DNA of 64,000 bases from Planctomycetota bacterium (lineage in GTDB: Bacteria > Planctomycetota > UBA1135 > GCA-002686595). The position numbers were made by a program, and so were the translations under genes. The stretch spans positions 1 to 64,000 of the forward strand of contig JAJDEV010000276.1 in the NCBI GenBank assembly GCA_029259605.1, read 5' to 3'. The notes under the pieces are model-generated. The model was not told where the DNA came from. It saw nothing but the letters and a program-made list of their open reading frames with translations, and ran no database searches. Within the stretch, counting starts at the first letter, position 1, and every line of letters begins with the position of its first letter. Below, piece by piece: positions 1-64,000 of this stretch.

Positions 1-208
1 CGGGCGTTGGCCCCGGAGGCGACCTTGTCAGGTCGTCGAGGACGCCGACGTTCGCAAAGTGCCGGCAGGGGCCGAGAGACCGGCGTAGCCGGTCGATTGC
101 AGCTCTTGGCGTGCATGCTCATGAATGATCCGGGCTAGCAGCCCGAGCTCGAAACGCGCGAAGATCGGACACAACGGGCGTCACTCCTGTAGGAATAGGT
201 CGATCGCA
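1..208. other. Non-coding start of window
   Basis: No convincing gene is visible before the ATG at 209. A short hairpin lies at 79-93 (ACCGGC, loop GTA, GCCGGT). Positions 118-155 hold repeat borders, described separately. An in-frame ATG at 125 lies inside that repeat border and is not taken as a start. Confidence 0.6.
118..155 (+). repeat. Fused borders of two palindromic repeat families
   Basis: Positions 118-137 match the right border of the 182-bp palindromic element found at 10442 and 63066 (CTCATGAA, a variable triplet, then CCCGGGCTAG-like). The next bases from 135 (TAGCAGCCCG, then AAAC after a short gap) resemble the border of the other element at 16997-17160. The interiors of both elements are missing here, so this looks like a remnant or junction. 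The match is short and was judged by eye. Confidence 0.45.
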
Positions 209-1396
209 ATGCTTGTCGGAATCGTGATGCTGGTCGCGTCGGGCGCGTTGCCCGCTGCGCAGGAAGACGGGGGCGCGCAAGTCGCCACCACCGAGCGCGA
301 CGCGCGCGCGGCGGAGAGCCCGTACGCGAAGTGGAGCCTCGGTCCGCCGACGGACCCCGAGTGGTTCCCGATCGGTGTGTGGCTGCAGGATCCGGCGCTC
401 GCGACGCGCTACCGCGAGCTGGGCATCAACACCTTCGTGGGGCTGTGGAAGGGGCCGACCGAAGCGCAGCTCGAGCAGCTCTCGAAGGCCGGGATGCGTG
501 TGGTGTGCGGACTCAACCGCGTCGGTCGACTGCACCTCGACGATCCGACGATCATCGCGTGGATGCAGGTGGACGAGCCCGACAACCGCGGGGACGGTTC
601 GGGACCGCGCGCGACGCCCGAGGAGGTTCAGAAGAACTACGAGCTGCTCGTCAAGCGCGACCCCACTCGCCCCGTGTGGATGAACCTCGGGCAAGGCGTC
701 GCGAACGATTCGTGGAAGGGGCGCGGCGCGCGGATGAGCGACTATCCGGAGTACGTCAAGGCCGCGGACATCCTGTCGTTCGATGTCTATCCCGTGACCA
801 ACATCCAGAAGTCGGATGGCGAGAACTACCTGTGGTACGTGGCGAAGGGCGTGCGCCGCATGCGCAACTGGTCGCACGACGAGCGCGTCGTGTGGAACGT
901 GATCGAGTGTACGAAGGTCGGCGGTCCGACCAAGAAGCCGACGCCCGCGCAGATGCGGGCCGAGGTCTGGATGTCACTCATCTTCGGATCGCGCGGCATC
1001 GTCTACTTCTGTCACGAGTTCGATCCCGCCGTGAAGGCGGCCGCGCTGCTTGCCGATCGCGAGATGTCCGCGGCGGTCGCGAGGGTCAACGCCGAGATCC
1101 GCGCGCTCGCCCCCGTGCTCAACTCACCGACGATTCCGGACGTCGTCGAGGCCAAGAGCTCGAACGCGGAAGTGCCCGTGGGCACGATGCTGAAGCGCGT
1201 CGCCGGCGAAACCTATCTGTTCACGATCGCGACGCGCAACGCCGCGACCAAGGCCGAGTTTCGCGTCGCGGGTGGCGGGACGAAGACGCTGACGGTCGTC
1301 GGTGAAGACCGCGAGGTCGAGATGAAGGACGGCGTCTTCTCGGACTCGTTCCGCCCCTACGAGTTTCACCTCTACCGGTCGTCCGACGGATCCTGA
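209..1396 (+). CDS. Secreted glycoside-hydrolase-like TIM-barrel protein
   Basis: 395 residues. The N-terminus (MLVGIVMLVASGALPAAQ) is a signal peptide, so the product is probably exported. The body reads like a (beta/alpha)8 glycosidase: an opening FPIGVW strand, INTFVGLW, a strand ending in DEP (Asp122-Glu123), LSFDVYP, and WNVIE (Glu233). Glu123 and Glu233 are plausible acid/base and nucleophile in a clan GH-A type site, which is inference. A C-terminal beta-sandwich follows from about residue 310. The start at 209 is chosen over the in-frame ATG at 125 because it gives the signal peptide and because 125 lies in a repeat border; AGGA lies at 191-194. The 3' end overlaps the convergent TonB receptor by 25 bp. 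The family and substrate were not identified. Confidence 0.6.
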   Translation: MLVGIVMLVASGALPAAQEDGGAQVATTERDARAAESPYAKWSLGPPTDPEWFPIGVWLQDPALATRYRELGINTFVGLWKGPTEAQLEQLSKAGMRVVCGLNRVGRLHLDDPTIIAWMQVDEPDNRGDGSGPRATPEEVQKNYELLVKRDPTRPVWMNLGQGVANDSWKGRGARMSDYPEYVKAADILSFDVYPVTNIQKSDGENYLWYVAKGVRRMRNWSHDERVVWNVIECTKVGGPTKKPTPAQMRAEVWMSLIFGSRGIVYFCHEFDPAVKAAALLADREMSAAVARVNAEIRALAPVLNSPTIPDVVEAKSSNAEVPVGTMLKRVAGETYLFTIATRNAATKAEFRVAGGGTKTLTVVGEDREVEMKDGVFSDSFRPYEFHLYRSSDGS

Positions 1397-3348
1397 CGGC
1401 CCGGCGTCCAGGTCAACGAGATGTAGATCTGGCGCCGCACGTTGTCGAACGAGTCGAACTCGGAGTAGACCGGATCGTTGATGCTCTGGCTTCCGAAGGC
1501 GATCTCGAGCGCGTTGTTCGGACGGTAGCCGATGCGCGCGTCGGCGCGGATGTACTCGGCGTCGAACGGATCGGTGAGCGTCTTGACGACGTACACGCCG
1601 GCGTCGAACTCGACGGTCTCGGTGATGTCGTAGTACGACCGCACGTTGAACTGGTTCTTCGGGCTGTAGTTGTCGGTGCCCAGGTTCGCGCCCGTCGCCT
1701 TGCTCTCGATCGTCGCGCCGTAGAGTGAGTACGCCGAGCGAATGCTCCAGCGGTCGCTGGGCTTCAGGTCGATCGCGACCTCGCCGCCCCAGGCATGGCC
1801 TTCGGCGCCGTTCGTGATCTGGCCCTGGCCGAAGCCGTTGTCGACCGTCATGTAGAGGTCGGTGTACTCGTTGTAGAACGTCGCGACGTCGAACGAGGTC
1901 GTGGCGTTGGGCTGCCAGCGCGTGCCGAGCTCGAACGCGATCAGGTCCTCGGATTGGAAGTCCGGATCACCGATCGTGATGCTGTTCGGCGAGAGGCTGA
2001 TCTCCTCGATGGAGGGCGTACGGACGGCGCGCGAGACCGCGCCCCAGACCATCAGCTCGCTGCTCTGCTTCCACGTTCCGCGGACGCTCGGTTGCAGCTC
2101 GAAGCCCGTGAACTCGTTGTGCTCGGCCTGCAGTCCGAGGACGAGCTGGAACGTGTCGCTCAGATCGATCGCGTCGACGATGAACGCGCGCGGGTTGTTC
2201 TGGGTGATGTGGCGCGGATCGTAGTCGTGATAGAACGGATCGTCGCCGAACAGGTCGCTGCGAATGTGCTTGAACCCGGCACCCCACGTCAGGTTGTTCG
2301 TGTCGCTGATTTGGATCTGACGCTGGTACTCGGCGTCGAGGGTCTCGATGTCGATGTCGAGCTGGGTCGGGATGTTCTGTTGATCCTTGTTGTAGGAGAC
2401 CATCCAACGCGAGTCGTCGCTCGGGTCCTCCATGCTCCACGCGATCTGCGTTCCCGTCTTGTCGTTCAGCTCGGAGTACGGCGTGAAGAACATCAGCTCG
2501 AAGCCGATCACGCGGAAGCGCCCGCTGTACGAACGCCACCAGACGTTGTGGATGCGCTCGCTCGAGTCGGTCCAGTCCATGCGCATGCCGCCGCTGTTGA
2601 GCGTCCAGTCCTGGCGGTACCCGGCGAACGGATTCTCGGGCGTGTCGTAGGTCGTCGCCTTGCCCCAAAGTCGGAGGTGGCCCGTCTCGCCGACCGGCGT
2701 TCCGTAGCGGAACGAGTAGTGTCGGTCATCGCCTCCGACGCGCGCGTGGAACTTCGCTCCGTGCGTCTCCGAAGCGTGCTTCGTGATCACGTGAACGATG
2801 CCGTGCAGGGTGTTGGATCCCCACATGATCCCACCCGGCCCGCGAATGATCTCGATGCGGTCGATGTCCTCGAGGTCCACGTCCTGGAGCGCCCACCACA
2901 CTCCGGGGAAGTGGGGCGAGAACACGCTGACTCCATCGATCATGACCAGCAGCTGGTTGTGGTACGCGAGGTTCGTCAGCGCGGTACCCGTTCCGAACCC
3001 GCGCGCGGTCACGTCCCACGACTCCGTCGTCCAGTGCGAGACGAAGAAGCCCGGGACCATGCGCAACGCGTCCTGGATCGACTGGTGCCCCGCACGGCGA
3101 ATCTCGTCGCCGGTGATGACGTACACAGCGGCCGGAACGTCGCCGAGCTTCTGCTTCGTGCGCGACGCGACGGTCACCTCGATGTTCATCAACTGCTCGA
3201 GGCTGAGCTCCGTCAGGTCCTGCGTGTCTTCGTCGACTCCGGACGCGGGCAATGCTCCCGGGCTCATGACCTGAGCCTGAGCAAAGGGATGGAGGAGCAG
3301 CAGTGCGAGCGTTGCCCATCCGACGTTGGGGGTGAGTTGGAACTTCAT
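1372..3348 (-). CDS. TonB-dependent outer-membrane receptor
   Basis: 658 residues. A signal peptide (about 1-25, ending AQA) precedes a linker with the TELSLEQLMNIEVTVAS signature seen in many plug-domain receptors. The plug follows at about residues 58-175 (VITGDEIRRAG, DALRMVPGF, IEIIRGPGG) and then a long beta-barrel rich in alternating aromatic strands, ending in an aromatic strand (ISLTW) plus a short polar tail. Such receptors import siderophores, cobalamin, glycans or other ligands using TonB energy; the ligand cannot be read from the sequence. It is the last gene of an apparent operon behind the YfiR-like protein and the hybrid kinase, 13 bp after the kinase, so it is probably expressed with its own sensory module. 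Confidence 0.9.
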   Translation of the reverse strand: MKFQLTPNVGWATLALLLLHPFAQAQVMSPGALPASGVDEDTQDLTELSLEQLMNIEVTVASRTKQKLGDVPAAVYVITGDEIRRAGHQSIQDALRMVPGFFVSHWTTESWDVTARGFGTGTALTNLAYHNQLLVMIDGVSVFSPHFPGVWWALQDVDLEDIDRIEIIRGPGGIMWGSNTLHGIVHVITKHASETHGAKFHARVGGDDRHYSFRYGTPVGETGHLRLWGKATTYDTPENPFAGYRQDWTLNSGGMRMDWTDSSERIHNVWWRSYSGRFRVIGFELMFFTPYSELNDKTGTQIAWSMEDPSDDSRWMVSYNKDQQNIPTQLDIDIETLDAEYQRQIQISDTNNLTWGAGFKHIRSDLFGDDPFYHDYDPRHITQNNPRAFIVDAIDLSDTFQLVLGLQAEHNEFTGFELQPSVRGTWKQSSELMVWGAVSRAVRTPSIEEISLSPNSITIGDPDFQSEDLIAFELGTRWQPNATTSFDVATFYNEYTDLYMTVDNGFGQGQITNGAEGHAWGGEVAIDLKPSDRWSIRSAYSLYGATIESKATGANLGTDNYSPKNQFNVRSYYDITETVEFDAGVYVVKTLTDPFDAEYIRADARIGYRPNNALEIAFGSQSINDPVYSEFDSFDNVRRQIYISLTWTPGRQDPSDDR

Positions 3349-3361
3349 AATGTGGGGAGAT

Positions 3362-5776
3362 TCAATCAGCGTCTTGGAGGGGGCTCTCCTTGACGAGCCA
3401 TTGAGCGATCTTCGCGTACATCACCTTGCTGACTACGGGCTTCGCCATGTAGTCGTCCATGCCGGCTGCAAGGCACCGCTCTCGGTCGCCTTGCATTGCA
3501 TTGGCCGTCATCGCGAGGATCGGTAGGTGGCCGCCGGTGCGGCTCTCTTTGTTCCGCCATCGCCGCGTCGCTTCGTATCCGTCGATGAGGGGCATCTGGC
3601 AGTCCATCAAGACGAGATCGAAGGGAATGCGATCGAGCGCGGTGAGTGCTTCTTTGCCGTTGTTCGCGACCTCGCACTGGTAGCCGGCGCGACGAAGGAG
3701 CGCAGCACCGATGCGTTGGTTCACGGAGTTGTCTTCGACGAGGAGGATGCGCTTGCTCTCGCGGTAATCGCGCGGCAAGTCGATCGCATCGGGCGCATCG
3801 CCCTTCGACACGGACGGGAAGAGCGAGGGCGGATCGCCCTTCTGCTGGCCGAGCAGGCCGAGGACTCGATCGAGCAACGCCGACTGCTTGATCGGTTTGG
3901 TGAGCTGCGCGGACACGCCGGCGCGCTGGAGCTCAGCGCCGCGACCGTGGAACGACACGGACGTCAGGATCATGATCGGCGTGTCGTCGAGGTGATCCAA
4001 CTTGCGCAGCTCGACGCTCAGCTGGAGCCCGTCCATGCCGTGCATCTGATAGTCGAGCAGCGCGAGCCCGGGCTGCGGCGCGTCCGCGCGGTTCGCGAGC
4101 ACGTCCAGCGCGACGACGGGGTCGGCGAAGACCTCCGGGATGCACTTCCACGACTCGAGCTGACGAGACAGGATCATGCGGTTGGTCTCGTTGTCGTCGA
4201 CCACGACGACGCGCAGGCCTTCCAGGCACTTCGGATCCGCGGGCGGCGCTTCGAAGACGGACGCTTGCTTGCGGAACGGCAGCGAGACCGTGAACGTGGA
4301 TCCTTCGCCCTGGACGCTCTCGACCGAGATCGTTCCTCCCATCGTGCGCGCCAGCTCGGAGCTGATTGTGAGTCCGAGTCCCGTGCCGCCGTACTTGCGC
4401 GTCGTCGACGTGTCTTCCTGCGTGAACGATTCGAACAGCGTGTTGATGCGGTCCGCGCGGATGCCGATGCCGGTGTCGCGCACGCGGAAGAGCAGCTCGA
4501 CGTCGTCCTTGCCCTCGCGCGCGACCTCGATGTCGAGATGCGCCTCGCCCTCCTCTGTGAACTTCAGCGCGTTACCGAGCAGGTTGGTCAGGATCTGCCG
4601 GAGTCGAGTCGGGTCGCCGGCGAGCAGGACGGGCAGCTCGCTCGGAACGAGCGAGATCAGCTCGATGCTCTTGTCCTGATACCTCGACGCGAACACGTCG
4701 GCGAGGTCCTCGACCAGCGCGCGCAGGTTGAACTCGACCTCTTCGAGCTCGAGCTTGCCCGCCTCGATCTTCGAGAAGTCGAGGATGTCGTTGATGATCG
4801 CGAGCAGCTGATCGCCGCACTTGCGGACCGTCTCGGTCATGCCCTTCTGTTCGCCGTCGAGCTTCGTATCGAGCAGGAGCCCCGTCATTCCGATGACGCC
4901 GTTCATCGGCGTACGGATCTCGTGGCTCATGTTCGCGAGGAACTCGGCCTTCGCCTGAGCCGCGGCCTCGGCGAGTTCCTTCGCACTCTTGAGGTCGCGG
5001 TTGCTGTCGACGAGCTCCTTCGTTCGCTTCTGCACTTGAGCCTCGAGCTTGACGCGATGGCCCTGCAGCGCGTCGTCGCGTAGCTCGATGCGTTCGAGCA
5101 TGCGGTTGAACGCGTCGACGAGCGCGCCGACCTCGTCGTCGGAACGCTTGGGAACGCGCAGCGCGAAGTTCTTCTCGCGCTCGACGGTCTTGGCCGACTC
5201 CGTGAGGTCGCGAATCGGCCGGATGATCCAGCGGCTGAGCCAAATCGACACGATGCCCGCGCCGAGCAAGCCGAGTATCCCGAGGCCCGCCGAGCGGATG
5301 ACCTGCTCGCGCAGGAGGGTGCGCAGGCCGTCGAGGTTCGACTGCACGCGGATCCAGCCGAGCGGTCCATCGGGGTCGACGATCTTGCGCGTCACGACGT
5401 ACTCGTCGCCGATCGTCCCCTCCGAATCGACGAGGTCGTCGAGGTGCGGGAGATCCGCACTGGCGATGTTCGGCCAGGTCGCGAGCGCCGAGCCGTCCGT
5501 GAGGTAGAGACCGGCGTAGACGATGCTCGGCTCTTCCGCGAACGCGAGCAGGGCCTTCCGAGCGAAGTCGAGGTCCTCGAAGTCCAGCGCGGATCGACTG
5601 TTGTAGCCGACGATGTTGGCCGCGAGGCGCACAGACTCGTAATGGTCCTCGTGCGCGACGCGCCACTTGAGCGCTGACTCGATGCAGAACGACGTGATCA
5701 TCACGGTCGCGCACGTTCCGAGCACCAGGAAGTTGACCTTGGCGCGAATGCTCTGGATGTGCGGAACGAACCTCAC
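3362..5776 (-). CDS. Hybrid sensor histidine kinase with two receiver domains
   Basis: 804 residues, starting at a GTG that overlaps the yfiR-like stop (GTGA). Membrane helix 1 is at about 15-33. A periplasmic sensor of about 130 residues follows ([19 protein letters not shown] is typical of CHASE8-like sensors), then helix 2 at about 163-186 and a HAMP linker (about 185-240). The HisKA domain carries phospho-acceptor His285 in [10 protein letters not shown], followed by the ATPase domain (N402, DTGIGI, GGTGLGL). Receiver 1 (about 522-640) has the VDDN acidic pair, phospho-acceptor Asp575 and Lys in TKP. Receiver 2 (about 676-790) has EDN, Asp725 and Lys779. Both receivers look intact. No HPt domain and no separate DNA-binding regulator is encoded nearby, so the output partner is unknown. 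Confidence 0.93.
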
Positions 5777-6414
5777 CGCGCCACCTCGTTCGTCTTGCCG
5801 ACGATGCGCGCCAGCTTGAGCAACTCCGAGCTGATCGTGAGATCGGACTCCTTCACCTTCGAGAGGTTGACCTCGAAGCGCACGCGTCCAGACGCGACGT
5901 AGAAGCCGACCTGGGCTCCCGACTTGACGGTCCCATCCCGGTCATCGACGACGAGCACCGGGTGGCGCGCGGCGTTCTGCACGTACTCCCGTCCGACCTT
6001 CGACTTCGAGTCCGTGAACGCGATGTGAGCGCTCACGTCATCGGGCACTTGCGCGAGGCGCGAGATCTGCAGCGACCGACCCCCGACGCGCTTGCCCTTC
6101 ATCGTGGCGTCGAGCACGTCGCCGAACGGATCGTCTCCGACGATCGCGACGACGATCGGGGACTCTTCCTCCTCGAAGGCCGCGGCCGGCCATGAGGTGT
6201 ACTTGATGAAGTTGTAGAGGAACGCGGCCTTGACCCGGTACTCCTCCGACGTCGTCGGTTCCGTCGTCGCATCGGCATGCCGAACGGGATCCGCTGACAC
6301 CAACGCGACGCACGCGACGGCGGCGGCCGCGACTCGCGCGAGGCGCGCTAGACCACGGGTTCGGAACGGCGACGGGCAGGGCCGCACCGCACTGCTTCGG
6401 GGAAAGCGGGGCAT
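5773..6414 (-). CDS. YfiR-like periplasmic protein (DUF4154)
   Basis: 213 residues. The arginine-rich N-terminus leads into a hydrophobic segment (about 23-41), so the protein is probably exported. The conserved core begins with [20 protein letters not shown] and continues with the VGDDPFG and FTDSKS motifs, a nucleotide-fold-like VLVVDD strand, and the closing [23 protein letters not shown], all characteristic of the YfiR/DUF4154 family. In Pseudomonas, YfiR is a periplasmic repressor of a membrane diguanylate cyclase. Here its partner is more likely the downstream sensor kinase, whose GTG start overlaps this stop by 4 bp; that partnership is inference. First gene of the sensor-receptor operon. 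Confidence 0.88.
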
Positions 6415-6543
6415 GGGGAGCCGCAGGGGGGCGGCGTCGCTTCATCGACGGTGCTCGGTCGGCGACTTGACGACCGATTCGGCTTTCGCCGGTCCCCGGG
6501 GGCCCGACCCGGAAACTTCTTCCCCGCTGTTTCCCCCGCCCGA
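6415..6543 (-). promoter_or_regulatory. Structured leader upstream of the YfiR-like gene
   Basis: This gap precedes the YfiR-like start and follows nothing on the same strand except the next gene's end. Two hairpins are visible: a 7-bp stem at 6455-6461/6471-6477 with a 9-nt loop, and a 4-bp stem with a TTTC loop at 6480-6491, beside a CCCCGGGG palindrome at 6494-6501. It may be a terminator for the upstream amidohydrolase gene or a regulatory leader. I could not match it to a known riboswitch. Confidence 0.3.
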
Positions 6544-9500
6544 TCAGCGGTCGTGGAAGTACATCGGCTGGTATTCGCCGCGATCCGGCGCGATACGCGA
6601 AGCATCCTCGCCCGAGTACATGCGGCCGTTCTTCATCACGACGTCGATGTGCCGGGTGTTGCGAATGTCGTCGAGCGGATTCGCGTGCAGCACGACCAGG
6701 TCCGCGAGCTTGCCCGCCTCGATCGAGCCGAGGTCGCCGTCGAGGCCGTGGTGCGTGAAGCCGTTGATCGTCGCGATCGCCAGGGCTTCGAGCGGAGTGA
6801 ATCCGCCGTGCACGAACATCTCGACCTCCCAGTGCGCCCCGAGTCCCATCATCTGACCGTGCGCGCCCATCTGCAGCAGGACGCCGCGGTCGTGCAGCTT
6901 CTTCACTTCGGCCGCCATCGACGGGTGCCGGAAGTCGTCCTCGAAGTAGTGCGTCGGGCGGCGATGGCGCAGCAGCTCGTCGGTGCGGAAGAAGCGCAAC
7001 AGCTTCGGATCTTCCCACAGCCGCTCGCGCTGGTGGAACCACGTCTCCCCGGCCGGACCGTCGTAGACGACGATCAGCGTCGGCGTCATGCCGATCTTAC
7101 TCGCAGCGAAGAGCGACAGGACGTCGTCATAGAGCGGCGTAAGCCCCATGGTGTGCTCAATCCCCGTGAACCCGTCGACGACCTGCGTCAGGTTCATCTG
7201 CGCGTTCGCGAAGGACTCGGTCACGAGGTTGAGCCCGAGCTCGCGCGAGGCGCTCGCGAGCTGTTGCCGCGCTTCACGCCGGTGGTTCGAGTAGTCCTTG
7301 AGCGCGGTCGCCCCGTGATCCCGGTTGAAGTTGGCGATCTCGAGCGCGTCGTCGAGCGACTCGATCGGCCGGTGCATCTTGAGCCGGTACTTGGTGACGA
7401 ACACCGGGTCGCCGACCGAGTAGATCCGCGGCCCGTCGATGCGCCCCGCGCGCAGCATGTCCGACACCCAGAAGTCCTTTTGCGTCGTGCCGTAGACGTC
7501 GAACATCGTCGTCACGCCGTACGCCAGGTTCGCGTGCAAGCCGTACAGGCGCTGCTCGATGACGTTCAGCGCGGAGATCGGGCTGCCGTAGTGCCCGTGC
7601 GCGTCGAACATGCCCGGCATGATCGTCCGCCCGCTGAGGTCGATGACGCGCGCGCTCGCTGGAATGTCGATGTCGACTCCGACGGCGGCGATGCGTGAAC
7701 CGTCGACGAGGACGGTCGCGTTCTCGAGCACGCGGCGTTCGTCGTCCATCGTGAGAACGCGCGCGTTCGTCAGCGCGACGATCCCTTCGGGCCGGTCGAT
7801 CTCGTACTCGAACGCCAGCTCGGTGCTCGCCGCCCCTTCGGTGCCGGCGAGGATGTCCGCGAGGCTCTTCGCGTAATGCTTCGCGCCGCGCGTCCAGTAC
7901 AGCCCGTCACCGGCGGCGTTCCACTCGGTGAAGTCGCCGTCGAGTTCCGCGTCGACGCGCTGGGCGAAGCCGTTCCCGTCGGCGGCGCTGACCGTCAGCG
8001 TCTTGCCGACGAACTCGAACGGCGTCACGAACGTGCGGTGGTACTCGCGATACGCGATCCACTCGAAGTCGGGCGACAGGACCGCGCGCGTCGCGTTCGG
8101 CAGCACGATCAGCGTGTGCTCGTTGTCGCCGTCGCGGTCGATGCGCTTCAGGGTCAGCTCGTCGCCGACGTACTCGGAGAAGAACAACTCGTCTCCGTCC
8201 GGTCCGAAGCGCACGGTCGGCGGACGATGGGCGTAGCGGTTGCCGAGCCACTCGACGTCGGTCACGACTTCCTCGGTCCCGTCCGCGGCGAGGACGACGA
8301 GTTCGAAGCCCGTCTGGCTCTCGAGCCGCGTGCCCTTGCGGATGTCCGAGTTGCCGCGCAGGTACGCGAGCGTTTCGCCGTCGGGCGCGAGCGCGAGCGC
8401 GCCGTACTGGGATGCGACGTCGGTCAGCGTGCGCCGCTCGCCGGAGTCGAGGTCGAGCACGGCGACCGCGCCCTTGTCGACGTCGTTCCACGTCGCGAAG
8501 AAGACGCGCCGCCCGGCCGCGTCGTAAAGCGGCGAGGTTTCGTGGTCCGCCGAGTTCGTGAGGTTCACGCGCTCGCCGTCGGCGCGCAGCCAGAAGAGGT
8601 CGCCGAGCGCCTCGTACAACACGCCGTCGGCGATCGGCTGGCTCCAACGGGCCGAGAGCGTCTGCGCCGTGTTGCGGGGAACACGCACGGGGAAGCGTGC
8701 GGTGGTCGTGATCGGACGCGACTGGGCGACGCGGAACGGAATGGCGCGCGTCGAGCCGTCGCTGACGTCGACCGCAACGATGCCGCCGCCGGTCGAGAGC
8801 ACGACCTCGTCCCCGCTCGGATGCCAAGCGATGTTCGAGTAGGTGCCGTAGAACGAGCGCGAGTCGAAGCGCCCGCGGTCGAGTCCGCGCAGCAGGACGC
8901 GCTCGCTCTCCGTCTCGAAGTCGTGCAGGACGAGCTCCGTTGCCTGGTCGTTGCGGTGCACGTACGCGAGCTGCTCGCCGTTCGGCGACAGCGCGATCGC
9001 GGCCGCGCCGCCCGGCCGATCGATGTAGGTCTCCGTCTCGCCGGTGCGCGTGTCGAGGCGCTTGATGCGCGGCCCGCTCGTCGGAAGGCTCCCGTCTTGG
9101 TGGACGTAGTAGATCGCGTCCTGTGTCGGATGCTCGCGAAAGTCGTTCACCGGAGCGCGCGCGTCGGCGGGCACGATTTCTTGCTTCTCACCGTGGAAGT
9201 TGAAGCGGTACGCAGGGAAGCGGACCTTCATGTTGAGCGCCGTTCCGTAGAGCGCGCGCCCGTCGAGCGACCACGTGCCCTGGAACACGGGCAGCTTCAT
9301 GTCGGACGCGTTGTCGAGCTCGCCCGAGATGCGGTCGAGCACCCACAGGTCGTTGCTCCCGCCGCGGTCGGACGTGAACGCGATGCGCGTTCCGTCCGGC
9401 GAATAGCGCGGGAACATGTTCCACGAACGCCCGCTCGTCAGCGCCGTGGCCTCGCCTCCGGCGATCGGCATCTCCCAGATGTGCCCGAGGTGATCGAACG

Positions 9501-9666
9501 CGATGTGCTCGCCGTCCGGCGACACGTCGACGCTGATCCACGTGCCTTCCTCGAAGGTCTGCGCGAACGTCGTCTCGGGGCCGTGCGGCGCATCGACGAT
9601 CCACTCGTCTGAGTCCTGGGCGTTGGCTTGGCTGAGCGCGAGGAGCGCGAAGGCGAGGTGCATCAT
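6544..9666 (-). CDS. TolB-type propeller fused to an amidohydrolase
   Basis: 1040 residues with a signal peptide (MHLAFALLALSQANAQ), hence exported. The first ~620 residues are repeated PD40/TolB-like propeller blades (for example YSPDGTRIAFTSDRGG, SPNGEQLAYV, WHPSGDEVVLST). The last ~420 residues are an imidazolonepropionase-like amidohydrolase. It begins with the typical VDGSRIAAVG strand, then metal-binding HxH in DAHGHY at about residue 689, a Lys in ALKDYSN, His in IEHTMG, and the closing IEAGKLADLVVL signature. Proteins of this architecture are secreted metallo-hydrolases, often of peptide or cyclic amide bonds; the substrate is unknown. ATG at 9663 or 9666 fits equally well, and no Shine-Dalgarno site is evident. 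The gene stands alone between SMUG1 and the YfiR operon. Confidence 0.85.
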   Translation of the reverse strand: MMHLAFALLALSQANAQDSDEWIVDAPHGPETTFAQTFEEGTWISVDVSPDGEHIAFDHLGHIWEMPIAGGEATALTSGRSWNMFPRYSPDGTRIAFTSDRGGSNDLWVLDRISGELDNASDMKLPVFQGTWSLDGRALYGTALNMKVRFPAYRFNFHGEKQEIVPADARAPVNDFREHPTQDAIYYVHQDGSLPTSGPRIKRLDTRTGETETYIDRPGGAAAIALSPNGEQLAYVHRNDQATELVLHDFETESERVLLRGLDRGRFDSRSFYGTYSNIAWHPSGDEVVLSTGGGIVAVDVSDGSTRAIPFRVAQSRPITTTARFPVRVPRNTAQTLSARWSQPIADGVLYEALGDLFWLRADGERVNLTNSADHETSPLYDAAGRRVFFATWNDVDKGAVAVLDLDSGERRTLTDVASQYGALALAPDGETLAYLRGNSDIRKGTRLESQTGFELVVLAADGTEEVVTDVEWLGNRYAHRPPTVRFGPDGDELFFSEYVGDELTLKRIDRDGDNEHTLIVLPNATRAVLSPDFEWIAYREYHRTFVTPFEFVGKTLTVSAADGNGFAQRVDAELDGDFTEWNAAGDGLYWTRGAKHYAKSLADILAGTEGAASTELAFEYEIDRPEGIVALTNARVLTMDDERRVLENATVLVDGSRIAAVGVDIDIPASARVIDLSGRTIMPGMFDAHGHYGSPISALNVIEQRLYGLHANLAYGVTTMFDVYGTTQKDFWVSDMLRAGRIDGPRIYSVGDPVFVTKYRLKMHRPIESLDDALEIANFNRDHGATALKDYSNHRREARQQLASASRELGLNLVTESFANAQMNLTQVVDGFTGIEHTMGLTPLYDDVLSLFAASKIGMTPTLIVVYDGPAGETWFHQRERLWEDPKLLRFFRTDELLRHRRPTHYFEDDFRHPSMAAEVKKLHDRGVLLQMGAHGQMMGLGAHWEVEMFVHGGFTPLEALAIATINGFTHHGLDGDLGSIEAGKLADLVVLHANPLDDIRNTRHIDVVMKNGRMYSGEDASRIAPDRGEYQPMYFHDR

Positions 9667-9723
9667 GAGAAGGAAGGGAGTCGGGACGGATGTGTGCGTG
9701 GGGCGGAGTCTACCGCCCGCGCG

Positions 9724-10431
9724 TCAGGTCGAGATGCCCATGGCAGCGAGCTGCTTCTCGGCCTGCGGCGCCCAGCCGCGGTTCGCGATCGGACTCGCCG
9801 GGCTCGGGTGCAGGATCGTTCCGATCGTCGTTCCGCTAGGAAGCGCCTTCTTGGCGCGTTGCTCGGCGAACTTGCCGACGCCGATCACGCGTTCGGGTTC
9901 GAGCAGACGGACGATGCGACGCAGCGAGTCATCACAAACCGCGAACAGTGGATCGCGCTCGTCGGCGGGGAGTTTGTCGGGCGTGCGGTTGCGACCGGAC
10001 TCTTCCATGAAGAGCAGCGGGCAGAAGTTCCACACGAAGAAGCGCTCGAAGAACACTTCGGGCGTGCCGAAGCGCTCCTTCGCCCAGCCCCAGACGCGCG
10101 CGCCGCTGACCTCGCTGCGCTCGCATTCGAAGCCCAGGATCGGACGCTTCGGGTGCTCACGTTCCGGCCGTCCGACCTTGCCGCCGATGCGCATCCAGTC
10201 GCGCACGAGCGAGACCTCACCGAACGGCACGCCGGTCTGCGCCATCCCGAACGGTCCGGGATTCATGCCGAGAAACAGCGCCTCGCAACCCGGCCGCGCG
10301 AAGCGCTTCAAGTACTCCTCGCTCGTCGCGCGTGCGTACTCGAGCGGGTTGTATACGTGCGTCACGGGCTTCCCGAACGAGAGCTTGGAGACCTCGCGTG
10401 AGAGTCGGCGACTGATCGTCACGGCATTCAT
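9724..10431 (-). CDS. Single-strand-selective uracil-DNA glycosylase (SMUG1 type)
   Basis: 235 residues. It removes uracil and some oxidised pyrimidines from DNA in base-excision repair. The defining first motif is GMNPGPFGMAQTGVPFG (55-71), with NPGPFGMAQTG shared with animal SMUG1. Asn135 in VWNFCPL fits the uracil-binding asparagine, and the second loop is HPSP (208-211). Length is close to the catalytic core of the family. The frame stays open upstream to 10581, but that stretch is the palindromic repeat, so the ATG at 10431 is the start. A TAGACT hexamer ends 7 bp upstream, implying a very short leader or none. Its neighbours do not suggest an operon. Confidence 0.93.
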   Translation of the reverse strand: MNAVTISRRLSREVSKLSFGKPVTHVYNPLEYARATSEEYLKRFARPGCEALFLGMNPGPFGMAQTGVPFGEVSLVRDWMRIGGKVGRPEREHPKRPILGFECERSEVSGARVWGWAKERFGTPEVFFERFFVWNFCPLLFMEESGRNRTPDKLPADERDPLFAVCDDSLRRIVRLLEPERVIGVGKFAEQRAKKALPSGTTIGTILHPSPASPIANRGWAPQAEKQLAAMGIST

Positions 10432-10438
10432 GGCCGTG

Positions 10439-10444
10439 AGTCTA
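10439..10444 (-). promoter_or_regulatory. Candidate -10 box (TAGACT) of the SMUG1 gene
   Basis: TAGACT on the minus strand lies 7 bp before the SMUG1 ATG. Three of its bases belong to the CTAG border of the repeat at 10442-10623, so the repeat edge may supply part of the promoter. No good -35 hexamer is seen 16-18 bp upstream. The same hexamer precedes the DUF1579 and CRTAC1 genes in this window. Confidence 0.3.
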
Positions 10445-10623
10445 GCCCGGGTTTCATGAGGCTTCGCCGAGATCGACGCAGATGCGCGCCAGATCAGTGC
10501 TTCGTGACCGAAGCGCGTGCAGGCGACCTCGACGGGTCGTCGAACCCGGTGCGGGGAGGGAAGTGCTGAGATGGCGCGCATCGGCGTCGATCGCGGCGAA
10601 GCCTCATGAAGAACCCGGGCTAG
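10442..10623 (-). repeat. 182-bp palindromic element, copy 1
   Basis: Long imperfect inverted repeat with arms of about 60 nt. Both ends read CTAGCCCGGGTT, then TCATGAGGCTTCGCCG, after allowing a 2-nt indel, and mismatches in the arms are few. The centre carries a smaller hairpin (GGGT/ACCC around TCGACG). It begins 15 bp after the kinase stop codon and runs to the SMUG1 promoter. Copy 2 at 63066-63248 is in the opposite chromosomal orientation, but both copies have the same orientation relative to the gene they follow. It carries no coding sequence. It could be a MITE, a REP/BIME-like element or a 3' terminator structure. Confidence 0.85.
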
Positions 10624-10638
10624 CGGGTGATCGCGGAC

Positions 10639-13600
10639 CTACGGCGTTCCGATCGCCGCCGGTGTGCGCCACAGTCGCACCGTCCCGTCCTTCGACGCCG
10701 ACGCGATTTGCGTTCCGTCCGGGCTGAAGGCGACGGCGGTGATGCCGCTGTCGTGCTCGCGCAGAGTCAGGAGCGCTTCTCCCGTCTGCGGATCCCACAG
10801 GCGAATCGTCTTGTCGAGCGAGCCGGACGTCAGGCGCGTGCCGTCGGGTGAGAAGGCGAGCGACGTGATCAGGTTCTCGTGCCCCCTGAGCGCGCGCAGG
10901 AGATCGTGCTTGTCCGTGCTCCACACCAGGATCGAGCGATCGCGCGTGCCGGCGGCGATGCGGCGGCCGTCGACGCTGTAGGCGATCGCCGTGATCGGTG
11001 CGCGCGCGTCGTCGAGCGACGCGATGACCTCGCCGCTCTGCGCGCTTCGAATCTCGACGCTTCCGCGCGACGTCCCCATCGCGAGCGTCTCGCCGCTCGG
11101 ATGAAACGCGGCCGCGCTCGTGTCGTCGAGCCCTTCGATCACGATCGACGGTTGCGGCTCGCCGGCGTTCCACAGGAACGCGGAGTGCTCCTCGTAGCGC
11201 GCGAAGATGCGCCCGGTCGCGCGATCGACATCGATCACGGTCGCGAAGAGGTCGCCGCCGCGCAGCACCTCCCACGGCGCCTCGGTGCCGGGCGTGAGGA
11301 TGCGGAGCGACGGATCCCAACCGCCGATGACGATGCGCTCGTCGGGCGTCCAAGCGAGGCAATAGACTTCGGGCGGCGTCGGGATCGATTCGAGCAGCGT
11401 TCCATCGCGCGCGCTCCACAACCGCAGGCGACCGGCGCGCGACGCGACGGCGAGGCGCGAGCCGTCCATCGAGAATGCGACGGCCGTCACCCAGTCGTCG
11501 GCGTCCTGCTCGAGCGTCATGACGGCCTCGGTGCCCGACAACCAAATACGCGCCGTCTGGTCCTCGGAGCCGGAGACGAAGCGCGGCGTTCCCGGAAGGA
11601 ACGCGACCGAGTTGACCCCGTCGCCGTGGCCGACGAACGTCACCGTGTTCGTTCCCGACTCGACGTCCCACATCTGCAGCGTGTGGTCGTGCGAAGCCGT
11701 GAGCAGCCGGTCGCCGTCCGGGTGCAACGCGATCGAAGTGATGAGTCCGTCGTGTGCGGAGAAGACGCGCGTCATCACCAAACGCTCGGGATGCAGCTCG
11801 AGCGTTTGGTTGCCGACCGCGACGAACAATCGCGTCGAGCCGTCGGGCGATCTGCCGGTCGCGATCGATTGGATCAAGCCGCGCGGGAAGAGCTCTTCGC
11901 GCTCCACCTGTTCCGAAGCGACGTTCCAACGGCGCAGGTGTCCCGTCAGGTCGCCGACGAGGAGCGACGCGCGTTCCGGTTCGAAAGCGAGCGCCGCGAC
12001 GCTGCTCGTTGCGTCCAGACGCGCGAGGTCTTCGCCCAGAGCGTTCGTCGAGCGGACGACCGTCGAGCCGTCGGTGGAGCCGATCGCGATGCGCGCGCCG
12101 TCCGGCGATACCGCGAGCACGGAAACGCGGTCCGCGATCTCGCTGCGCGCGCCGACCGCTCCGCCGTCCGCATCCCACGCGCGCACGGTGTGGTCGCCCG
12201 AACCGGAGAACAGACGATGCGTGCGCGGTTGGAAGCAGAGCGCCGTGATCCCGTCGGTGTGGCCGAGCAGCACGCGCAGAAACTCGCCGCGCGAGCTCCA
12301 GATCCGCACCGCACCATCGTCGGAGCCGGTCGCGACGAGCTTGCCGTCATCGCTCGCCGCCACGACGCGCACTTCGAGCTCGTGGGGGAGGATCGAGGCG
12401 CTCGCGTCGCACGACAGCTCGAGGTGTTCCCACTCGAAGCCGCGCAGCTCGGGCGCGCAGGCCGCGAGGCGGCTGCGCGCCTCGACCATCTCGCGTGCGC
12501 GGAGGTGGAGCTTCGCCGCGTGCAGGTTGGCCGAGTACGACTCCTCTTTGATCTCGCGGTTCTTCGCCTCGACGGTGCGCAGCTTCGAGCGCTGCTGCAC
12601 GGCGAGAACGATCGCGCTGAAGAACGCGAAGGCGACGAGTGCCTCGAGCGAGTAGGACAGCAGTCGGTTGCGCTCGCGCCACTTGCGGATGCGCGCCAGC
12701 CTGCCGGTCTCGTGCGCCTGGACGACGCGACCCTCGAGCCACGCTTGCATGTCGCGCGCGAGATCACGCGCGCTCGCGTAGCGGACGTTCGCGTCGGCCG
12801 CCATCGCCTTGTCGCAGATCGCGATCAGTTCGGGTGGCGTGTTCGGCGCGATCTTTCGGATCGGACGCGGCGGCGATTCGATCAGGCGGTCGATCGTCGC
12901 GCGTTCGGCGTTCTCGGCGATCGTGCGCTGGTGGGGGACGCTCTCGCCGAGCAGCTCGTACAGGATCGCGCCGAGGGCGTAGACGTCGGAGCGCGGTCCG
13001 ACCTCGCCGACGCGATGGGCCTGCTCGGGCGCCATGTAGGCCGGTGTCCCGACGACCGCGCCGCTCGCGCGCTTGCCTTCGACGAGCGCGAGTCCCCAGT
13101 CCATCGTGTACGTCTCGCCGAACGGCCCGACCATGATGTTCTCGGGCTTGAGGTCGCGATGGATCACGCCGCGCGAGTGGGCGAACGCGACGGTCATGCA
13201 CACCTTGTGCAGGACGTCGAGCGCGCGATGCATCGTCCAACCCTCGCGCCCGCTGCGCACCAGCTCGAAGACGTGCTTGAGCGTGTGCCCGCGAACGAGC
13301 GGCATCGTGAAGAACACGTCGCCGTTCTGATCGGTCGCGATCTCGTGCACCGGCACGATGCCCGGGTGCCCGAGCTGTCCCGTAACGCGCGCCTCCTCGA
13401 TGAAGCGCGTGAGGCGGTTGGCGTGATCCTCGCGTTCGTCCGCGCTCGAGCCCGCGTCGATGCCCGTCTTGACGACCTTCATCGCGAGCTCGCGCTGCAG
13501 CACCTCGTCCCACACGCGCAGGATGCGTCCCATTCCGCCCTGTGCGATCTCGCCGAGCATCGTGTAGCGCGAGCGTCGCGGGCTGAACGCGGCGATGCGC

Positions 13601-13743
13601 TCGAGGCGTTGCTCGAGCGAGCCGTCCCCTTCCTCGAGCGCCCCCGACACCGAAGGCGGGAGCGGGGATCCGCTGACGATCGACCCGCCTGGAAGCAGCT
13701 CCAGTTCGGGCTTCTTCTCGACTGGGTCTCCGTTGGGTCGCAT
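10639..13743 (-). CDS. Membrane-anchored Ser/Thr protein kinase with WD40 propellers
   Basis: 1034 residues. The Hanks-type kinase domain (about 60-330) has the glycine loop GEIAQGGMG, Lys89, the catalytic loop HRDLKPEN (195-202), DWG (215-217) in place of DFG, and the GTPAYMAPE activation segment. A single membrane helix (about 361-384) follows. The rest, about 650 residues, is WD40 repeats (VAFSPDG.., TIRLWD, VRIW) that should form two propellers. In Gram-negative topology the kinase is cytoplasmic and the propellers periplasmic. Targets are unknown. The ATG at 13743 is chosen because upstream codons in frame lack family similarity and overlap the preceding gene. It lies 127 bp after the carboxypeptidase-regulatory-like gene, and its 3' end abuts the palindromic element. 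Confidence 0.93.
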   Translation of the reverse strand: MRPNGDPVEKKPELELLPGGSIVSGSPLPPSVSGALEEGDGSLEQRLERIAAFSPRRSRYTMLGEIAQGGMGRILRVWDEVLQRELAMKVVKTGIDAGSSADEREDHANRLTRFIEEARVTGQLGHPGIVPVHEIATDQNGDVFFTMPLVRGHTLKHVFELVRSGREGWTMHRALDVLHKVCMTVAFAHSRGVIHRDLKPENIMVGPFGETYTMDWGLALVEGKRASGAVVGTPAYMAPEQAHRVGEVGPRSDVYALGAILYELLGESVPHQRTIAENAERATIDRLIESPPRPIRKIAPNTPPELIAICDKAMAADANVRYASARDLARDMQAWLEGRVVQAHETGRLARIRKWRERNRLLSYSLEALVAFAFFSAIVLAVQQRSKLRTVEAKNREIKEESYSANLHAAKLHLRAREMVEARSRLAACAPELRGFEWEHLELSCDASASILPHELEVRVVAASDDGKLVATGSDDGAVRIWSSRGEFLRVLLGHTDGITALCFQPRTHRLFSGSGDHTVRAWDADGGAVGARSEIADRVSVLAVSPDGARIAIGSTDGSTVVRSTNALGEDLARLDATSSVAALAFEPERASLLVGDLTGHLRRWNVASEQVEREELFPRGLIQSIATGRSPDGSTRLFVAVGNQTLELHPERLVMTRVFSAHDGLITSIALHPDGDRLLTASHDHTLQMWDVESGTNTVTFVGHGDGVNSVAFLPGTPRFVSGSEDQTARIWLSGTEAVMTLEQDADDWVTAVAFSMDGSRLAVASRAGRLRLWSARDGTLLESIPTPPEVYCLAWTPDERIVIGGWDPSLRILTPGTEAPWEVLRGGDLFATVIDVDRATGRIFARYEEHSAFLWNAGEPQPSIVIEGLDDTSAAAFHPSGETLAMGTSRGSVEIRSAQSGEVIASLDDARAPITAIAYSVDGRRIAAGTRDRSILVWSTDKHDLLRALRGHENLITSLAFSPDGTRLTSGSLDKTIRLWDPQTGEALLTLREHDSGITAVAFSPDGTQIASASKDGTVRLWRTPAAIGTP

Positions 13744-13870
13744 TGCGCGAACGGCAGGAACGGGACGGATCAGCGGTGCGCGGCCGGTGCCGCAGGAACA
13801 CGCTATTGAGGCATGTCGGTCCCTCGCGGGCAAGGAGCAGCCGCGCCTGAACCGGCGCGACGCCGTCCTG

Positions 13871-15673
13871 CTACTCGGAAACGGCTTGTGCGATGCGCGG
13901 ATAGTCCGCGTCGCGTGCCTCGAGCTGGATCGCGAGCGGTTCGTACGCGAACCCTTCGACCTCGGCGTACACGGGCGTGTGGGTCCCGCGCCGGAGGGCA
14001 CGGACCTCGACCGTGTACGGCAGGCTCGCGTCGAGCCCGGCGACTCGGAAGCGCCCATCCGCATCGACGGTCGCGCGACCGATCTCGCCGAAGCGCGAGA
14101 CGGCGACGGAGATATCGGTGAGCGCGCGCGCGCCGAGCACGCGTCCGGCCATGGTCATGCTCTCGACGGGAAGGCGCACTTCGACGGCGGGGGCGTCGCC
14201 GGTTCCGTCGACTTGGACGCGCGTCGTGACGAGCGCCTCCGCTTCGCGGACGATCGTGAGTTCGTACGCGCCTTCGCGCAGCCGATCGAACACGAACGAA
14301 CCCTCGGGGCTGGTCCGGCCGCGGAACTCACGCGCATCGACACGCGCCTCCACATCCATCGCCCGGTGCGCGCGAACGGACGGATACGCCTGGCTCGAAG
14401 CGTCGATGGCGACGAGCGCCACTTCGATGTCCTCGACCGGGTACCCCTCGGGATCGACGACGAATCCGGCGAGCGCGCTCGCGCGAGAGAGGACGATGCG
14501 CGTCACTTCGTCGGCGTCGCGGATGCCGGGCGGAACCTCGAGCACGCTACGCGCGAAGCCGGGTGCGTCGACGATCAACGAATGGCCGATGTCCGAGCGC
14601 AACCCCTCGAGCGCGAACGTCCCGTCGCTCTGCGAGTTCGTCTCTGCGCCGTCGCGCGAGGCGATGGACGGTAGCGCGTGGAAGAAGCCTTCCGCGACGA
14701 CGGCTGCGACGAGCGGACGGCCCGCGGTGTCGACGACGCGTCCGGCGATGCGCACTTCGGGTACGAGGCCGACCTCGATCCAGGCGTGGCCGTGACCCGT
14801 CGTGACGAGCGCTTCGTCGGTCGGCGACGGCGCCTCCCAGCGTCCGTCGCCTTCGACGACGAGGTAGCGGATCGTCGGGCCGTAGCCCGGCGCCTCGACC
14901 CGGATCTGCTCGGCGAAATCGCTCGCCGGGAAGCGCGCGTGCCGGAAGCTGCCGTCGTCCAGCGTGCGCACGACGTCGCGCTCCGCGAACGTCCACACCG
15001 CAACGGTTGCACCCTCGATCGGTGCGCCCGTGACCGCGTCGACAACGCGCCCCGCGAGCTCGTGCCCGGCGACGAGGAGCAGCTCGACCTCCGCGGCCTC
15101 ACCCTCGAGGAGCTCGACGTGGACCGGTCCGGCGGTCGAGCTGGTGTGCCATGCGGCCGCGCGCAGCGCGCCGGGGGGCAGCGCGAGCGAGGCGCGCCCG
15201 ACGCGATCCGCCGTGATCACGCGGATCGATTCCGCCGAGTCGCGAGCGGAGTGACCGAGCTCGATCCGCGCGCCGGCGACCGGCGCGAGCGTGACCGAGT
15301 CGCGCACGGTGACGCGTACGGGAACCGCGCGCGCGTCACGCGGAGCCGTCGAAGTGATCGCGGCCGGTTCCGCCGGTCTGGTCGCCGTTGTCGCGAGCTT
15401 CGAGGGAACGCGTGCGCGCTCCGTGTCGACGACCGCGCGTGGGTGCGTTGGCGTTGGAGGCGCAGGTGGCGGGTCGGCGACCGGCGGGCGGTTCACGCGC
15501 ATCGGCGCGCGCCCGCCGCTCGACTTCGAAGGGATCGCGAGCGATGCGAGCACGAAGATCAGAACGGGAAGCAGGATCCACGCGTCACGCGCGCGAACTC
15601 TGCGGCTGACTTCGGCTTCGCGCTCGGACGAGCTCTTAGGTGGAGCCTCGCCTCGGTCTGTTCGGTGTTCCAT
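13871..15673 (-). CDS. Membrane-anchored carboxypeptidase-regulatory-like repeat protein
   Basis: 600 residues. About 30 charged N-terminal residues precede a membrane helix (WILLPVLIFVLASLAIP, about 32-48), then a Pro/Ala-rich linker and a series of CarboxypepD_reg-like beta-sandwich repeats. These are recognisable by motifs such as LAGRVVDAVTGAPIEGATV, IAGRVVDTAGRPL, LAGFVVDPEGYPVEDIEV and MAGRVLG. Such repeats are extracytoplasmic adhesive or binding modules without catalytic residues. The layout (short cytosolic head, helix, linker, repeats) parallels the sigma-factor fusion at 50750, but no sigma domain is present. It lies 12 bp after the small secreted protein and upstream of the kinase, probably in one transcript. 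Confidence 0.8.
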   Translation of the reverse strand: MEHRTDRGEAPPKSSSEREAEVSRRVRARDAWILLPVLIFVLASLAIPSKSSGGRAPMRVNRPPVADPPPAPPTPTHPRAVVDTERARVPSKLATTATRPAEPAAITSTAPRDARAVPVRVTVRDSVTLAPVAGARIELGHSARDSAESIRVITADRVGRASLALPPGALRAAAWHTSSTAGPVHVELLEGEAAEVELLLVAGHELAGRVVDAVTGAPIEGATVAVWTFAERDVVRTLDDGSFRHARFPASDFAEQIRVEAPGYGPTIRYLVVEGDGRWEAPSPTDEALVTTGHGHAWIEVGLVPEVRIAGRVVDTAGRPLVAAVVAEGFFHALPSIASRDGAETNSQSDGTFALEGLRSDIGHSLIVDAPGFARSVLEVPPGIRDADEVTRIVLSRASALAGFVVDPEGYPVEDIEVALVAIDASSQAYPSVRAHRAMDVEARVDAREFRGRTSPEGSFVFDRLREGAYELTIVREAEALVTTRVQVDGTGDAPAVEVRLPVESMTMAGRVLGARALTDISVAVSRFGEIGRATVDADGRFRVAGLDASLPYTVEVRALRRGTHTPVYAEVEGFAYEPLAIQLEARDADYPRIAQAVSE

Positions 15674-15685
15674 CGACGGGGACCG

Positions 15686-15931
15686 TCAGATGCTGTTCAC
15701 CGACTTGGACCGCACCTTCTTCCAACCGTTGTCCGGGTTGACGACCCACCCGTCCTCGGTCGAGATGAGATCTCCCTTTCGGAACCTCATCTCTTTCATG
15801 GTTCCGTTCACCGGCTTACCCGCGACACAGCCAGCAGCCTGACGGCACTGGAAGTCTTGCGCGTACGTCGGAAGGCCCGCGACTGCCACGATGGCGAGTG
15901 CTGAGAGGGCGTGAGCGATGGTTCGATGCAT
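15686..15931 (-). CDS. Small secreted protein with a cysteine pair
   Basis: 81 residues. A clear signal peptide (MHRTIAHALSALAIVAVAG..TYAQ) leaves a mature chain of about 57 residues with Cys29 and Cys35, which could form a disulfide, and a lysine/tryptophan-rich C-terminus (GWVVNPDNGWKKV). The ATG at 15931 is supported by GGAGG about 7 bp upstream. The longer open frame upstream has no signal peptide and crosses the divergent promoter region. Function unknown. It lies just ahead of the carboxypeptidase-regulatory-like gene. Confidence 0.7.
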   Translation of the reverse strand: MHRTIAHALSALAIVAVAGLPTYAQDFQCRQAAGCVAGKPVNGTMKEMRFRKGDLISTEDGWVVNPDNGWKKVRSKSVNSI

Positions 15932-16228
15932 AGAGAACCTCCGGTCGCTCCTTTCCTGGGGAAAGGGTGCTTCGTGAGCAGCACCGAATCGTCGCCTTCG
16001 ATCGAACGCGATCGTTCGAAGCTGCGCGCGAGAGCTGGGTGTCAAGGAACTGGGCCGCGGTCTTGGGGACCGGCCCGCACTCCCTTTCGGCACGACGGTC
16101 CGCGCGACTGAGGGGCACCTGGAGCCCGCCGTTGCCGGCGTCCGTAAGTAGCTACTTTTACAGCGGTTAGCGCGCTTTCCCAGGCGCGGTTCGCCGCGCC
16201 CATCGGGTCCGGGAATAGGATCTCGCGC
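15932..16228. promoter_or_regulatory. Divergent intergenic region with operator-like palindrome
   Basis: It separates the small secreted gene (-) from the alpha/beta hydrolase (+). It holds a perfect 12-bp palindrome AAGTAGCTACTT (16146-16157), A/T-rich against its surroundings and so operator-like. A perfect 7-bp hairpin with a TTCG loop lies at 16183-16200. A TAGGAT hexamer at 16216-16221 lies 7 bp before the hydrolase ATG, which would give a leaderless or near-leaderless transcript. No gene is seen. Confidence 0.4.
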
Positions 16229-16999
16229 ATGGAGGCACGCCTGCGACACGACACCGAGACGAAGCGCACGCCGCTCGTGTACGTCCCCGGCGTCGACGGA
16301 ACCGGCGAGCTGTTGCTCGGCACAGCGGAACGTCTCGCCGAGCGCTTTCGACTCGTGCGGCTGCGGTACGAGGCGACCGCGAAGCCGCTGGACGGCGATG
16401 GCTATCGCGAGCTCGCGGCGAGCGTGGCGTCGAAGATCCGGAGTCGCGGCATCGGTCGCACGCTGATCGTCGCCGAGTCGTTCGGCGTCGCCGTCGCGCT
16501 TCGACTCGCACTCGATCACCCGGAGCTCGTCGGCGGGATGATGCTCGTCAACGGCTTCGCCCACTACGAGTGGCGCACGAAGTTGGCGTTCTCGCGCCTG
16601 ACGAGCGGGCTCGTTCCGAAGCCGCTCTTCATGCTCGGTCGCAGGTGGTTCGCGCCGGCCGCGCTCTTCGGACCGCGCCGTGATGCCGCGGCCGAGAAGC
16701 GCTTCCTCCAGCTCGTCGGACAGTCGTTCGATGCGGGCTACCGCAAGCGCCTCGAGATGATCGCGCGCCTCGACCTGCGCACCCGCCTCATCGAGATCGA
16801 AACGCCGATTCGTCTCATCGCGTCCGACGCAGATCGGATCGTGCCGTCGGTCGCGTCGGGGCGCGCGATGCGCGACCGACTGCCGAACGCGAACCTCGAG
16901 ATCCTGAAGGGAGGGGGACACGTCGTCCTCCCGTTCGAGGACGAACCGTGGGTCGAGCGACTCGAGCAGCTCCTCGCCCGAACCGACCTCGACGCGTAG
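16229..16999 (+). CDS. Alpha/beta-hydrolase fold protein
   Basis: 256 residues, cytoplasmic with no signal peptide. The oxyanion region is PGVDGTGELL (about 20-29). The nucleophile elbow is AESFG, with Ser in the family's G/A-x-S-x-G position. The acid is Asp in IASDADRIVP and the catalytic His sits in GGGHVV near the C-terminus. Together these form an intact triad for an esterase, lipase or acyltransferase-type enzyme; the substrate is not evident. There is no obvious ribosome-binding site, and the upstream TAGGAT box would make it leaderless. Its TAG stop codon is the first three bases of the palindromic element at 16997-17160. Confidence 0.85.
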   Translation: MEARLRHDTETKRTPLVYVPGVDGTGELLLGTAERLAERFRLVRLRYEATAKPLDGDGYRELAASVASKIRSRGIGRTLIVAESFGVAVALRLALDHPELVGGMMLVNGFAHYEWRTKLAFSRLTSGLVPKPLFMLGRRWFAPAALFGPRRDAAAEKRFLQLVGQSFDAGYRKRLEMIARLDLRTRLIEIETPIRLIASDADRIVPSVASGRAMRDRLPNANLEILKGGGHVVLPFEDEPWVERLEQLLARTDLDA

Positions 17000-17160
17000 C
17001 AGCCCGTGGTGAAACTCACGACCTCCTCGGAGCGCGCTGAATCCGCGCTGCCCGCGTCGCGCTTCCTCCGAGCATCCAGCGAATACGCGTCGTCAGCGCG
17101 CCGTGTCAGCACGAATTCATCACCCTTCGAGGACGCCGAGAGTCTCACCACGGCCTGCTA
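16997..17160. repeat. 164-bp palindromic element between convergent genes
   Basis: Near-complete inverted repeat. The left arm starts TAGCAGCCCGTGGTGAAACTC and the reverse complement of the right arm starts TAGCAGGCCGTGGTGAGACTC, with similarity continuing about 60 nt inward (TCCTCG, TGAAT, CG.GCTG). The first TAG is the stop codon of the alpha/beta hydrolase and the TAG of the opposite arm is the stop codon of the AsmA-like gene, so the element spans exactly the space between two converging reading frames. It differs in sequence from the 182-bp family. A bidirectional terminator or an inserted non-autonomous element are both possible. Confidence 0.8.
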
Positions 17161-19455
17161 GCCTTCGTAGTCGCCGCGGCGCTTGATCTTGCTGCGATGC
17201 AGCGCGTACTCGAGCGACAGCTTGAACTCCTCGCGAATGCGCCGGTAGATCACCGCTGCCTCGGCCTTCTTGTCTGCATCCCACAGGCGGTCGGCTTCGT
17301 CGAGCAGCTCCTTCGCGCCGCCCTTCGTCGCTTGCTCGACCAAGTCGTCGAGCGCGCCCTTCGCGGCGTCTCCGAGCGACCCGTCGAGCTTCACGTCGCC
17401 GAGTCCGAGCTCGTCGCCGAGCTCCTTCACGACGGTGCCGAGCGCCGTGTCCTTCGCGAGCCCCTGAAGTGTCGCGCGCCACTCGAGCTTGGGCTTCTTC
17501 GTCGTGCCCCGGATCGGGAACCGCAGATCCTTGCCTTCGAGCGCGGCGAGGAAGCCGTGCTTCTTCACCGTCGCGGCCGTGACCGGGATGTTCCAAGCGA
17601 GGTCGAGCGTGTGGTCGAGTCCGACGCTGCCCGTGAACGCGGTGCGCACGCCGCCGATCGTCCAGGTCCAGTCACCGTCGTACATGAGCCGACCGGCGCG
17701 GATCGTGAAAGCGATCGGGCGCAGCTTCACTTCGGCGTTCGGATCGACGCCGAGATACCCGAGCAGCTCCTGCAGATCGGGCGCGCCCTGCATGTGCGCG
17801 CTCGAGAGCGCGAACGTGCCCTTGCCTTCGATCTTGTCCGTCGGAAACGCGTCCCAACCGGACGCGAGCACGTCCGAAGTCAGCGGCCCCGTGTACGCGA
17901 GATCGAGATCGCACTCGATGACGCCTGCGACCGTGGACCGGTCCAGCGACTCGACCGCCGCGAACGCGGGATGCACGATCGAGAGCAACGGACTCAAACG
18001 CGACGTTGCTCCGATGTCGAGCGCGTGGAGCGACAGCGTCGTGCGCGGCGCGCCGCTCGCGTCGAGCAGCGCGCGCCGATCGAACGCGCCGCCGAGCGTG
18101 AGCTCTCCGCCGTTCGCATGCAGCGTCGCCTTCCACGTCGACGCGTCCTCGCCGAACTCGAGCGCGACGTCACCCTCGACGTCGATCATCTCGGTCGCCA
18201 CGCGCCCGATGCCGATGGTCGCGGTTCCGTCGAGCCCGCCCAGGAAGCTCTCGAGGTCGGGCGCCGCCATCGAACCGGCGAACGCGACGTCGATGCGCTC
18301 CGACCCGGTTCCGCTGCCGCTCGCGCCCAGACGCTTGGAGACCGAGACCGGCAGCCACGGCCCGAACAGCTCGCCGATCGTGTCGGGCTGGTAGGTGAGA
18401 TGCGCCTCGATGGCCTCGAAGCGCGCAGGCGCGCCGCCGTCCGCGCTCCACGCCTTCAGACCCGTGGCGCGCACGAGCGCCGTTCCGCTCATCAACGCGG
18501 ACTCGATGCGGAACTCGGCGTTCGGGATGTCGAGCGTGTCGGGTCGCACCGTCGCGTCGAGTCCGATCTCGACGCGCGGCTCGCGGATGACGATCGGCGC
18601 GCGCGTCTCGTCCCCGGGGAGTTCGACGACGAGATCCGTCAGCTCGATCGCTGAAGTCGTGACGAACTCCGCCGTCGTGCCGCTGGCGCGCACCTGCCCG
18701 TCGAGCAGACCCGAGTGCGAGCGTCCCGGAGCGTTCAGCGCGAGGAACGGATCGGCGATCGCGAGCGTGACCTTGGCCAGATCGAGCTGGAGATCGATCG
18801 CGCCGGCGCGCGAGCGCTCGAACGTGAAGCCGAAGTCGCCGTTGCGCGTGTCCGAGTCGCTCACACTGCCGTGCCCCCGGCCGCTGACGTGCTCGCCCTC
18901 GACGGTGACGGTCGCTTCGTTCAGCGCGACGTTCGACGTCTTCCCGCTTCGAGTGGAGAGCACCGCGTTCGCCTCGCAGCGGAACGTGGCGTGGAGGTTG
19001 CTCGATCCGCTCGAGTCACCGCCCCTGTCCGATCCGGTCGACGCAGGTTCTCGCGTCGCCTCGAAGCGCGCGAGGTAGTCCTCGAGGTTCCACGTTCCGT
19101 CCTCGCGTTGGCGCAGGAAGACCTGGAGTCCGAGCGCTTGGCCGTCGACCTCGATCGAGCCGCCCAGGGCGTTCCAAACGTCGACGCTGCCGTCGAGCAT
19201 CGCCAGTTCGCCGACCGTTGCGCCGTTCGCGTCGACCGCGCGGAGGTCGCGCACGTGCAGCTCTCCCGACCACGAGACGGAGATGGAATCGACGTGAGCC
19301 TCGAGGCCCAGGCGACGCTCCACCTCGTTCGCGAGTTGCGTCTCGATCACGCTCGCGACGATGCGCGGCGCCGCGACGACAACCACCACGAGCACGACCG
19401 CGAATCCGATGACGACGCGCCACAGCCACCTGCGCTTCCGTTCTGGACCTGCCAT
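17158..19455 (-). CDS. AsmA-like inner-membrane-anchored protein
   Basis: 765 residues. A basic N-terminus (MAGPERKRRWLWR) and one membrane helix (about 13-33) anchor a long periplasmic beta-rich domain. Family features include the opening VIETQLANEVERRLGL..VDSISVSWSGELHVRDL, repeated beta segments, and a C-terminal ATVKKHGFLAALEGKDLRFPIRGTTKKPKLEW block typical of AsmA/DUF748-like proteins. Members are thought to bridge inner and outer membranes and help lipid or outer-membrane protein transport. The ATG at 19455 is chosen because it gives the anchor; upstream sequence in frame reads as a shadow of the next gene. Its TAG stop lies in the palindromic element. Confidence 0.75.
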   Translation of the reverse strand: MAGPERKRRWLWRVVIGFAVVLVVVVVAAPRIVASVIETQLANEVERRLGLEAHVDSISVSWSGELHVRDLRAVDANGATVGELAMLDGSVDVWNALGGSIEVDGQALGLQVFLRQREDGTWNLEDYLARFEATREPASTGSDRGGDSSGSSNLHATFRCEANAVLSTRSGKTSNVALNEATVTVEGEHVSGRGHGSVSDSDTRNGDFGFTFERSRAGAIDLQLDLAKVTLAIADPFLALNAPGRSHSGLLDGQVRASGTTAEFVTTSAIELTDLVVELPGDETRAPIVIREPRVEIGLDATVRPDTLDIPNAEFRIESALMSGTALVRATGLKAWSADGGAPARFEAIEAHLTYQPDTIGELFGPWLPVSVSKRLGASGSGTGSERIDVAFAGSMAAPDLESFLGGLDGTATIGIGRVATEMIDVEGDVALEFGEDASTWKATLHANGGELTLGGAFDRRALLDASGAPRTTLSLHALDIGATSRLSPLLSIVHPAFAAVESLDRSTVAGVIECDLDLAYTGPLTSDVLASGWDAFPTDKIEGKGTFALSSAHMQGAPDLQELLGYLGVDPNAEVKLRPIAFTIRAGRLMYDGDWTWTIGGVRTAFTGSVGLDHTLDLAWNIPVTAATVKKHGFLAALEGKDLRFPIRGTTKKPKLEWRATLQGLAKDTALGTVVKELGDELGLGDVKLDGSLGDAAKGALDDLVEQATKGGAKELLDEADRLWDADKKAEAAVIYRRIREEFKLSLEYALHRSKIKRRGDYEG

Positions 19456-19525
19456 GCCACGAGTTTGCACCGTCGCCTGTGAAGCTGCCAGTGCGCGCGC
19501 GAACGCGGCCCGCTTCGCGCGCGGC

Positions 19526-21073
19526 TCAGTACCCGACGACCAGATCGACCGCGTTCGTGAACGTCGCCTGCACGCCCGGTGCGAGGAGGATGGCCTGCGT
19601 GTGGACCTCGAAGCCGGCGAGCGCCGGGTCGTCGGGGAGGTGCTGCGCGTAGTCCGTGCCCGCGGGGAGCAGGGTCCGGAAGAGCTCGTTCCCGCCGACG
19701 AGGAGCGTTCCCGCTCGGCCCGGCGTGCCCGTCGCCGCCGCGTCGTAGCCGACCAGGATCGCCGCGACGTGGGGCGACTGCGAGAGGTCGACCGCGGCCG
19801 TCCAAGGTGCGCCGAGGCGCGGTGCACTCGCTCGGTAGCAATCGACGTTGCCCGCGATGGTGCGCGTGCGCGTCGATGCGCGCGCGCCGGCACGGAAGAG
19901 GCTGACGTAGCCCGCGTTGTCGAGCGGTTCGTCGTCGTAGGGCGTCCCGACGAAGAGCTCGTCTCCGGCGAGCGCGAGCGCGTAGCCGAAGCCGTCGTAG
20001 TCCTCGGGATCCGTCGCGAGCACGCGCGCCTCCTCGCGCCATCCGGTGTCCGTCGCGCGGAACACGTAGGCGGCGCCCTCGGGGTATCCGGCGAACGCCA
20101 TCAAAGGCGTTCCGATCGCGATACGTCCGGGCGCGGCGTCGAGCACGAGTCCGAAGCGCGCGAACGCGCGCACGGTCGTCGGCTTGAGCTTCTGTGTCTC
20201 GGTCCAGGCTCCGAACGCGTCGCGTTCGAAGACGTACGCCGCGCCGGACGCGGTCGCGCCTTGGTTGTCCCCGGGCGCGCCGACGACTCCGACGCCGTTC
20301 GCGAGCGCGACGGACCAACCGAACTGCTTGTCCCGGAGGGGATCGCTCGGCACGAGCCTGCGCACGAGCTTCCACGTGCCGTCCGTTCGCGCGAAGAGGT
20401 ACGCGGCGCCGAGCTGCAGCGAGAAGTTGCCCTCGAGGCGCGCACCGATCAGGGCGAAGTCACCCTCGAGCGCGACCGAGTACCCGAACTGCGCGTGCAG
20501 GAGCGGCCGGTCCGAGTACACGCGGGCGACGAGCTTCCACGCGTTGCCCTCGCGCTCGTAGAAGTCCGCGCTGCCCGCGCCGGTGACGAAACCAGGACCG
20601 GCGACATAGGGCGACCCGACGAGCGCCGTGTTCCCGTCGAGCGCGACCGACGCCCCGAAGCCGTTGCTACCGGTGAACCTCCGCTCCTCGAGCCACGCGT
20701 CGCCGTCGCGCCGGAAGACGTAGGCATGTCCGGGTGAGCCGAGGTCGGTCGTTCCGATCAGCGCACGGTCTCCGTCGAGCGACACCGACGCTCCGAAGCT
20801 CGAGAACGCCGCCGCGTCGGACGCGACGAGCCGCGCCTCCTGCTCCCAACCGTGAGTCGACCGCCTGAGCACGTACGCGGCGCCGGTGTAGTTCCCTTGA
20901 TCCCGCGCCCCGACCGCACCGACGAGCAGCCGCTCGTCGTCGTAGGAAACGGCGCTTCCGAACAACTCGGCTTCGGCCGGCGCCGGTTGCGCCCGGACGA
21001 TCGCCGTTTCGGTCCACGGCCGCGCCGACGTCTGCGGGAGAACGAGCGGGACGATGAGGGACAGCGCGAGCAT
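19526..21073 (-). CDS. Secreted FG-GAP repeat protein
   Basis: 515 residues with a signal peptide (MLALSLIVPLVLPQTSA). Residues about 30-410 are FG-GAP-like propeller repeats, each with a FG.SVAL/SYD..LLVGA core followed by GAAYVF (for example AELFGSAVSYDDERLLVGA, QFGYSVALEGDFALIGA). About 100 C-terminal residues form another beta domain (RTIAGNVDCYRASAPRLGAPW to VDLVVGY) that resembles C-terminal domains of exported planctomycete proteins, which is from memory. Function is unknown; a cell-surface or secreted binding role is likely. The ATG at 21073 gives the signal peptide. A TATATT hexamer lies at 21089-21084. Confidence 0.8.
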   Translation of the reverse strand: MLALSLIVPLVLPQTSARPWTETAIVRAQPAPAEAELFGSAVSYDDERLLVGAVGARDQGNYTGAAYVLRRSTHGWEQEARLVASDAAAFSSFGASVSLDGDRALIGTTDLGSPGHAYVFRRDGDAWLEERRFTGSNGFGASVALDGNTALVGSPYVAGPGFVTGAGSADFYEREGNAWKLVARVYSDRPLLHAQFGYSVALEGDFALIGARLEGNFSLQLGAAYLFARTDGTWKLVRRLVPSDPLRDKQFGWSVALANGVGVVGAPGDNQGATASGAAYVFERDAFGAWTETQKLKPTTVRAFARFGLVLDAAPGRIAIGTPLMAFAGYPEGAAYVFRATDTGWREEARVLATDPEDYDGFGYALALAGDELFVGTPYDDEPLDNAGYVSLFRAGARASTRTRTIAGNVDCYRASAPRLGAPWTAAVDLSQSPHVAAILVGYDAAATGTPGRAGTLLVGGNELFRTLLPAGTDYAQHLPDDPALAGFEVHTQAILLAPGVQATFTNAVDLVVGY

Positions 21074-21138
21074 CGTCCTCGCGAATATAGCAGGTCGCCC
21101 CGAGGGTCGCTGCGCCCCCGATTTCGAGGCGCCCCGGA

Positions 21139-21154
21139 AGGCCTCCCGAGGCCT
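21139..21154 (-). terminator. Hairpin after the respiratory operon
   Basis: AGGCCT, loop of 4, AGGCCT, beginning 3 nt after the ctaF stop codon on the minus strand. No T-run follows, so it is a weak candidate for intrinsic termination of the 12-gene act/cta operon. Confidence 0.4.
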
Positions 21155-21156
21155 GT

Positions 21157-21462
21157 TTACCCGCCCCAGCCCGTGACCGGCAGGCGCGTCAGGTAGTCCG
21201 TCATGACGAAGCCGAAGAGCAGCACGAGCCAGTAGACGCCGGCGGCCGCGAAGAACCAGATCAACTTGTTCGAGTACTTCACGTGCATGAACCAGAGCAC
21301 GACGAGCATGACCTTGGTCATGGCGACGCTGATCGCGATGGTCGTGTTCCACGCGCCGAGGTCGATCGTCGCGACCCACCACGTGAGGAACGTGAGCCCG
21401 AGGAGCAGCGCGAAGACCGTGAAGTAGACGCGCAGCGGCGTGACGTGATGCTCGGTACTCAT
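21157..21462 (-). CDS. ctaF: Cytochrome c oxidase subunit IV (caa3 type)
   Basis: 101 residues with three membrane helices (about 13-34, 38-62 and 69-90). The family core LTWWVATIDLGAWN..ISVAMTKVMLVVLWFMHVKYS matches the small prokaryotic subunit IV found with caa3 oxidases, which stabilises the complex. Last gene of the respiratory operon, starting 1 bp after the subunit III stop. Confidence 0.9.
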   Translation of the reverse strand: MSTEHHVTPLRVYFTVFALLLGLTFLTWWVATIDLGAWNTTIAISVAMTKVMLVVLWFMHVKYSNKLIWFFAAAGVYWLVLLFGFVMTDYLTRLPVTGWGG

Positions 21463-21463
21463 C

Positions 21464-22132
21464 TCAGTGCGCGCCTCCGCCGAGGTGCGCGCTCAACAGG
21501 TAGAGCAGCGGGAAGAGGAAGATCCAAACCAAGTCGACGAAGTGCCAGTAGAGCCCGAGCACCTCGACGCCGATGTAGTTCTCGGGCGAGTAGCGACCGC
21601 GCAGCGCGCGCACGCCCACGAACGCCATCAGCACGAAGCCGATCACCATGTGCAGCGCGTGCATGCCGGTCATGATGAAGTAGAGCGCGAAGAAGATGTG
21701 CAGGTGCGGATCGGGGTTGCCGGTCGGCGCCCAATGCAGCCCGGGCACGAGCCCGTGGTGCCACTTCTCCGCGTACTCGAAGTACTTGACGCCGAAGAAC
21801 ACGAGCCCGAGCACGACCGTCGCGCCGATGAGCAGGGCGGTCTGACCGCGCTTGCCGAGCTGCGCCGCGCGCACCGCGAGGGCCATGGTCAGGCTGCTTC
21901 CGAGCAGCACCGCGGTGTTGATGCCGCCGAGCAGCGGGTCGAGGTGCGCGCTGCCCTCGAGGAACGCCGTCGGATACATGTGCCGGTACACGATGTAGCA
22001 CGCGAACATCCCGCCGAAGAACATCACCTCTTGGACGAGGAACGCCCACATGCCGATCGCGGACGTCTCGTTCTGCTGCTCGAGCGTCTCGAAGTGATGG
22101 GCGAGCGGCCCGGTGTGCGTCGCGTCAGACAC
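21464..22132 (-). CDS. ctaE: Cytochrome c oxidase subunit III
   Basis: 222 residues from a GTG start that overlaps the ctaD stop by 8 bp. Seven membrane helices are expected in the region from [17 protein letters not shown] to the final [13 protein letters not shown]. Conserved subunit III features include HHGLVPG in the periplasmic loop, [19 protein letters not shown] and [18 protein letters not shown]. The Glu in FLVQEVMFF fits the acidic residue of helix III in this family. It is an integral part of the caa3 oxidase that supports proton uptake and stability. Confidence 0.93.
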
Positions 22133-23753
22133 GTGCGGCCTCCCGCTTGCCGTAGTCGTACGCCTCTTCCGTGACCTCGGGGATCTCGTGGAAGTTGTGT
22201 TCGTACGGCGGGGACGAGATCGTCCACTCGAGTCCGGCCGCGTCCCACGGGTTGTCGCCGACCTTCTTGCCGAACTTCAGCGAGAAGATCAGGTAGCAGA
22301 TCGGGAGCGCGAAGCCGAGGCCGAGGACGGACGCGCCCGCGGTCGACAGCACGTTGAGCACCTGGAAGTCCTCGTCGTACACGTGGTAGCGCCGCGGCAT
22401 CCCGAGGTACCCGAGCAGGAACTGCGGGAAGAACGTCAGGTTGAACCCGATGAAGATCATCACCGCGGCGACCTTGGCGAGCCCTTCGTGGTACATGCGC
22501 CCGAACATCTTCGGCCAGTAGAAGTGCAGGCCGCCGAGGTAGGCCATCACCATCCCGCCGACCATCACGTAGTGGAAGTGCGCGACGACGAAGTAGGTGT
22601 CGTGGACGTGAATGTCGAGCGCCATCGCGGCGAGGAAGATCCCGGTCAGCCCGCCGATCGTGAACAGCCCGATGAAGCCGAGCGCGTACAGCATCGGCGT
22701 CGCGAACGTGATCGACCCGCGGTACATCGTGGCCGTCCAGTTGAAGACCTTGATGGCCGACGGCACGGCGACGAGCATCGACAGCAGCGAGAACACGAAA
22801 CCCGCGTACATCGACTGCCCGCTGACGAACATGTGGTGGCCCCACACGAGGAAGCCGAGGATCGCGATCGCGAGGCTCGACATCGCGACGATCTTGTAGC
22901 CGAAGATGCGCTTGCGAGTGAAGCACGCGACGATCTCGCTCATCACGCCCATGCCCGGCAGGATCATGATGTAGACCGCCGGGTGACTGTAGAACCAGAA
23001 CAGGTGCTGGAAGAGGATCGGATCGCCGCCGAGCGCCGGGTCGAAGATGCCGACGTGCAGCAGCCGTTCGATCGCGACGAGCAGGATCGTCACGGCGATC
23101 ACGGGCGTACCGAGCACCATGATCAGGCTCGTCGCGTAGTTCGCCCAGACGAAGAGCGGCAACCGCATCCATGTCAGACCGGGCGCGCGCATCCTGTGGG
23201 TCGTCGCGATGAAGTTGACGCCCGTGAGGATCGACGAGAACCCCGTGATGAAGATGCCGAGCGCCGCGAGGATGACGTGGCTGTTGGCGTACGTGCTGCT
23301 GTACGGCGCGTAGAACGTCCAACCCGTGTCGACGCCGCCGGCGAACATCGCGAACAGCGTGACCAGGCCGCCGGCCGCGTAGACGTACCAACTGAGCAGG
23401 TTCAGCTTCGGGAACGCGACGTCCCGCGCGCCGATCATCAGCGGCAGGAAGAAGTTCCCGAGCACGGCCGGGATCGATGGCACGAGGAAGAAGAAGACCA
23501 TGAAGATCCCGTGCATCGTGAACAGCTTGTTGTACGTCTCCGACTGGAACAGGTCGCCCTGGGGCGTGAGCAGTTCCAGGCGGATGAGCACCGCGAACAA
23601 GCCGCCGACGGAGAAGAACGTGGTCAGGCTGATCAGGTAGAGCAGCGCGATGCGCTTGTGGTCGACCGTCAGCAGCCACGACCGGACTCCATACCCGGCG
23701 GTGAGATAGTTCGACTCCTTGGTAGAGGCGTGCTGCTTGCTCGCTGCGGTCAT
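22125..23753 (-). CDS. ctaD: Cytochrome c oxidase subunit I (caa3, type A2)
   Basis: 542 residues with 12 expected membrane helices. It is the catalytic subunit that reduces oxygen and pumps protons. Visible ligands are His81 (low-spin heme, TMHG), His257 and the cross-linked Tyr261 in YSHPAVY, His306-His307 (CuB), His392 (heme a3) and His394 (heme a). The helix VI motif is YSHPAV rather than the A1-type GHPEV, so the D-channel glutamate is absent and a Tyr-Ser pair takes its place. This is the hallmark of A2-type oxidases such as those of Thermus and Rhodothermus. The start overlaps the ctaC stop (ATGA). Confidence 0.96.
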
Positions 23754-24727
23754 TGGCCATTCCCTCCGTCCGCATCGCCGCCCTTCGGCGCCACGTCACT
23801 GTTCGCGAGCGACTTGACGTAGGCGATGAGCTGATTGATCTGCGTGTCGGTGACCTGCCCGGTGTACGTCGGCATCAGCGGCTGGTATCCGGCCGACAAC
23901 CGGCGCTTGGGTTCGAGGATCGACTCGCGCACGTAGCTCTCGTCGAAGAGCACGGTGCGTCCGTCGGAGAGCGACGTCGGCCGCCCGAAGCGTCCCGAGA
24001 GGTCGGGGCCGCGTTGGCCCGAGCCGGCGTCGTGGCACGTGACGCAACGCAGGTTCTCGAACAGCACGCGCCCCGCGTCGACCGGATCCTGCCCCGCGGG
24101 CTGGCCGTCGAGCCAAGCTTGGTAGTCGGCCGGGTCCATCACGACCACGCTGCCGATCATCTCCGAGTGCTTCGTGCCGCAGTACTCGGCGCAGAAGAGG
24201 TCGTACGTCCCGACCTTCGTCGCCTCGAACCAAATCGTCGTGTACTGCGTGCCCGGCAGAACGTCCTGCTTGATGCGGAACGCGGGGACGAAGAAGTCGT
24301 GGATCACGTCCTCGGAGACCAGCTTGAGGATGACGACCTCGCCGCGCGGGACGTGCATCGTGTTGATCTCGCGCTGGCCGGTCGGATGCTGGATCTTCCA
24401 CATCCACTGCTTGCCGGTGACGAAGTACGTCATGCCTTCCGACGGCGTCGTGTGGATCTCGAGGTAGAGCTTCGCGCTCCACCCGAAGATGAACACCCAC
24501 AGCGCGAGCGGAATCGCGGACCAGATGATCTCGAGCGGAACCGAGCCGTCGATCTGCTGCGCGGCGCGGTCCGGCCGACGCCGGTAGCGGATGCTGAACA
24601 GAATCAGCGCAGAGAGGATGCCCGCGACCGCGAACGTCGTCATGCCGATGAGGAAGAAGTACAGCCGATCGATGCCGCCCGCGACGGTCGACGCGGCTTC
24701 CGGGAAGAGTGTGAAGTCTTCGAACAT
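23750..24727 (-). CDS. ctaC: Cytochrome c oxidase subunit II with fused cytochrome c
   Basis: 325 residues. Two membrane helices (about 21-47 and 67-88) anchor a periplasmic cupredoxin domain holding the binuclear CuA site: His143, Cys179, Glu181, Cys183, His187 and Met190 ([12 protein letters not shown]). A C-terminal cytochrome c domain follows with heme motif CVTCH (Cys228, Cys231, His232) and a likely distal Met in PLMPTYTG, which makes this a caa3-type subunit. It accepts electrons, here probably from ActE or ActA. No N-terminal lipobox is seen. It starts 2 bp after the SCO gene and overlaps ctaD. Confidence 0.95.
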
Positions 24728-24729
24728 GG

Positions 24730-25566
24730 CTACGACACCGCCCCCGACTCGATGGGTGTCCGCGCGGCGCGGCGGTCGCGCCGGATCGTGCGCACGATCG
24801 CGAGCGCGATGAGCACGACGGTGATCGTTCCGGCGACGCGGATCACGGTCATGATCGCGAAGCCGTACTTGCCGCGCGCCGGATCGTAGTGGAAGCAGCG
24901 CAGGATGAACTTGTCGATCGGTGTGCCGATCCCGCCGCCCGACGCGTCGATCAGGCCGAACTTGAGGTCGCGCGGCGCGAACTCGGTGCCGAAGAAGACG
25001 CGCGAGACCTCGCCGTCCTCCGTCACGACCGTGACTCCGGCGGCGTGCGCGTACTCGTCGGTCTCCGGCACGTACGTGAACTGGAACCCGACCGCATCGG
25101 CGATCGAAGCGATCGCGTCTTCCTTCGCGACGAGGAAGTGGAAGCCACGCTCCGCACCCTCGCGGTCGTAACGCGCGAGGGCGCGCTCGCGGTTCGCGCG
25201 CGCGAGCTCCGGAGTCTCACCCGGATCGATGCTGAGCACGATCAGATCGAAGTCGTCGCCCGGATCGAGCGCGACGGTGCGCATCGCCTTGAGCAGCCCG
25301 TCGAGCACCAGGTTGCACAGCATCGGGCACTCGTAATAAACGAGGGCGAGGATCGCCGGCCGCTCGAGCACGTCCCCGAGCGCGACCTCGGTCCCGTCCG
25401 AGCGCACGACGCGCGCGTCGAGCGGCAGCTCGTTGCCGAGGCGCTGCACCCAGTCGACATCGGGCAGCGCCGGACCGCCGAGCTGCGCGGTCGACGTCGA
25501 CGCCAGCGCGCCGAAGAGAGCGACGGCGACCAGCGCGCGGCGCGCGATTCGGATCAGGGCGCTCAT
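24730..25566 (-). CDS. SCO1/SenC copper chaperone
   Basis: 278 residues. A signal segment (about 10-27) and a C-terminal membrane helix (about 245-265) bracket a thioredoxin-fold domain. The copper ligands of the SCO family are present: Cys80 and Cys84 in CPMLC, with His174 in YAHAAG. SCO proteins deliver copper to, or reduce, the CuA site of oxidase subunit II, which is encoded immediately downstream. The extra C-terminal helix is seen in SCO-like proteins of ACIII/caa3 operons. The ATG at 25566 overlaps the stop of the upstream small gene (ATGA). Confidence 0.92.
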   Translation of the reverse strand: MSALIRIARRALVAVALFGALASTSTAQLGGPALPDVDWVQRLGNELPLDARVVRSDGTEVALGDVLERPAILALVYYECPMLCNLVLDGLLKAMRTVALDPGDDFDLIVLSIDPGETPELARANRERALARYDREGAERGFHFLVAKEDAIASIADAVGFQFTYVPETDEYAHAAGVTVVTEDGEVSRVFFGTEFAPRDLKFGLIDASGGGIGTPIDKFILRCFHYDPARGKYGFAIMTVIRVAGTITVVLIALAIVRTIRRDRRAARTPIESGAVS

Positions 25567-25949
25567 CGACCGTCCTCCGGCGGCGTCGAGCGGAACGGCA
25601 GGCCGCGCTCGACGATGTGCTTCATCGCGACATCGATCGGGACGTGCGTGATGCCGTTCTCGCGATCGACCCAACCGCTCCTCTTCAGGTGTTCCGTGTC
25701 CAGCGCGCGCGTCTCGTCCAGCTCGCGCGTCGTGTGCGACTGCAAGAGCGGCGCCGACGGCCCGTCGCGCAGGGCGGACATCGGGTCGGGCGTGACGCCG
25801 GCGTGGGCCTTGGCGCTCAGGTACTCGTTCGTCGCCGACGCAGCCAAGAGCGCCAGGAGGATGAGCACGGACAGCCCGATCGCGAACACGATCAAGGGCT
25901 TCGGGCGGGCATCCGACTGCTCGTAGCCGTGTTGCTTCGAAGCGCTCAT
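25563..25949 (-). CDS. Small membrane-anchored protein between actF and sco
   Basis: 128 residues, cytosolic N-terminus, one membrane helix (about 19-38), then about 90 extracytoplasmic residues. The only recognisable signature is near the C-terminus: GWVDRENGITHVPIDVAM. From memory, small proteins with a similar motif occur between the NrfD-like gene and the SCO/oxidase genes in other ACIII operons, but no function has been assigned that I can name. It is coupled by ATGA overlaps on both sides (actF stop and sco start), so it is made in step with the complex. An assembly or accessory-subunit role is inference. Confidence 0.75.
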   Translation of the reverse strand: MSASKQHGYEQSDARPKPLIVFAIGLSVLILLALLAASATNEYLSAKAHAGVTPDPMSALRDGPSAPLLQSHTTRELDETRALDTEHLKRSGWVDRENGITHVPIDVAMKHIVERGLPFRSTPPEDGR

Positions 25950-27142
25950 CCGTGCGATGCCTCCTCGAGCTGGCCGAGCAGCTTGCCGTCCTGCAGCGAG
26001 ACGAGCGGCCGTCCGCGCAGGTTGCGCACGAAGGCGCCGATCCACAACGCGCCGACCGAGAGTGGCGCGACGATGTCCATCCAATGCACGCTGAGCCCGC
26101 CGCCGTGCTGGAAGGCCGGCGCGATCAACCAGAAGATCTCGACGTAACGCGCGACGAGGATCGCCGCCGCGATCGTCGCCAGCACGCGCATGTTCCGCTT
26201 CGTCCGCCGGTTCAAGAGGATCAGGAACGGGATCACGAAGTGGAACGCGACCAAGAGGATCGCGACCGTCTGCCAACCGTGCCCCGTGCGGTGCAGGTAC
26301 CACGGCGTCTCCTCCGGCAGGTTGGCCTGCCAGATGATCAGGAACTGCGAGAACGAGACGTACGCCCACAGCATCACGAAGGCCATGATCAGGTTGCCGA
26401 GGTCGTGGAAGTGCGACTTCGCGAACCAACGCGAGAACGGCTCGTGGCGCGCGATGCGGGACGCGACCAGCACCGCGAAGCACAGCGTCGCGAGACCCTG
26501 GCCGATCACGAAGAGCAGCCCGTAGATCGTCGAGAACCAGTGCGGCTCGAGCGACATGCCCCAGTCGAACGCGGCGAAGCTCATCGTGAGCACGTACGTG
26601 CCGAGTCCGAGCCCGCTGACCACCTTGAGCTTGCGTAGCGCCGCGACGCTGAGCGTGCGGTCGTAGCGCGCGCTCAGACGCACGATCGACAGCGCGAGGA
26701 AGATCCACACGCAGAAGTACCCGATCGCGCGCACGGTGAAGAACGTGCGGTTCAGATACAGCGCCTTGCCTTGCAGGATGGGATCCGCGGCGACGACGTC
26801 GGCATGCGACCACTCGTACAGCGGATGGATGCCGCCGATCAGAATGGGCACGAACAGCAGCGCCATCAGCGGCACGTTGCGCATCGCCGCCTCGAGTTGC
26901 CGCCGGATCGCGAAGCCCCACGCGCCGCCGGTCATGTTGTGCAGCATGACGATGGCCAGGCTGCCGAGCGCCGGGGCGAGCCAGTAGAGGAACGCCATCA
27001 GGTACGAGCGGTAGAACTGCTCGGTGTTCTCGGGCGAGAGCGCGGCCGCGAGGACCAGGCCGCCGAGTCCGACCGCGGCGAGCACGAAGGACGCACGCTG
27101 GAGCCGGCCGAGGTTCGTCGAGAGGGGCGTTTGGTCGCTCAC
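25946..27142 (-). CDS. actF: Alternative complex III subunit ActF (membrane protein)
   Basis: 398 residues from a GTG start overlapping the actE stop (GTGA). About ten membrane helices, with recognisable FLYWLAPALGSLAIVMLHNMTGG, SFAAFDWGMSLEPHWFSTIYG, WAYVSFSQFLIIWQANLPEETPWYL and VHWMDIVAP segments. These are characteristic of the ActF/NrfD-related subunit of alternative complex III, which lies beside ActC in the membrane and carries no cofactor. The complex oxidises quinol and passes electrons to cytochrome c. Confidence 0.92.
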   Translation of the reverse strand: MSDQTPLSTNLGRLQRASFVLAAVGLGGLVLAAALSPENTEQFYRSYLMAFLYWLAPALGSLAIVMLHNMTGGAWGFAIRRQLEAAMRNVPLMALLFVPILIGGIHPLYEWSHADVVAADPILQGKALYLNRTFFTVRAIGYFCVWIFLALSIVRLSARYDRTLSVAALRKLKVVSGLGLGTYVLTMSFAAFDWGMSLEPHWFSTIYGLLFVIGQGLATLCFAVLVASRIARHEPFSRWFAKSHFHDLGNLIMAFVMLWAYVSFSQFLIIWQANLPEETPWYLHRTGHGWQTVAILLVAFHFVIPFLILLNRRTKRNMRVLATIAAAILVARYVEIFWLIAPAFQHGGGLSVHWMDIVAPLSVGALWIGAFVRNLRGRPLVSLQDGKLLGQLEEASHG

Positions 27143-27720
27143 TGTCCGGCCTCGCTCTCGAGCATGGCCCGCATGCCGGCGGGCACCTCGACCATGGTCG
27201 CGTTCTGGCTGAGCTGCAGCGCGCGCACGTACGCGATGATCGCCCAGCGATCCTCGACCGGCACCTTGTCCGACAGGTCGTACATCGCGCCGAAGCCGCG
27301 CGTGATCACGTCGAAGAAGTAACCCGGAGGCGCGTCGCGCAGGCGCTCGATGTGGAAGCTCGGCGGTTGCTTGAGCCCGCGCCGTACGACGATGCCCTCG
27401 CCGTTGCCGACGTAGTCGTGGCACGCGGAGCAGAAGATGTCGTAGCGCTCGCGGCCGCGCTCGAGCACGTCCATCGTGATCTCGAACGGGAACTCGGTCG
27501 CGGGCTCGCCGTTCACCGTGCCGGCGTAGAGGTGCGCGTCGAGACGCAGCTCGCCGCGCGCGACGGTGCCCGCGACCTGCGGGCGCGAGCTACGGCCGTC
27601 CGCGAAGAACGCGCTCGCTTCGAGCGGTTCGTAGCGCGGCTGATCGTGCATGTCCTGGCGGCACGCGGTGAGGAGCAGCGCGCCCGCGAGCGCGGCGCCG
27701 AGTCGGTTGCGGGCGCTCAT
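27139..27720 (-). CDS. actE: Alternative complex III subunit ActE (monoheme lipoprotein)
   Basis: 193 residues. A lipoprotein signal ends at Cys20 (LLTAC). One class I cytochrome c motif CSACH (Cys97, Cys100, His101) sits in a domain ending in VPVEDRWAIIAYVRALQLSQ, the usual C-terminal helix of monoheme cytochromes; Met146 could be the sixth ligand. In ACIII the monoheme ActE receives electrons from the pentaheme ActA and passes them to the oxidase. Its start overlaps the actD stop. Confidence 0.92.
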   Translation of the reverse strand: MSARNRLGAALAGALLLTACRQDMHDQPRYEPLEASAFFADGRSSRPQVAGTVARGELRLDAHLYAGTVNGEPATEFPFEITMDVLERGRERYDIFCSACHDYVGNGEGIVVRRGLKQPPSFHIERLRDAPPGYFFDVITRGFGAMYDLSDKVPVEDRWAIIAYVRALQLSQNATMVEVPAGMRAMLESEAGQ

Positions 27721-28268
27721 GGGTGGAACACCTCGTTCAGGCTCAGCGGATGCATCGCGTCGAACAGTTGCTCGACGTGACCCCGGTCGTAGATCGGGTC
27801 GTACCACGGCACGAGCAGGAAGAACCGGTCGCGGCTCGCGTTGTCGAACTCGGGCACGTCGAACACCGGATGGTGCGGCCGCGGCAACCCGTTGAGCGCG
27901 AGCATCCCGAACACGGCGGTCAGCGCGGCGAACAGGATTGTCATCTCGAACGTGATGACGATGAACGACGGCCAGCTGTTGAACGGTCGGCCGCCGATGT
28001 TGATCGGGTAGTGCACCGCCGACGCGTAGTACTGCATCCCGAACCCGACGAGCGCGCCGGTGATGCCTCCGCCGAGGACGAGCTTGGCGAGCGGGCTCGT
28101 GTGCCCGAGCGCCTCCCACACCTCGTGCACGGGCAGCGGGGTGTACGCCTCCATCTTGCGATAGCCGGCGTCGCGACACGTGTGGATCGCGTCGAGCAGC
28201 TTGTGTTGGTCGGGGAACTCGGCCAGGTAGCCGAAGCTGTCACCCGACTGGGGCTTGGGCTTCTTCAC
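27717..28268 (-). CDS. actD: Alternative complex III subunit ActD (DUF3341)
   Basis: 183 residues from a GTG within the actC stop region (TAGTG). After a soluble N-terminal domain (YLAEFPDQHKLLDAIHTCRDAGYRKMEAYTPLPV..), two membrane helices form a hairpin (about 60-82 and 98-122). The loop between them carries NIGGRPFNSWP, and RPHHPVFDVPEFDNASRDRFFLLV follows. These are DUF3341/ActD signatures. It is a structural subunit with no cofactor. Confidence 0.92.
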   Translation of the reverse strand: MKKPKPQSGDSFGYLAEFPDQHKLLDAIHTCRDAGYRKMEAYTPLPVHEVWEALGHTSPLAKLVLGGGITGALVGFGMQYYASAVHYPINIGGRPFNSWPSFIVITFEMTILFAALTAVFGMLALNGLPRPHHPVFDVPEFDNASRDRFFLLVPWYDPIYDRGHVEQLFDAMHPLSLNEVFHP

Positions 28269-29665
28269 TACTCGACCTCCTCGAATCCGGAGGCCTCGGT
28301 GCCCGCTTCCGACTTGGGCACGAGCGTGCGCATCTCGAAGATCGAGATCATCGGCAGGAAGCGGATGAACAGGAACACGAGCGTGCCGAACAGCCCGATC
28401 GTCCCGATGTAGAGCATCCAGTCCCACTTCGTGCCCGCGTACATGTCCCACGAGCTCGGCAGGAAGTCGCGGGAGAGGCTCGTGACGACGATCACGAAGC
28501 GTTCGAGCCACATGCCGACGTTGACGATCAGGCAGATGATGAACAGGACGAGCACGTTCGAGCGCACGCGCTTGAACCACAGCAACTGCGGGATCGCGAC
28601 GTTGCACAGCATGAGCGACCAGTACGCCCACCAGTACGGACCGACCATGCGACCCCACATCATCCCGCTCTCGTACTTGTTGCCGCTGTACCAGGCGAAG
28701 AAGGCCTCCATCGCGTAGCCGTAGGCGACGATCAGATCGGTGGCGAGGATGATCTTCGCCATGTTCTGAAGGTGCCGCATCGTGATGAAGTCCTTCAGCC
28801 CGAACACCGCGCGCAGCGGAATCGCGAGCGTCATCACCATCGCGAAGCCTGAGTAGATCGCGCCGGCGACGAAGTACGGCGGCATGATCGTCGCGTGCCA
28901 GCCGGGGATGATCCCGACCGCGAAGTCGAAGCTGACGACCGTGTGTACGGAGACGACGAGCGGCGTCGCGAGGCCGGCGAGCAAGAGGTACGCGGTCTCG
29001 TAACGCTCCCAGTGCCGCGCCGCTCCGCGCCAGCCGAGCGCGAGCATCCCGTACGCGACCTTGAACGGCTTCGACTTGGCGCGATCGCGTAGCGTCGCGA
29101 AGTCCGGAATCAGGCCGATGTACCAGAACAACAGCGAGACGGTCGCATAGGTCGACACCGCGAACACGTCCCACAGCAGCGGGCTGCGGAACTGCGGCCA
29201 CAGCGCCATCGTGTTCGGGTAGGGCAGCAGCCAGTAGGCGAGCCACGGACGCCCGACGTGCAAGAGCGGGAAGATGCCCGCGCACATCACGGCGAAGATC
29301 GTCATCGCCTCCGCGAAGCGGTTGATCGACGTGCGCCACTCCTGCCGGAAGAGCAGCAGGATCGCGGAGATCAGCGTGCCGGCGTGGCCGATGCCGATCC
29401 ACCACACGAAGTTGATGATCGCGAAGCCCCAACCGACGGGAACGTTCAGGCCCCAGACCCCGACGCCGTCGGCGAGCAGCTTGACGATCGCGATGAGCAG
29501 CACACCGGCGAGCGACAGACACACGCCGAGCCCGATCCACCATCCGCGCGGCGTTTCGCGCTTCAGGACGATCGACGTGATCTTGTCGGTGACGCTACCC
29601 AGGTCGTGCCCCGGTCCGATGACCGAGGGCCCCAGGTCGCGCGGGTTGCCGGCCGCTTGCTGCAC
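28268..29665 (-). CDS. actC: Alternative complex III subunit ActC (NrfD-like, quinol site)
   Basis: 465 residues from a GTG directly next to the actB stop. About ten membrane helices of the NrfD/PsrC family, with [60 protein letters not shown] and [10 protein letters not shown]. ActC is the membrane subunit proposed to bind quinol next to the iron-sulfur chain of ActB. The His and Asp residues in those segments fit that role, but the assignment of the site is from family knowledge. Confidence 0.94.
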
Positions 29666-32600
29666 CTAGTTCGTCTCGAGTCTCGGGTTGGGGTTCGTGA
29701 GTTTGGCGAGGTAGGTCGTGCGCGGGCGCGTGCCGAGCTCCTCGAGCAGCCCGTAGTGGTGCGGCTGCGCGCGATCGGCGGAGACTCGGCTCGACGCGTC
29801 GTTGATGTCGCCGAACACGATGGCCTGGGTCGGGCACGCCTGCATGCACGCGCTCGTGACCTCGCCGTCGGCGATGACGCGCTCCTCCTTCTTGGCCGTG
29901 ATGCGCACCTGGTTGATGCGCTGCACGCAGTACGTGCACTTCTCCATGACGCCACGCGCTCGCACGGTGACGTCCGGGTTGTTCGCGAGCTTGAGCGACT
30001 CGGTCTCGTAGTCCGAGTACTTGAAGAAGTTGAAGCGCCGCACCTTGTACGGGCAGTTGTTCGAGCAGTAGCGCGTGCCGACGCAACGGTTGTAGACCAT
30101 CTCGTTCAGGCCTTCGTCGCTGTGCGTCGTCGCGCCGACCGGGCAGACCACTTCGCACGGCGCGTTCTCGCAGTGCATGCACGGCACGGGTTGGTGCAGC
30201 GCGCGCGTTCCCGCCGGATGCTCGTCGTAGTAGCGGTCGATGCGGATCCAGTGCAGCTCGCGACCGCGCGCCACCTCTTCCTTGCCGACGATCGGGATGT
30301 TGTTCTCCGACTGGCAGGCGACCATGCACGCGTTGCAACCGATGCACGCGTTGAGGTCGATCACCATGCCCCACGCGTACCCGTTGTACGGGTGGTCGGG
30401 GTACATCGAGAGGTCGGAGACGTCGTGGTCGTGCGCGTTCGTTTCGTGCGGATCGACGCGGAAGCGATCGAAGGTCGTGACGCGGACGGGCTCGCGCCCC
30501 TCCATGTTGCTGTGATCCTGGACGTTCGCGAGCGCGGCCGTGCGCCCGGTGCGCGACAGGCTCGCCCCGTCCACGCTCCACGCCGCGTCGACCGTGCGCA
30601 GGCGATACGCGTCGAAGCCGACGTTCGAGCCAAGCTGTCCCGCGCTCGTGCGCCCGTACCCGAGGTGCAGCGTGACCGCATCGTCGGCGTGACCCGGCGT
30701 GATCCACACCGGCGCCTCGACGCGTCGCTCGCCGGCCCGCACCTCGACCACGTCGCCCGAGTCCAAGCCCTCGGCCTTCGCGGTGGCCGGCGAAACGAGC
30801 GCGGCGTTTTCCCACGTCAGGCGCGTGAGCGGGCGCGGCGTCTCCTGCAGCCAACCGTTGTTCACGAAGCGCCCGTCGAACGCGCTCGCGTCCGGACGGA
30901 GCACGACCTCGAGGCCGGTGCGCGCGACGTAGGCGCCGAGCTTGCCCGCGCCGGGTGCGAGCGTGAGCGCGTCGCTCGTCGTTCCGGCGATGATGCCGTC
31001 GTGCAGCGCCGTCTCCCACGCGCGCTCGAACGCGTCGTCGTCGAGCGCGAGCGCGCGCTTCCAATGCGCGCGCACGAGGTCGTGAGCCTTCGCGCTCGTA
31101 TCGCCATCGACCACGGCGAGCAGCTCGTGCGCGGACTTCCCGCCGTAGAGCGGCGCGATCAGGGGCTGGACGATGGACGCGGTGCCGTCGAAGGCGCGCG
31201 CGTCGCTCCAGCTCTCGAGCGCGTGCGCCTCGGGAATGTGCCAGTGGCACAGCCGCGACGTCTCGTCGACGTGCGAGGAGAGGTGCACGCGGAACGGGAC
31301 GGTGCGCAACGCGGCGTCGAACTCGAGGTTGGCCGGCGCGTCGTACACCGGGTTACCGCCGAGCATGAGCAGCGTGGTGACGCGCGTGTTGCGGATGTCG
31401 TCGACGAGCACGGAGATCGACTCGGCGTCGGAGGTCTCGCGTGCGGTGACGGACTCGATGTAGTCGACCGTCTTTCCGACGTTCCGCAGCGCGTCGTTGA
31501 TCCGATGAGTGAGCGCGTGCACCGCGGGCGTCTGCCATTCGCCGGCGACGACCAAGCCCGCGCCCGCATTGTCGCGCAGGTCGCGCGCCACTTCGTCCGC
31601 GAGCACGCGCAACTCGTCGCCGACTTCGGGCGCGTCGACCGACACGCCGAGGCGATGCGCGAGAACGCGCGTGAAGGCCTCGACCAGCGACGGCTTGACG
31701 GCCAGCCGGTGGTCCGCCATCGAGCCCGTCAGCGTGACCGAGCTCTCGACCGCGTACAGCCGGTTCATCGGCGTCGCGTTTCCGCCGACCGAGCGCGCCT
31801 TGCGCGCCGCCGCGAAGTTACGCGCGTAGCGCACGCCGCCGCTGCCCGCGGCGAGGAACTCCGCGTCGAGCGAGACCACGACACGCGCCTTGTCGAACGC
31901 GTAGCGGGGCTCGACGTCGCGCCCGAAGACGCTCTGCGCGCCGGCGCGCGAGTGGTCGCGGTGGACCGGCGACCAGTGGTGGATCGCCATCGACGGGAAG
32001 CGCGCGACGAGCGCCGCGAGCTGCGCACGCTGTGTCGGCGACGTCGAATCCGTGGCGAGGATCGCGAGCCCTTCGCCGCGCGTCGCTTCCATGCCGTCGA
32101 GGCGACTCGACAGCTCGGTGAGGAACGCGTCCCAGGTCGAGATCTGTCCCGCGCGCAGGATCGAGTGCGAGCGATCGGGGTCGTACAAGCCGAGCACCGC
32201 CGCCTGCGCGAGTCCGTCCGTCGCGCCGAGGCTCGCCGGGTGATCCGGGTTGCCCTCGATCTTGGTCGGCCGACCCATGTGGCTCTCGACCAGCACGCCG
32301 ATCACGTCGGAGCCCGTGCACAGCGACGTCGCGAAGTAGCGCGGTTTGCCGGGGATCAGCGCTTCGGGCGACTTCGCGAAGGGAACGATGCGCTCGTCGG
32401 GTTGCCGCGTGCACGCGCCGAGGCCGGCGACGGCGAGCGATGCGCCCATGCTGCGCAGGAAATCGCGCCGGCCGAGCGCGGTTCCGAGCCGCGGCAGTTG
32501 CGACGGGAACCAGCGCGTGAGGAAGGCGCGGAACGGCGCCGTGTCGGCCAGTTGTTCGAGCTTGCGCCAGAACGCCGGCCCGTGGACGGTCGCGAGCTCC

Positions 32601-32713
32601 TCGCGGATCGCGCGCACCTCGGCCTCGCTCACCTCCGGAACGGACGCGAGGTCGATCGCGGGCGCTTCGACGTGTTCCGGCGCGAGCTCGAGCAGGTGGT
32701 CGTGTCGGCTCAT
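29666..32713 (-). CDS. actB: Alternative complex III subunit ActB (iron-sulfur)
   Basis: 1015 residues. A twin-arginine-like motif (GRRDFLRSMG, about 77-86) precedes a hydrophobic stretch. The long middle domain resembles a molybdopterin oxidoreductase without cofactor. The C-terminal domain has four cysteine groups: CIGCNACMVAC, CMHCENAPCEVVC, CVGTRYCSNNC and CTYC..CMQAC, the pattern for three [4Fe-4S] and one [3Fe-4S] cluster in ACIII. It carries electrons from the ActC quinol site to ActA. The ATG at 32713 is preferred over 32722 because it overlaps the actA stop (ATGA). Confidence 0.94.
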   Translation of the reverse strand: MSRHDHLLELAPEHVEAPAIDLASVPEVSEAEVRAIREELATVHGPAFWRKLEQLADTAPFRAFLTRWFPSQLPRLGTALGRRDFLRSMGASLAVAGLGACTRQPDERIVPFAKSPEALIPGKPRYFATSLCTGSDVIGVLVESHMGRPTKIEGNPDHPASLGATDGLAQAAVLGLYDPDRSHSILRAGQISTWDAFLTELSSRLDGMEATRGEGLAILATDSTSPTQRAQLAALVARFPSMAIHHWSPVHRDHSRAGAQSVFGRDVEPRYAFDKARVVVSLDAEFLAAGSGGVRYARNFAAARKARSVGGNATPMNRLYAVESSVTLTGSMADHRLAVKPSLVEAFTRVLAHRLGVSVDAPEVGDELRVLADEVARDLRDNAGAGLVVAGEWQTPAVHALTHRINDALRNVGKTVDYIESVTARETSDAESISVLVDDIRNTRVTTLLMLGGNPVYDAPANLEFDAALRTVPFRVHLSSHVDETSRLCHWHIPEAHALESWSDARAFDGTASIVQPLIAPLYGGKSAHELLAVVDGDTSAKAHDLVRAHWKRALALDDDAFERAWETALHDGIIAGTTSDALTLAPGAGKLGAYVARTGLEVVLRPDASAFDGRFVNNGWLQETPRPLTRLTWENAALVSPATAKAEGLDSGDVVEVRAGERRVEAPVWITPGHADDAVTLHLGYGRTSAGQLGSNVGFDAYRLRTVDAAWSVDGASLSRTGRTAALANVQDHSNMEGREPVRVTTFDRFRVDPHETNAHDHDVSDLSMYPDHPYNGYAWGMVIDLNACIGCNACMVACQSENNIPIVGKEEVARGRELHWIRIDRYYDEHPAGTRALHQPVPCMHCENAPCEVVCPVGATTHSDEGLNEMVYNRCVGTRYCSNNCPYKVRRFNFFKYSDYETESLKLANNPDVTVRARGVMEKCTYCVQRINQVRITAKKEERVIADGEVTSACMQACPTQAIVFGDINDASSRVSADRAQPHHYGLLEELGTRPRTTYLAKLTNPNPRLETN

Positions 32714-33360
32714 CGGTGGCACACCGAGCAGTTCGTCATGCTCTCCAGGTGATAGCGCTCGGCGAGTTCCGCGCGCTCCTCGGCCGACACGTCATCCGGC
32801 CGCCACTCGGTGGAGAACACGTCCGCGCGATCGCGAACGAACACCTCCGGGTCGCGGTGACACGACAGGCACCAGTCCATGTTCAGCGTGTTCTCGCGCC
32901 ACGTGAGCGGCATCTCGTCGACCTGTCCGTGACAGGTCGTGCAGCCGATGCCCTTCGACACGTGGATCGAGTGATCGAAGTACGCGAAGTCCGGCAGGTC
33001 GTGCACGCGCACCCACTCGACCGGCGCGTCGGTGCGATAGCTCTCGCGGATCTTCTCGAGCATCGGCGCGTCCTTCCAAACGAGCGAGTGGCAACCCATG
33101 CACGTCTTCGTCGGGGGAATACCGGCGAAGGCCGACTCCTCGACGCTCGTGTGACAGAAGCGGCAGTCGATGCCGAGCCCGGCGACGTGGTGCTTGTGGC
33201 TGAACGGCACCGGCTGTTCGCGCGCGACGTTGACCTGCGTGTTGTAGGGCGAACGCAGCAGCCTGTCCCAACCCCAAACGGCCGCACCCAAGAAGAACAC
33301 GGCGCCGAAGATCGAGACCCTCGAGAGCGTGTTGAAGCTGGGGTGGAAGATCTGAGCCAT
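32710..33360 (-). CDS. actA: Alternative complex III subunit ActA (pentaheme cytochrome c)
   Basis: 216 residues. One N-terminal membrane helix (about 14-31) anchors a periplasmic domain with five heme motifs: CRFCH (66-70), CMGCH (87-91), CTTCH (140-144), CLSCH (164-168) and CSVCH (211-215). Five hemes match the ActA of known ACIII complexes. It takes electrons from ActB and hands them to ActE or the oxidase. First gene of the 12-gene operon; the ATG at 33360 opens the family's FHPSFNTLSR N-terminus. Confidence 0.95.
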   Translation of the reverse strand: MAQIFHPSFNTLSRVSIFGAVFFLGAAVWGWDRLLRSPYNTQVNVAREQPVPFSHKHHVAGLGIDCRFCHTSVEESAFAGIPPTKTCMGCHSLVWKDAPMLEKIRESYRTDAPVEWVRVHDLPDFAYFDHSIHVSKGIGCTTCHGQVDEMPLTWRENTLNMDWCLSCHRDPEVFVRDRADVFSTEWRPDDVSAEERAELAERYHLESMTNCSVCHR

Positions 33361-33785
33361 GGAACCGAGCGAGGTCTGGCGCGGACCTCGCGGAGCGGCG
33401 TGAGTCAGGGGGAGCCGGGGTCCACGCGCGCGCAGCGCGCACGAATTGGGCAAAGAGAATAGAGCGCCCGCCCGAAGCCGTCCAGGATGCGCGACCGCAT
33501 GTCGCGCGCCCGACCCCGCACCGAGCACCGACCCCACGCGAGACTCTCGTCCGGCACCGCGTTTGCACCTGCGCCCGAGCCCTCCGCCGCACCCGCGCGG
33601 CAAGTCTCCGAACGCTCCATCGGCCGATCTGGAAGCCGCGGGGGCCGAAGCGTCCGCCCCTGGTCCGTTACGGGACATCGGTCAGGAACGCAGGAGGCAG
33701 CAGCGCGACGCGTTGCGCGTACGCCCAACGACGTACTCGCGAACTCCCCGACGCTCGAGCACCTCACCGCGCTCCCCAAGTCCCC
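33361..33785 (-). promoter_or_regulatory. Promoter and leader of the act/cta operon
   Basis: 425 bp without a gene, upstream of actA. A candidate promoter on the minus strand has -35 TGGACG (33484-33479), a 17-bp spacer and -10 TATTCT (33461-33456), about 95 bp before the ATG. The leader contains a perfect 8-bp hairpin with a 7-nt loop at 33369-33391 (GCGAGGTC/GACCTCGC), ending 8 nt before the start codon, where it could affect ribosome access. The promoter call is by eye. I see nothing else between 33485 and 33785. Confidence 0.4.
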
Positions 33786-34667
33786 CTACAACTCGTCGAG
33801 CGAGCGCGGCCAGTCGTCCTTCAGGAGCTGCGACAGGGCGCGATCGCGCAGCAGCTTCCCGCCCGTCTGACAGCGGGCGCAGTAGTTCGTCTCGTTGTCC
33901 GCGTAGGCGATGCGCTGGACCGGCGCGCCACAGTCGGGGCAGGGCTCGCGGTAGCGCCCGTGAACGGCCATGCCGTCGCGGAACGCGGTGACCTTCTCCG
34001 GAAAGCCGTCGCCGAGTTCGTCGCGCAGGCGCTCGGTCCAGTCGGTGAGCACGGTGCGGACGCTCGCGAACAGCCGCTCGACCTCGTCGTCCGAGAGCTT
34101 GCTCGTCCACTTGAGCGGCGAGAGGCGCGCGTGGTGCAAGATCTCGTCCGAGTAGGCGTTCCCGATCCCGCTGAAGGCCTTCGGGTCGCAGAGCCAGCGC
34201 TTGACCGTGTGGTTCTCGGCGCGGAGCCGCGTGGCGAAGGCCGCGAACTCGATTTCGAGCGGCTCCAGCCCCCCCGGATCGTGGGCCGCGAGGGCCTCCT
34301 CACCCCTCACGAGGTGCAGGGAAGCGCGTTTCTTCGTGCCGGCCTCGGTCAGGAGCAGGGTCCCGTGCTCGAAATCGAAGGCCGCCAGCCCGATTCGGCC
34401 GGGCAGCCCCGCCCCGACCGCCCGCCAGCGGAAGCGGCCGGCGATCATTAAATGGAAGACGAGGTAGAGCTCGTCCTCGAGCTCGAGCACCACCCGCTTG
34501 CCGATCCGCCGCGTTCCGACCACCCGGCGACCTTCCACGGCCCCAATCGGCGGATCGACGGACCGAACTAGGAACGCGCTTTTGAGCCGGAGGCGCTCGA
34601 GGACGCGCCCGCCGACCGTCCGCTCGAGCGAGGTGACGTAGAGGGTCACATCCGGCAGTTCGGGCAT
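33786..34667 (-). CDS. Fpg/Nei-family DNA glycosylase
   Basis: 293 residues. The start at 34667 gives Pro2-Glu3 (MPELPDV), which the family needs as nucleophile and helper, so an in-frame extension to 34703 is rejected. Lys57 fits the catalytic lysine, Asn170 in GIGNAYSDEIL marks the H2TH element, and a C-terminal zinc finger uses Cys243, Cys246, Cys263 and Cys266. TEAGTKKRASLHLV is more like Nei-like members than classical Fpg, so substrate (8-oxoguanine or oxidised pyrimidines) is open. It repairs oxidised bases and nicks the strand. The gene lies after the MetE-like operon's terminator and before the act operon promoter. Confidence 0.92.
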   Translation of the reverse strand: MPELPDVTLYVTSLERTVGGRVLERLRLKSAFLVRSVDPPIGAVEGRRVVGTRRIGKRVVLELEDELYLVFHLMIAGRFRWRAVGAGLPGRIGLAAFDFEHGTLLLTEAGTKKRASLHLVRGEEALAAHDPGGLEPLEIEFAAFATRLRAENHTVKRWLCDPKAFSGIGNAYSDEILHHARLSPLKWTSKLSDDEVERLFASVRTVLTDWTERLRDELGDGFPEKVTAFRDGMAVHGRYREPCPDCGAPVQRIAYADNETNYCARCQTGGKLLRDRALSQLLKDDWPRSLDEL

Positions 34668-34681
34668 GGGGAAGAGCGTAG

Positions 34682-34735
34682 CGGCGATACGGAGTCGCAC
34701 CAATCGGCGGCGATGGGTGCGACTCCGTATCGCCG
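34682..34735 (-). terminator. Strong hairpin ending the sulfur/MetE-like operon
   Basis: Perfect 20-bp stem (34682-34701 pairing with 34716-34735) around a 14-nt loop, starting 2 nt after the stop codon of the MetE-like gene. No long T-run follows on the minus strand. Its strength and position suggest it separates the operon from the glycosylase gene, whose ATG follows 14 nt later. Confidence 0.7.
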
Positions 34736-34737
34736 TT

Positions 34738-35886
34738 TCAGATGCGGCCGGAGCGCAGGAGCTCGGCCGCCTGCGCGAGCGCCTCGAGCTTCCGGACCGC
34801 GGTCGCCTCGGCGTTCATCGGGCGCACGGCGAAAGTCCCGAACCCGCAGTCGGGGTTCAGGTGGATGCGCTCGTGCCCGACGACCTCGGCCAGCGCGCGG
34901 ACGCGGCGCGCGATGGCCTCGGGGTCCTCGACCTCGTCCGTCCGCGGATTGACGACGCCGAAGCCGACGTGCGAGCCGGGGGGGAGTCCCGCGAGCAGCG
35001 CCGGATCGCCGGCGCGCTCGGTCGCGTACTCGAGGACGAACTGGTCGACGTGCATGCGCGCGAAGTGGGGGATCAGCTCGTCGTACGAACCGGACAGCAG
35101 CACGCCCTCGTCGCGGCTCCAGTTGCCGCGGCAAACGTGCAGCGCCTTGAGCGGACCCTCGACGCCGTCGACGACGCGGTTGATGAGCTCGACGGCGAGC
35201 TCGAGTTCGCCCTCGGGATCGGCGCTCGCCGCGAGCGCGGCGCACATGAACGTGTGCGTCGAGGACTTGCCCGCGAAGACGAGCTCGGTGAGCACGGGCT
35301 CGTCGAACTGCACGACGTCGCAGCCTTCCGCGGCGAGCGCGATCAGCTCGTCGCGCAGGATGCGCACGACGTCGTCGGCCAGCTTCTCGCGCGTCGGATA
35401 GGCGCCCTCGGACAGCGCCTTCACCCACGACGAGCGCACGAGCAGGTACGGCCCCGGCAGCGTCATCTTGATCGCGCGATCGGTGTGCTGCTTCAGAAAG
35501 CGATAGTCGTCGAGCACGAGCGGCGTGCGCGCGCGCAACGGCCCGACCGCGACGTTGTTGCGCATCGCGTAGGCGGGCACGTCGAGCGTTTGCAACAGCC
35601 CCTCGAACGCGGCCTTGTCCTCGACGTGCTCGAGCAGGTCGGCCATCGACATCTGCTCGAAGCCTTCGACGCGACCGGAGAGGAACGAGCAGAAGTTGTC
35701 CCGGCGTTGCTCGCCGTCCGAGACGATGTCGACGCCGGCGCGTTCCTGCGCGCGCAACGCGGCGAGGCACGCCGCATCCTCTTGTTCCTTCAGGTCGGCC
35801 GCGCGCCGCTTCGTCGCGAGCAACAGGCCCTCGGGCCGCGGCCAGCTGCCGACGGTCGTGACGGGAAAGGCGGGATAGGAGGTCAT
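34738..35886 (-). CDS. MetE-like cobalamin-independent thiol methyltransferase (short form)
   Basis: 382 residues, about half of canonical MetE and equivalent to its C-terminal catalytic barrel. The zinc site is intact: His250 and Cys252 (HVCRGNW), Glu286 (FVLEY) and Cys347 (NPDCGFGT). It starts like the family (FPVTTVGSWPRP) and has FDEPVLTE. Short members either methylate homocysteine with donors other than folylpolyglutamate, or act on other thiols, as epoxyalkane:coenzyme M transferase does. GAAAGGA lies upstream and its ATG overlaps the stop of the TusA-OsmC gene. Being last in a run of sulfur-carrier genes suggests that a thiol or persulfide is its substrate, which is inference. Confidence 0.85.
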   Translation of the reverse strand: MTSYPAFPVTTVGSWPRPEGLLLATKRRAADLKEQEDAACLAALRAQERAGVDIVSDGEQRRDNFCSFLSGRVEGFEQMSMADLLEHVEDKAAFEGLLQTLDVPAYAMRNNVAVGPLRARTPLVLDDYRFLKQHTDRAIKMTLPGPYLLVRSSWVKALSEGAYPTREKLADDVVRILRDELIALAAEGCDVVQFDEPVLTELVFAGKSSTHTFMCAALAASADPEGELELAVELINRVVDGVEGPLKALHVCRGNWSRDEGVLLSGSYDELIPHFARMHVDQFVLEYATERAGDPALLAGLPPGSHVGFGVVNPRTDEVEDPEAIARRVRALAEVVGHERIHLNPDCGFGTFAVRPMNAEATAVRKLEALAQAAELLRSGRI

Positions 35887-36614
35887 AGGGTCTTCCTTTC
35901 GATGCGGATCGGCACTTCGCGTCCGAGGGTGTGGCGAACGGGCGAGCGCGCGAACGTCTCGCGCCACAGCTCTTCGAGCACGTCGTCGTCGGCGTCCGCG
36001 TCGATGAAGAGGCTGCCTTCGACCTGCGAGACGCCGGGATGCCCGTCGTCCTCCACGCCGAGGAACACGAGCAGGTTGTCGATGCGCGCCTTCAGCGACA
36101 CCTCGAGATCGAACACTTCGATCGAGCGCTTCGACGCGCGCCAACGCAGCCCGACGGCGAGGCAACCGGCGAGCGCCGCGAGCACGTACTCGACCGCGGA
36201 CGGCGCCGCGTCCTCGGTGTCGAGGCTGGCCGGTTGGCCGATCGCGAAGGCGTGGTTGCGCACGTACGCGCGTGCTTGCATCGCTTCGGTCGAGCGCACG
36301 CGCACGGTCCAAACGTGGTCGCGCGTGCGCGCGAGGTCCGCGCCGAGGTCGGCGTCCGCGCCCTTCTTCTTCACGAAGTACGACGTCGATCCACCGTCCC
36401 CCGGCGTGTCGGCGACGAGCGCGTGGCCGACCAGCCGGCACCAGGCTGGCAGGTCGACCGCGACGCTCGACTCGCGACTCCGCACCTCGAGCACGCCGCC
36501 GTTCGCGAGCGGTTGCATCGCGCGGCGAATGATCAGGAGCAGTCCGCTCCCGCAATCGAGGTCGCCGCCGTCGCAAACGGCATCCGGCGTACCGGCGAAG
36601 CGCTCGTCTACCAT
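35883..36614 (-). CDS. TusA-like/OsmC-like fusion protein
   Basis: 243 residues. The N-terminal ~75 residues are TusA-like, with the active cysteine in LDCGSG (Cys21), where TusA proper has CP, and DLPAWCRLVGH at the end. The C-terminal ~140 residues are OsmC-like (SAVEYVLAALAGCLAVGL). The first OsmC cysteine is present (Cys151) but the second is Ser (SPVRHTL instead of CPV), so normal two-cysteine peroxidase chemistry is unlikely. A role in handling protein persulfides is plausible. The start at 36614 follows the DsrE-like stop by 4 bp. Confidence 0.85.
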   Translation of the reverse strand: MVDERFAGTPDAVCDGGDLDCGSGLLLIIRRAMQPLANGGVLEVRSRESSVAVDLPAWCRLVGHALVADTPGDGGSTSYFVKKKGADADLGADLARTRDHVWTVRVRSTEAMQARAYVRNHAFAIGQPASLDTEDAAPSAVEYVLAALAGCLAVGLRWRASKRSIEVFDLEVSLKARIDNLLVFLGVEDDGHPGVSQVEGSLFIDADADDDVLEELWRETFARSPVRHTLGREVPIRIERKTL

Positions 36615-36618
36615 GCGG

Positions 36619-36981
36619 TCAGTAGCTGACGCAGGGCGCGCCTTCCGAGAGGAACTCGACCAGGCTCGCGCCGCCGACGATGCTCGCACCGGCGATCAGT
36701 TGGTTCTCGTCGAGCGCGCGCTTCTTGAAGCACGGTGCGCAGACCCAGATCTTGCCGCCGGCTTCGGCGAAATTGCTCATCAGTTCCGCGAGCGGCGCGA
36801 AGCCCGACTCGTGGACGTCGTCGGCGTAACCCGTTTGCGAGAGGCGCACACCTTCGACGCTGAGGAAGACGACCGTTTCCTTCTCGGACGCGACCGCCGC
36901 GTTGGCGACGACGAAGGCGACCGTGGCCTTGTCGGTGTCGTTCTTGGAGTACGTGAGGCTGATGCAGAATCGGTTGGTCAT
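36619..36981 (-). CDS. DsrE-like sulfur-relay protein
   Basis: 120 residues. Single DsrE/DsrF-like domain: a beta-strand opening (NRFCISLTYSKND), an ATVAFVVANAAVA helix, and the active-site-like VCAPCFKKR (Cys81 and Cys84) followed by an alpha/beta end (LIAGASIVGGASLVEFL). DsrE-type proteins form trimers or hexamers and pass persulfide sulfur to TusA-type carriers, two of which flank this gene. GAGGAA lies upstream of the ATG at 36981. Confidence 0.85.
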   Translation of the reverse strand: MTNRFCISLTYSKNDTDKATVAFVVANAAVASEKETVVFLSVEGVRLSQTGYADDVHESGFAPLAELMSNFAEAGGKIWVCAPCFKKRALDENQLIAGASIVGGASLVEFLSEGAPCVSY

Positions 36982-36999
36982 TGGATGGGTTCCTCGGGA

Positions 37000-37608
37000 T
37001 CAGTCGGCGCGCCGACGGATCCAGTAGTGGGGATGGCGTTCTCCGACGAGCACGTGTCGCGTGAGTCGGCACCAGCTCGGGAGATCGCGGGGGGCGGCCG
37101 GGTCGGTGGCTCGAACACAGAGGACCTCGCCCGGCGCGAGGCTCTGGAAACGTTTGCGGAGCTCGAGGACGAGGTCGCCACACGAGAGGTCGTGGGCATC
37201 GTACGTCGCGTCGACGACGAGTTCGGCCGGATCGAGCTCGAGCTCGTCGTCCTGCTCGTCATCCGGCGCATCGAAGTCGTCGTCGAGCATCGCGAGTTCC
37301 CTCGGAACGCGGTCTTCGGGCCAGATGGGCACCGCCGCAAGGCGACGGTCGGAGTGCACCCACCCGGCCCGAAAACACGCGAGACGACGGATGCGCGCGG
37401 CGCCCAGTCGCAGGAAGTCCGGCGTCGCTTGCCCGACTCCCCGCGCGAGGCAGGGCGCGCACCTCGGTGCGTCGCGAAAGCCGAGAGCCAAGCTGAGCAC
37501 GATCTCGTGTCCGATCAGGTCGAGGTCGCAGGACGCGCAGCTCGCGCCCCAACGCTCGTCGACCTCGCGCACGATCGCGTCGGCTTTCAGGCTCTCACGC
37601 TCGTCCAT
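37000..37608 (-). CDS. Zinc-finger-like protein with C-terminal TusA-like domain
   Basis: 202 residues. The N-terminal ~60 residues carry two CxxC pairs (Cys24/Cys27 and Cys50/Cys53) that could bind zinc. A central acidic linker (DDDFDAPDDEQDDELELD) follows. The C-terminal ~70 residues are TusA-like (YDAHDLSCGDLVLELRKRF..DLPSWCRLTRHVLVGE) with the active cysteine at 143. Here too CP is replaced by CG, as in the TusA-OsmC protein. It may carry sulfur while docking through the zinc module; no closer identity is known to me. It begins 3 bp after the transglutaminase-like gene's stop. Confidence 0.78.
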   Translation of the reverse strand: MDERESLKADAIVREVDERWGASCASCDLDLIGHEIVLSLALGFRDAPRCAPCLARGVGQATPDFLRLGAARIRRLACFRAGWVHSDRRLAAVPIWPEDRVPRELAMLDDDFDAPDDEQDDELELDPAELVVDATYDAHDLSCGDLVLELRKRFQSLAPGEVLCVRATDPAAPRDLPSWCRLTRHVLVGERHPHYWIRRRAD

Positions 37609-37611
37609 GGC

Positions 37612-38700
37612 TCACTGCACCTCGTGGAAGGTCAGCTTGCGCGTCCAGCCCGCCTTCTCTTTCAGCGGGACGCCATCGACTTCGACGTGCGCCTTCGGCA
37701 GCGCGTTGATCGGCCCGCTCGCTCCCGCGAGAACCAGGTCGCGACCGCGGTTCCACGTGACGCGACGCGCGTCGAGGTTGCCGAAGTAGTAGTCGACCAT
37801 CGCGGCGTCGGGTCCGGCGTAGCCGTCCGCGAGCGTGAGGCTGACCCCGCGGCGGTTGTCATCGTCGAGCGCGAAGTCGTCCACGAACACGTCGGCGACG
37901 GCGACGTCGAGCGGAATCCAACCGAGCTGCGGCGCCCAGAACTCGATCCAGCAGTGGTAGCTCTGATCCGCGTCCTCTCCCTCGAGCGGCCCCTTGAAGA
38001 ACGACCCGTACACCATGCGAGTCGGCAGTCCCGTCGCTTGCGCGGCGGCCGAATACAGGCTGTGGAAGTCGGTGCAGTTGCCCGTGCACTGCTCGAAGCA
38101 GTACACGCTGCTGCCGACGCCCGACGACTTCATCCGGTCGGGGAACTTGACCCAGTACTGGACGTGATCGAGCGTCCAGTCATAGAGCAGCCGCGCCTTC
38201 GCGACCGGGTTGTCGTTCCCGGCGACGGCTTCGCGAGCGGCCGCCGCGATCGGCGCCGTGGCGACGACGTTCGTGCTGCCGGTGAGGTACGGCGCGAACT
38301 TGGCCCGCTCCTTCGCCGTGAGCGGGCGCGTCGCGTTCGCATCGACGACGTTGAGCGCCTCATGGCGCTCGAGCTCGAAGTTGGTTTCGAGCACGATGCG
38401 CTTGCCCGCGGCATTCTTGGCATCGAGGTAGAGGAAGCGGTTGCCGGCTTCGTCGCGCACCTGCTCGGTCTTGACGACCGCGCCGTCGGGAACGTCGGTG
38501 CGAATGTCGAGCTGCTTCAGCTCCTGCAGCGCGTCGTTGTCGTCCGGCAACGCGAACCAGCCGTGCACCGACTGCGCGCCCGCGGGGACGTCGATCTCGA
38601 ATCGGTTCTGGGCCTGGAAGCGCCGCGTTTCGCCGTGCGGCGTCGCTGCGCACGAGGCGAGCAATGCGGCACCCGCGATGAGATAGATGGCTTGTTTCAT
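37612..38700 (-). CDS. Transglutaminase-like lipoprotein
   Basis: 362 residues. A lipoprotein signal ends at Cys17 (LLASC). The papain-like transglutaminase core has the triad Cys209 (GNCTDFHSLY), His249 (SYHCW) and Asp265 (IPLDV). Extra cysteines lie just before the active one (Cys201 and Cys205). Bacterial members cleave or crosslink amide bonds in the periplasm, often as proteases. Its position between a porin and sulfur-carrier genes is unusual. It may process a sulfur-containing peptide taken up through the porin, but this is speculation. Confidence 0.82.
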   Translation of the reverse strand: MKQAIYLIAGAALLASCAATPHGETRRFQAQNRFEIDVPAGAQSVHGWFALPDDNDALQELKQLDIRTDVPDGAVVKTEQVRDEAGNRFLYLDAKNAAGKRIVLETNFELERHEALNVVDANATRPLTAKERAKFAPYLTGSTNVVATAPIAAAAREAVAGNDNPVAKARLLYDWTLDHVQYWVKFPDRMKSSGVGSSVYCFEQCTGNCTDFHSLYSAAAQATGLPTRMVYGSFFKGPLEGEDADQSYHCWIEFWAPQLGWIPLDVAVADVFVDDFALDDDNRRGVSLTLADGYAGPDAAMVDYYFGNLDARRVTWNRGRDLVLAGASGPINALPKAHVEVDGVPLKEKAGWTRKLTFHEVQ

Positions 38701-38711
38701 GGTGTGATTCC

Positions 38712-39995
38712 TTAGAAGTAGAAGGCGATCCAGCCGACCACCCGATTCGCGTCGCCGTCCTCGAGGCCGACGTACTCGGTCGTCCAGTTCAGGTACTCGA
38801 AGCCGAAGCGCAGCGATCCGTACTGCCAGCGCGCCGCCGCGTACGGGACCGTGTTCTTCGAGAACGCGTTGGCCGCGAGGTCGTCGTCGTCCGGGTCGTC
38901 GAACGAGTAGCCCGCGTACAACGTGCAGTGGTCGGTCGCCTTGTAGGAGCCCTCGACCCAGCCGCCCTTGGACTCGATCTCGTCCATCGTTCCGAAGTTG
39001 ACGCCCTGCAGGATGCCGCCGCGCACGTCGCGCAGGTTCTCGCCCATGAAGTACTCGCCCTTGACGGCGACGGTGTTGCCCGAGATCGGGACCACGAAGT
39101 CCACGCCGACCGAGCTCGAGTCGAAGTCCTCCTCACCGACCGCCGCGCCGCCGCCGGCCGTGCCCGGATCGAAGCGCTCCTCCGAGTTGTGTGCCCAGAC
39201 GCCGAGCTGATAGGCGCCGCCCGCGTCGGTCTTGCCGTGGTAGCCGACGCGCGCGTGGACCATCGGGCGTCCCGAGTTCTCACCGCTGCGCAGGCCGCCG
39301 AGGACGGTTTGTCCGCCGACCGCGCCCGTGAGGCCGATCCCGAAGTCGGTGATGAGCTGTCCAGCACCGGCGGCCGTCGTGTTGCGCACCGTGAGCTGCG
39401 GACGACGATCCCCGGTGTTGCCTGCGCCCCACATCACGAGGTCGTTGTTCACGACCGGGTTGAGCGGCGAGATCGCGTCCCACGTCTGGCCGGCGAGCAG
39501 GCGCCAGTGGTCCCACGTGAGCGTGAGGTAGGCGAGCCGCATCCGCAGCGCGTTGCGCGAATCCGAATCGGGCAGACCGATGTTGTAGAAGTCGATCTCG
39601 ACCTTGCCTCCGAGGTCCGGATTGCCGAGTCCGTCGATCGTGCCGCCGTCGAACGTCAGGCCGAGTCGGGTGAGTCGGGCGGAGAGCGCGGCCTCGGAGT
39701 CGTTCTCGTCCGCGACCGTACCGGCCGGCACGCCGCTCGAGTCCTCGGAGCGAATGATGTACGGGATCTGCGGGTCGTTCGCCCGCGAGTCGTTGTACAT
39801 GGCGTCCAAGCGCAGGAAGCCGTACAGCTTGAACGTCGCGTCCGAGTTCAAGAGGTCGGCCCAGGTCAGGCCGTCGGTGGGAGCGTTGTCCGCTTGCGCG
39901 TTCGCCTGGTTGGCGCCGAGCGCGAGGGCCAGGCCCAAGGTCGCGACGCGGGCGCCGCGTGCGGCGCATCGAAGCAGGGTGGATTGGTTTTGCAT
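38712..39995 (-). CDS. Outer-membrane porin (DcaP-like)
   Basis: 427 residues with a signal peptide (cleavage near AQA, about residue 35). The mature chain is rich in amphipathic beta-strands ending in an aromatic residue (VVGWIAFYF), as expected for a barrel inserted by BAM. FKLYGFLRLDAMYND, LRMRLAYLTLTWDHWRLLAGQTWDAISP and the C-terminal YGSLRFGFEYLNWTTEYVG resemble DcaP-type porins. First gene of the operon that continues into the transglutaminase-like and sulfur-relay genes (gap 11 bp). The ATG at 39995 is chosen because it opens the signal peptide. Confidence 0.8.
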   Translation of the reverse strand: MQNQSTLLRCAARGARVATLGLALALGANQANAQADNAPTDGLTWADLLNSDATFKLYGFLRLDAMYNDSRANDPQIPYIIRSEDSSGVPAGTVADENDSEAALSARLTRLGLTFDGGTIDGLGNPDLGGKVEIDFYNIGLPDSDSRNALRMRLAYLTLTWDHWRLLAGQTWDAISPLNPVVNNDLVMWGAGNTGDRRPQLTVRNTTAAGAGQLITDFGIGLTGAVGGQTVLGGLRSGENSGRPMVHARVGYHGKTDAGGAYQLGVWAHNSEERFDPGTAGGGAAVGEEDFDSSSVGVDFVVPISGNTVAVKGEYFMGENLRDVRGGILQGVNFGTMDEIESKGGWVEGSYKATDHCTLYAGYSFDDPDDDDLAANAFSKNTVPYAAARWQYGSLRFGFEYLNWTTEYVGLEDGDANRVVGWIAFYF

Positions 39996-40468
39996 GGAAC
40001 GGTGGCTGGGTTGAGGACGGAATCCGTCCAAACGATTTCTACGTGCGAGGGCGAAAACGCCGCTCGAGTAGAGCCACCGCACCGGCACGACACGCCGGTG
40101 GTGTCGACCGTCAGCAGGGACCGACCGGCCCCTGGGCGGTGCGCTCCGCAGGGGAGCAGCAAGTCCGCCGTGCGCCCACTCAGGTGTGGGGGCGCGTGAG
40201 GAAGCCGATGACAACGTCGGTCATGATGGCGAGACGGTAGCAACGCGGTCGTCGCGCCGTCAACCCGGTGCGGGCGGGGACTTCGGCGCGCTCGCCGCCG
40301 CGACGGAGCGGTCGCGCTTCCTCCGCGTGAAGCGACCTGCGATCATTCGATGCACGCCGGCTCCGCCCGTCATCCCGTCCGCGATTCGATCGAAGGGTTT
40401 CCAAGAGACGCGCGAGCGACGCCGTTACCGCGTCGGTCCTGCGCTCGTTCGACACCCGTGATGTCCAC
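39996..40468. promoter_or_regulatory. Divergent intergenic region, porin and macroglobulin genes
   Basis: 473 bp without a gene. A 7-bp hairpin with a 7-nt loop (CACCGGC/GCCGGTG, 40080-40100) lies in the presumed porin leader. A 14-codon frame on the minus strand (40224-40180) is unsupported. Promoters for both directions must lie here, but I could not identify hexamers with confidence. Confidence 0.35.
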
Positions 40469-43400
40469 ATGAAGATCTTTCCTCGCCACGCCTTCTCCGT
40501 CGGCCTCGCCGGCCTCGCGCTCGTCTTCACACTTTCGGTCCACGCGTCGGCGCCGACGCCGAATCCGCCCCGGATCAAGATCGAGCGCGCAGCGTCGGAG
40601 CAGGACGACGATTTCGACGGCTTGCGGAGTCGTGCCGAGGCGTTCCACGTCCAGGGTGCCTACGCCCGCGCGCACGAGCTCTATGTCGAGGCGGAGCAGC
40701 TCGACCTGTCGGACGACGAGCGACGCTGGGTCCGCTTCCGGCTCGCCGACACGAAGTGGCGCGCGGTCGCTTCGACCAACGAGCGTGACGGGACCGAGCT
40801 CGAGCGCGCGCGCGAAGCGCTGACCGAGCTCCTGAAGGAGGGCGATCCCGAGCGTGTCGACACGCGCGACCGGACGTGGGCGGAGATCAACGAGTCGCTC
40901 GGTGCCTATCACTGGCTGCGCAGCAACGCGCGCGATTGGAACTCCGGCTGGAACTACTTCGCCGAGGCGCTCGGTTGGTGGGGGCGCTCGTCCGACCTCG
41001 AGCTCGCCCGGCGCCGCTACCTCGACATCGTGTTCGAGGTCGCGCTACCGGCGTGGAACAGCTCGAGTGCGAACCGCGGCGGCTACGCCTCGAACGTTCC
41101 GCGCCAGGTGCTGGAGAACGCGGTCGAGATCGCGGTCGAGAAGAGCGACGTCGCGACGGCGCGCTTCCTGCTCGGGACGCACTACGCGCGCAACGGGCGC
41201 AACGTCGCCTTCCGCGGTCGCGTCGAGCGCGAACTCGGCGCCGTTCTCGCGCTCGGGAAGTCGGACGCCAACTCGTTCTACGGCGAGGCGCTCTTCCAGC
41301 TCGCGATGCACCTGCAGAACACCGGTCGTCCCGAGCGCAGCGCTGACGGCACGTGGGTTTGGAGCTCGGACTACGCGGGGGCGGTCGAGCTGTACCGACG
41401 CGTCGTGCGCGAGTTCCGCAAGGGCGAGACGCACTGGTACGACCAAGCCCGGCGCGCGATCGAGGAGATCACCTCGCCCACGGTCGGCGTGCGCGTCGGT
41501 CAGTTCTTCTTGCCCGGTTCCGACATCGGCTACGACGTCGACTGGCGCAACGTCGAGTCGGTCGACCTCGCGCTGTTCCGCACGAACCTCGTCGAGGACG
41601 TCGACATCGCGCGCGGCCACTCGATCGGCGCGTGGCTCGATTCGATCGACGTGCAGCGGCTCGAAGTGCATCGACGCTGGACGCACACGCCCGAGAAGGA
41701 ATCCGAGGCGCGCAAGCACCACCCGCACTCCGCGACGCTGACGCTCGACGAGGCCGTTCCGCCCGGCGCGTACGTCTTGCAGGCGACGTCCGCCGGAAAG
41801 CGCGCGCGCGCGCTCGTGCTCGTCAGCGACGTCGCGTTGACGACGAAGGCGACGGGCGACGGCGTGCTGGTCTGGATGACCGACGTGCTCAGCGGCGCGC
41901 CGGTTCCGGACGCGAGCGTCAAGCTGTGGCGCCGCTACCACGACGGGAACGAGTGGCGCGCGCGCGACTACGCCGGCAAGACGAGCGCGGACGGCACGTT
42001 GCTGATCCCGTTCGAGGACGGCGGTACGTACAACTCGAGCTACCTGGTCGCGGCCAAGGCGGGCGCGCGCACGACCTGGGCGCAGAGCGACGCGTGGCCC
42101 AGCCTCTCGGCGACGCAGGAGTGGCGCATCTACGCGTACACGGACCGCGCGGCGTACCGCCCCGGTGACGAGGTCAACTGGAAGCTGGTCGCGCGCCGCT
42201 ACGACGGCCGTGCGTTCGCGACGCCGAAGGACGAGACGCTCGAGTGGCGCCTGCACGATCCGCAGGGAGCCGAGGTGGCCAAGGGCGTGTTCAAGCTCGA
42301 CGAGTTCGGCTGCGCGACCGCGACCTTCGAGACCGACGAGAAGCTGACGCTCGGCGAGTACCAGGTGCAGTTCACGGGCAACGTGGACAACCGCTCGCAG
42401 TATGTCGGCGGCGCGACGCTCTTCCGTTTGGAGGAGTACAAGGCGCCCGAGTTCGAGGTGAACGTGCGCGTGCCCGATCGAACGGACGACGGCGCGCCGC
42501 GCGCATACGTCGTCGGCGACACGATCGAGGTCGAGATCGACGCGAAGTACTACTTCGGCGCTCCGGTCGCGGAGGCGAACGTCGAGGTCTTCGTCTACCA
42601 GGCGAATTACCACCACGAGTGGAAGAAGGACCGCGAGTTCCCGTGGCTCTACGAGACGCAGGGGCGCATGTGGTGGGGCGGCCAGGGCAACCAGATCGTG
42701 CGCCAGGTCCTCACGACCGACCGCGACGGTCACGCGACGCTGTCCTTCGAGACGCCCGCCGACGCGCGCGCGGACCTCGAGTACACGATCGAGGCGCGCG
42801 TCACCGACGCGTCACGCCGCGAGATCCTCGGCAGCGGCAAGGTGCGCGTCACGCGCAGCGAGTACTTCGCGCGCATCGAAGCGCAGCACGCGATCCACCG
42901 TCCGGGCGCGAAGATCGAGCTCGACATCGAGACCATCGACGCGAACGGCAACGGCATCGCGGCCGACGGACGCGTCGAGGTTTCTCGTCAGCGCTGGGTC
43001 GAGGTCTGGATGAGCCCGACGGGCGTGCGCAAGCGCCGCGCCGAGTTCGAGGATCGCCGCGTCCCCGATGGCTGGCAGGTCGTGTCGCGCCAGTACGACC
43101 GCGATGTTGTCGCCACCGTTGCGTTGCGCACGAGCGCCGCGGGGCAGGCGAGCTGGAGCTTCACGCCGGACAAGGACGGCAGCTACCACGTGTTGTGGAC
43201 CAGCGTCGACGGGCGCGGCAGCGACGTGCGCGGTGAATCCACCGTCGTCGTCGCGGACGAGAACTCGCGCGAGCTCGGCTTCTACTCGGGTGGCGTCGAG
43301 ATCCTGATCGACAAGGACACGCTCGCGATCGGCGACGACGCGATCTTCGTGCTCAGCACGCCGGCGAGCGGTCGCTGGGTGCTGCTCACCGTCGAGTCGC

Positions 43401-46400
43401 AGACGCTCCAGCACCACGAGGTCGTGCACCTCGACGGATCCGTGAAGCTGATGCGCATCCCGATGACGGAGGAGCACGTGCCGAACATCTGGCTCGGCGC
43501 GGTCAGCGTGTCGGGCGGCGAAGCGTTCCACGATTCGGAGCGCCTGATCATTCCGCCCGCGCGCCAATTCCTCGACATCGACGTCGCGCACGACGCGGAA
43601 GTCGTCGAACCCGGCTCGGCCGGAACCGTGCACGTGACCGTGCGCGATCACAACGGCGACCCGGTCCGCGTGCAGCTCTCGATCGGCGTGGTCGACGACT
43701 CGCTCGCCTACATCCAGAGCGACTACGCCGGCGACCCGCGACGCTTCTTCTACGGACAGCTGCGCGACCTGCGCGTGCGCACGGCGGGCTCGTTCCAGCA
43801 CGGCGTCTACCGGTTGTACAAGGACGCCGGCGGCTATCGCGGAGCGGGCGACACCGTGCCGCCCGGGGGGCGGTATGACAGGGATGAGCTCAAGGAGGAG
43901 GAGATGTCCGACGGCTTCGCCCTCGGGCTCGGTGCGAAGCGCGCGAACATGGCCGCGCTCGGCTACGCCGGCGATAGCGCGCCGGCCGAGTCGATGGCGC
44001 GCCAGAAGATGGCTGCGGACGCGCTCGCGCCTGCCGGCGCGGGCGGCGGCGGCCCGGCCGTGCGCGTGCGCAGCGACTTCCGCGACACCGCGTTCTGGGC
44101 GCCGACGGTTCGCACGGACAAGGACGGCCACGCGACGATGTCGTTCGAGTACCCGGACTCGACCACGCGCTGGAAGACCACCGTGCGCGCCGTCGACCGT
44201 GCGACGCGCGTCGGCATGGGCGAGGCGCTGACCAAGACGCGCCAGCCGATCATCGCGCGCCTTCAGGCGCCGCGCTTCTTCGTCGTCGGCGACGTCGTGA
44301 CGCTGTCGGGCAACGTGAACAACAACACCGACATCGAGCGCAGCGTGCGCGTGTCGCTCGCGGCGACGGGGCTCGAGCTGCTCGGGCACGTCGTCGAGGG
44401 CGAGCTCATGAGCGGTGACGAGGTCGTGGTCTCCGTTCCCGCGGGCGGCCAAGCGCGCGTCGACTGGCGCGCTCGCATCGACGCGCCGGGAAGCGTGGAG
44501 TTGGTCTTGACGGCCAAAGGCGAGGAGTACGGCGACGCGCTCCGGCGCGAGCTGCCTGCCTACGCACACGGCATCGAGGCGCTCGTCGCGACGTCCGGCC
44601 GCTTCGACGACGGCGGGATCCGGTTCGCGGTCGACCTGCCCGAGGCGCGCGCCGCGGGCACGACCTCGCTGCGCATCCAGGTGACGCCGAGTCTCGCCGT
44701 GACGATGCTCGACGCGCTGCCGTACCTCGCGAACTACCCGTACGGATGCACGGAGCAGACGCTCTCGCGCTTCCTGCCCAGCGTGATCGTTGCGAAGACG
44801 CTCTCCGACTTCGGCCTCTCCGCCGGCGACGCGATGACGCGCGTCTTCGGGGGCATCGAGCGCGACTTCACCGGCAAGACGCACCCGGACGGCAAGCGCT
44901 CGCTCGAACAGCTCGACCGCATGACGGGCGACGGGCTCGATCGCTTGTACGACTTCCAGCACGCGGACGGCGGTTGGTCGTGGTGGAAGACCGGCGACAG
45001 CGATCACTTCATGACCGCGTACGTGCTGTGGGGACTGTCGCTCGCGCGCGACGCCGGCGTCGACGTGCGCGCGGGCGTGCTCGAACGCGCGGCGGCGTGG
45101 CTCGGACGCGAGCTCGTCGAAGAGGAATGGAACGTCGACCTCCAGGCGTGGATGTTGCACGCGCTCGCGCTTCACGCGCAGGGCGGGGGCAAGGGTGCGA
45201 GCGACACGCGGGAGTGGAGCGACAAGGCGTTCGCGAACCTGTGGAAGCAGCGCGATCGCTTGAACGCGTACGGACGCGCGCTCGTGGCGCTCTCCGCGAA
45301 CGCGCTCGGCCGCGAGGCCGAGGCGCTGGCGATGCTCGACATCCTGATGAACGGCGCGATCCTCGACGAGAGCCCGGACACGTCGATCGTGCAGGTCGGC
45401 GCGCAGACGTCGCGCGAGTACGTGCTGAAGACCGCCCACTTCGGTGGCGACGGCATCGGCTACCGCTGGTCGGACGGCGGCGTCGAGGCGACGGCGTTCT
45501 CGCTGCGCGCGCTGGTCGCGATCGATCCGAAGCACGAGCTCGTCGAGCCGCTCGCCAACTGGCTCGTCCAGAACCGGCGCGGCGCGCAGTGGTCGAACAC
45601 GCGCGACACGGCGATCACGGTGCTGGCGCTCAACGACTACCTGCGGGCGACGAAGCAGCTCGGAGCGAGCGTGGCCTACACGCTCACCGTCAACGGCCAA
45701 TCGGTTGCCTCGGTCGAGCTGACGCCGGACGAGATGCTGCGCGCTCCGAGCGAGTTCGACATCGATCCCGAGTGGCTGCGCGCGGGCGAGAACGAGGTGC
45801 GCATCGAGAAGACGAGCGGCGACGGGCCGCTCTACTTCGCCGCCCACGCGCGGTTCTTCAGCGAGGAGGAGCCCATCCCCGCGCGCGGCAACGTGCTCTT
45901 CGCGCGCCGCGAGTACTTCAAGCTCGTCGGCCGACCCACGCTGCTCGGCGGCTTCGTGTACGACCGCGTCGCGCTGCGCGACGGCGACTCGGTGACGAGC
46001 GGCGAGCGCATCGAAGTGGTGCTGACCGTCGAGGCGAAGAACAACCTCGAGTACCTGATGTTCGAAGACCTCAAGCCCGCGGGCTTCGAGGCCGTGCAGC
46101 TGCGCAGCGGCGAAGCGCTCGTCGCGCGCGAGCTGAAGCAGGGCGAAGTCGAACGCCAGCTCGGTGGCGAACGCGACGCGACCGTGCGCAACTCGATCGA
46201 CGCGCGCCTGGTCGCGGACGCGTACACGGGGCTCTCCCGCGGTGTTCATCAGGAGCTGCGCGACCGCAAGATCGCGCTCTTCGCGGATCGCCTCGCCGAC
46301 GGTTTCTGGGAGATGCGCTACGAGCTTCGCGCCGAGGCGCCGGGCGAGTTTCACGCGCTCCCGCTGTTGGGAGAGGCGATGTACGTGCCCGAAGTGCAAT

Positions 46401-46450
46401 GCAACTCGGAAGAGATCCGCGTGACCGTGCTCGACCGCGAGGTCGACTGA
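40469..46450 (+). CDS. Alpha-2-macroglobulin family protein
   Basis: 1993 residues. Signal peptide (about 1-30, ending HASA), with no lipobox, so it is probably soluble or surface-exposed. Helical repeats (about 40-330) precede the MG beta-domains (PGDEVNWKLVARRYDGR, HRPGAKIELDIETID). A Gly/Ala-rich loop (about 1180-1195) leads to the classical VRSDFRDTAFWAPTVRTDKDG segment. The thioester motif is GCTEQ (Cys1427, Gln1430), followed by the alpha/alpha toroid with DGGWSWWK, then the C-terminal receptor-like domain. Members trap proteases by a conformational change. The usual partner pbpC is absent, so it is an orphan. The ATG at 40469 opens the signal peptide. Confidence 0.95.
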   Translation: MKIFPRHAFSVGLAGLALVFTLSVHASAPTPNPPRIKIERAASEQDDDFDGLRSRAEAFHVQGAYARAHELYVEAEQLDLSDDERRWVRFRLADTKWRAVASTNERDGTELERAREALTELLKEGDPERVDTRDRTWAEINESLGAYHWLRSNARDWNSGWNYFAEALGWWGRSSDLELARRRYLDIVFEVALPAWNSSSANRGGYASNVPRQVLENAVEIAVEKSDVATARFLLGTHYARNGRNVAFRGRVERELGAVLALGKSDANSFYGEALFQLAMHLQNTGRPERSADGTWVWSSDYAGAVELYRRVVREFRKGETHWYDQARRAIEEITSPTVGVRVGQFFLPGSDIGYDVDWRNVESVDLALFRTNLVEDVDIARGHSIGAWLDSIDVQRLEVHRRWTHTPEKESEARKHHPHSATLTLDEAVPPGAYVLQATSAGKRARALVLVSDVALTTKATGDGVLVWMTDVLSGAPVPDASVKLWRRYHDGNEWRARDYAGKTSADGTLLIPFEDGGTYNSSYLVAAKAGARTTWAQSDAWPSLSATQEWRIYAYTDRAAYRPGDEVNWKLVARRYDGRAFATPKDETLEWRLHDPQGAEVAKGVFKLDEFGCATATFETDEKLTLGEYQVQFTGNVDNRSQYVGGATLFRLEEYKAPEFEVNVRVPDRTDDGAPRAYVVGDTIEVEIDAKYYFGAPVAEANVEVFVYQANYHHEWKKDREFPWLYETQGRMWWGGQGNQIVRQVLTTDRDGHATLSFETPADARADLEYTIEARVTDASRREILGSGKVRVTRSEYFARIEAQHAIHRPGAKIELDIETIDANGNGIAADGRVEVSRQRWVEVWMSPTGVRKRRAEFEDRRVPDGWQVVSRQYDRDVVATVALRTSAAGQASWSFTPDKDGSYHVLWTSVDGRGSDVRGESTVVVADENSRELGFYSGGVEILIDKDTLAIGDDAIFVLSTPASGRWVLLTVESQTLQHHEVVHLDGSVKLMRIPMTEEHVPNIWLGAVSVSGGEAFHDSERLIIPPARQFLDIDVAHDAEVVEPGSAGTVHVTVRDHNGDPVRVQLSIGVVDDSLAYIQSDYAGDPRRFFYGQLRDLRVRTAGSFQHGVYRLYKDAGGYRGAGDTVPPGGRYDRDELKEEEMSDGFALGLGAKRANMAALGYAGDSAPAESMARQKMAADALAPAGAGGGGPAVRVRSDFRDTAFWAPTVRTDKDGHATMSFEYPDSTTRWKTTVRAVDRATRVGMGEALTKTRQPIIARLQAPRFFVVGDVVTLSGNVNNNTDIERSVRVSLAATGLELLGHVVEGELMSGDEVVVSVPAGGQARVDWRARIDAPGSVELVLTAKGEEYGDALRRELPAYAHGIEALVATSGRFDDGGIRFAVDLPEARAAGTTSLRIQVTPSLAVTMLDALPYLANYPYGCTEQTLSRFLPSVIVAKTLSDFGLSAGDAMTRVFGGIERDFTGKTHPDGKRSLEQLDRMTGDGLDRLYDFQHADGGWSWWKTGDSDHFMTAYVLWGLSLARDAGVDVRAGVLERAAAWLGRELVEEEWNVDLQAWMLHALALHAQGGGKGASDTREWSDKAFANLWKQRDRLNAYGRALVALSANALGREAEALAMLDILMNGAILDESPDTSIVQVGAQTSREYVLKTAHFGGDGIGYRWSDGGVEATAFSLRALVAIDPKHELVEPLANWLVQNRRGAQWSNTRDTAITVLALNDYLRATKQLGASVAYTLTVNGQSVASVELTPDEMLRAPSEFDIDPEWLRAGENEVRIEKTSGDGPLYFAAHARFFSEEEPIPARGNVLFARREYFKLVGRPTLLGGFVYDRVALRDGDSVTSGERIEVVLTVEAKNNLEYLMFEDLKPAGFEAVQLRSGEALVARELKQGEVERQLGGERDATVRNSIDARLVADAYTGLSRGVHQELRDRKIALFADRLADGFWEMRYELRAEAPGEFHALPLLGEAMYVPEVQCNSEEIRVTVLDREVD

Positions 46451-46510
46451 AACGCGCGCGGATTGCCGGTCGGACGCGACCGGGTTACCCTCGCGAGTGG
46501 AGGTTTGGAG

Positions 46511-46942
46511 ATGCGCACGGAAACCGTCAAAGGCTTGGCTGAGATCCGCGACCTGCTGAGCTCTCTCACTTCCGACCTCGGCGTGCGCGCGGCCTTCGTG
46601 TGCCGCCGCGCGAGGGGCGCCGAGGACCGCGCCGAAACGCTCGCCCTGTTCCTGGACGGCGAGTTCCTCGAGAACCGCAACTACCCGCTCGCCGGCACGC
46701 CGTGCGCGCGCGTCTACGAACGCGGAATCGTCTACCACTCGCACGCCCTTTCGCGCATCTACCCGGACGACTCGCTCCTCGCCGAGTGGGGCGTCGACAG
46801 CTACCTCGGCGTGGGCGTCGAGGGCCAGGACGGCGAACCGATCGGCCACATCGGCGTCATGCACGACCGAGAGTTCGCGCATCCGGCGGTGGTCGAAACG
46901 GCGGTGCGGCTCGTGGCGCATCACGTCGCCGAGCTGATCTGA
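46511..46942 (+). CDS. Small GAF-like domain protein
   Basis: 143 residues, one domain. The fold cues are those of GAF: LRDLLSSLTSDLGVRAAFVCRR-like opening strands, LAGTPCARVYERGIVYH (Cys-containing, as in many signalling GAF domains), DSYLGVGVEGQDGEPIGHIGVMH and a final helix. It probably binds a small ligand or redox signal; no output domain is attached. GGAGG at 46499-46503 fixes the ATG at 46511, and a TACCCT hexamer lies at 46486-46491. It lies 60 bp after the macroglobulin gene. Confidence 0.75.
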   Translation: MRTETVKGLAEIRDLLSSLTSDLGVRAAFVCRRARGAEDRAETLALFLDGEFLENRNYPLAGTPCARVYERGIVYHSHALSRIYPDDSLLAEWGVDSYLGVGVEGQDGEPIGHIGVMHDREFAHPAVVETAVRLVAHHVAELI

Positions 46943-46959
46943 AAGCGACGGTCGAGCGC

Positions 46960-46978
46960 CGCCTCACCCGTTGAGGCG
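46960..46978. terminator. Hairpin between convergent genes
   Basis: CGCCTCA, loop CCCGT, TGAGGCG. It lies 17 bp after the GAF gene's stop and includes the stop codon of the opposing membrane-protein gene, so it could serve both directions. No T-run. Confidence 0.4.
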
Positions 46979-48343
46979 CGTCGTGTTGCTGAAGATCCAC
47001 GCTGCCGACAGCACCGCGCTCGTGAACGGATAGAGGAACGCCGCGGTCGTGAGGTCGTCGCCCTTCACGCGTTGGATGAAGGTGTAGGCGGCGAACGCGG
47101 TGAGGGGGAAGGCGAGCGTCGCGAAGAGGTCCCAGTCGCGGACCGGTCCGAGGTCGGGGTTGAAGGCGAAGGCGAAGAGGAAGAGGCCCAGGGTCGCGAT
47201 GGCGAGGAAGCGCGACGCTCGGTCCGGACGGCTTTGCGCGGCTCGGGAGCGGAAGAAGGCGGTCGCGAGCAGGGGCAAGGCGAGCGGGCTGATCAGCATC
47301 ACTTCGTTCAGGACGTCGCGCGCATGACGCAGGGAGAACAGGGTCGTGCGCTCGGTCTCGAGCTCCGTTCGAAGCAGGGGCAGGAAGCACCGGCCGTCGG
47401 CGCCGCCGAGCTTGTCGGTGGGGAGTTGGCTCGGGCCGTGCCCGGCGAGCGTGAGCCAAGCGGCGACGAGCGCGATGGGGAGCATGAATGCGCACGTCGC
47501 GATCGCGATGCGCCGGACGCGCTTCCCGCTGCCGCCGACGCTCCACACGAGATACGCGAGCGACGGACCCGCGAACCACGTGAGCGGATGTACGCAACCG
47601 GCGAATCCCAAGAGGCAGGCCGGCGCCGCGACGCCGTGTCGACCGCGCAGGGTCGCGAGTCCGGAGGCGAGGAACAGGACCAGCGCCAACGACGCGAGCG
47701 CGTAGACCTCCGCGTACCCGAAGAAGATCTGCATCGCGCCGCAGGTCAGCATCGCGCCGACGAACAGCCGTCGCGCGGCGCCGTCCAGTCCGAGCGAGCG
47801 CGCCATGCGTCCTGGCAGAAACACGTAGGCTGAGCCCGCGGCCGTGCTCGTCAACACGAACGACCACTCCGCGCTCTCGAGCTCGAAGAAGGACGCGAGC
47901 AATCGATACGCCCCAGCCTGGATCGCGATCGCGATGGGCTCCCTCCACGTCAGCCAGTACCCGCTCGCGATGTTGCGCACGAGGTCCGCGCTGTCGCCCA
48001 GGTAGAAGTTCTGACAGCGGAAGCCGACGAAGAGCGCGACGGCCAGCGCGATGCGCGCCGAGCGCCGCGTTCCCGTGAGGCGCGTGCCCCATGCCTCGAC
48101 CGAGTGCATGCACGCGCGACGGAGCGACGGAACGAGAGCGATGAGGATCGCGGTGCCGAGCAGCGGGTGGCGGATCTCCCGCGGGACGCGACGGAAGTTC
48201 GCGAATCCATACGCCTCCGTGAGGCGCGCGCGGGCCAGTACGAGGTGCGCGATGAACAGGGCGACCGGGGCGCCGACGATCCACAGGCGAAGGAGCTGGG
48301 GATCACGCGCGCTCGTGCGCACTCCGCGCGCGAAGCGCGGCAT
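46964..48343 (-). CDS. Polytopic membrane protein, possible GT-C glycosyltransferase
   Basis: 459 residues with about 10-11 membrane helices (for example LWIVGAPVALFIAHLVLA, HPLLGTAILIALV, RIALAVALFVGF, LNEVMLISPLALPLLATAF, FLAIATLGLFLFAFAF). The first large loop has FYLGDSADLVRNIASGYWLTWREPI, and acidic pairs in that position are typical of GT-C enzymes that transfer sugars from polyprenyl donors. A second conserved-looking element is NPDLGPVRDWDLFATLAFP. The ATG at 48343 is chosen because upstream codons lack hydrophobicity and read as shadow. The specificity is not known. Confidence 0.7.
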   Translation of the reverse strand: MPRFARGVRTSARDPQLLRLWIVGAPVALFIAHLVLARARLTEAYGFANFRRVPREIRHPLLGTAILIALVPSLRRACMHSVEAWGTRLTGTRRSARIALAVALFVGFRCQNFYLGDSADLVRNIASGYWLTWREPIAIAIQAGAYRLLASFFELESAEWSFVLTSTAAGSAYVFLPGRMARSLGLDGAARRLFVGAMLTCGAMQIFFGYAEVYALASLALVLFLASGLATLRGRHGVAAPACLLGFAGCVHPLTWFAGPSLAYLVWSVGGSGKRVRRIAIATCAFMLPIALVAAWLTLAGHGPSQLPTDKLGGADGRCFLPLLRTELETERTTLFSLRHARDVLNEVMLISPLALPLLATAFFRSRAAQSRPDRASRFLAIATLGLFLFAFAFNPDLGPVRDWDLFATLAFPLTAFAAYTFIQRVKGDDLTTAAFLYPFTSAVLSAAWIFSNTTRLNG

Positions 48344-48687
48344 GACCGGATGTGTGATCGGCACGGAAGCGAGCGCCGTTCGGCGCGCGCGAGTTCTTTC
48401 CGCGATGCATCGCTGTGTTGCACCGAATGTTGTCGCGCGGCGGAGCCCCATGGGGCCGACTCGCGTGCGCTTCCGATTTGCAACGAAAGGCGCAACGCGA
48501 TCGCGGCCCGGAGCAAGCACGCGAGAACCCGCTCCCGACGTCGCCGAGCGAGCGCGCGCGAGGCGAATCCGACGCCTCCCGCCGCCGCGCTCCGTGCCGC
48601 GTTCGCGCGATTGCCCGCAGCACTTGCCTGGAAGCGCGGGGCGCGCGCTTGTTCGCTCTCCAAGCGGATGATGCAATCGCCGCGCAC
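48344..48687. other. Divergent intergenic region
   Basis: 344 bp between the membrane-protein start (-) and the first GNAT-like gene (+). A 12-bp palindrome GCCCCATGGGGC lies at 48445-48456. The plus-strand frame stays open across it, but the translation is low-complexity Arg/Ser-rich sequence without family features, so I treat it as non-coding. Confidence 0.4.
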
Positions 48688-49701
48688 GTGCGCTCCCTCG
48701 ACCTTCAAACGATCTCGCCCGCGGAGGCGAACACCGCGGCTGCTCGTCCCGAGCTCGATTCCGTGCGCCAGGCGATCGACGTCGGGCGCGCAGGATCCGG
48801 GCTCCGCGCGCGCAGCGAGCCGTATTGGCGCTGGCGCCTCGCGAACCCGGACGGCGTCTGTGCGGGTTTCGCGCGGCAGGCCGATCGAGTGCAGGCCGCG
48901 GTGGTCGGCGTCCGGCATCGAGCGCGACTCGACGGCGAGGACGTCGATTGGGTCGAAGTCGTCGATACGTTCAACGACTTCGACGCCGGCCGCGGCTTGG
49001 CGCGGACCGGAGCGTACTCGGCGCTGTGCGCGGAGTTCGCGCGCGCGTTCGGCGGCCGCGCTCCCGAGGGCGCGAACGTCTTCTACGGCGTACCGACGAG
49101 GCGCGCGCATCGCTTCGAGCTCGCGCGCCTGCGCTCCGAGATCCTGCGCTCGGAAAACGCGCTCGTCATCGCGCCGTCGTCCGTCACGTGGGTGGCGCCG
49201 GGCGTCGAGGTCGAAGAGGTCGACGCGTTTCCCGACGAGATCGGGGGCGCCTTCGAGCGCTTCGCCGAGGGCCGCGGCGCGGTGCAGGTGCGCGACGCCG
49301 CGCGACTGAATTGGCGCTTCACGGCGCATCCCGATCGAGCCTATCGCATCGCGCTCGCGCGCGTCGGCGGCGAGCTCGTCGGTTACGCCGTCTATCGCCG
49401 CGGTTCCTACGCTGGTCACGAAGGGGGCGTGCTCGCCGATTGGATGGTGCGGCCCGAAGAGCGTGACGTCATGCAGGGCCTGCTCCTGTGGGCCGGCGAC
49501 GCTGCGCGGAGCGACGGGCATGACCTGCTCGTCACGAACGTCGCGAACCGGGCGGGCGAGTTCGGCGCGTTCCAAGGCGTCGGGTTCCGGGTGCACGGGA
49601 CGGACGAGTACCTCACGTTCCGCAGCTTCCAGAAGCCGTACATCATGAGCTGGCTCTTCGCGCACTGGTACTACACCCTCGGCGACTCGGAGCGCGGCTG
49701 A
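48688..49701 (+). CDS. GNAT-like acetyltransferase paralogue 1
   Basis: 337 residues if the GTG at 48688 is the start; no in-frame ATG lies nearby. This start is chosen because the protein then aligns end to end with the next gene: SEPYWRWRLANP with LEEWRWAFERNP, and DAARLNWRFTAHP..VGGELVGYAVYRRG with DAAYLNWRFIDNP..DGAELRGYAVFRTA. The layout suggests two GNAT-like halves. Proteins of this type are annotated as N-acyltransferases; the substrate is unknown. The stop overlaps the next start (TGATG). No clear ribosome-binding site. Confidence 0.65.
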   Translation: MRSLDLQTISPAEANTAAARPELDSVRQAIDVGRAGSGLRARSEPYWRWRLANPDGVCAGFARQADRVQAAVVGVRHRARLDGEDVDWVEVVDTFNDFDAGRGLARTGAYSALCAEFARAFGGRAPEGANVFYGVPTRRAHRFELARLRSEILRSENALVIAPSSVTWVAPGVEVEEVDAFPDEIGGAFERFAEGRGAVQVRDAARLNWRFTAHPDRAYRIALARVGGELVGYAVYRRGSYAGHEGGVLADWMVRPEERDVMQGLLLWAGDAARSDGHDLLVTNVANRAGEFGAFQGVGFRVHGTDEYLTFRSFQKPYIMSWLFAHWYYTLGDSERG

Positions 49702-50687
49702 TGTCCGAGTACGACATCCGTCCGTACCGCGCCGGCGACGAGCAGGGCATCCTCGACACGTTCAACGTCGTCTTCGGGGAAGGCGTCGAGAACTACGCCC
49801 CGCGCACGCTCGAGGAGTGGCGCTGGGCCTTCGAACGCAACCCGGCCGGGCGGCGCGTGTGGGTGGCCGAAGCGGACGGCGCGATCGTCGCGCAGTGCGC
49901 CGCGCTGCCGTACCGCGTACACCTCGACGACGCGCGCGCGACGATCACGCAGGGGGTCGATTCGATGGTGCACCCCGACCATCGCCGCGGCTTGCGTCGG
50001 CCCGGGCTGTTCGTCGCGACCGCGCAGCCGTTCTTCCGCGAGTTCGGCGGGCTCGGCAAGGACGCGTTGCACTACGGCTGGCCGGTCGAACCCGCGTGGC
50101 GCATCGGGCGCACGTTCCTCGGCTACGAGATCATCACGACGCAGAACATCCACTTCCGCGCGCCCGGCCCCGGAAGTCGCGACCTGCCGATGGGCGTCGA
50201 GCGCATCGAGCGCTTCGACGATGCTGCCGAGCGACTCTACGATCGCTGCCGCACCCAATGGGGGATGAGCGTCGTGCGCGACGCCGCCTACCTGAACTGG
50301 CGCTTCATCGACAATCCGCGCTACGACTACCACGTGTTCTGCGTTCGGGACGGGGCCGAGCTGCGCGGCTATGCCGTGTTCCGCACCGCCGACTCGCCGC
50401 GCCCGAACAGCGGCCTGGTCGTCGACTGGCTCGTTCCGCCGGACGACCCCGAAGCCGCGACGCTGCTGCGCGAAGCGTTCCTCGCCCAGGCGCGCACGGA
50501 CGGCGCCGAGGCCGTGCTCGCCGTTTTCCCCGAGTGGTCGCCGTGGTTCCAGCGCTTCCAGGAGTGGGGCTGGGTCGTCTACGGAAGCGACTACCTCTTG
50601 ATCGGGATCATCCAGAGCCCGCGCTACGACACGTGGTGGCTGCGCGAGCGCTGGTGGTACCAGCTCGCCGAGCTCGACGCGATCTGA
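49701..50687 (+). CDS. GNAT-like acetyltransferase paralogue 2
   Basis: 328 residues. It opens with IRPYRAGDEQGILDTFNVVFGEG, typical of GNAT domains, and has MVHPDHRRGLRRPGLF in the acetyl-CoA-binding position (the R/Q-x-x-G-x-G/A loop). A second half contains LNWRF and LRGYAVFR, and the end is rich in aromatic residues (TWWLRERWWYQLAEL). This pattern occurs in acyltransferases encoded among glycan-building genes, and a GT-C-like protein lies nearby; that link is inference. Translationally coupled to paralogue 1. Confidence 0.75.
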   Translation: MSEYDIRPYRAGDEQGILDTFNVVFGEGVENYAPRTLEEWRWAFERNPAGRRVWVAEADGAIVAQCAALPYRVHLDDARATITQGVDSMVHPDHRRGLRRPGLFVATAQPFFREFGGLGKDALHYGWPVEPAWRIGRTFLGYEIITTQNIHFRAPGPGSRDLPMGVERIERFDDAAERLYDRCRTQWGMSVVRDAAYLNWRFIDNPRYDYHVFCVRDGAELRGYAVFRTADSPRPNSGLVVDWLVPPDDPEAATLLREAFLAQARTDGAEAVLAVFPEWSPWFQRFQEWGWVVYGSDYLLIGIIQSPRYDTWWLRERWWYQLAELDAI

Positions 50688-50710
50688 CCCGCGCGCGCGG
50701 ATTTTCGAGG

Positions 50711-50716
50711 TAGTCT
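50711..50716 (+). promoter_or_regulatory. Candidate -10 box (TAGTCT) of the sigma-factor gene
   Basis: TAGTCT lies 33 bp before the ATG at 50750, inside a short palindromic context (CGAGG, then CCTCG). No clear -35 is seen. It is listed because related TAGACT-type hexamers precede other genes in this window. Confidence 0.2.
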
Positions 50717-50749
50717 GGCCTCGAGCGGCATCACGGCAGCGAAGCCGTC

Positions 50750-53287
50750 ATGAACGTCTCCGAATCCACACCCTCACGCGCGCTGCTCGAAGAGAGCGAA
50801 TGGCTCCACGCGCTCGCGCGGCGCCTGGTCCGCGATCCCGCGCTCGCGGGGGACGCGGCGCAACAGACGCTGCTCTCGGCGGCGCACGCGGACATGCCGC
50901 ACGCGCCCGCCAAGCGTCGCCGTTGGCTCGGTTCCGTGTTGCGCAACTTCGTGCGCCAGGCCTATCGCAGCCGGACGCGCCGCGCGGATCACGAATCGCG
51001 CGTCGATGTGCCGAGCGAGGCGAGCTCCAGCTACGAAGTCGTCGCCCGTCTCGAGCTGCGCCGGCGCGTCGTCGATGCGGTGGAAGCGCTCGACGAGCCG
51101 TATCGCACGACGATCGCGCTGCGTTTCCTCGAGGGTTTGCCGCCGCGTGAGGTGGCGCGGCGCATGGACGTTCCGGTGAAGACGGTGCACACGCGCGTCG
51201 ATCGCGCTCTGGTTCGTCTGCGGGGCAAGCTCGACGCGGCGTACGACGGTCGGCCGGCGTGGATCGCCGCGCTGCTGCCGTTCGCCGACGCGCCACGCCT
51301 CGCGGGCACGACGGGTTTGGGAGTTGCGGTCATGGGAACGATCGGAAAGGGAGTCGGAGCGGTGGCGGGCGTCGTGGTCTTGGGCGTCCTTCTGCAGCGC
51401 GCGTTCGCACCGGATGTCGGCGAGCCGCCCCGCGCCGCGCACGCGACCGCGTCGGGCGGCGCGCTCGTGAAGCCGCGCGACGTCGCCGAATCGGGTACGA
51501 CTCCAACGCCTGCGCCGGCAGCGGAGGCCGAAGCGCGCCGCCCCGCGACCGCGCCGCCGTCGAACGCTCCCGCCGTCGCTCCCGTCGCGCCGACCTATCG
51601 GGGTCGTGTCGTCGACGTCGACGACCAACCCGTTGCGAACGTGCGCGTCGTCTTCGAACCGACGACCTACGTGGAGCGCGAGTTGAGCGTCGAGGAAACG
51701 CAGGCGACGAGCGACGCGAACGGGCGTTTCGAGCTCGTGCACATCGATCGCCGCGGTCGGCTCGTCGTGAGCGACCGCGGGTACGCGACCGTCGTCGCGC
51801 CGGGCGTCGCCGGCCTGCCGCCCGTTCCGCCCGTGGTCGTCGTCGCGCCCGCGCGTTCGTACGCGGGGCTCGTCGTCGATTCCGCCGGGACGCCGCTCGC
51901 GAACGTCGAACTCCGCGTCGAACTCGGCGAAGACATCGCGCGCCGCTTTCGTCCGGGCGGCTTCGCGCGCGCGGTCCCCGTCGCCACGTCGACCACCGGC
52001 GCGGACGGCGCGTTTCGTTTCGAGTCGATCGGGTTCGCTGCGGGTTCGCGACTGCTCGCGGAGCGCGACGGATTCGATCCCGACGCCATCGAGCTGCCGA
52101 GCGGTAGCACGACGGACCTGGTGCTCGAGCTGACTCCCATCGAGGTCTCGGATCGCACCGTCGAGGGCTTCGTGATCGACCGCGCCGGTCAACCGATCGA
52201 AGGGGCCGCGCTGAGCCTCGGCTCGACGATCGTACGCAGCGCCGCGGACGGCGCCTTTCTGCTCGAGCTCCTCGGCGACGAGTCGACGGACGTCCTGCGC
52301 GGTGTCAGCGAAGGCTACCTGCCCGCGGAGCGTTCGCTCGCCGCGCTCGGTCCCGACGAGAGGCACGACGTCGTGCTCACGCTCGGCGAGCGCGCGCGCA
52401 CGATCGCGGGCGTCGTCGAGGACGCGGGCGGCGAGCCCGTCGAGGGCGCGCAGGTGTGGACCTGGGACGGAACCGACTTCGGGTTCCTCGAGCGTGGGTT
52501 CGGCGAGCTCACGTTCCACATCTCGGTGACCATCGAGGAGATGATCCTCGGCGGCGAGGTGGACGGCCGCGAGACGACGACCGACGCGAGCGGCCGCTTC
52601 GAGTTGGAAGGGCTCGTCGAGCGCGACTACGCGCTGTTCGCGTGGAACCCCGAGACGCTCCAGGCGCAGCGCTTCGGCGCGGTGCGCGCCGGTGATCGCG
52701 GTGTCGTTCTCCGACTGACCGGTGCCGAACCCGTCGCGCGCGTCGCCGGCCGCGTCGTCACGACTTCGAACGAGCCGGTCTCGACGGCGCTGATCCGCGT
52801 CTCGCGCCGCATTCGCACGGTGGACGGAAGCCGCAGCTTCCGGAGCGCGCCGATGGAGTTCTTCGCGTCGACCGACGCCGAGGGCCGGTTCGCGTTCGAC
52901 GCGCTCGCATTCGACGGAACGACGCTGCTCTTGAACGGCGCCGGCGTTCCATCGGCGCAGTCACGCGCGCTCGCCGACGAGCCCGATCTCGAAGACATCC
53001 TCTTCGTCGTGCCGTCCATCTGCCACCTGCGCGTCTTCCTCGATTCGAATCCCGACGAGGCGACGTCGTTTTCGATCCAGGACGCCGAGGGCAACGCGCT
53101 GAACCTCAGCTTCATGCGCGGCAGCGTGACGTTGGGGGCGGAGGTGATCAGCCTCGAAGCGGGCGAGTCTCCGCTCACCCAAACGGACGACTCGGCGCGC
53201 TTCCTCGTGCTCTATCGTCGCAACGACGAGGTGAGTCGTGTCCCGCTCGAGCTCGTCGCGGGTCAGGTCAACGAGATCCGCCTCTGA
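50750..53287 (+). CDS. ECF sigma factor fused to periplasmic carboxypeptidase-regulatory repeats
   Basis: 845 residues. Sigma region 2 (about 12-85: DAAQQTLLSAAHADMP, RRWLGSVLRNFVRQAYR) and region 4 (about 104-166: VVDAVEALDEPYRTTIALRF, PPREVARRMDVPVKTVHTRV) form an ECF-type sigma factor. A membrane helix follows (about 190-215, GVGAVAGVVVLGVLL), then a Pro/Ala-rich linker and about five CarboxypepD_reg-like repeats (YRGRVVDVDDQPVANVRV, YAGLVVDSAGTPLANVEL, VEGFVIDRAGQPIEGAAL, IAGVVEDAGGEPVEGAQV, VAGRVVTTSNEPVSTAL). The sigma part would be cytoplasmic and the repeats periplasmic, so the protein may sense outside and direct RNA polymerase, perhaps after proteolytic release. No anti-sigma gene is adjacent. 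Confidence 0.9.
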   Translation: MNVSESTPSRALLEESEWLHALARRLVRDPALAGDAAQQTLLSAAHADMPHAPAKRRRWLGSVLRNFVRQAYRSRTRRADHESRVDVPSEASSSYEVVARLELRRRVVDAVEALDEPYRTTIALRFLEGLPPREVARRMDVPVKTVHTRVDRALVRLRGKLDAAYDGRPAWIAALLPFADAPRLAGTTGLGVAVMGTIGKGVGAVAGVVVLGVLLQRAFAPDVGEPPRAAHATASGGALVKPRDVAESGTTPTPAPAAEAEARRPATAPPSNAPAVAPVAPTYRGRVVDVDDQPVANVRVVFEPTTYVERELSVEETQATSDANGRFELVHIDRRGRLVVSDRGYATVVAPGVAGLPPVPPVVVVAPARSYAGLVVDSAGTPLANVELRVELGEDIARRFRPGGFARAVPVATSTTGADGAFRFESIGFAAGSRLLAERDGFDPDAIELPSGSTTDLVLELTPIEVSDRTVEGFVIDRAGQPIEGAALSLGSTIVRSAADGAFLLELLGDESTDVLRGVSEGYLPAERSLAALGPDERHDVVLTLGERARTIAGVVEDAGGEPVEGAQVWTWDGTDFGFLERGFGELTFHISVTIEEMILGGEVDGRETTTDASGRFELEGLVERDYALFAWNPETLQAQRFGAVRAGDRGVVLRLTGAEPVARVAGRVVTTSNEPVSTALIRVSRRIRTVDGSRSFRSAPMEFFASTDAEGRFAFDALAFDGTTLLLNGAGVPSAQSRALADEPDLEDILFVVPSICHLRVFLDSNPDEATSFSIQDAEGNALNLSFMRGSVTLGAEVISLEAGESPLTQTDDSARFLVLYRRNDEVSRVPLELVAGQVNEIRL

Positions 53288-53305
53288 GCGCGCGACCTCG
53301 GACGT

Positions 53306-55087
53306 CTACGGGCGCGTGAAGGGTTGGGCCGCTTCGTACAGTGCGAGTCGTTCGCGGTAGCGCCGCACGATTCCGCGCGTGCGCGCGGCGGTTCCGAGTC
53401 GGATGGCGCGTTGCTCGGCGCGTACCGCGTCGTCGAAGCGGCCGACCTGCGCGTACGCCGCGGCGAGCACGTCCATCTCCTTCGCGCTGTTGCTCCGCGT
53501 CCACTGGACGGCGAGATCGGCCAGGCGCACGGCCTCCGGTCCGTTGCGGCGCGCCGCGTCGGGGCACGTCGCCAGGAACCAGGCGAGCTCGCCCGTGAGG
53601 TCGATCGACTTGGGGCGGGCGGCGAGCCCGTCGCGGAGCGCCTTCTCCGCGAGCTCGAACTGCGCACGCGCGAAGTGCGACCCCGCGAGCCGCACGACGA
53701 GGTCGTCGCGCGTGTCGTCGAGCGCGAGCGCCTGCCGCCACGCCGCCTCCGCGCCGTCGACGTTGCCGAGCTGCTCGAGCGCGCAGCCGAGTTCGGCGTA
53801 GGCGTCGACGCTCCGCGGATCGAGCTCGGTCGCGACGCGAAACTCACGCGCCGCCTCGTCGAAGCGCTTGGCTCCCGCGAGGGCCCGCGCGTAGCTCGAA
53901 CGGAAGTCGGGCATCGCCGGCTGCGCCGCGACGGCGCGCGCGAAGAGCTCGAGCGACTCGTTCGTCTCCTCCCGCTGGGTCAGCACGAGCGCCAAGTGAT
54001 GCAGCACCGTGCCGCTGTCCGGATGCTGCTCGAGCGCCACGCGCAGAACGGCTTCGGCGTCGTCGCGGCGCCCCATCTGTTGGTACGCCGTCGCGAGGTT
54101 CGAGCGCGTGTCGACGTAGCCGGGATGGTCGGCCAGGATGAGCTCGAACTGCTCGGCGGCGAGCTCGAACCGCTCCTGCCGCATGTGCGTGTGTCCGAGC
54201 AGGTTGCGCACCGCCTCCTCGTTCGGGTTCACCTTCAGGAAGTGATTCTTCAGCAGCGCCTCCGCCTCGTCGAGGCGACCGGTGTCCCACATGTTGCGGA
54301 TGCGGCGGGTCATCACCGAAGACGCGCGCATCGTGCGTCGTAGCTTGCGCTTGATCGGGTCGTCGGGCGTGAACTCGGACTGCCGTTGCCCGTAGAGGCG
54401 CAGGTGCTGCGCCGCCTCTTCCATCCGTCCCACGCTGCGCAAGAGCATGGCGAGCTCGTAGTGCGCCGACGCGAAATTGGGCTCGAGCTCGACGGCCTTC
54501 TCGAAGCGCGCGATCGCTTCCTCCGGGCGGTCGTCCATCGCGGCGCAGCGTCCGAGCCCGGCGTACGCCGATGCGAGGTTGGGGTCGAGTTCGATCGCGC
54601 GCTGGAAGTGCTCGATCGCGCGTGGGCGCTCCGTCTCGACGAGCAGGTCCGCGAGCTCGACGCTCGCGGGTGGATACTCGCGCAGCTTGATCGCTTTCTC
54701 GAACGCCTCGATCGCGGGCCCGAACGAACTCGCGCGCTTGTAGCTCAGGCCGGCGTAGTACCACCAGCGGAACGGGCTCTTCTTGTCGAGCTCCGCTGCG
54801 CGCACGAAGCACGCGGCCGCCGCGTGGTTGAACTTGTAGCCGAAGTAGACCTTGCCGAGGTCGCCGACGGTCGACGCGTTGTCGGGTGCGTCGAGGGCGA
54901 GCGCCTTGACGGTCTCGATCTCCTCGCGGACGTCCTCGGACAGCGTCTCGATGTTGACGGCCGGGGGCCAGACCTCGTCTTGGTGCTTCTCGATTTCGAG
55001 CGCGTGAGTGGGCACGGACGCGAGCAACGCCGCGATCCCTGCACGGCGCGCGTCGCGCGCCAACCGAAGAGCGCTACTCGGTTTCAC
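53306..55087 (-). CDS. TPR-repeat protein paired with CRTAC1
   Basis: 593 residues of tetratricopeptide repeats, about 14 by eye (for example AIEHFQRAIELDPNLASAYAGLGRCA, AIARFEKAVELEPNFASAHYELAMLL, AAREFRVATELDPRSVDAYAELGCAL). The GTG start at 55087 overlaps the CRTAC1 stop by 14 bp, so the two are translated together. The N-terminus has a weak hydrophobic segment (AGIAALLASVPTHAL) that may direct export. TPR proteins bind other proteins and have no activity of their own. TPR genes commonly sit next to CRTAC1/ASPIC genes in planctomycetes and acidobacteria. Confidence 0.88.
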   Translation of the reverse strand: MKPSSALRLARDARRAGIAALLASVPTHALEIEKHQDEVWPPAVNIETLSEDVREEIETVKALALDAPDNASTVGDLGKVYFGYKFNHAAAACFVRAAELDKKSPFRWWYYAGLSYKRASSFGPAIEAFEKAIKLREYPPASVELADLLVETERPRAIEHFQRAIELDPNLASAYAGLGRCAAMDDRPEEAIARFEKAVELEPNFASAHYELAMLLRSVGRMEEAAQHLRLYGQRQSEFTPDDPIKRKLRRTMRASSVMTRRIRNMWDTGRLDEAEALLKNHFLKVNPNEEAVRNLLGHTHMRQERFELAAEQFELILADHPGYVDTRSNLATAYQQMGRRDDAEAVLRVALEQHPDSGTVLHHLALVLTQREETNESLELFARAVAAQPAMPDFRSSYARALAGAKRFDEAAREFRVATELDPRSVDAYAELGCALEQLGNVDGAEAAWRQALALDDTRDDLVVRLAGSHFARAQFELAEKALRDGLAARPKSIDLTGELAWFLATCPDAARRNGPEAVRLADLAVQWTRSNSAKEMDVLAAAYAQVGRFDDAVRAEQRAIRLGTAARTRGIVRRYRERLALYEAAQPFTRP

Positions 55088-56894
55088 CCGACTCCCCGGC
55101 GTCCGTCGACGCGTCCCGATCCGGTGGGCGCACGCGAACGGTGGCGAACGTGCGCGCCTCGAGGCCCTCGACCGAGACGACGCCGCGCCCCGGGAAGGAC
55201 ACGGATGCGGCGCGGAGCGACAGCTGGTCCGACCAGCCGAAGTGCGCGCGCGGGTCGCGCGCCGAGCAGTAGCTCGTGTCCGTGCGAATCGTACTCATGA
55301 GCGTCGTGCCGTCGGAGAGCTCGATGCGCAGGCTCGCGCCGTACGCGTCGCGCCCGAGCGCATCGTCGATCACGCGCACCACCAGCCAGTTCGACGGCCG
55401 CGCGAAGTCGTTGCGCAGCAGGCGCGCGGGACCGCTGCTGTTCGTGACGACCAGATCGATGTCGCCGTCGTTGTCGATGTCTCCGGCCGCGACGCCGCGG
55501 CTGACTTCGGAGAGCGCGAGCGCGGCTCCCGCGGTCACCGAGTGATCCACGAAGCCCCTCGCGCTCTGCATCATCAGTTGGTTGGGTTGGCGATAGGGGT
55601 ACGGATCGTCGCCTTGGGACTCCTCGATCGAAACGGCGCCGTTCGCGATGAACAGGTCGAGCCTGCCGTTGTGGTCGAAGTCCGCGAACGCGGTGCCGAA
55701 CCCGGTCGCGAAGCGACTGGGCGCGCCGAGACCCGCGCGCCCGGTGCGATCCGTGAAGAACCCGCCGCCGACGTTCTCGTACAGCGTGTTCGTCTCGCCC
55801 GCGAGGTGGGTCACGAAGATGTCGTCGTCGCCATCGACGTCGAAGTCGCCGACGGCCACGCCCATGCCCGCTTCGGCCTGACCCGCGTTGTTCACCGAGG
55901 CTCCGCTCAGGAGTCCGGCGTTCTGGAAGCGCCCCCGATCGTTCATCCAGAGCTGGTTCGGGTCGCCGTCGTTCGCGACGTAGATGTCCAGCCAGCCGTT
56001 GCCGTCGAAGTCGGAGACCCCGACTCCGAGTCCGTGCCCGTACTCGCGGAAGATGCCGACGGCCTGCGAGACGTCCTCGAACTTGCCCCCTCCGAGGTTG
56101 CGGTACAGGTGATCCGGCACGGCCGGGTACGCGTCGGGGCCGCAGTAGTCGTGTCGCCCCGACGTGCCCTGGCAGTTCTTGTCGGTGGCGGTCGAGTACT
56201 CGGCGTAGGCGGCGACGAAGAGGTCGAGCAGACCGTCGCGATCGTAGTCGAGGAACGACGCGCTCGTCGTCCAGCGCGTATCGGCCAACCCGGACTCCGC
56301 GCTGCGATCCGTGAACGTGCCGTCGCCGTTGTTCACGTACAGGACATCCGCGCCGAGGTTCGTCACGAAGAGGTCGACGTCGCCGTCGTTGTCGATGTCT
56401 CCGGTCGCCACACCTTGCGCGTAACCGGTGTCGCCCGTGCCCGACTCCTCGGTCACGTCCGTGAAGCGCAGCTTGCCCGTCCTGTCCGAGGAAACGAGCT
56501 CGTTGCGAAACAGGCGGTTGCGCGGCGGCAACGGAACGCGCGGAGGGAAGACCGTGTCCTCGATGGTCTTCGCCGGATTCAGGACGTCGCCCTGTAGGAA
56601 GTAGACGTCGAGGTCACCGTCGTTGTCGTAGTCGAGCAGCGCGAGTCCGGCGGACGACACTTCGGGGAAGTAGAACTCGCCCGTGCTGCCGAGGAAGTGC
56701 TCGAAGACGAGCCCGCTCGCCGCGGCGACTTCGGTGAAGGTCGGCGTCGCGATCGCGTCGCGTTCATCGTCGTGGGGAGAAGCTGCGACCCGAGCTGAGC
56801 TGAGACTCCAGCTCGTGGAAGCGATCGCGACGACGGCGAAGACGACGAGCGCCGATGCCGTCGAGCGAGGGGTGGTCGCACGACTGCCAGGCAT
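55074..56894 (-). CDS. CRTAC1-family FG-GAP/ASPIC-UnbV protein
   Basis: 606 residues. Signal or anchor helix about 14-33. A run of FG-GAP/VCBS blades with Ca-binding-type loops follows: LLDYDNDGDLDVYF, GDIDNDGDVDLFV, FLDYDRDGLLDLFV, DFDGNGWLDIYV, DFDVDGDDDIFV, DFDHNGRLDLFI. The ASPIC/UnbV domain is at the end (NWLVVRVIDDALGRDAYGASLRIEL..SYCSARDPRAHFGWSDQ). These proteins are exported and probably form calcium-dependent propellers; their role is not established. A TAGACT hexamer lies at 56945-56940. The 3' end overlaps the TPR gene. Confidence 0.92.
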   Translation of the reverse strand: MPGSRATTPRSTASALVVFAVVAIASTSWSLSSARVAASPHDDERDAIATPTFTEVAAASGLVFEHFLGSTGEFYFPEVSSAGLALLDYDNDGDLDVYFLQGDVLNPAKTIEDTVFPPRVPLPPRNRLFRNELVSSDRTGKLRFTDVTEESGTGDTGYAQGVATGDIDNDGDVDLFVTNLGADVLYVNNGDGTFTDRSAESGLADTRWTTSASFLDYDRDGLLDLFVAAYAEYSTATDKNCQGTSGRHDYCGPDAYPAVPDHLYRNLGGGKFEDVSQAVGIFREYGHGLGVGVSDFDGNGWLDIYVANDGDPNQLWMNDRGRFQNAGLLSGASVNNAGQAEAGMGVAVGDFDVDGDDDIFVTHLAGETNTLYENVGGGFFTDRTGRAGLGAPSRFATGFGTAFADFDHNGRLDLFIANGAVSIEESQGDDPYPYRQPNQLMMQSARGFVDHSVTAGAALALSEVSRGVAAGDIDNDGDIDLVVTNSSGPARLLRNDFARPSNWLVVRVIDDALGRDAYGASLRIELSDGTTLMSTIRTDTSYCSARDPRAHFGWSDQLSLRAASVSFPGRGVVSVEGLEARTFATVRVRPPDRDASTDAGESGETE

Positions 56895-56939
56895 TCAGGG
56901 GGGGGCAGGAGACCGGCGCAGTACCGGGGCCTTACGCCC

Positions 56940-56945
56940 AGTCTA
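56940..56945 (-). promoter_or_regulatory. Candidate -10 box (TAGACT) of the CRTAC1-TPR pair
   Basis: TAGACT on the minus strand 45 bp before the CRTAC1 ATG, in the 89-bp gap after the PQQ-propeller gene. No good -35 is visible. Identical to the boxes before the SMUG1 and DUF1579 genes. Confidence 0.3.
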
Positions 56946-56983
56946 CATCCGACCGGCGCCCAGCGGTCCATCCGCGCGCGGAT

Positions 56984-58348
56984 TCAGGGGCGAGCGAGGC
57001 AGTAGAGCCAGCGCTCGCCGCGCAGGAAGAGCGCGTCCCCGATGGCCACGGGAGACGCGCTGAGGCGGTCGTCGAGGGCGTTGCGCGCCAAAACGCGCGG
57101 GGGCGTGTCCGGATCGGCCTCGTGGCTCAGCACGACGGTCAGCCCGGAGCGGTCCACCACATAGAGCCGCGCGGGGTCCGAGGCGACGCCGAGCGGCGAG
57201 GCGTAGACGTCCCGGACGCCGTCGATGCGGAGCGAGCGCGTGCGCTGCACGCCGGTCTCGGGATCCAGGCGCGCGACGATGCCCTGGTAGTGCTGCAGGA
57301 TGTAGACCCCGTCGTCGAACGCGAGCGGCGACGGCACGTACGGCGTCGACCGCCGTCGAACCCAGGCGACCCGATCCGTGCTGCTGATGTCGCCGCGCGC
57401 ACCGTCGAGGCGGATGGCGAGCATCGCCTGCTTCTCGTAGCTGCTGGCCGCGAACACGAGGCCGTTCGAGACGACCGGAGTCGCGACCACGTTGTGGGAG
57501 AGCCCCGCGCACTCCCAGACCACGGAGCCGTCCTCGAGGTCGTATGCGCGGATCCGATTCGTGCCGGCCACGATCACCTGCGCGCGCCCGTCGTGCTCGA
57601 CGATCACGGGAGATGTCCACGATGTGACCTCGTCGCGCTCGGCGCGCCAGCGCTCCTCGCCCGTGCGCTTGTCGAGCGCGAGGACGAACGAACCCTGCTC
57701 GTGGTCCCAATTGACGACCAGCGTTTCGCCGAAGAGCGCGGGCGAGCTGCCCTCGCCGTGTCCGTGCTTGGTCTGCATGTGCCCGATGTCGAAGCTCCAG
57801 ACCACGTCGCCCGCGGTGTCGAGCGCGAACAGGCCGGCCGACCCGAAGGGCGCGAAGACGTGCTCGCCATCCGTCACCGGCGAAGCCGACGCGTACGTCC
57901 CCGTCGCGTGACCGCCTTCGTGCGGAACCGCCTCGCGCAAGGTGCGCGTCCACAGGACTTCGCCCGACGCCGCGTCGATCGCGAGCGCGAGGAACCGATG
58001 GGCCTGCGTGACTCTGATGTTGTCGTGCGCGCCGGGCGCGTCGTCCGGAAGCGGGGCGAAGGGCTCGCCGATCGGGACGGCCGCCGTCACGTAGACGACG
58101 CCGTTCGCGACGACCGGGGTCGAATGACCGAGCCCGGGGAGCGCGGTCTTCCAGCGCACGTTCGCCTGTTCGCTCCACTCGATCGGCGGGTTCGCGTCCG
58201 GAGCGATGCCGGTGCCGAGCGGTCCGCGCCATCCCGGCCATTCGACGGTCGCGTACGTCGCGGTGCTCACGCTCGAGTCCTGCGTCTGCGCGGACCCGCC
58301 GCCACACGCCGTCAGCGCGGCGAGCCCGATCGCGATGATGCGCTTCAC
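56984..58348 (-). CDS. PQQ-type beta-propeller lipoprotein
   Basis: 454 residues from a GTG that overlaps the PH-protein stop (GTGA). The lipoprotein signal is MKRIIAIGLAALTAC (Cys15). Propeller blades begin with WPGWRGPLGTGIAPDANPP and continue with repeats such as LALAIDAASGEVLWTRTL, GLFALDTAGDVVWSFDIG, FVLALDKRTGEERWRAER and IRAYDLEDGSVVWECAG. This is the BamB/PQQ-dehydrogenase-like family, very common in planctomycetes. No catalytic Asp-Cys pair of quinoprotein dehydrogenases is evident, so a structural or binding role is more likely. Confidence 0.88.
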   Translation of the reverse strand: MKRIIAIGLAALTACGGGSAQTQDSSVSTATYATVEWPGWRGPLGTGIAPDANPPIEWSEQANVRWKTALPGLGHSTPVVANGVVYVTAAVPIGEPFAPLPDDAPGAHDNIRVTQAHRFLALAIDAASGEVLWTRTLREAVPHEGGHATGTYASASPVTDGEHVFAPFGSAGLFALDTAGDVVWSFDIGHMQTKHGHGEGSSPALFGETLVVNWDHEQGSFVLALDKRTGEERWRAERDEVTSWTSPVIVEHDGRAQVIVAGTNRIRAYDLEDGSVVWECAGLSHNVVATPVVSNGLVFAASSYEKQAMLAIRLDGARGDISSTDRVAWVRRRSTPYVPSPLAFDDGVYILQHYQGIVARLDPETGVQRTRSLRIDGVRDVYASPLGVASDPARLYVVDRSGLTVVLSHEADPDTPPRVLARNALDDRLSASPVAIGDALFLRGERWLYCLARP

Positions 58349-58905
58349 TTCGCGTCCCGCTTCGCGAGGAGTCCCTCGATGCGTTGCAGGCTGTCGCGGA
58401 TCGAGACGAGCACTTCACCGTTCGCGTCGAGCGTCGCATCGGTCGGCGCGGGCCGCGGCGCAGCCGAACCGAAGCCGACGACTCGATCGCGCGCGTCGAG
58501 CACGGCGTCGCGGAACTCGAGCGCGTCGACGATGCCCGCGAGCGACGCATCGGCTTGCCCCTGGGGCGCGGCGGCCCCGGCGGTTTCGATCTTCAACGAC
58601 GCGAGGCCGAGGTACCGGAGCAACGGACCCTCGTTGACGGTGAGGTCCTGGATCTTGTCGAGCGGGATGTTCTTCTCGACGCGGAAGATGTAGCCCTTGC
58701 GGACGTGCAGGCCGCGGTCGGTCAGGTCGCACTGCAGCCGCTCGAAGCCGAGCCGGCACACGCGCTGACCGAAGCCGAGCAACCAGAACGGCAGCACGAT
58801 CCAGCCGACGACCGTGACGACGCACAGGATGATCCCGTGGACCCACCAATAGAACTTGAGCTTCTCGTCGAAGACCGCTGCTCGCAGGACCGTTTCGTTG
58901 CGCAT
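58345..58905 (-). CDS. Membrane protein with bacterial PH-like domain
   Basis: 186 residues. One hydrophobic hairpin (about 18-46) precedes a bPH-type beta-domain: LQCDLTDRGLHVRKGYIFRVEKNIPLDKIQDLTVNEGPLLRYLGLASLKIETAG, the YdbT/YdbS-like signature. The C-terminal ~70 residues are helical and polar, ending in a possible coiled segment (RDSLQRIEGLLAKRD). Such proteins face the cytoplasm; the function is not defined. It lies 15 bp after glycerol kinase and is coupled to the PQQ-propeller gene. Confidence 0.85.
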   Translation of the reverse strand: MRNETVLRAAVFDEKLKFYWWVHGIILCVVTVVGWIVLPFWLLGFGQRVCRLGFERLQCDLTDRGLHVRKGYIFRVEKNIPLDKIQDLTVNEGPLLRYLGLASLKIETAGAAAPQGQADASLAGIVDALEFRDAVLDARDRVVGFGSAAPRPAPTDATLDANGEVLVSIRDSLQRIEGLLAKRDAK

Positions 58906-58920
58906 GGTTCGTCTCTTGGC

Positions 58921-60414
58921 TCAGGGTTGCGCCCAGCCGCGCGCTCGTTGCACCGCGTCGCGCCATCGCTCGATGCGCGCGCCGCGTTGCTTCGGACGCA
59001 TGTTCGGCCGGAACTCGCGATCGAGGGCCCAGTTGCGCTCGACGTCTCGTTGACTCTTCCAAACGCCGACCGCGAGGCCGGCCAGGTAGGCGGCGCCGAG
59101 CGCGGTGGTTTCGCTCACCCTCGGGCGTACCACTTTGCGGCCGAGGATGTCGGCTTGGAACTGGAGCAGCGCGTCGTTGAGGCTCGCGCCGCCGTCGACG
59201 CGCAATCCGCGCACGGGAACGCCGGAGTCCTTCGCCATCGCCTGGGCGACGTCGAGCGACTGGAAGCACATGGCTTCGATGGCCGCGCGCGCGATGTGTC
59301 CGCCCGTCGTGCTCCGCTCGATCCCGACGATCGTCCCGCGCGCGTACGGATCCCAGTGCGGCGCGCCGAGACCGACGAACGCGGGCACGAACGCGACGCC
59401 GCCGTTGTCGGGCACGGATGCGGCGAGCCGCTCGACGTCGCTCGACTCGCGCAGGATCCCGAGTCCGTCGCGCAACCACTGCACCGCCGCGCCGCCGACG
59501 AACACGGAACCCTCGAGGCAGTACGTCACCTTGCCGCCGATGCGCCACCCGATCGTCGTGAGCAGGCCGTTCTTCGAGCGCACGGCGTCGGCGCCGGTGT
59601 TCATGAGAAGGAAGCAACCGGTGCCGTAGGTGTTCTTCACCATCCCGCGGCGGAAGCAGCCCTGTCCGAACGTCGCCGCTTGCTGATCCCCCGCGACGCC
59701 GGCGATCGGGATCGCGCGACCGAACAGCTTCGGATCGGTCGTGCCGAAGTCGCCGCTCGAGTCGCGCACCTCTGGCAACATCTCGCGCGGTACGCCGAGG
59801 ATCTTCAGCAGCCCGTCGTCCCAGTCGAGCTTGTGGATGTCGTAGAGCAGCGTGCGGCTGGCGTTGCTCGGATCCGTCGCGTGCACCGCGCCGTTCGTGA
59901 GGCGCCAGAGCAGGAACGTGTCGATCGTCCCGGCGAGGATCTCACCGCGGTTCGCTCGGCGACGGAGCACCGGATCGCGGTCGAGCAGGTACTTGATCTT
60001 CGTGCCCGAGAAGTACGGGTCGAGAACGAGCCCGGTCTTGCGACGGAACTCGCGCTCGAGTCCGTCCGCCTGGAGGCGCTCGCAGATCTTCGACGAGATG
60101 CGGCTCTGCCACACGATCGCGTTGCCGATCGTGCGTCCGCCGTCGCGCTCCCACAGGACGATCGTCTCGCGCTGGTTCGTGATGCCGATCGCCGCCACGT
60201 CGCGCGCCGCCAGCTTCGCGCGCTTCAACGCGGAGCGCGCGGTCGAGAGCTGCGTCTTCCAGATCGCTTCGGGGTCGTGCTCGACGTGCCCGGGCGAGGG
60301 GAAGAGCTGCGGGAACTCTTTCTGCGCCGAGTGCTTCGCGGATCCGCGCTTGTCGAACAGGATCGACCGACTCGACGTCGTCCCTTGGTCGAGCGCGAGA
60401 ACGAGCTTCGCCAC
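58921..60414 (-). CDS. glpK: Glycerol kinase
   Basis: 497 residues from a GTG start 2 bp after the YHS-like lipoprotein stop. It phosphorylates glycerol to sn-glycerol 3-phosphate with ATP. The first ATP-binding segment [16 protein letters not shown] and the catalytic Asp in [17 protein letters not shown] are intact. [33 protein letters not shown] and [16 protein letters not shown] are diagnostic for glycerol kinase within the FGGY family. Length is normal. No glycerol facilitator or glycerol-3-phosphate dehydrogenase gene is adjacent. Confidence 0.96.
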
Positions 60415-60416
60415 GC

Positions 60417-60701
60417 TCAGCGGGACGCGCTTCTCGCGATCCAGTCGTCGAAGAACGCGCGGTCCTTCGGTCGCTCGTCGACGTGCGCCGCGAAGTCGTC
60501 GCGGCAGTGCGTGTTGCAGAAGCCGACCGTGTATCCGCGATAGGTCGTGAGCGAGTCGGCGGAGACGGGCTTGCCCGAACGCGGGCAGGTCGTGTTGATC
60601 GCCTCGGCGTCGTGAACGTCGGCGGTGCGCGTTCCGACGCAGCCGGTAAGGCACAGGACGGCGGCGAGGAGCGCGCCGAGGAGTCGTCGTTGTTTGTTCA
60701 T
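60417..60701 (-). CDS. Small YHS-like cysteine-rich lipoprotein
   Basis: 94 residues. The lipoprotein signal ends in LTGC (Cys21). The mature part has [32 protein letters not shown], which follows the YHS/TRASH-like pattern (CPxSGKPV, then GFCxxxCxxxF) expected to bind a metal such as copper or zinc. It may be a periplasmic metal carrier. The ATG at 60701 is chosen because it opens the lipoprotein signal. It is followed directly by glycerol kinase, with which it shares no obvious function. Confidence 0.75.
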
Positions 60702-60756
60702 GGGCTCGCCCGTTCGGTGGGGAAGAAGCAGCATAGCCGGGCGCGCCGCCCGGTCC

Positions 60757-61194
60757 TCAGCCCTTCTTCGCCTCGGCCATGCGGCGCGCGATCTCGTCCT
60801 CGGAGACGTCCTCGATGTGCGTCGCGATCCACCACAGGTTGCCGGCGGGATCGGTGACGCCCGCGGATCGGTCGCCGTAGAACTCGTCGTTCGGTTCGCG
60901 TACGGATGTCGCGCCCGCCGCGATCGCTTGCGCGTAAACCGCGTCGATGTCGGGGACGTACATATGCATGAAGTTCGTCCTCGCCTTCCACTCCTCCGAC
61001 GCGCCGCCGAGCATCACCATCGAGTTGCCGATGCGCAGCGCCGCGTGCATGACGCTTCCGTCGGGAAGCGCGGTGCGGTGGACTTCGACCGCGCCGAACG
61101 CGTTCGCGAGGAAGGCGATCAGCGCCGCCGGATCATCGACCGTGTAGTAGGGGGTGAGCGTGTGGTAGCCGTCGGGAACAGGGTTCGTGCTCAT
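60757..61194 (-). CDS. VOC-superfamily protein (PhnB/glyoxalase-like)
   Basis: 145 residues, one VOC domain pair: LTPYYTVDDPAALIAFLANAFGAVEVHR, MHAALRIGNSMVMLG, MHMYVPDIDAVYAQAIAAGATSVREP, FYGDRSAGVTDPAGNLWWIATH. The last motif, with NLW and H, is typical of PhnB-like members. Some bind a metal and act on small electrophiles; the substrate is unknown. The ATG at 61194 is chosen because upstream sequence in frame overlaps the divergent promoter of the DUF1579 gene. Confidence 0.87.
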   Translation of the reverse strand: MSTNPVPDGYHTLTPYYTVDDPAALIAFLANAFGAVEVHRTALPDGSVMHAALRIGNSMVMLGGASEEWKARTNFMHMYVPDIDAVYAQAIAAGATSVREPNDEFYGDRSAGVTDPAGNLWWIATHIEDVSEDEIARRMAEAKKG

Positions 61195-61288
61195 GGGTTC
61201 TCGCGTGTGTTTCGGGGCCGAGAGGGCGTGTGCGCGTAAACGACCTGTTCGCGACGGTCGCGACGCTCGGCGCATCGTCGGCACTCGC

Positions 61289-61294
61289 TAGACT
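61289..61294 (+). promoter_or_regulatory. Candidate -10 box (TAGACT) of the DUF1579 gene
   Basis: TAGACT in the 151-bp divergent gap, 51 bp before the ATG at 61346. No clear -35. The gene also has AGGAG at 61335-61339, so translation should be Shine-Dalgarno dependent here. Confidence 0.3.
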
Positions 61295-61345
61295 GGTCGC
61301 GTACCCGTCCCTCCCGACCACAGTATCGCCCCAGCAGGAGAAGTC

Positions 61346-61840
61346 ATGTCGAACGAAGAGTACGTCCCGCCGCAGCCCACCGCCGAGCACAACCGCCTCA
61401 TCGAACACGCCGGAACCTGGAACGTGCAATGCTCGTTCTACATGGACCCGGCCCAACCTCCGATGGAAGTCGAGGGCAAGGAGACCGTCGAGTCGTTCGG
61501 CGCGTTCTGGTCGACGAGTGTGTTCGAGGCGAACATGTTCGGCGCGCCGTACCAGGGACGGGCGACGCTCGGATACGACCCGGAGGCGAAGCAGTACGTG
61601 TCGACCTGGATCGACACCATGTCGCCGATGTTCTTCCACTTCACGGGGAACTTCAACGCGGACGGCACGGTGCTCGAGATGTCCGGTGACGGCTACGACT
61701 GCATGACCAAGCAGATGACGAGCTACCGCACGGTCGAGGAGCACAAGAGCCCCGACGAGCGCGTCTTCGAGATGTTCATGAAGATGCCGGACGGCTCGGA
61801 CGTGAAGATGTTCACGCACGTCTACACGCGCGCGAAGTAG
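61346..61840 (+). CDS. DUF1579-family protein
   Basis: 164 residues, no signal peptide. Family features include EHNRLIEHAGTWNVQCSFYMDPAQPP near the start, GRATLGYDPEAKQYVSTWIDTMS in the middle and a final FEMFMKMPDG..MFTHVYTR strand. DUF1579 proteins are lipocalin-like beta-barrels of unknown function. AGGAG at 61335-61339 supports the start. A perfect hairpin terminator lies downstream. Confidence 0.88.
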   Translation: MSNEEYVPPQPTAEHNRLIEHAGTWNVQCSFYMDPAQPPMEVEGKETVESFGAFWSTSVFEANMFGAPYQGRATLGYDPEAKQYVSTWIDTMSPMFFHFTGNFNADGTVLEMSGDGYDCMTKQMTSYRTVEEHKSPDERVFEMFMKMPDGSDVKMFTHVYTRAK

Positions 61841-61907
61841 GCGCGGGCGCTCGGCCGTTCTCGGCGTTCCCTTAAGGCACACTCGAGAAGCGACGCACGG
61901 AGCGATT

Positions 61908-61929
61908 GGGGAGCCGAACTCGGCTCCCC
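61908..61929 (+). terminator. Hairpin terminator after the DUF1579 gene
   Basis: Perfect 9-bp stem GGGGAGCCG/CGGCTCCCC with loop AACT, followed by a pyrimidine-rich run (TCCTCCTCTCCC). It lies 67 bp after the DUF1579 stop and 36 bp before the next ATG, so it could also act as an attenuator for the next gene. Confidence 0.6.
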
Positions 61930-61965
61930 GTCCTCCTCTCCCTGTCCCCTGCCCAGGAATTCGCC

Positions 61966-62532
61966 ATGGTCGTCGAGCTCTCCCAACTCTGGTTGCCGAT
62001 CCTCCTCTCCGGAGTCGCCGTCTTCTTCCTCGGCTTCCTGATGTGGATGGTCTTCCCGCATCACCGAAGCGATTGGCGCCCGTTGCCGGACGAGGACAGG
62101 GTGATGAAGACGCTGCGCGAACTCGGTGTGGGCGGTGGGCAGTACACCTTCCCGCACTGCAGCGGTCCGGCGCAGATGAAGGACCCCGAGTGGATCGCGA
62201 AGTACAACGCCGGTCCGAAGGGGTTCCTGGTGCTCAAGCACGACGGACCGGAGAGCATGGGCAAGAGCATGATGACGTCGTTCCTGTTCAACGTCATCAC
62301 GGCGATGGCGGTCGCCTACGTCGCGTGCCAGACGCTCAGCGCCGGCGCCGAAGGCCTCGACGTGTTCCGCTTCACCGGAACGGTGGCGTTCATGACGAAC
62401 TCGTTCGGGTTGGTATGGGGCGCGATTTGGTTCGGTCGCACCTGGTCGAGCACACTCAAGGAGATGGGGGACGGCTTCGCGTACAGCGTCGTGACCGCGC
62501 TCCTGTTCATGGCCTTCTGGCCCGGAGCCTGA
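61966..62532 (+). CDS. Membrane protein of unknown function
   Basis: 188 residues with about four membrane helices: LWLPILLSGVAVFFLGFLMWMVF (8-30), SFLFNVITAMAVAYVACQTLS (about 106-126), FTGTVAFMTNSFGLVWGAIWF (about 136-158) and AYSVVTALLFMAFWPG (170-187). The loop between helices 1 and 2 is long, with HHRSDWRPLPDEDRVMKTLRELG and YTFPHCSGP. The protein resembles small uncharacterised inner-membrane proteins seen beside DUF1579/DinB genes; I do not recognise a named family. AGGA at 61955-61958 supports the start. It is followed after 1 bp by dinB-like. Confidence 0.78.
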   Translation: MVVELSQLWLPILLSGVAVFFLGFLMWMVFPHHRSDWRPLPDEDRVMKTLRELGVGGGQYTFPHCSGPAQMKDPEWIAKYNAGPKGFLVLKHDGPESMGKSMMTSFLFNVITAMAVAYVACQTLSAGAEGLDVFRFTGTVAFMTNSFGLVWGAIWFGRTWSSTLKEMGDGFAYSVVTALLFMAFWPGA

Positions 62533-62533
62533 C

Positions 62534-63058
62534 ATGACGAGCACCGAGTTTCGGCGCCCGGCGCCCGGCGACTACGTCGAGTACTACGAGACGTACGTCT
62601 CCAAGGTCACGACGCCCGATGTCGTCGGCTTCCTGCACGAGCAGCGCGACGAGGCGCTCGCGCTCTTCGCCGAGATCCCCGACGAGAAGGCCGACTACCG
62701 CTACGCCGAGGGCAAGTGGTCGACCAAGCAGGTGCTCGGCCATGTCGTCGACGCCGAGTGGGCGTTCACGGGACGCGCGCTGTGGTTCGCGCGCAACGCG
62801 GGCTCTTCGATGCCGGGCATGGACCCCGACGACTTCGTTCGCGGAGGCAACTTCGAGGCGCGCGAGCTCGCGGGTCTCGCCGCGGAGTTCGGGCACGTGC
62901 GCGCCGGCAACCTGATCCTGTTCGAGAGCTTCGACGACGAGATTCTCGAGCGCCGCGGCGAAGCGTCGGGGTGCGCGTTCTCGGTGCGCGCGCAGCTCTT
63001 CATCATCGCCGGGCACGTCCAGCACCACCTCGGAGTGCTGCGCGAGCGCTACCTCTGA
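62534..63058 (+). CDS. DinB-like metalloprotein
   Basis: 174 residues, a four-helix bundle of the DinB/YfiT type. Candidate metal ligands are His in VLGHVVDAEW and the pair in GHVQHHLGVLRERY near the end. RYAEGKWSTKQVLGH is a strong DinB_2 signature. Members include thiol-dependent transferases that use mycothiol or bacillithiol, but many have no assigned role. Probably co-transcribed with the membrane protein. The palindromic element copy 2 begins a few bases after its stop. Confidence 0.9.
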   Translation: MTSTEFRRPAPGDYVEYYETYVSKVTTPDVVGFLHEQRDEALALFAEIPDEKADYRYAEGKWSTKQVLGHVVDAEWAFTGRALWFARNAGSSMPGMDPDDFVRGGNFEARELAGLAAEFGHVRAGNLILFESFDDEILERRGEASGCAFSVRAQLFIIAGHVQHHLGVLRERYL

Positions 63059-63065
63059 TTCCGCT

Positions 63066-63248
63066 CGAGCCCGGATCATTCATGAGGCTTCACCGAGATC
63101 GACGCAGCTACGCGCCATCTCAGCACTTCCCTCCCTCGCCGGGTTCGACGACCCGTCGAGGTCGCCTGCACGCGCTTCGGTGGCGAAGCGCTGATCTGGC
63201 GCACATCCGCGTCGATCTCGGCCAAGCCTCATGAAGAACCCGCTCTAG
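63066..63248 (+). repeat. 182-bp palindromic element, copy 2
   Basis: Same family as 10442-10623, about 85 % identical by eye, in the opposite chromosomal orientation. The outer arms contain TCATGAGGCTT (63079-63090 and the complement near 63221-63233). The centre CGGGTTCGACGACCCG is conserved exactly. It begins 8 bp after the DinB stop codon and ends 33 bp before the ATG of the next gene. Read downstream of its host gene it has the same orientation as copy 1 downstream of the kinase gene. Confidence 0.85.
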
Positions 63249-63281
63249 GAGCCCGGCCCAGCGGCCGATAGTCGTTGGGTC

Positions 63282-64000
63282 ATGACGAGTGGATCGCTGT
63301 CGAGTTCGGCGCACGACGCGGCGCCGCGCGTGCTCGGACTGCCCGAGCACTGGTTCTTCCTGCTCGTCGGCGCGGTCACCGCGCCCGTCTTCGCGCTGAC
63401 GCCGCTGCTGTCCTTCATGGGATGGTTCGTCGGGTCGATCGCGCACGAGCTCGGACACACGCTCGTCGCGTGGTTCTTCGGCATTCCGTCGTTCCCCGCG
63501 ATTCGCCTCGACGGTCACGCCGCGACCGTGCACGAGGAGCCCGTGTTCTTCTTCGCCGTCGTCCTCTGGATCGCGCTCGTCGGGGGCGCGACGCGCGTCG
63601 GCACGGGACGTGTGCGCATCGCGGCGGTCGCGGTCGCGCTCGTCGGTTATCCGCTCTTGACGTGGACCTCGGCGCAGCCGTTGCTCGTCCTCGCCGGCGG
63701 ACACCTGACCGAACTCGCGATCGGCGCCGTGTTCCTGTGGCGCGCGATGACCGGCGGGTTCACGGCTTCCGTCGCGGAGCGCGGCCTGTACGGAACGATC
63801 GGCTGGCTGCTCGTGGGGACGAACGTGGTGCTCACCGCGCGCCTCGTCGTCAGCGATCAGGCGCGCGACCTCTATCGCGGCAGCGGGTCGTTCGGATTGA
63901 CCAACGACTACATCCGCATCGCGAACGGGTTCGCCGAAGGCTCGGTGCCGTTCGTCGCCGGCGTCATGACGCTGGTCGGAATCGGCGTCGTCGTCGCGAC
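63282..64000 (+). CDS. Membrane protein with HELGH motif, M50-like (cut by window end)
   Basis: 239 residues visible, open at the right edge. The first helix (about 24-46) is followed by FVGSIAHELGHTLVAWFFGIPSFP, in which HELGH has the HEXXH form of intramembrane zinc metalloproteases. More membrane helices follow (FFFAVVLWIALVGGA, IAAVAVALVGYPLL, LYGTIGWLLVGTNVVL). A GHLTELAIG segment follows at about residue 139. It could be an M50/site-2-protease relative or a non-catalytic membrane protein; the second metal motif was not confirmed. A TAGTCG hexamer lies 8 bp before the ATG. Confidence 0.65.
   Translation, partial: MTSGSLSSSAHDAAPRVLGLPEHWFFLLVGAVTAPVFALTPLLSFMGWFVGSIAHELGHTLVAWFFGIPSFPAIRLDGHAATVHEEPVFFFAVVLWIALVGGATRVGTGRVRIAAVAVALVGYPLLTWTSAQPLLVLAGGHLTELAIGAVFLWRAMTGGFTASVAERGLYGTIGWLLVGTNVVLTARLVVSDQARDLYRGSGSFGLTNDYIRIANGFAEGSVPFVAGVMTLVGIGVVVA

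Follow-up and report, generated by a model that had tools for sequence, protein, structure and literature searches.

TusA and DsrE proteins take part in one pathway in the Dsr and Hdr-like systems of sulfur oxidation, likely as persulfide carriers. The core methionine synthases MesA to MesD and core-MetE, like the enzyme P0001 described below, consist of a half-length MetE barrel that has the zinc ligands but lacks the folate-binding half (PMC7857596, PMC7005905). Mlp (MtaA-like) methyltransferases of type 1 MGCs have been proposed to demethylate methyl-selenium compounds, and most genomes with a type 1 MGC Mlp possess selenocysteine (Sec) machinery (PMC10418091). A literature search covering few subscription papers yielded nothing relevant on TusA-DsrE with a methionine synthase or on a Sec-containing MetE, and a MetE-like selenoprotein family was absent from a 2026 review. 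The six-gene unit described here is conserved and apparently undescribed so far.

Organization of the operon

The window, that is, the whole stretch of 64,000 nt analysed (positions 1 to 64,000 of contig JAJDEV010000276.1), carried a six-gene array at 39995-34738. All six ORFs noticed in the sequence-only reading were found, all on the minus strand, with the same intergenic gaps of 11, 3, 18, 4 and -4 bp in the order from the porin to the MetE-like gene. The features, with the basis of each assignment, were as follows.

38712..39995, minus strand: DcaP-type outer-membrane porin P0006 (profile of relatives)
37612..38700, minus strand: transglutaminase-like lipoprotein P0005 (Pfam and invariant triad)
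37000..37608, minus strand: TusA1, P0004 (Pfam TusA; LSCG)
36619..36981, minus strand: DsrE-family protein P0003 (Pfam DsrE; Cys81-x-Pro-Cys84)
35883..36614, minus strand: TusA2-OsmC fusion P0002 (Pfam; LDCG)
34738..35886, minus strand: MetE-like zinc enzyme P0001, 382 aa (Pfam PF01717; zinc ligands)
35242..35244, minus strand: Cys215 codon of P0001, TGC in the window (TGA at the equivalent codon in seven relatives)
34682..34735, minus strand: operon-end hairpin with 25-nt arms (complementarity and folding energy)

The hairpin at the operon end was present as reported, except that its arms (34682-34706 and 34711-34735) were 25 nt long instead of the 20-bp stem given before; they were 96% complementary, with a folding energy of -47.7 kcal/mol (z -8.7), and no U-run lay 3′ of the hairpin. 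Within the operon we recognised neither a methyl donor nor an inner-membrane importer dedicated to it.

The porin P0006 alone gave no match in Pfam; a profile built from 20 of its relatives matched DcaP (PDB 6eus) with an E-value of 2e-17, and 10 of the 20 matched PF19577. The lipoprotein P0005 contained a transglutaminase core (PF01841, 68 bits), a lipobox (LLASC) spotted by eye, and a Cys-His-Asp triad (C209, H249 and D265) showing no variation in 22 sequences. The two genes were present together at 26 loci, from both main clades of the MetE-like enzyme tree. Strong lipoprotein orthologs occurred in just 9 of 151 class genomes, all nine of which have the module, eight of them with the ortholog adjacent to it. 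The association of porin and lipoprotein with the sulfur genes, which the sequence-only reading had offered as an unfamiliar link, is thus real. In most clades, no other conserved partner was found in the flanks of the class and phylum loci. Many seeming neighbour clusters were antisense frames in high-GC sequence.

TusA, DsrE and OsmC components

TusA1 matched PF01206 with 42 bits, and its N-terminal region possessed two CxxC pairs resembling a zinc ribbon, followed by the TusA domain with LSCG. TusA2 scored 25 bits against the same family, slightly below the cut-off of 28.6, and carried LDCG; the replacement of Cys-Pro by Cys-Gly in both domains was verified, neither domain having the canonical motif. 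The active-site Cys was retained in about 95% of sequences and was followed by Gly in about 94%. These two domains were the only TusA matches in the window's genome. Since the Cys-Pro motif is missing, persulfide carriage by them is not assured. In-frame TGA codons inside TusA matches (G138, G080 and G039) were considered as Sec sites and rejected, as the loci read showed no UGA in the position of the active-site Cys of TusA. The DsrE protein P0003 matched PF02635 (59 bits), and C81 and C84 of its CxPC motif were present in 72 of 72 sequences.

The OsmC half of P0002 (49 bits in Pfam) had Ser in place of the second Cys (ARSPVRHTL), as first noticed, and so lacks the pair of catalytic cysteines of an OsmC/Ohr peroxidase. 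Among 46 sequences the first Cys position was occupied by Cys in 22, Asp in 17 and Ala in 7. As OsmC is lost in the fused forms (see below) and its first Cys is often Asp or Ala, a redox step by this domain is unlikely, and judged from these sequences OsmC is dispensable to the module.

Conservation and fusions across the phylum

Throughout the phylum, 66 loci shared the syntenic core TusA1-DsrE-TusA2-MetE, and DsrE was found in all 40 class loci fetched. In 29 of the 66 loci, TusA2 and the MetE-like enzyme formed one polypeptide, and OsmC was absent; TusA2 is attached there at the N-terminus of the enzyme, the site of the folate-binding half in full-length MetE. The genes were accordingly not scattered in relatives: the co-occurrence proposed earlier as a check was seen for the four-gene core, and the presence of DsrE in every fetched class locus and of the module throughout the phylum exceeds what chance would give. 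Occurrence was patchy (about 50 of 392 phylum genomes), and no relatives were found in viral contigs. Sequence and conservation show that the two Cys-Gly TusA domains, the CxPC DsrE and the MetE-fold zinc enzyme belong together.

The MetE-like enzyme and its Cys215

P0001 possessed the catalytic domain Meth_synt_2 (PF01717, 99 bits against a cut-off of 21) and was missing the folate-binding N-terminal half (PF08267, 17.3 bits, below the cut-off of 27). The intact zinc site described for this half-length enzyme was borne out: H250 and C252 (HxC), E286 and C347 were invariant in the A1 sequences and retained elsewhere. Also invariant were Ser14, Glu59 and Asp195, which we take to be homocysteine-binding positions of MetE. 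Against curated methionine synthase models, P0001 reached at best 156 bits, short of the cut-off of 406, and other A1 members matched the same models at similar E-values. Of 151 class genomes, 137 encoded the MetH activation domain, among them that of the window. As almost every genome of the class thus has MetH, the MetE-like enzyme is probably not the methionine synthase of the cell. An AlphaFold2 model of P0001 made without an alignment had a mean pLDDT of 38.8 and was discarded.

Besides the zinc ligands, the family has an extra Cys, Cys215, invariant as FM[C/U] in 36 sequences from the class and 38 from the phylum and without an equivalent in the other MetE-like proteins read for comparison. 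In a pairwise alignment, Cys215 fell about at the Trp after the DEP strand of full-length MetE, a residue that presumably stacks on folate at the methyl-folate site. Seven relatives (L056, L058, L063, L085, L189, L157 and L158) had UGA at this codon; the interchange of Cys and Sec thus involved seven genomes and two changes on the tree. SelA was encoded in all seven genomes. A strong tRNA-Sec was found in G137, G134, G116 and G080, and a search of G087 found none. In five of the UGA genomes, a SECIS-like hairpin with a 7-bp stem and the loop CGTGAT or CGTGAC was located 14 nt past the UGA, with a compensatory pair in the stem of L085; the hairpin was not clear in L157 and L158. The Cys/Sec interchange, the SelA of all seven genomes and the hairpin with its compensatory pair imply a reactive thiol or selenol at position 215. 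The Sec-type relatives are therefore predicted to constitute a selenoprotein family, of which the window copy encodes the Cys form. A specific tie between module and Sec trait was rejected, since tRNA-Sec was found in 136 of 151 class genomes.

Related loci

TusA-like domains related to those of the module were fused to radical SAM proteins (Rv1681 family) and to diiron proteins, and in another clade the MetE-like gene occurred together with Rv1679/Rv1680-type genes; the Rv1680-type protein also matched TIGR04553, a putative selenate-binding family. The MetE-like gene was adjoined by a methionine-gamma-lyase-like gene in L160 and by a gene for an SsuA-type sulfonate-binding protein in L210. 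In L035, arranged as OsmC-MT-TusA-DsrE, an ArsM-family methyltransferase had UGA at the Cys of its CIAG motif. No TusA or DsrE was found near the OsmC-SBP-MetE-ACAD loci (L159-L164, L179 and L211-L213), so the enzyme may act there without the relay. A search covering few subscription papers found no functional paper on the Rv1679-Rv1681 set.

A new class of Cys/Sec-dependent MetE-fold zinc enzymes, acting on sulfur (or selenium) from a tethered TusA, may be proposed. The whole of this reading has close to an even chance of being right, including its second part, in which the class would be one branch of a cross-phylum TusA-like set with interchangeable catalytic units (MetE, Rv1681-family radical SAM and AurF-like diiron) sharing Rv1679/Rv1680-type partners, the M. 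tuberculosis Rv1679-Rv1681 locus included.

Proposed pathway and alternatives

The following relay, with use of an organosulfur compound, is put forward tentatively as the best explanation; we infer its chemistry from sequence. DsrE and TusA1 would exchange sulfur with TusA2, in one direction or the other, in the form of a Cys-persulfide, and the MetE-like barrel would be the docking partner of TusA2. Sulfane sulfur would be exchanged between TusA2 and Cys/Sec215 while zinc binds a (homo)cysteine-like substrate through its sulfur, and the enzyme would form or cleave the bond joining this substrate and the carried sulfur. Most likely, the system would serve to exploit an organic sulfur compound taken up through the DcaP porin and freed by the periplasmic transglutaminase-like lipoprotein. 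Taken whole, with this mechanism included, the operon may be a single dedicated sulfur-handling system, a proposal to which we give somewhat less than even weight. Of the sulfur pathway suggested in the sequence-only reading, the grouping of the genes as a unit and the link to porin and lipoprotein are upheld; the chemistry stays at the tentative level just given.

An ordinary core methionine synthase of the MesA-D type, for which TusA and DsrE merely supply sulfide for homocysteine, would fit the PF01717 domain with its intact zinc ligands and the three invariant, presumed homocysteine-binding residues. It is nevertheless improbable, as every curated methionine synthase cut-off was missed, MetH is nearly universal and present in the window's genome, Cys/Sec215 is foreign to the other MetE-like proteins read, and occurrence in the phylum is patchy. 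MetH and the invariant Cys/Sec215 likewise make unlikely the alternative, raised earlier, of an enzyme working alone as an ordinary methionine synthase. Rather less improbable, if still unlikely, is methyl-sulfur or methyl-selenium metabolism, in which the MetE-like enzyme would methylate or demethylate a small thiol, selenide or thioether while TusA and DsrE accept or supply bare sulfur or selenium. Mlp enzymes of the same UroD/MetE superfamily perform methylcobalamin:selenide methyl transfer (PMC10418091), and the methionine-gamma-lyase-like neighbour, the TIGR04553 match, the UGA-containing methyltransferase of L035 and Sec at the extra Cys position all point the same way. However, no corrinoid protein was recognisable among the conserved neighbours, no methyl acceptor was identified, and Sec machinery is so widespread in the class that it provides no specific link to selenium.

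Processing or detoxification of organometal(loid)s such as methylated arsenic or mercury, by thiol or selenol carriers, is very unlikely: the ArsM-family gene of L035 and a weak match of the L210 SBP to SaoX, of a proposed selenocysteine-assisted organometal system, are weak links from a single locus each, and reading of the neighbourhoods (as distinct from a family search) revealed no arsenic or mercury genes among conserved neighbours. That TusA and DsrE work in tRNA thiolation or in the assembly of cofactors, beside an unrelated MetE-like gene, is scarcely credible; such roles are the best known ones of these families, but synteny throughout the phylum, and strongly so the direct TusA-MetE fusions, disfavour it.

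Comparison with known systems

If the relay is correct, the methionine synthase fold would gain a direct tie to a sulfur-carrier relay, of which no description was found, and a selenoprotein family would be added in which Sec is a key residue of a MetE-like enzyme. The TusA-MetE fusions make the pathway testable on one polypeptide.

The pairing of TusA with DsrE is shared with the Dsr and Hdr-like relays, whereas here the motif is Cys-Gly instead of Cys-Pro and the partner has the MetE fold; no DsrAB or Hdr-like genes were recognised among conserved neighbours. Compared with MesA-MesD and core-MetE, P0001 falls below the curated cut-offs, its family has the invariant Cys/Sec215, a carrier domain takes the position of the folate half in the fused forms, and MetH is encoded in nearly all genomes. 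Mlp of type 1 MGCs belongs, like the MetE-like family, to the UroD superfamily, but its clusters encode corrinoid proteins, none of which was recognised here, and that study makes no mention of TusA or DsrE (PMC10418091). One member of the arsenite methyltransferase selenoproteins (NF041536, NF041537, NF047649) lies in L035 between OsmC and TusA-DsrE, with UGA at the CIAG Cys; the fold there is that of a SAM-dependent methyltransferase, in contrast to the MetE fold here. Of the families named after Rv1679-Rv1680-Rv1681 of M. tuberculosis (NF049984, NF049985, NF049973), proteins of the Rv1681 type have a TusA-like N-terminus and are accompanied in L034 and L036 by a Cys-Gly TusA and a DsrE; in other clades, the MetE-like gene is itself flanked by genes of Rv1679/Rv1680 type. 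The catalytic partner there is radical SAM (or diiron) and not MetE, and the sequences here score below the NCBIfam cut-offs; the partners in common nevertheless provide a comparative handle on Rv1679-Rv1681.

Operon organization in the window

The window operon consisted of six genes on one strand:

39995 to 34738, minus strand: porin, lipoprotein, TusA1, DsrE, TusA-OsmC and MetE-like (382 aa) genes, in that order

The intergenic gaps of 11, 3, 18, 4 and -4 bp given by the sequence-only reading were borne out by the ORFs, and five of the six genes had Pfam backing. A terminal hairpin, also predicted there, closed the operon (-47.7 kcal/mol, z -8.7; no U-run), but its arms were of 25 nt instead of the 20-bp stem described. 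Compared with Pfam as a single sequence the porin had no match, but a profile of 20 relatives matched DcaP, a porin whose structure is known, at E 2e-17; PF19577 matched 10 of the 20. In the lipoprotein, the Cys-His-Asp triad was invariant. By eye, the genes at 29666-33678 (minus strand) resembled ActA (CxxCH haem motifs) and ActB of alternative complex III.

Conservation of the module

The TusA1 search matched 47 of 151 genomes of the class, from which 40 regions were fetched. DsrE was found in 40 loci of the class, the window counted, each time beside TusA; the MetE-like gene was there as well, apart from loci that were truncated or odd, L069 for example. When 392 genomes of the phylum, which by its genome features is probably Planctomycetota, were searched with a profile built on 21 MetE-like proteins, 50 matches exceeded 520 bits and came from many families; 40 more loci were read from phylum genomes. 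The TusA1-DsrE-TusA2-MetE core was carried by 66 loci in total, which are not 66 independent events because they share descent. Gene order was not fixed: TusA1 followed MetE in several selenocysteine (Sec)-type loci, and in L054 the porin and lipoprotein genes lay within the module.

TusA2 was fused to OsmC, with a separate MetE gene, in 37 of the 66 loci; in the other 29, which lacked OsmC, it formed the N-terminal part of a fusion with the MetE-like enzyme. This fused form was nearly a single clade on the tree, with L170, truncated at a contig end, as the sole exception. OsmC thus seems dispensable to the module, and since its first Cys is frequently replaced by Asp or Ala, a peroxidase role is unlikely.

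The lipoprotein, mostly with the porin, occurred in 26 of the 66 loci, representing both the fused and OsmC clades; therefore, the pair is probably ancestral and was frequently lost. Strong lipoprotein orthologs (>470 bits) were found in 9 of the 151 class genomes, all nine possessing the module and eight having it adjoining, an overlap with the 41 module genomes expected by chance at ~4e-6 if kinship is ignored. The link of both genes to the module, suggested by their place in the window operon, was therefore upheld.

Five loci (L152-L156) from low-GC genomes (0.42-0.47) of one genus, which may be anammox bacteria, had TusA-DsrE-TusA/OsmC-MetE without porin or lipoprotein, except that MetE alone was visible in L155.

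Cysteine and predicted selenocysteine in the MetE-like enzyme

H250, C252, E286 and C347 were kept throughout the MetE-like family, as was Phe-Met-Cys at 213-215, which was missing from the MetE-like proteins examined outside the module. In pairwise alignment, Cys215 fell at roughly the position of a Trp after the DEP strand of full-length MetE, a residue that we take to be part of the methyl-folate site. In seven genomes the Cys215 codon was UGA, requiring two Cys/Sec switches on the tree:

L056, L058, L063, L085, L189: context FMUATLA
L157, L158: context FMUGVLA

SelA was present in all seven; among the five searched for tRNA-Sec, it was strong in G137, G134, G116 and G080 and not found in G087. 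The first five loci had a 7-bp stem starting 14 nt past the first base of UGA, with the loop CGTGAT or CGTGAC and, in L085, a compensatory change from C-G to A-U; third-position similarity was 0.75 right after UGA versus 0.65 and 0.61 elsewhere in the gene. The downstream hairpin was indistinct in L157 and L158. A 2026 review of prokaryotic selenoproteins includes DsrE, OsmC and arsenite methyltransferase, and no methionine synthase or PF01717 (PMC13188914).

Another MetE-like subfamily, outside the module, had UGA in frame at precisely the codon of the zinc-ligand Cys:

L190 (G304:C185:5467-6549), L217 (G662), L218 (G582): HL[UGA]RGN, three genomes of two phyla

The sister loci L191 and L219 had HLCRGN, and SelA was present in all three UGA genomes; judging from these motifs, Sec possibly acts as a zinc ligand there.

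Related gene arrangements

In L034 (Nocardioidaceae), a Cys-Gly TusA and DsrE preceded an Rv1681-family fusion of TusA with radical SAM; L033 (Sinomonas) had TusA followed by a fusion of this kind, and L036 (Anaerolineales) had TusA, DsrE and an Rv1681-type radical SAM gene together. Several genomes of the window's phylum, as well as Mycobacterium, Myxococcales and Kofleriaceae, had a TusA-like part, lacking the TusA Cys in the copies examined, fused to a diiron AurF-like protein; Rv1679-type acyl-CoA dehydrogenase and Rv1680-type binding protein genes adjoined the fusion:

L037, L039-L042, L192, L193, L195-L199: Rv1679-type/Rv1680-type/TusA-like-diiron triad, conserved in several phyla

The NCBIfam Rv1679-Rv1681 models matched below their cut-offs, thus indicating family resemblance, not identity. 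The MetE-like gene lay beside OsmC, Rv1680-type and Rv1679-type genes in a further clade within the window's phylum (L159-L164, L179, L213) and in L211 and L212, which come from two genomes of the phylum that includes Anaerolineales; L160 also had a methionine-gamma-lyase-like gene, and L157 carried this arrangement and the TusA/DsrE module side by side. Rv1680-type genes occurred in 29 of the 392 phylum genomes, 17 of which belonged to the 51 that carry the MetE-like gene, kinship being ignored; outside family f30 the overlap was 8/17 (p ~1e-4). In L210, SsuA-type sulfonate-binding protein and ABC transporter genes lay upstream of the MetE-like gene; directly upstream was a KMSKS-motif gene resembling class I aminoacyl-tRNA synthetases (7483-8442), with no match in NCBIfam. 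L035:6740-8838 (Anaerolineales) held OsmC, a member of the arsenite methyltransferase family whose CIAG motif carries a UGA, a Cys-containing TusA and DsrE.

Possible function and comparison with known enzymes

From the parts observed, their synteny and fusion, their invariant residues and the swap between Cys and Sec, a scheme can be proposed in which TusA2 would offer Cys-bound sulfur to the MetE-like barrel, Cys/Sec215 would exchange this sulfur, and the zinc would activate a (homo)cysteine-like substrate at its sulfur. The strongest rival to this sulfur transfer is that the system may serve a methyl-sulfur or methyl-selenium role, for which the same superfamily offers a precedent (PMC10418091). 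The MetE-like enzyme is probably not the housekeeping methionine synthase: MetH was present in 137 of the 151 class genomes, that of the window included, and the MetE-like enzyme reached no cut-off of the curated methionine synthase models. Both findings also make an enzyme of the MesA-D type (PMC7857596) less likely.
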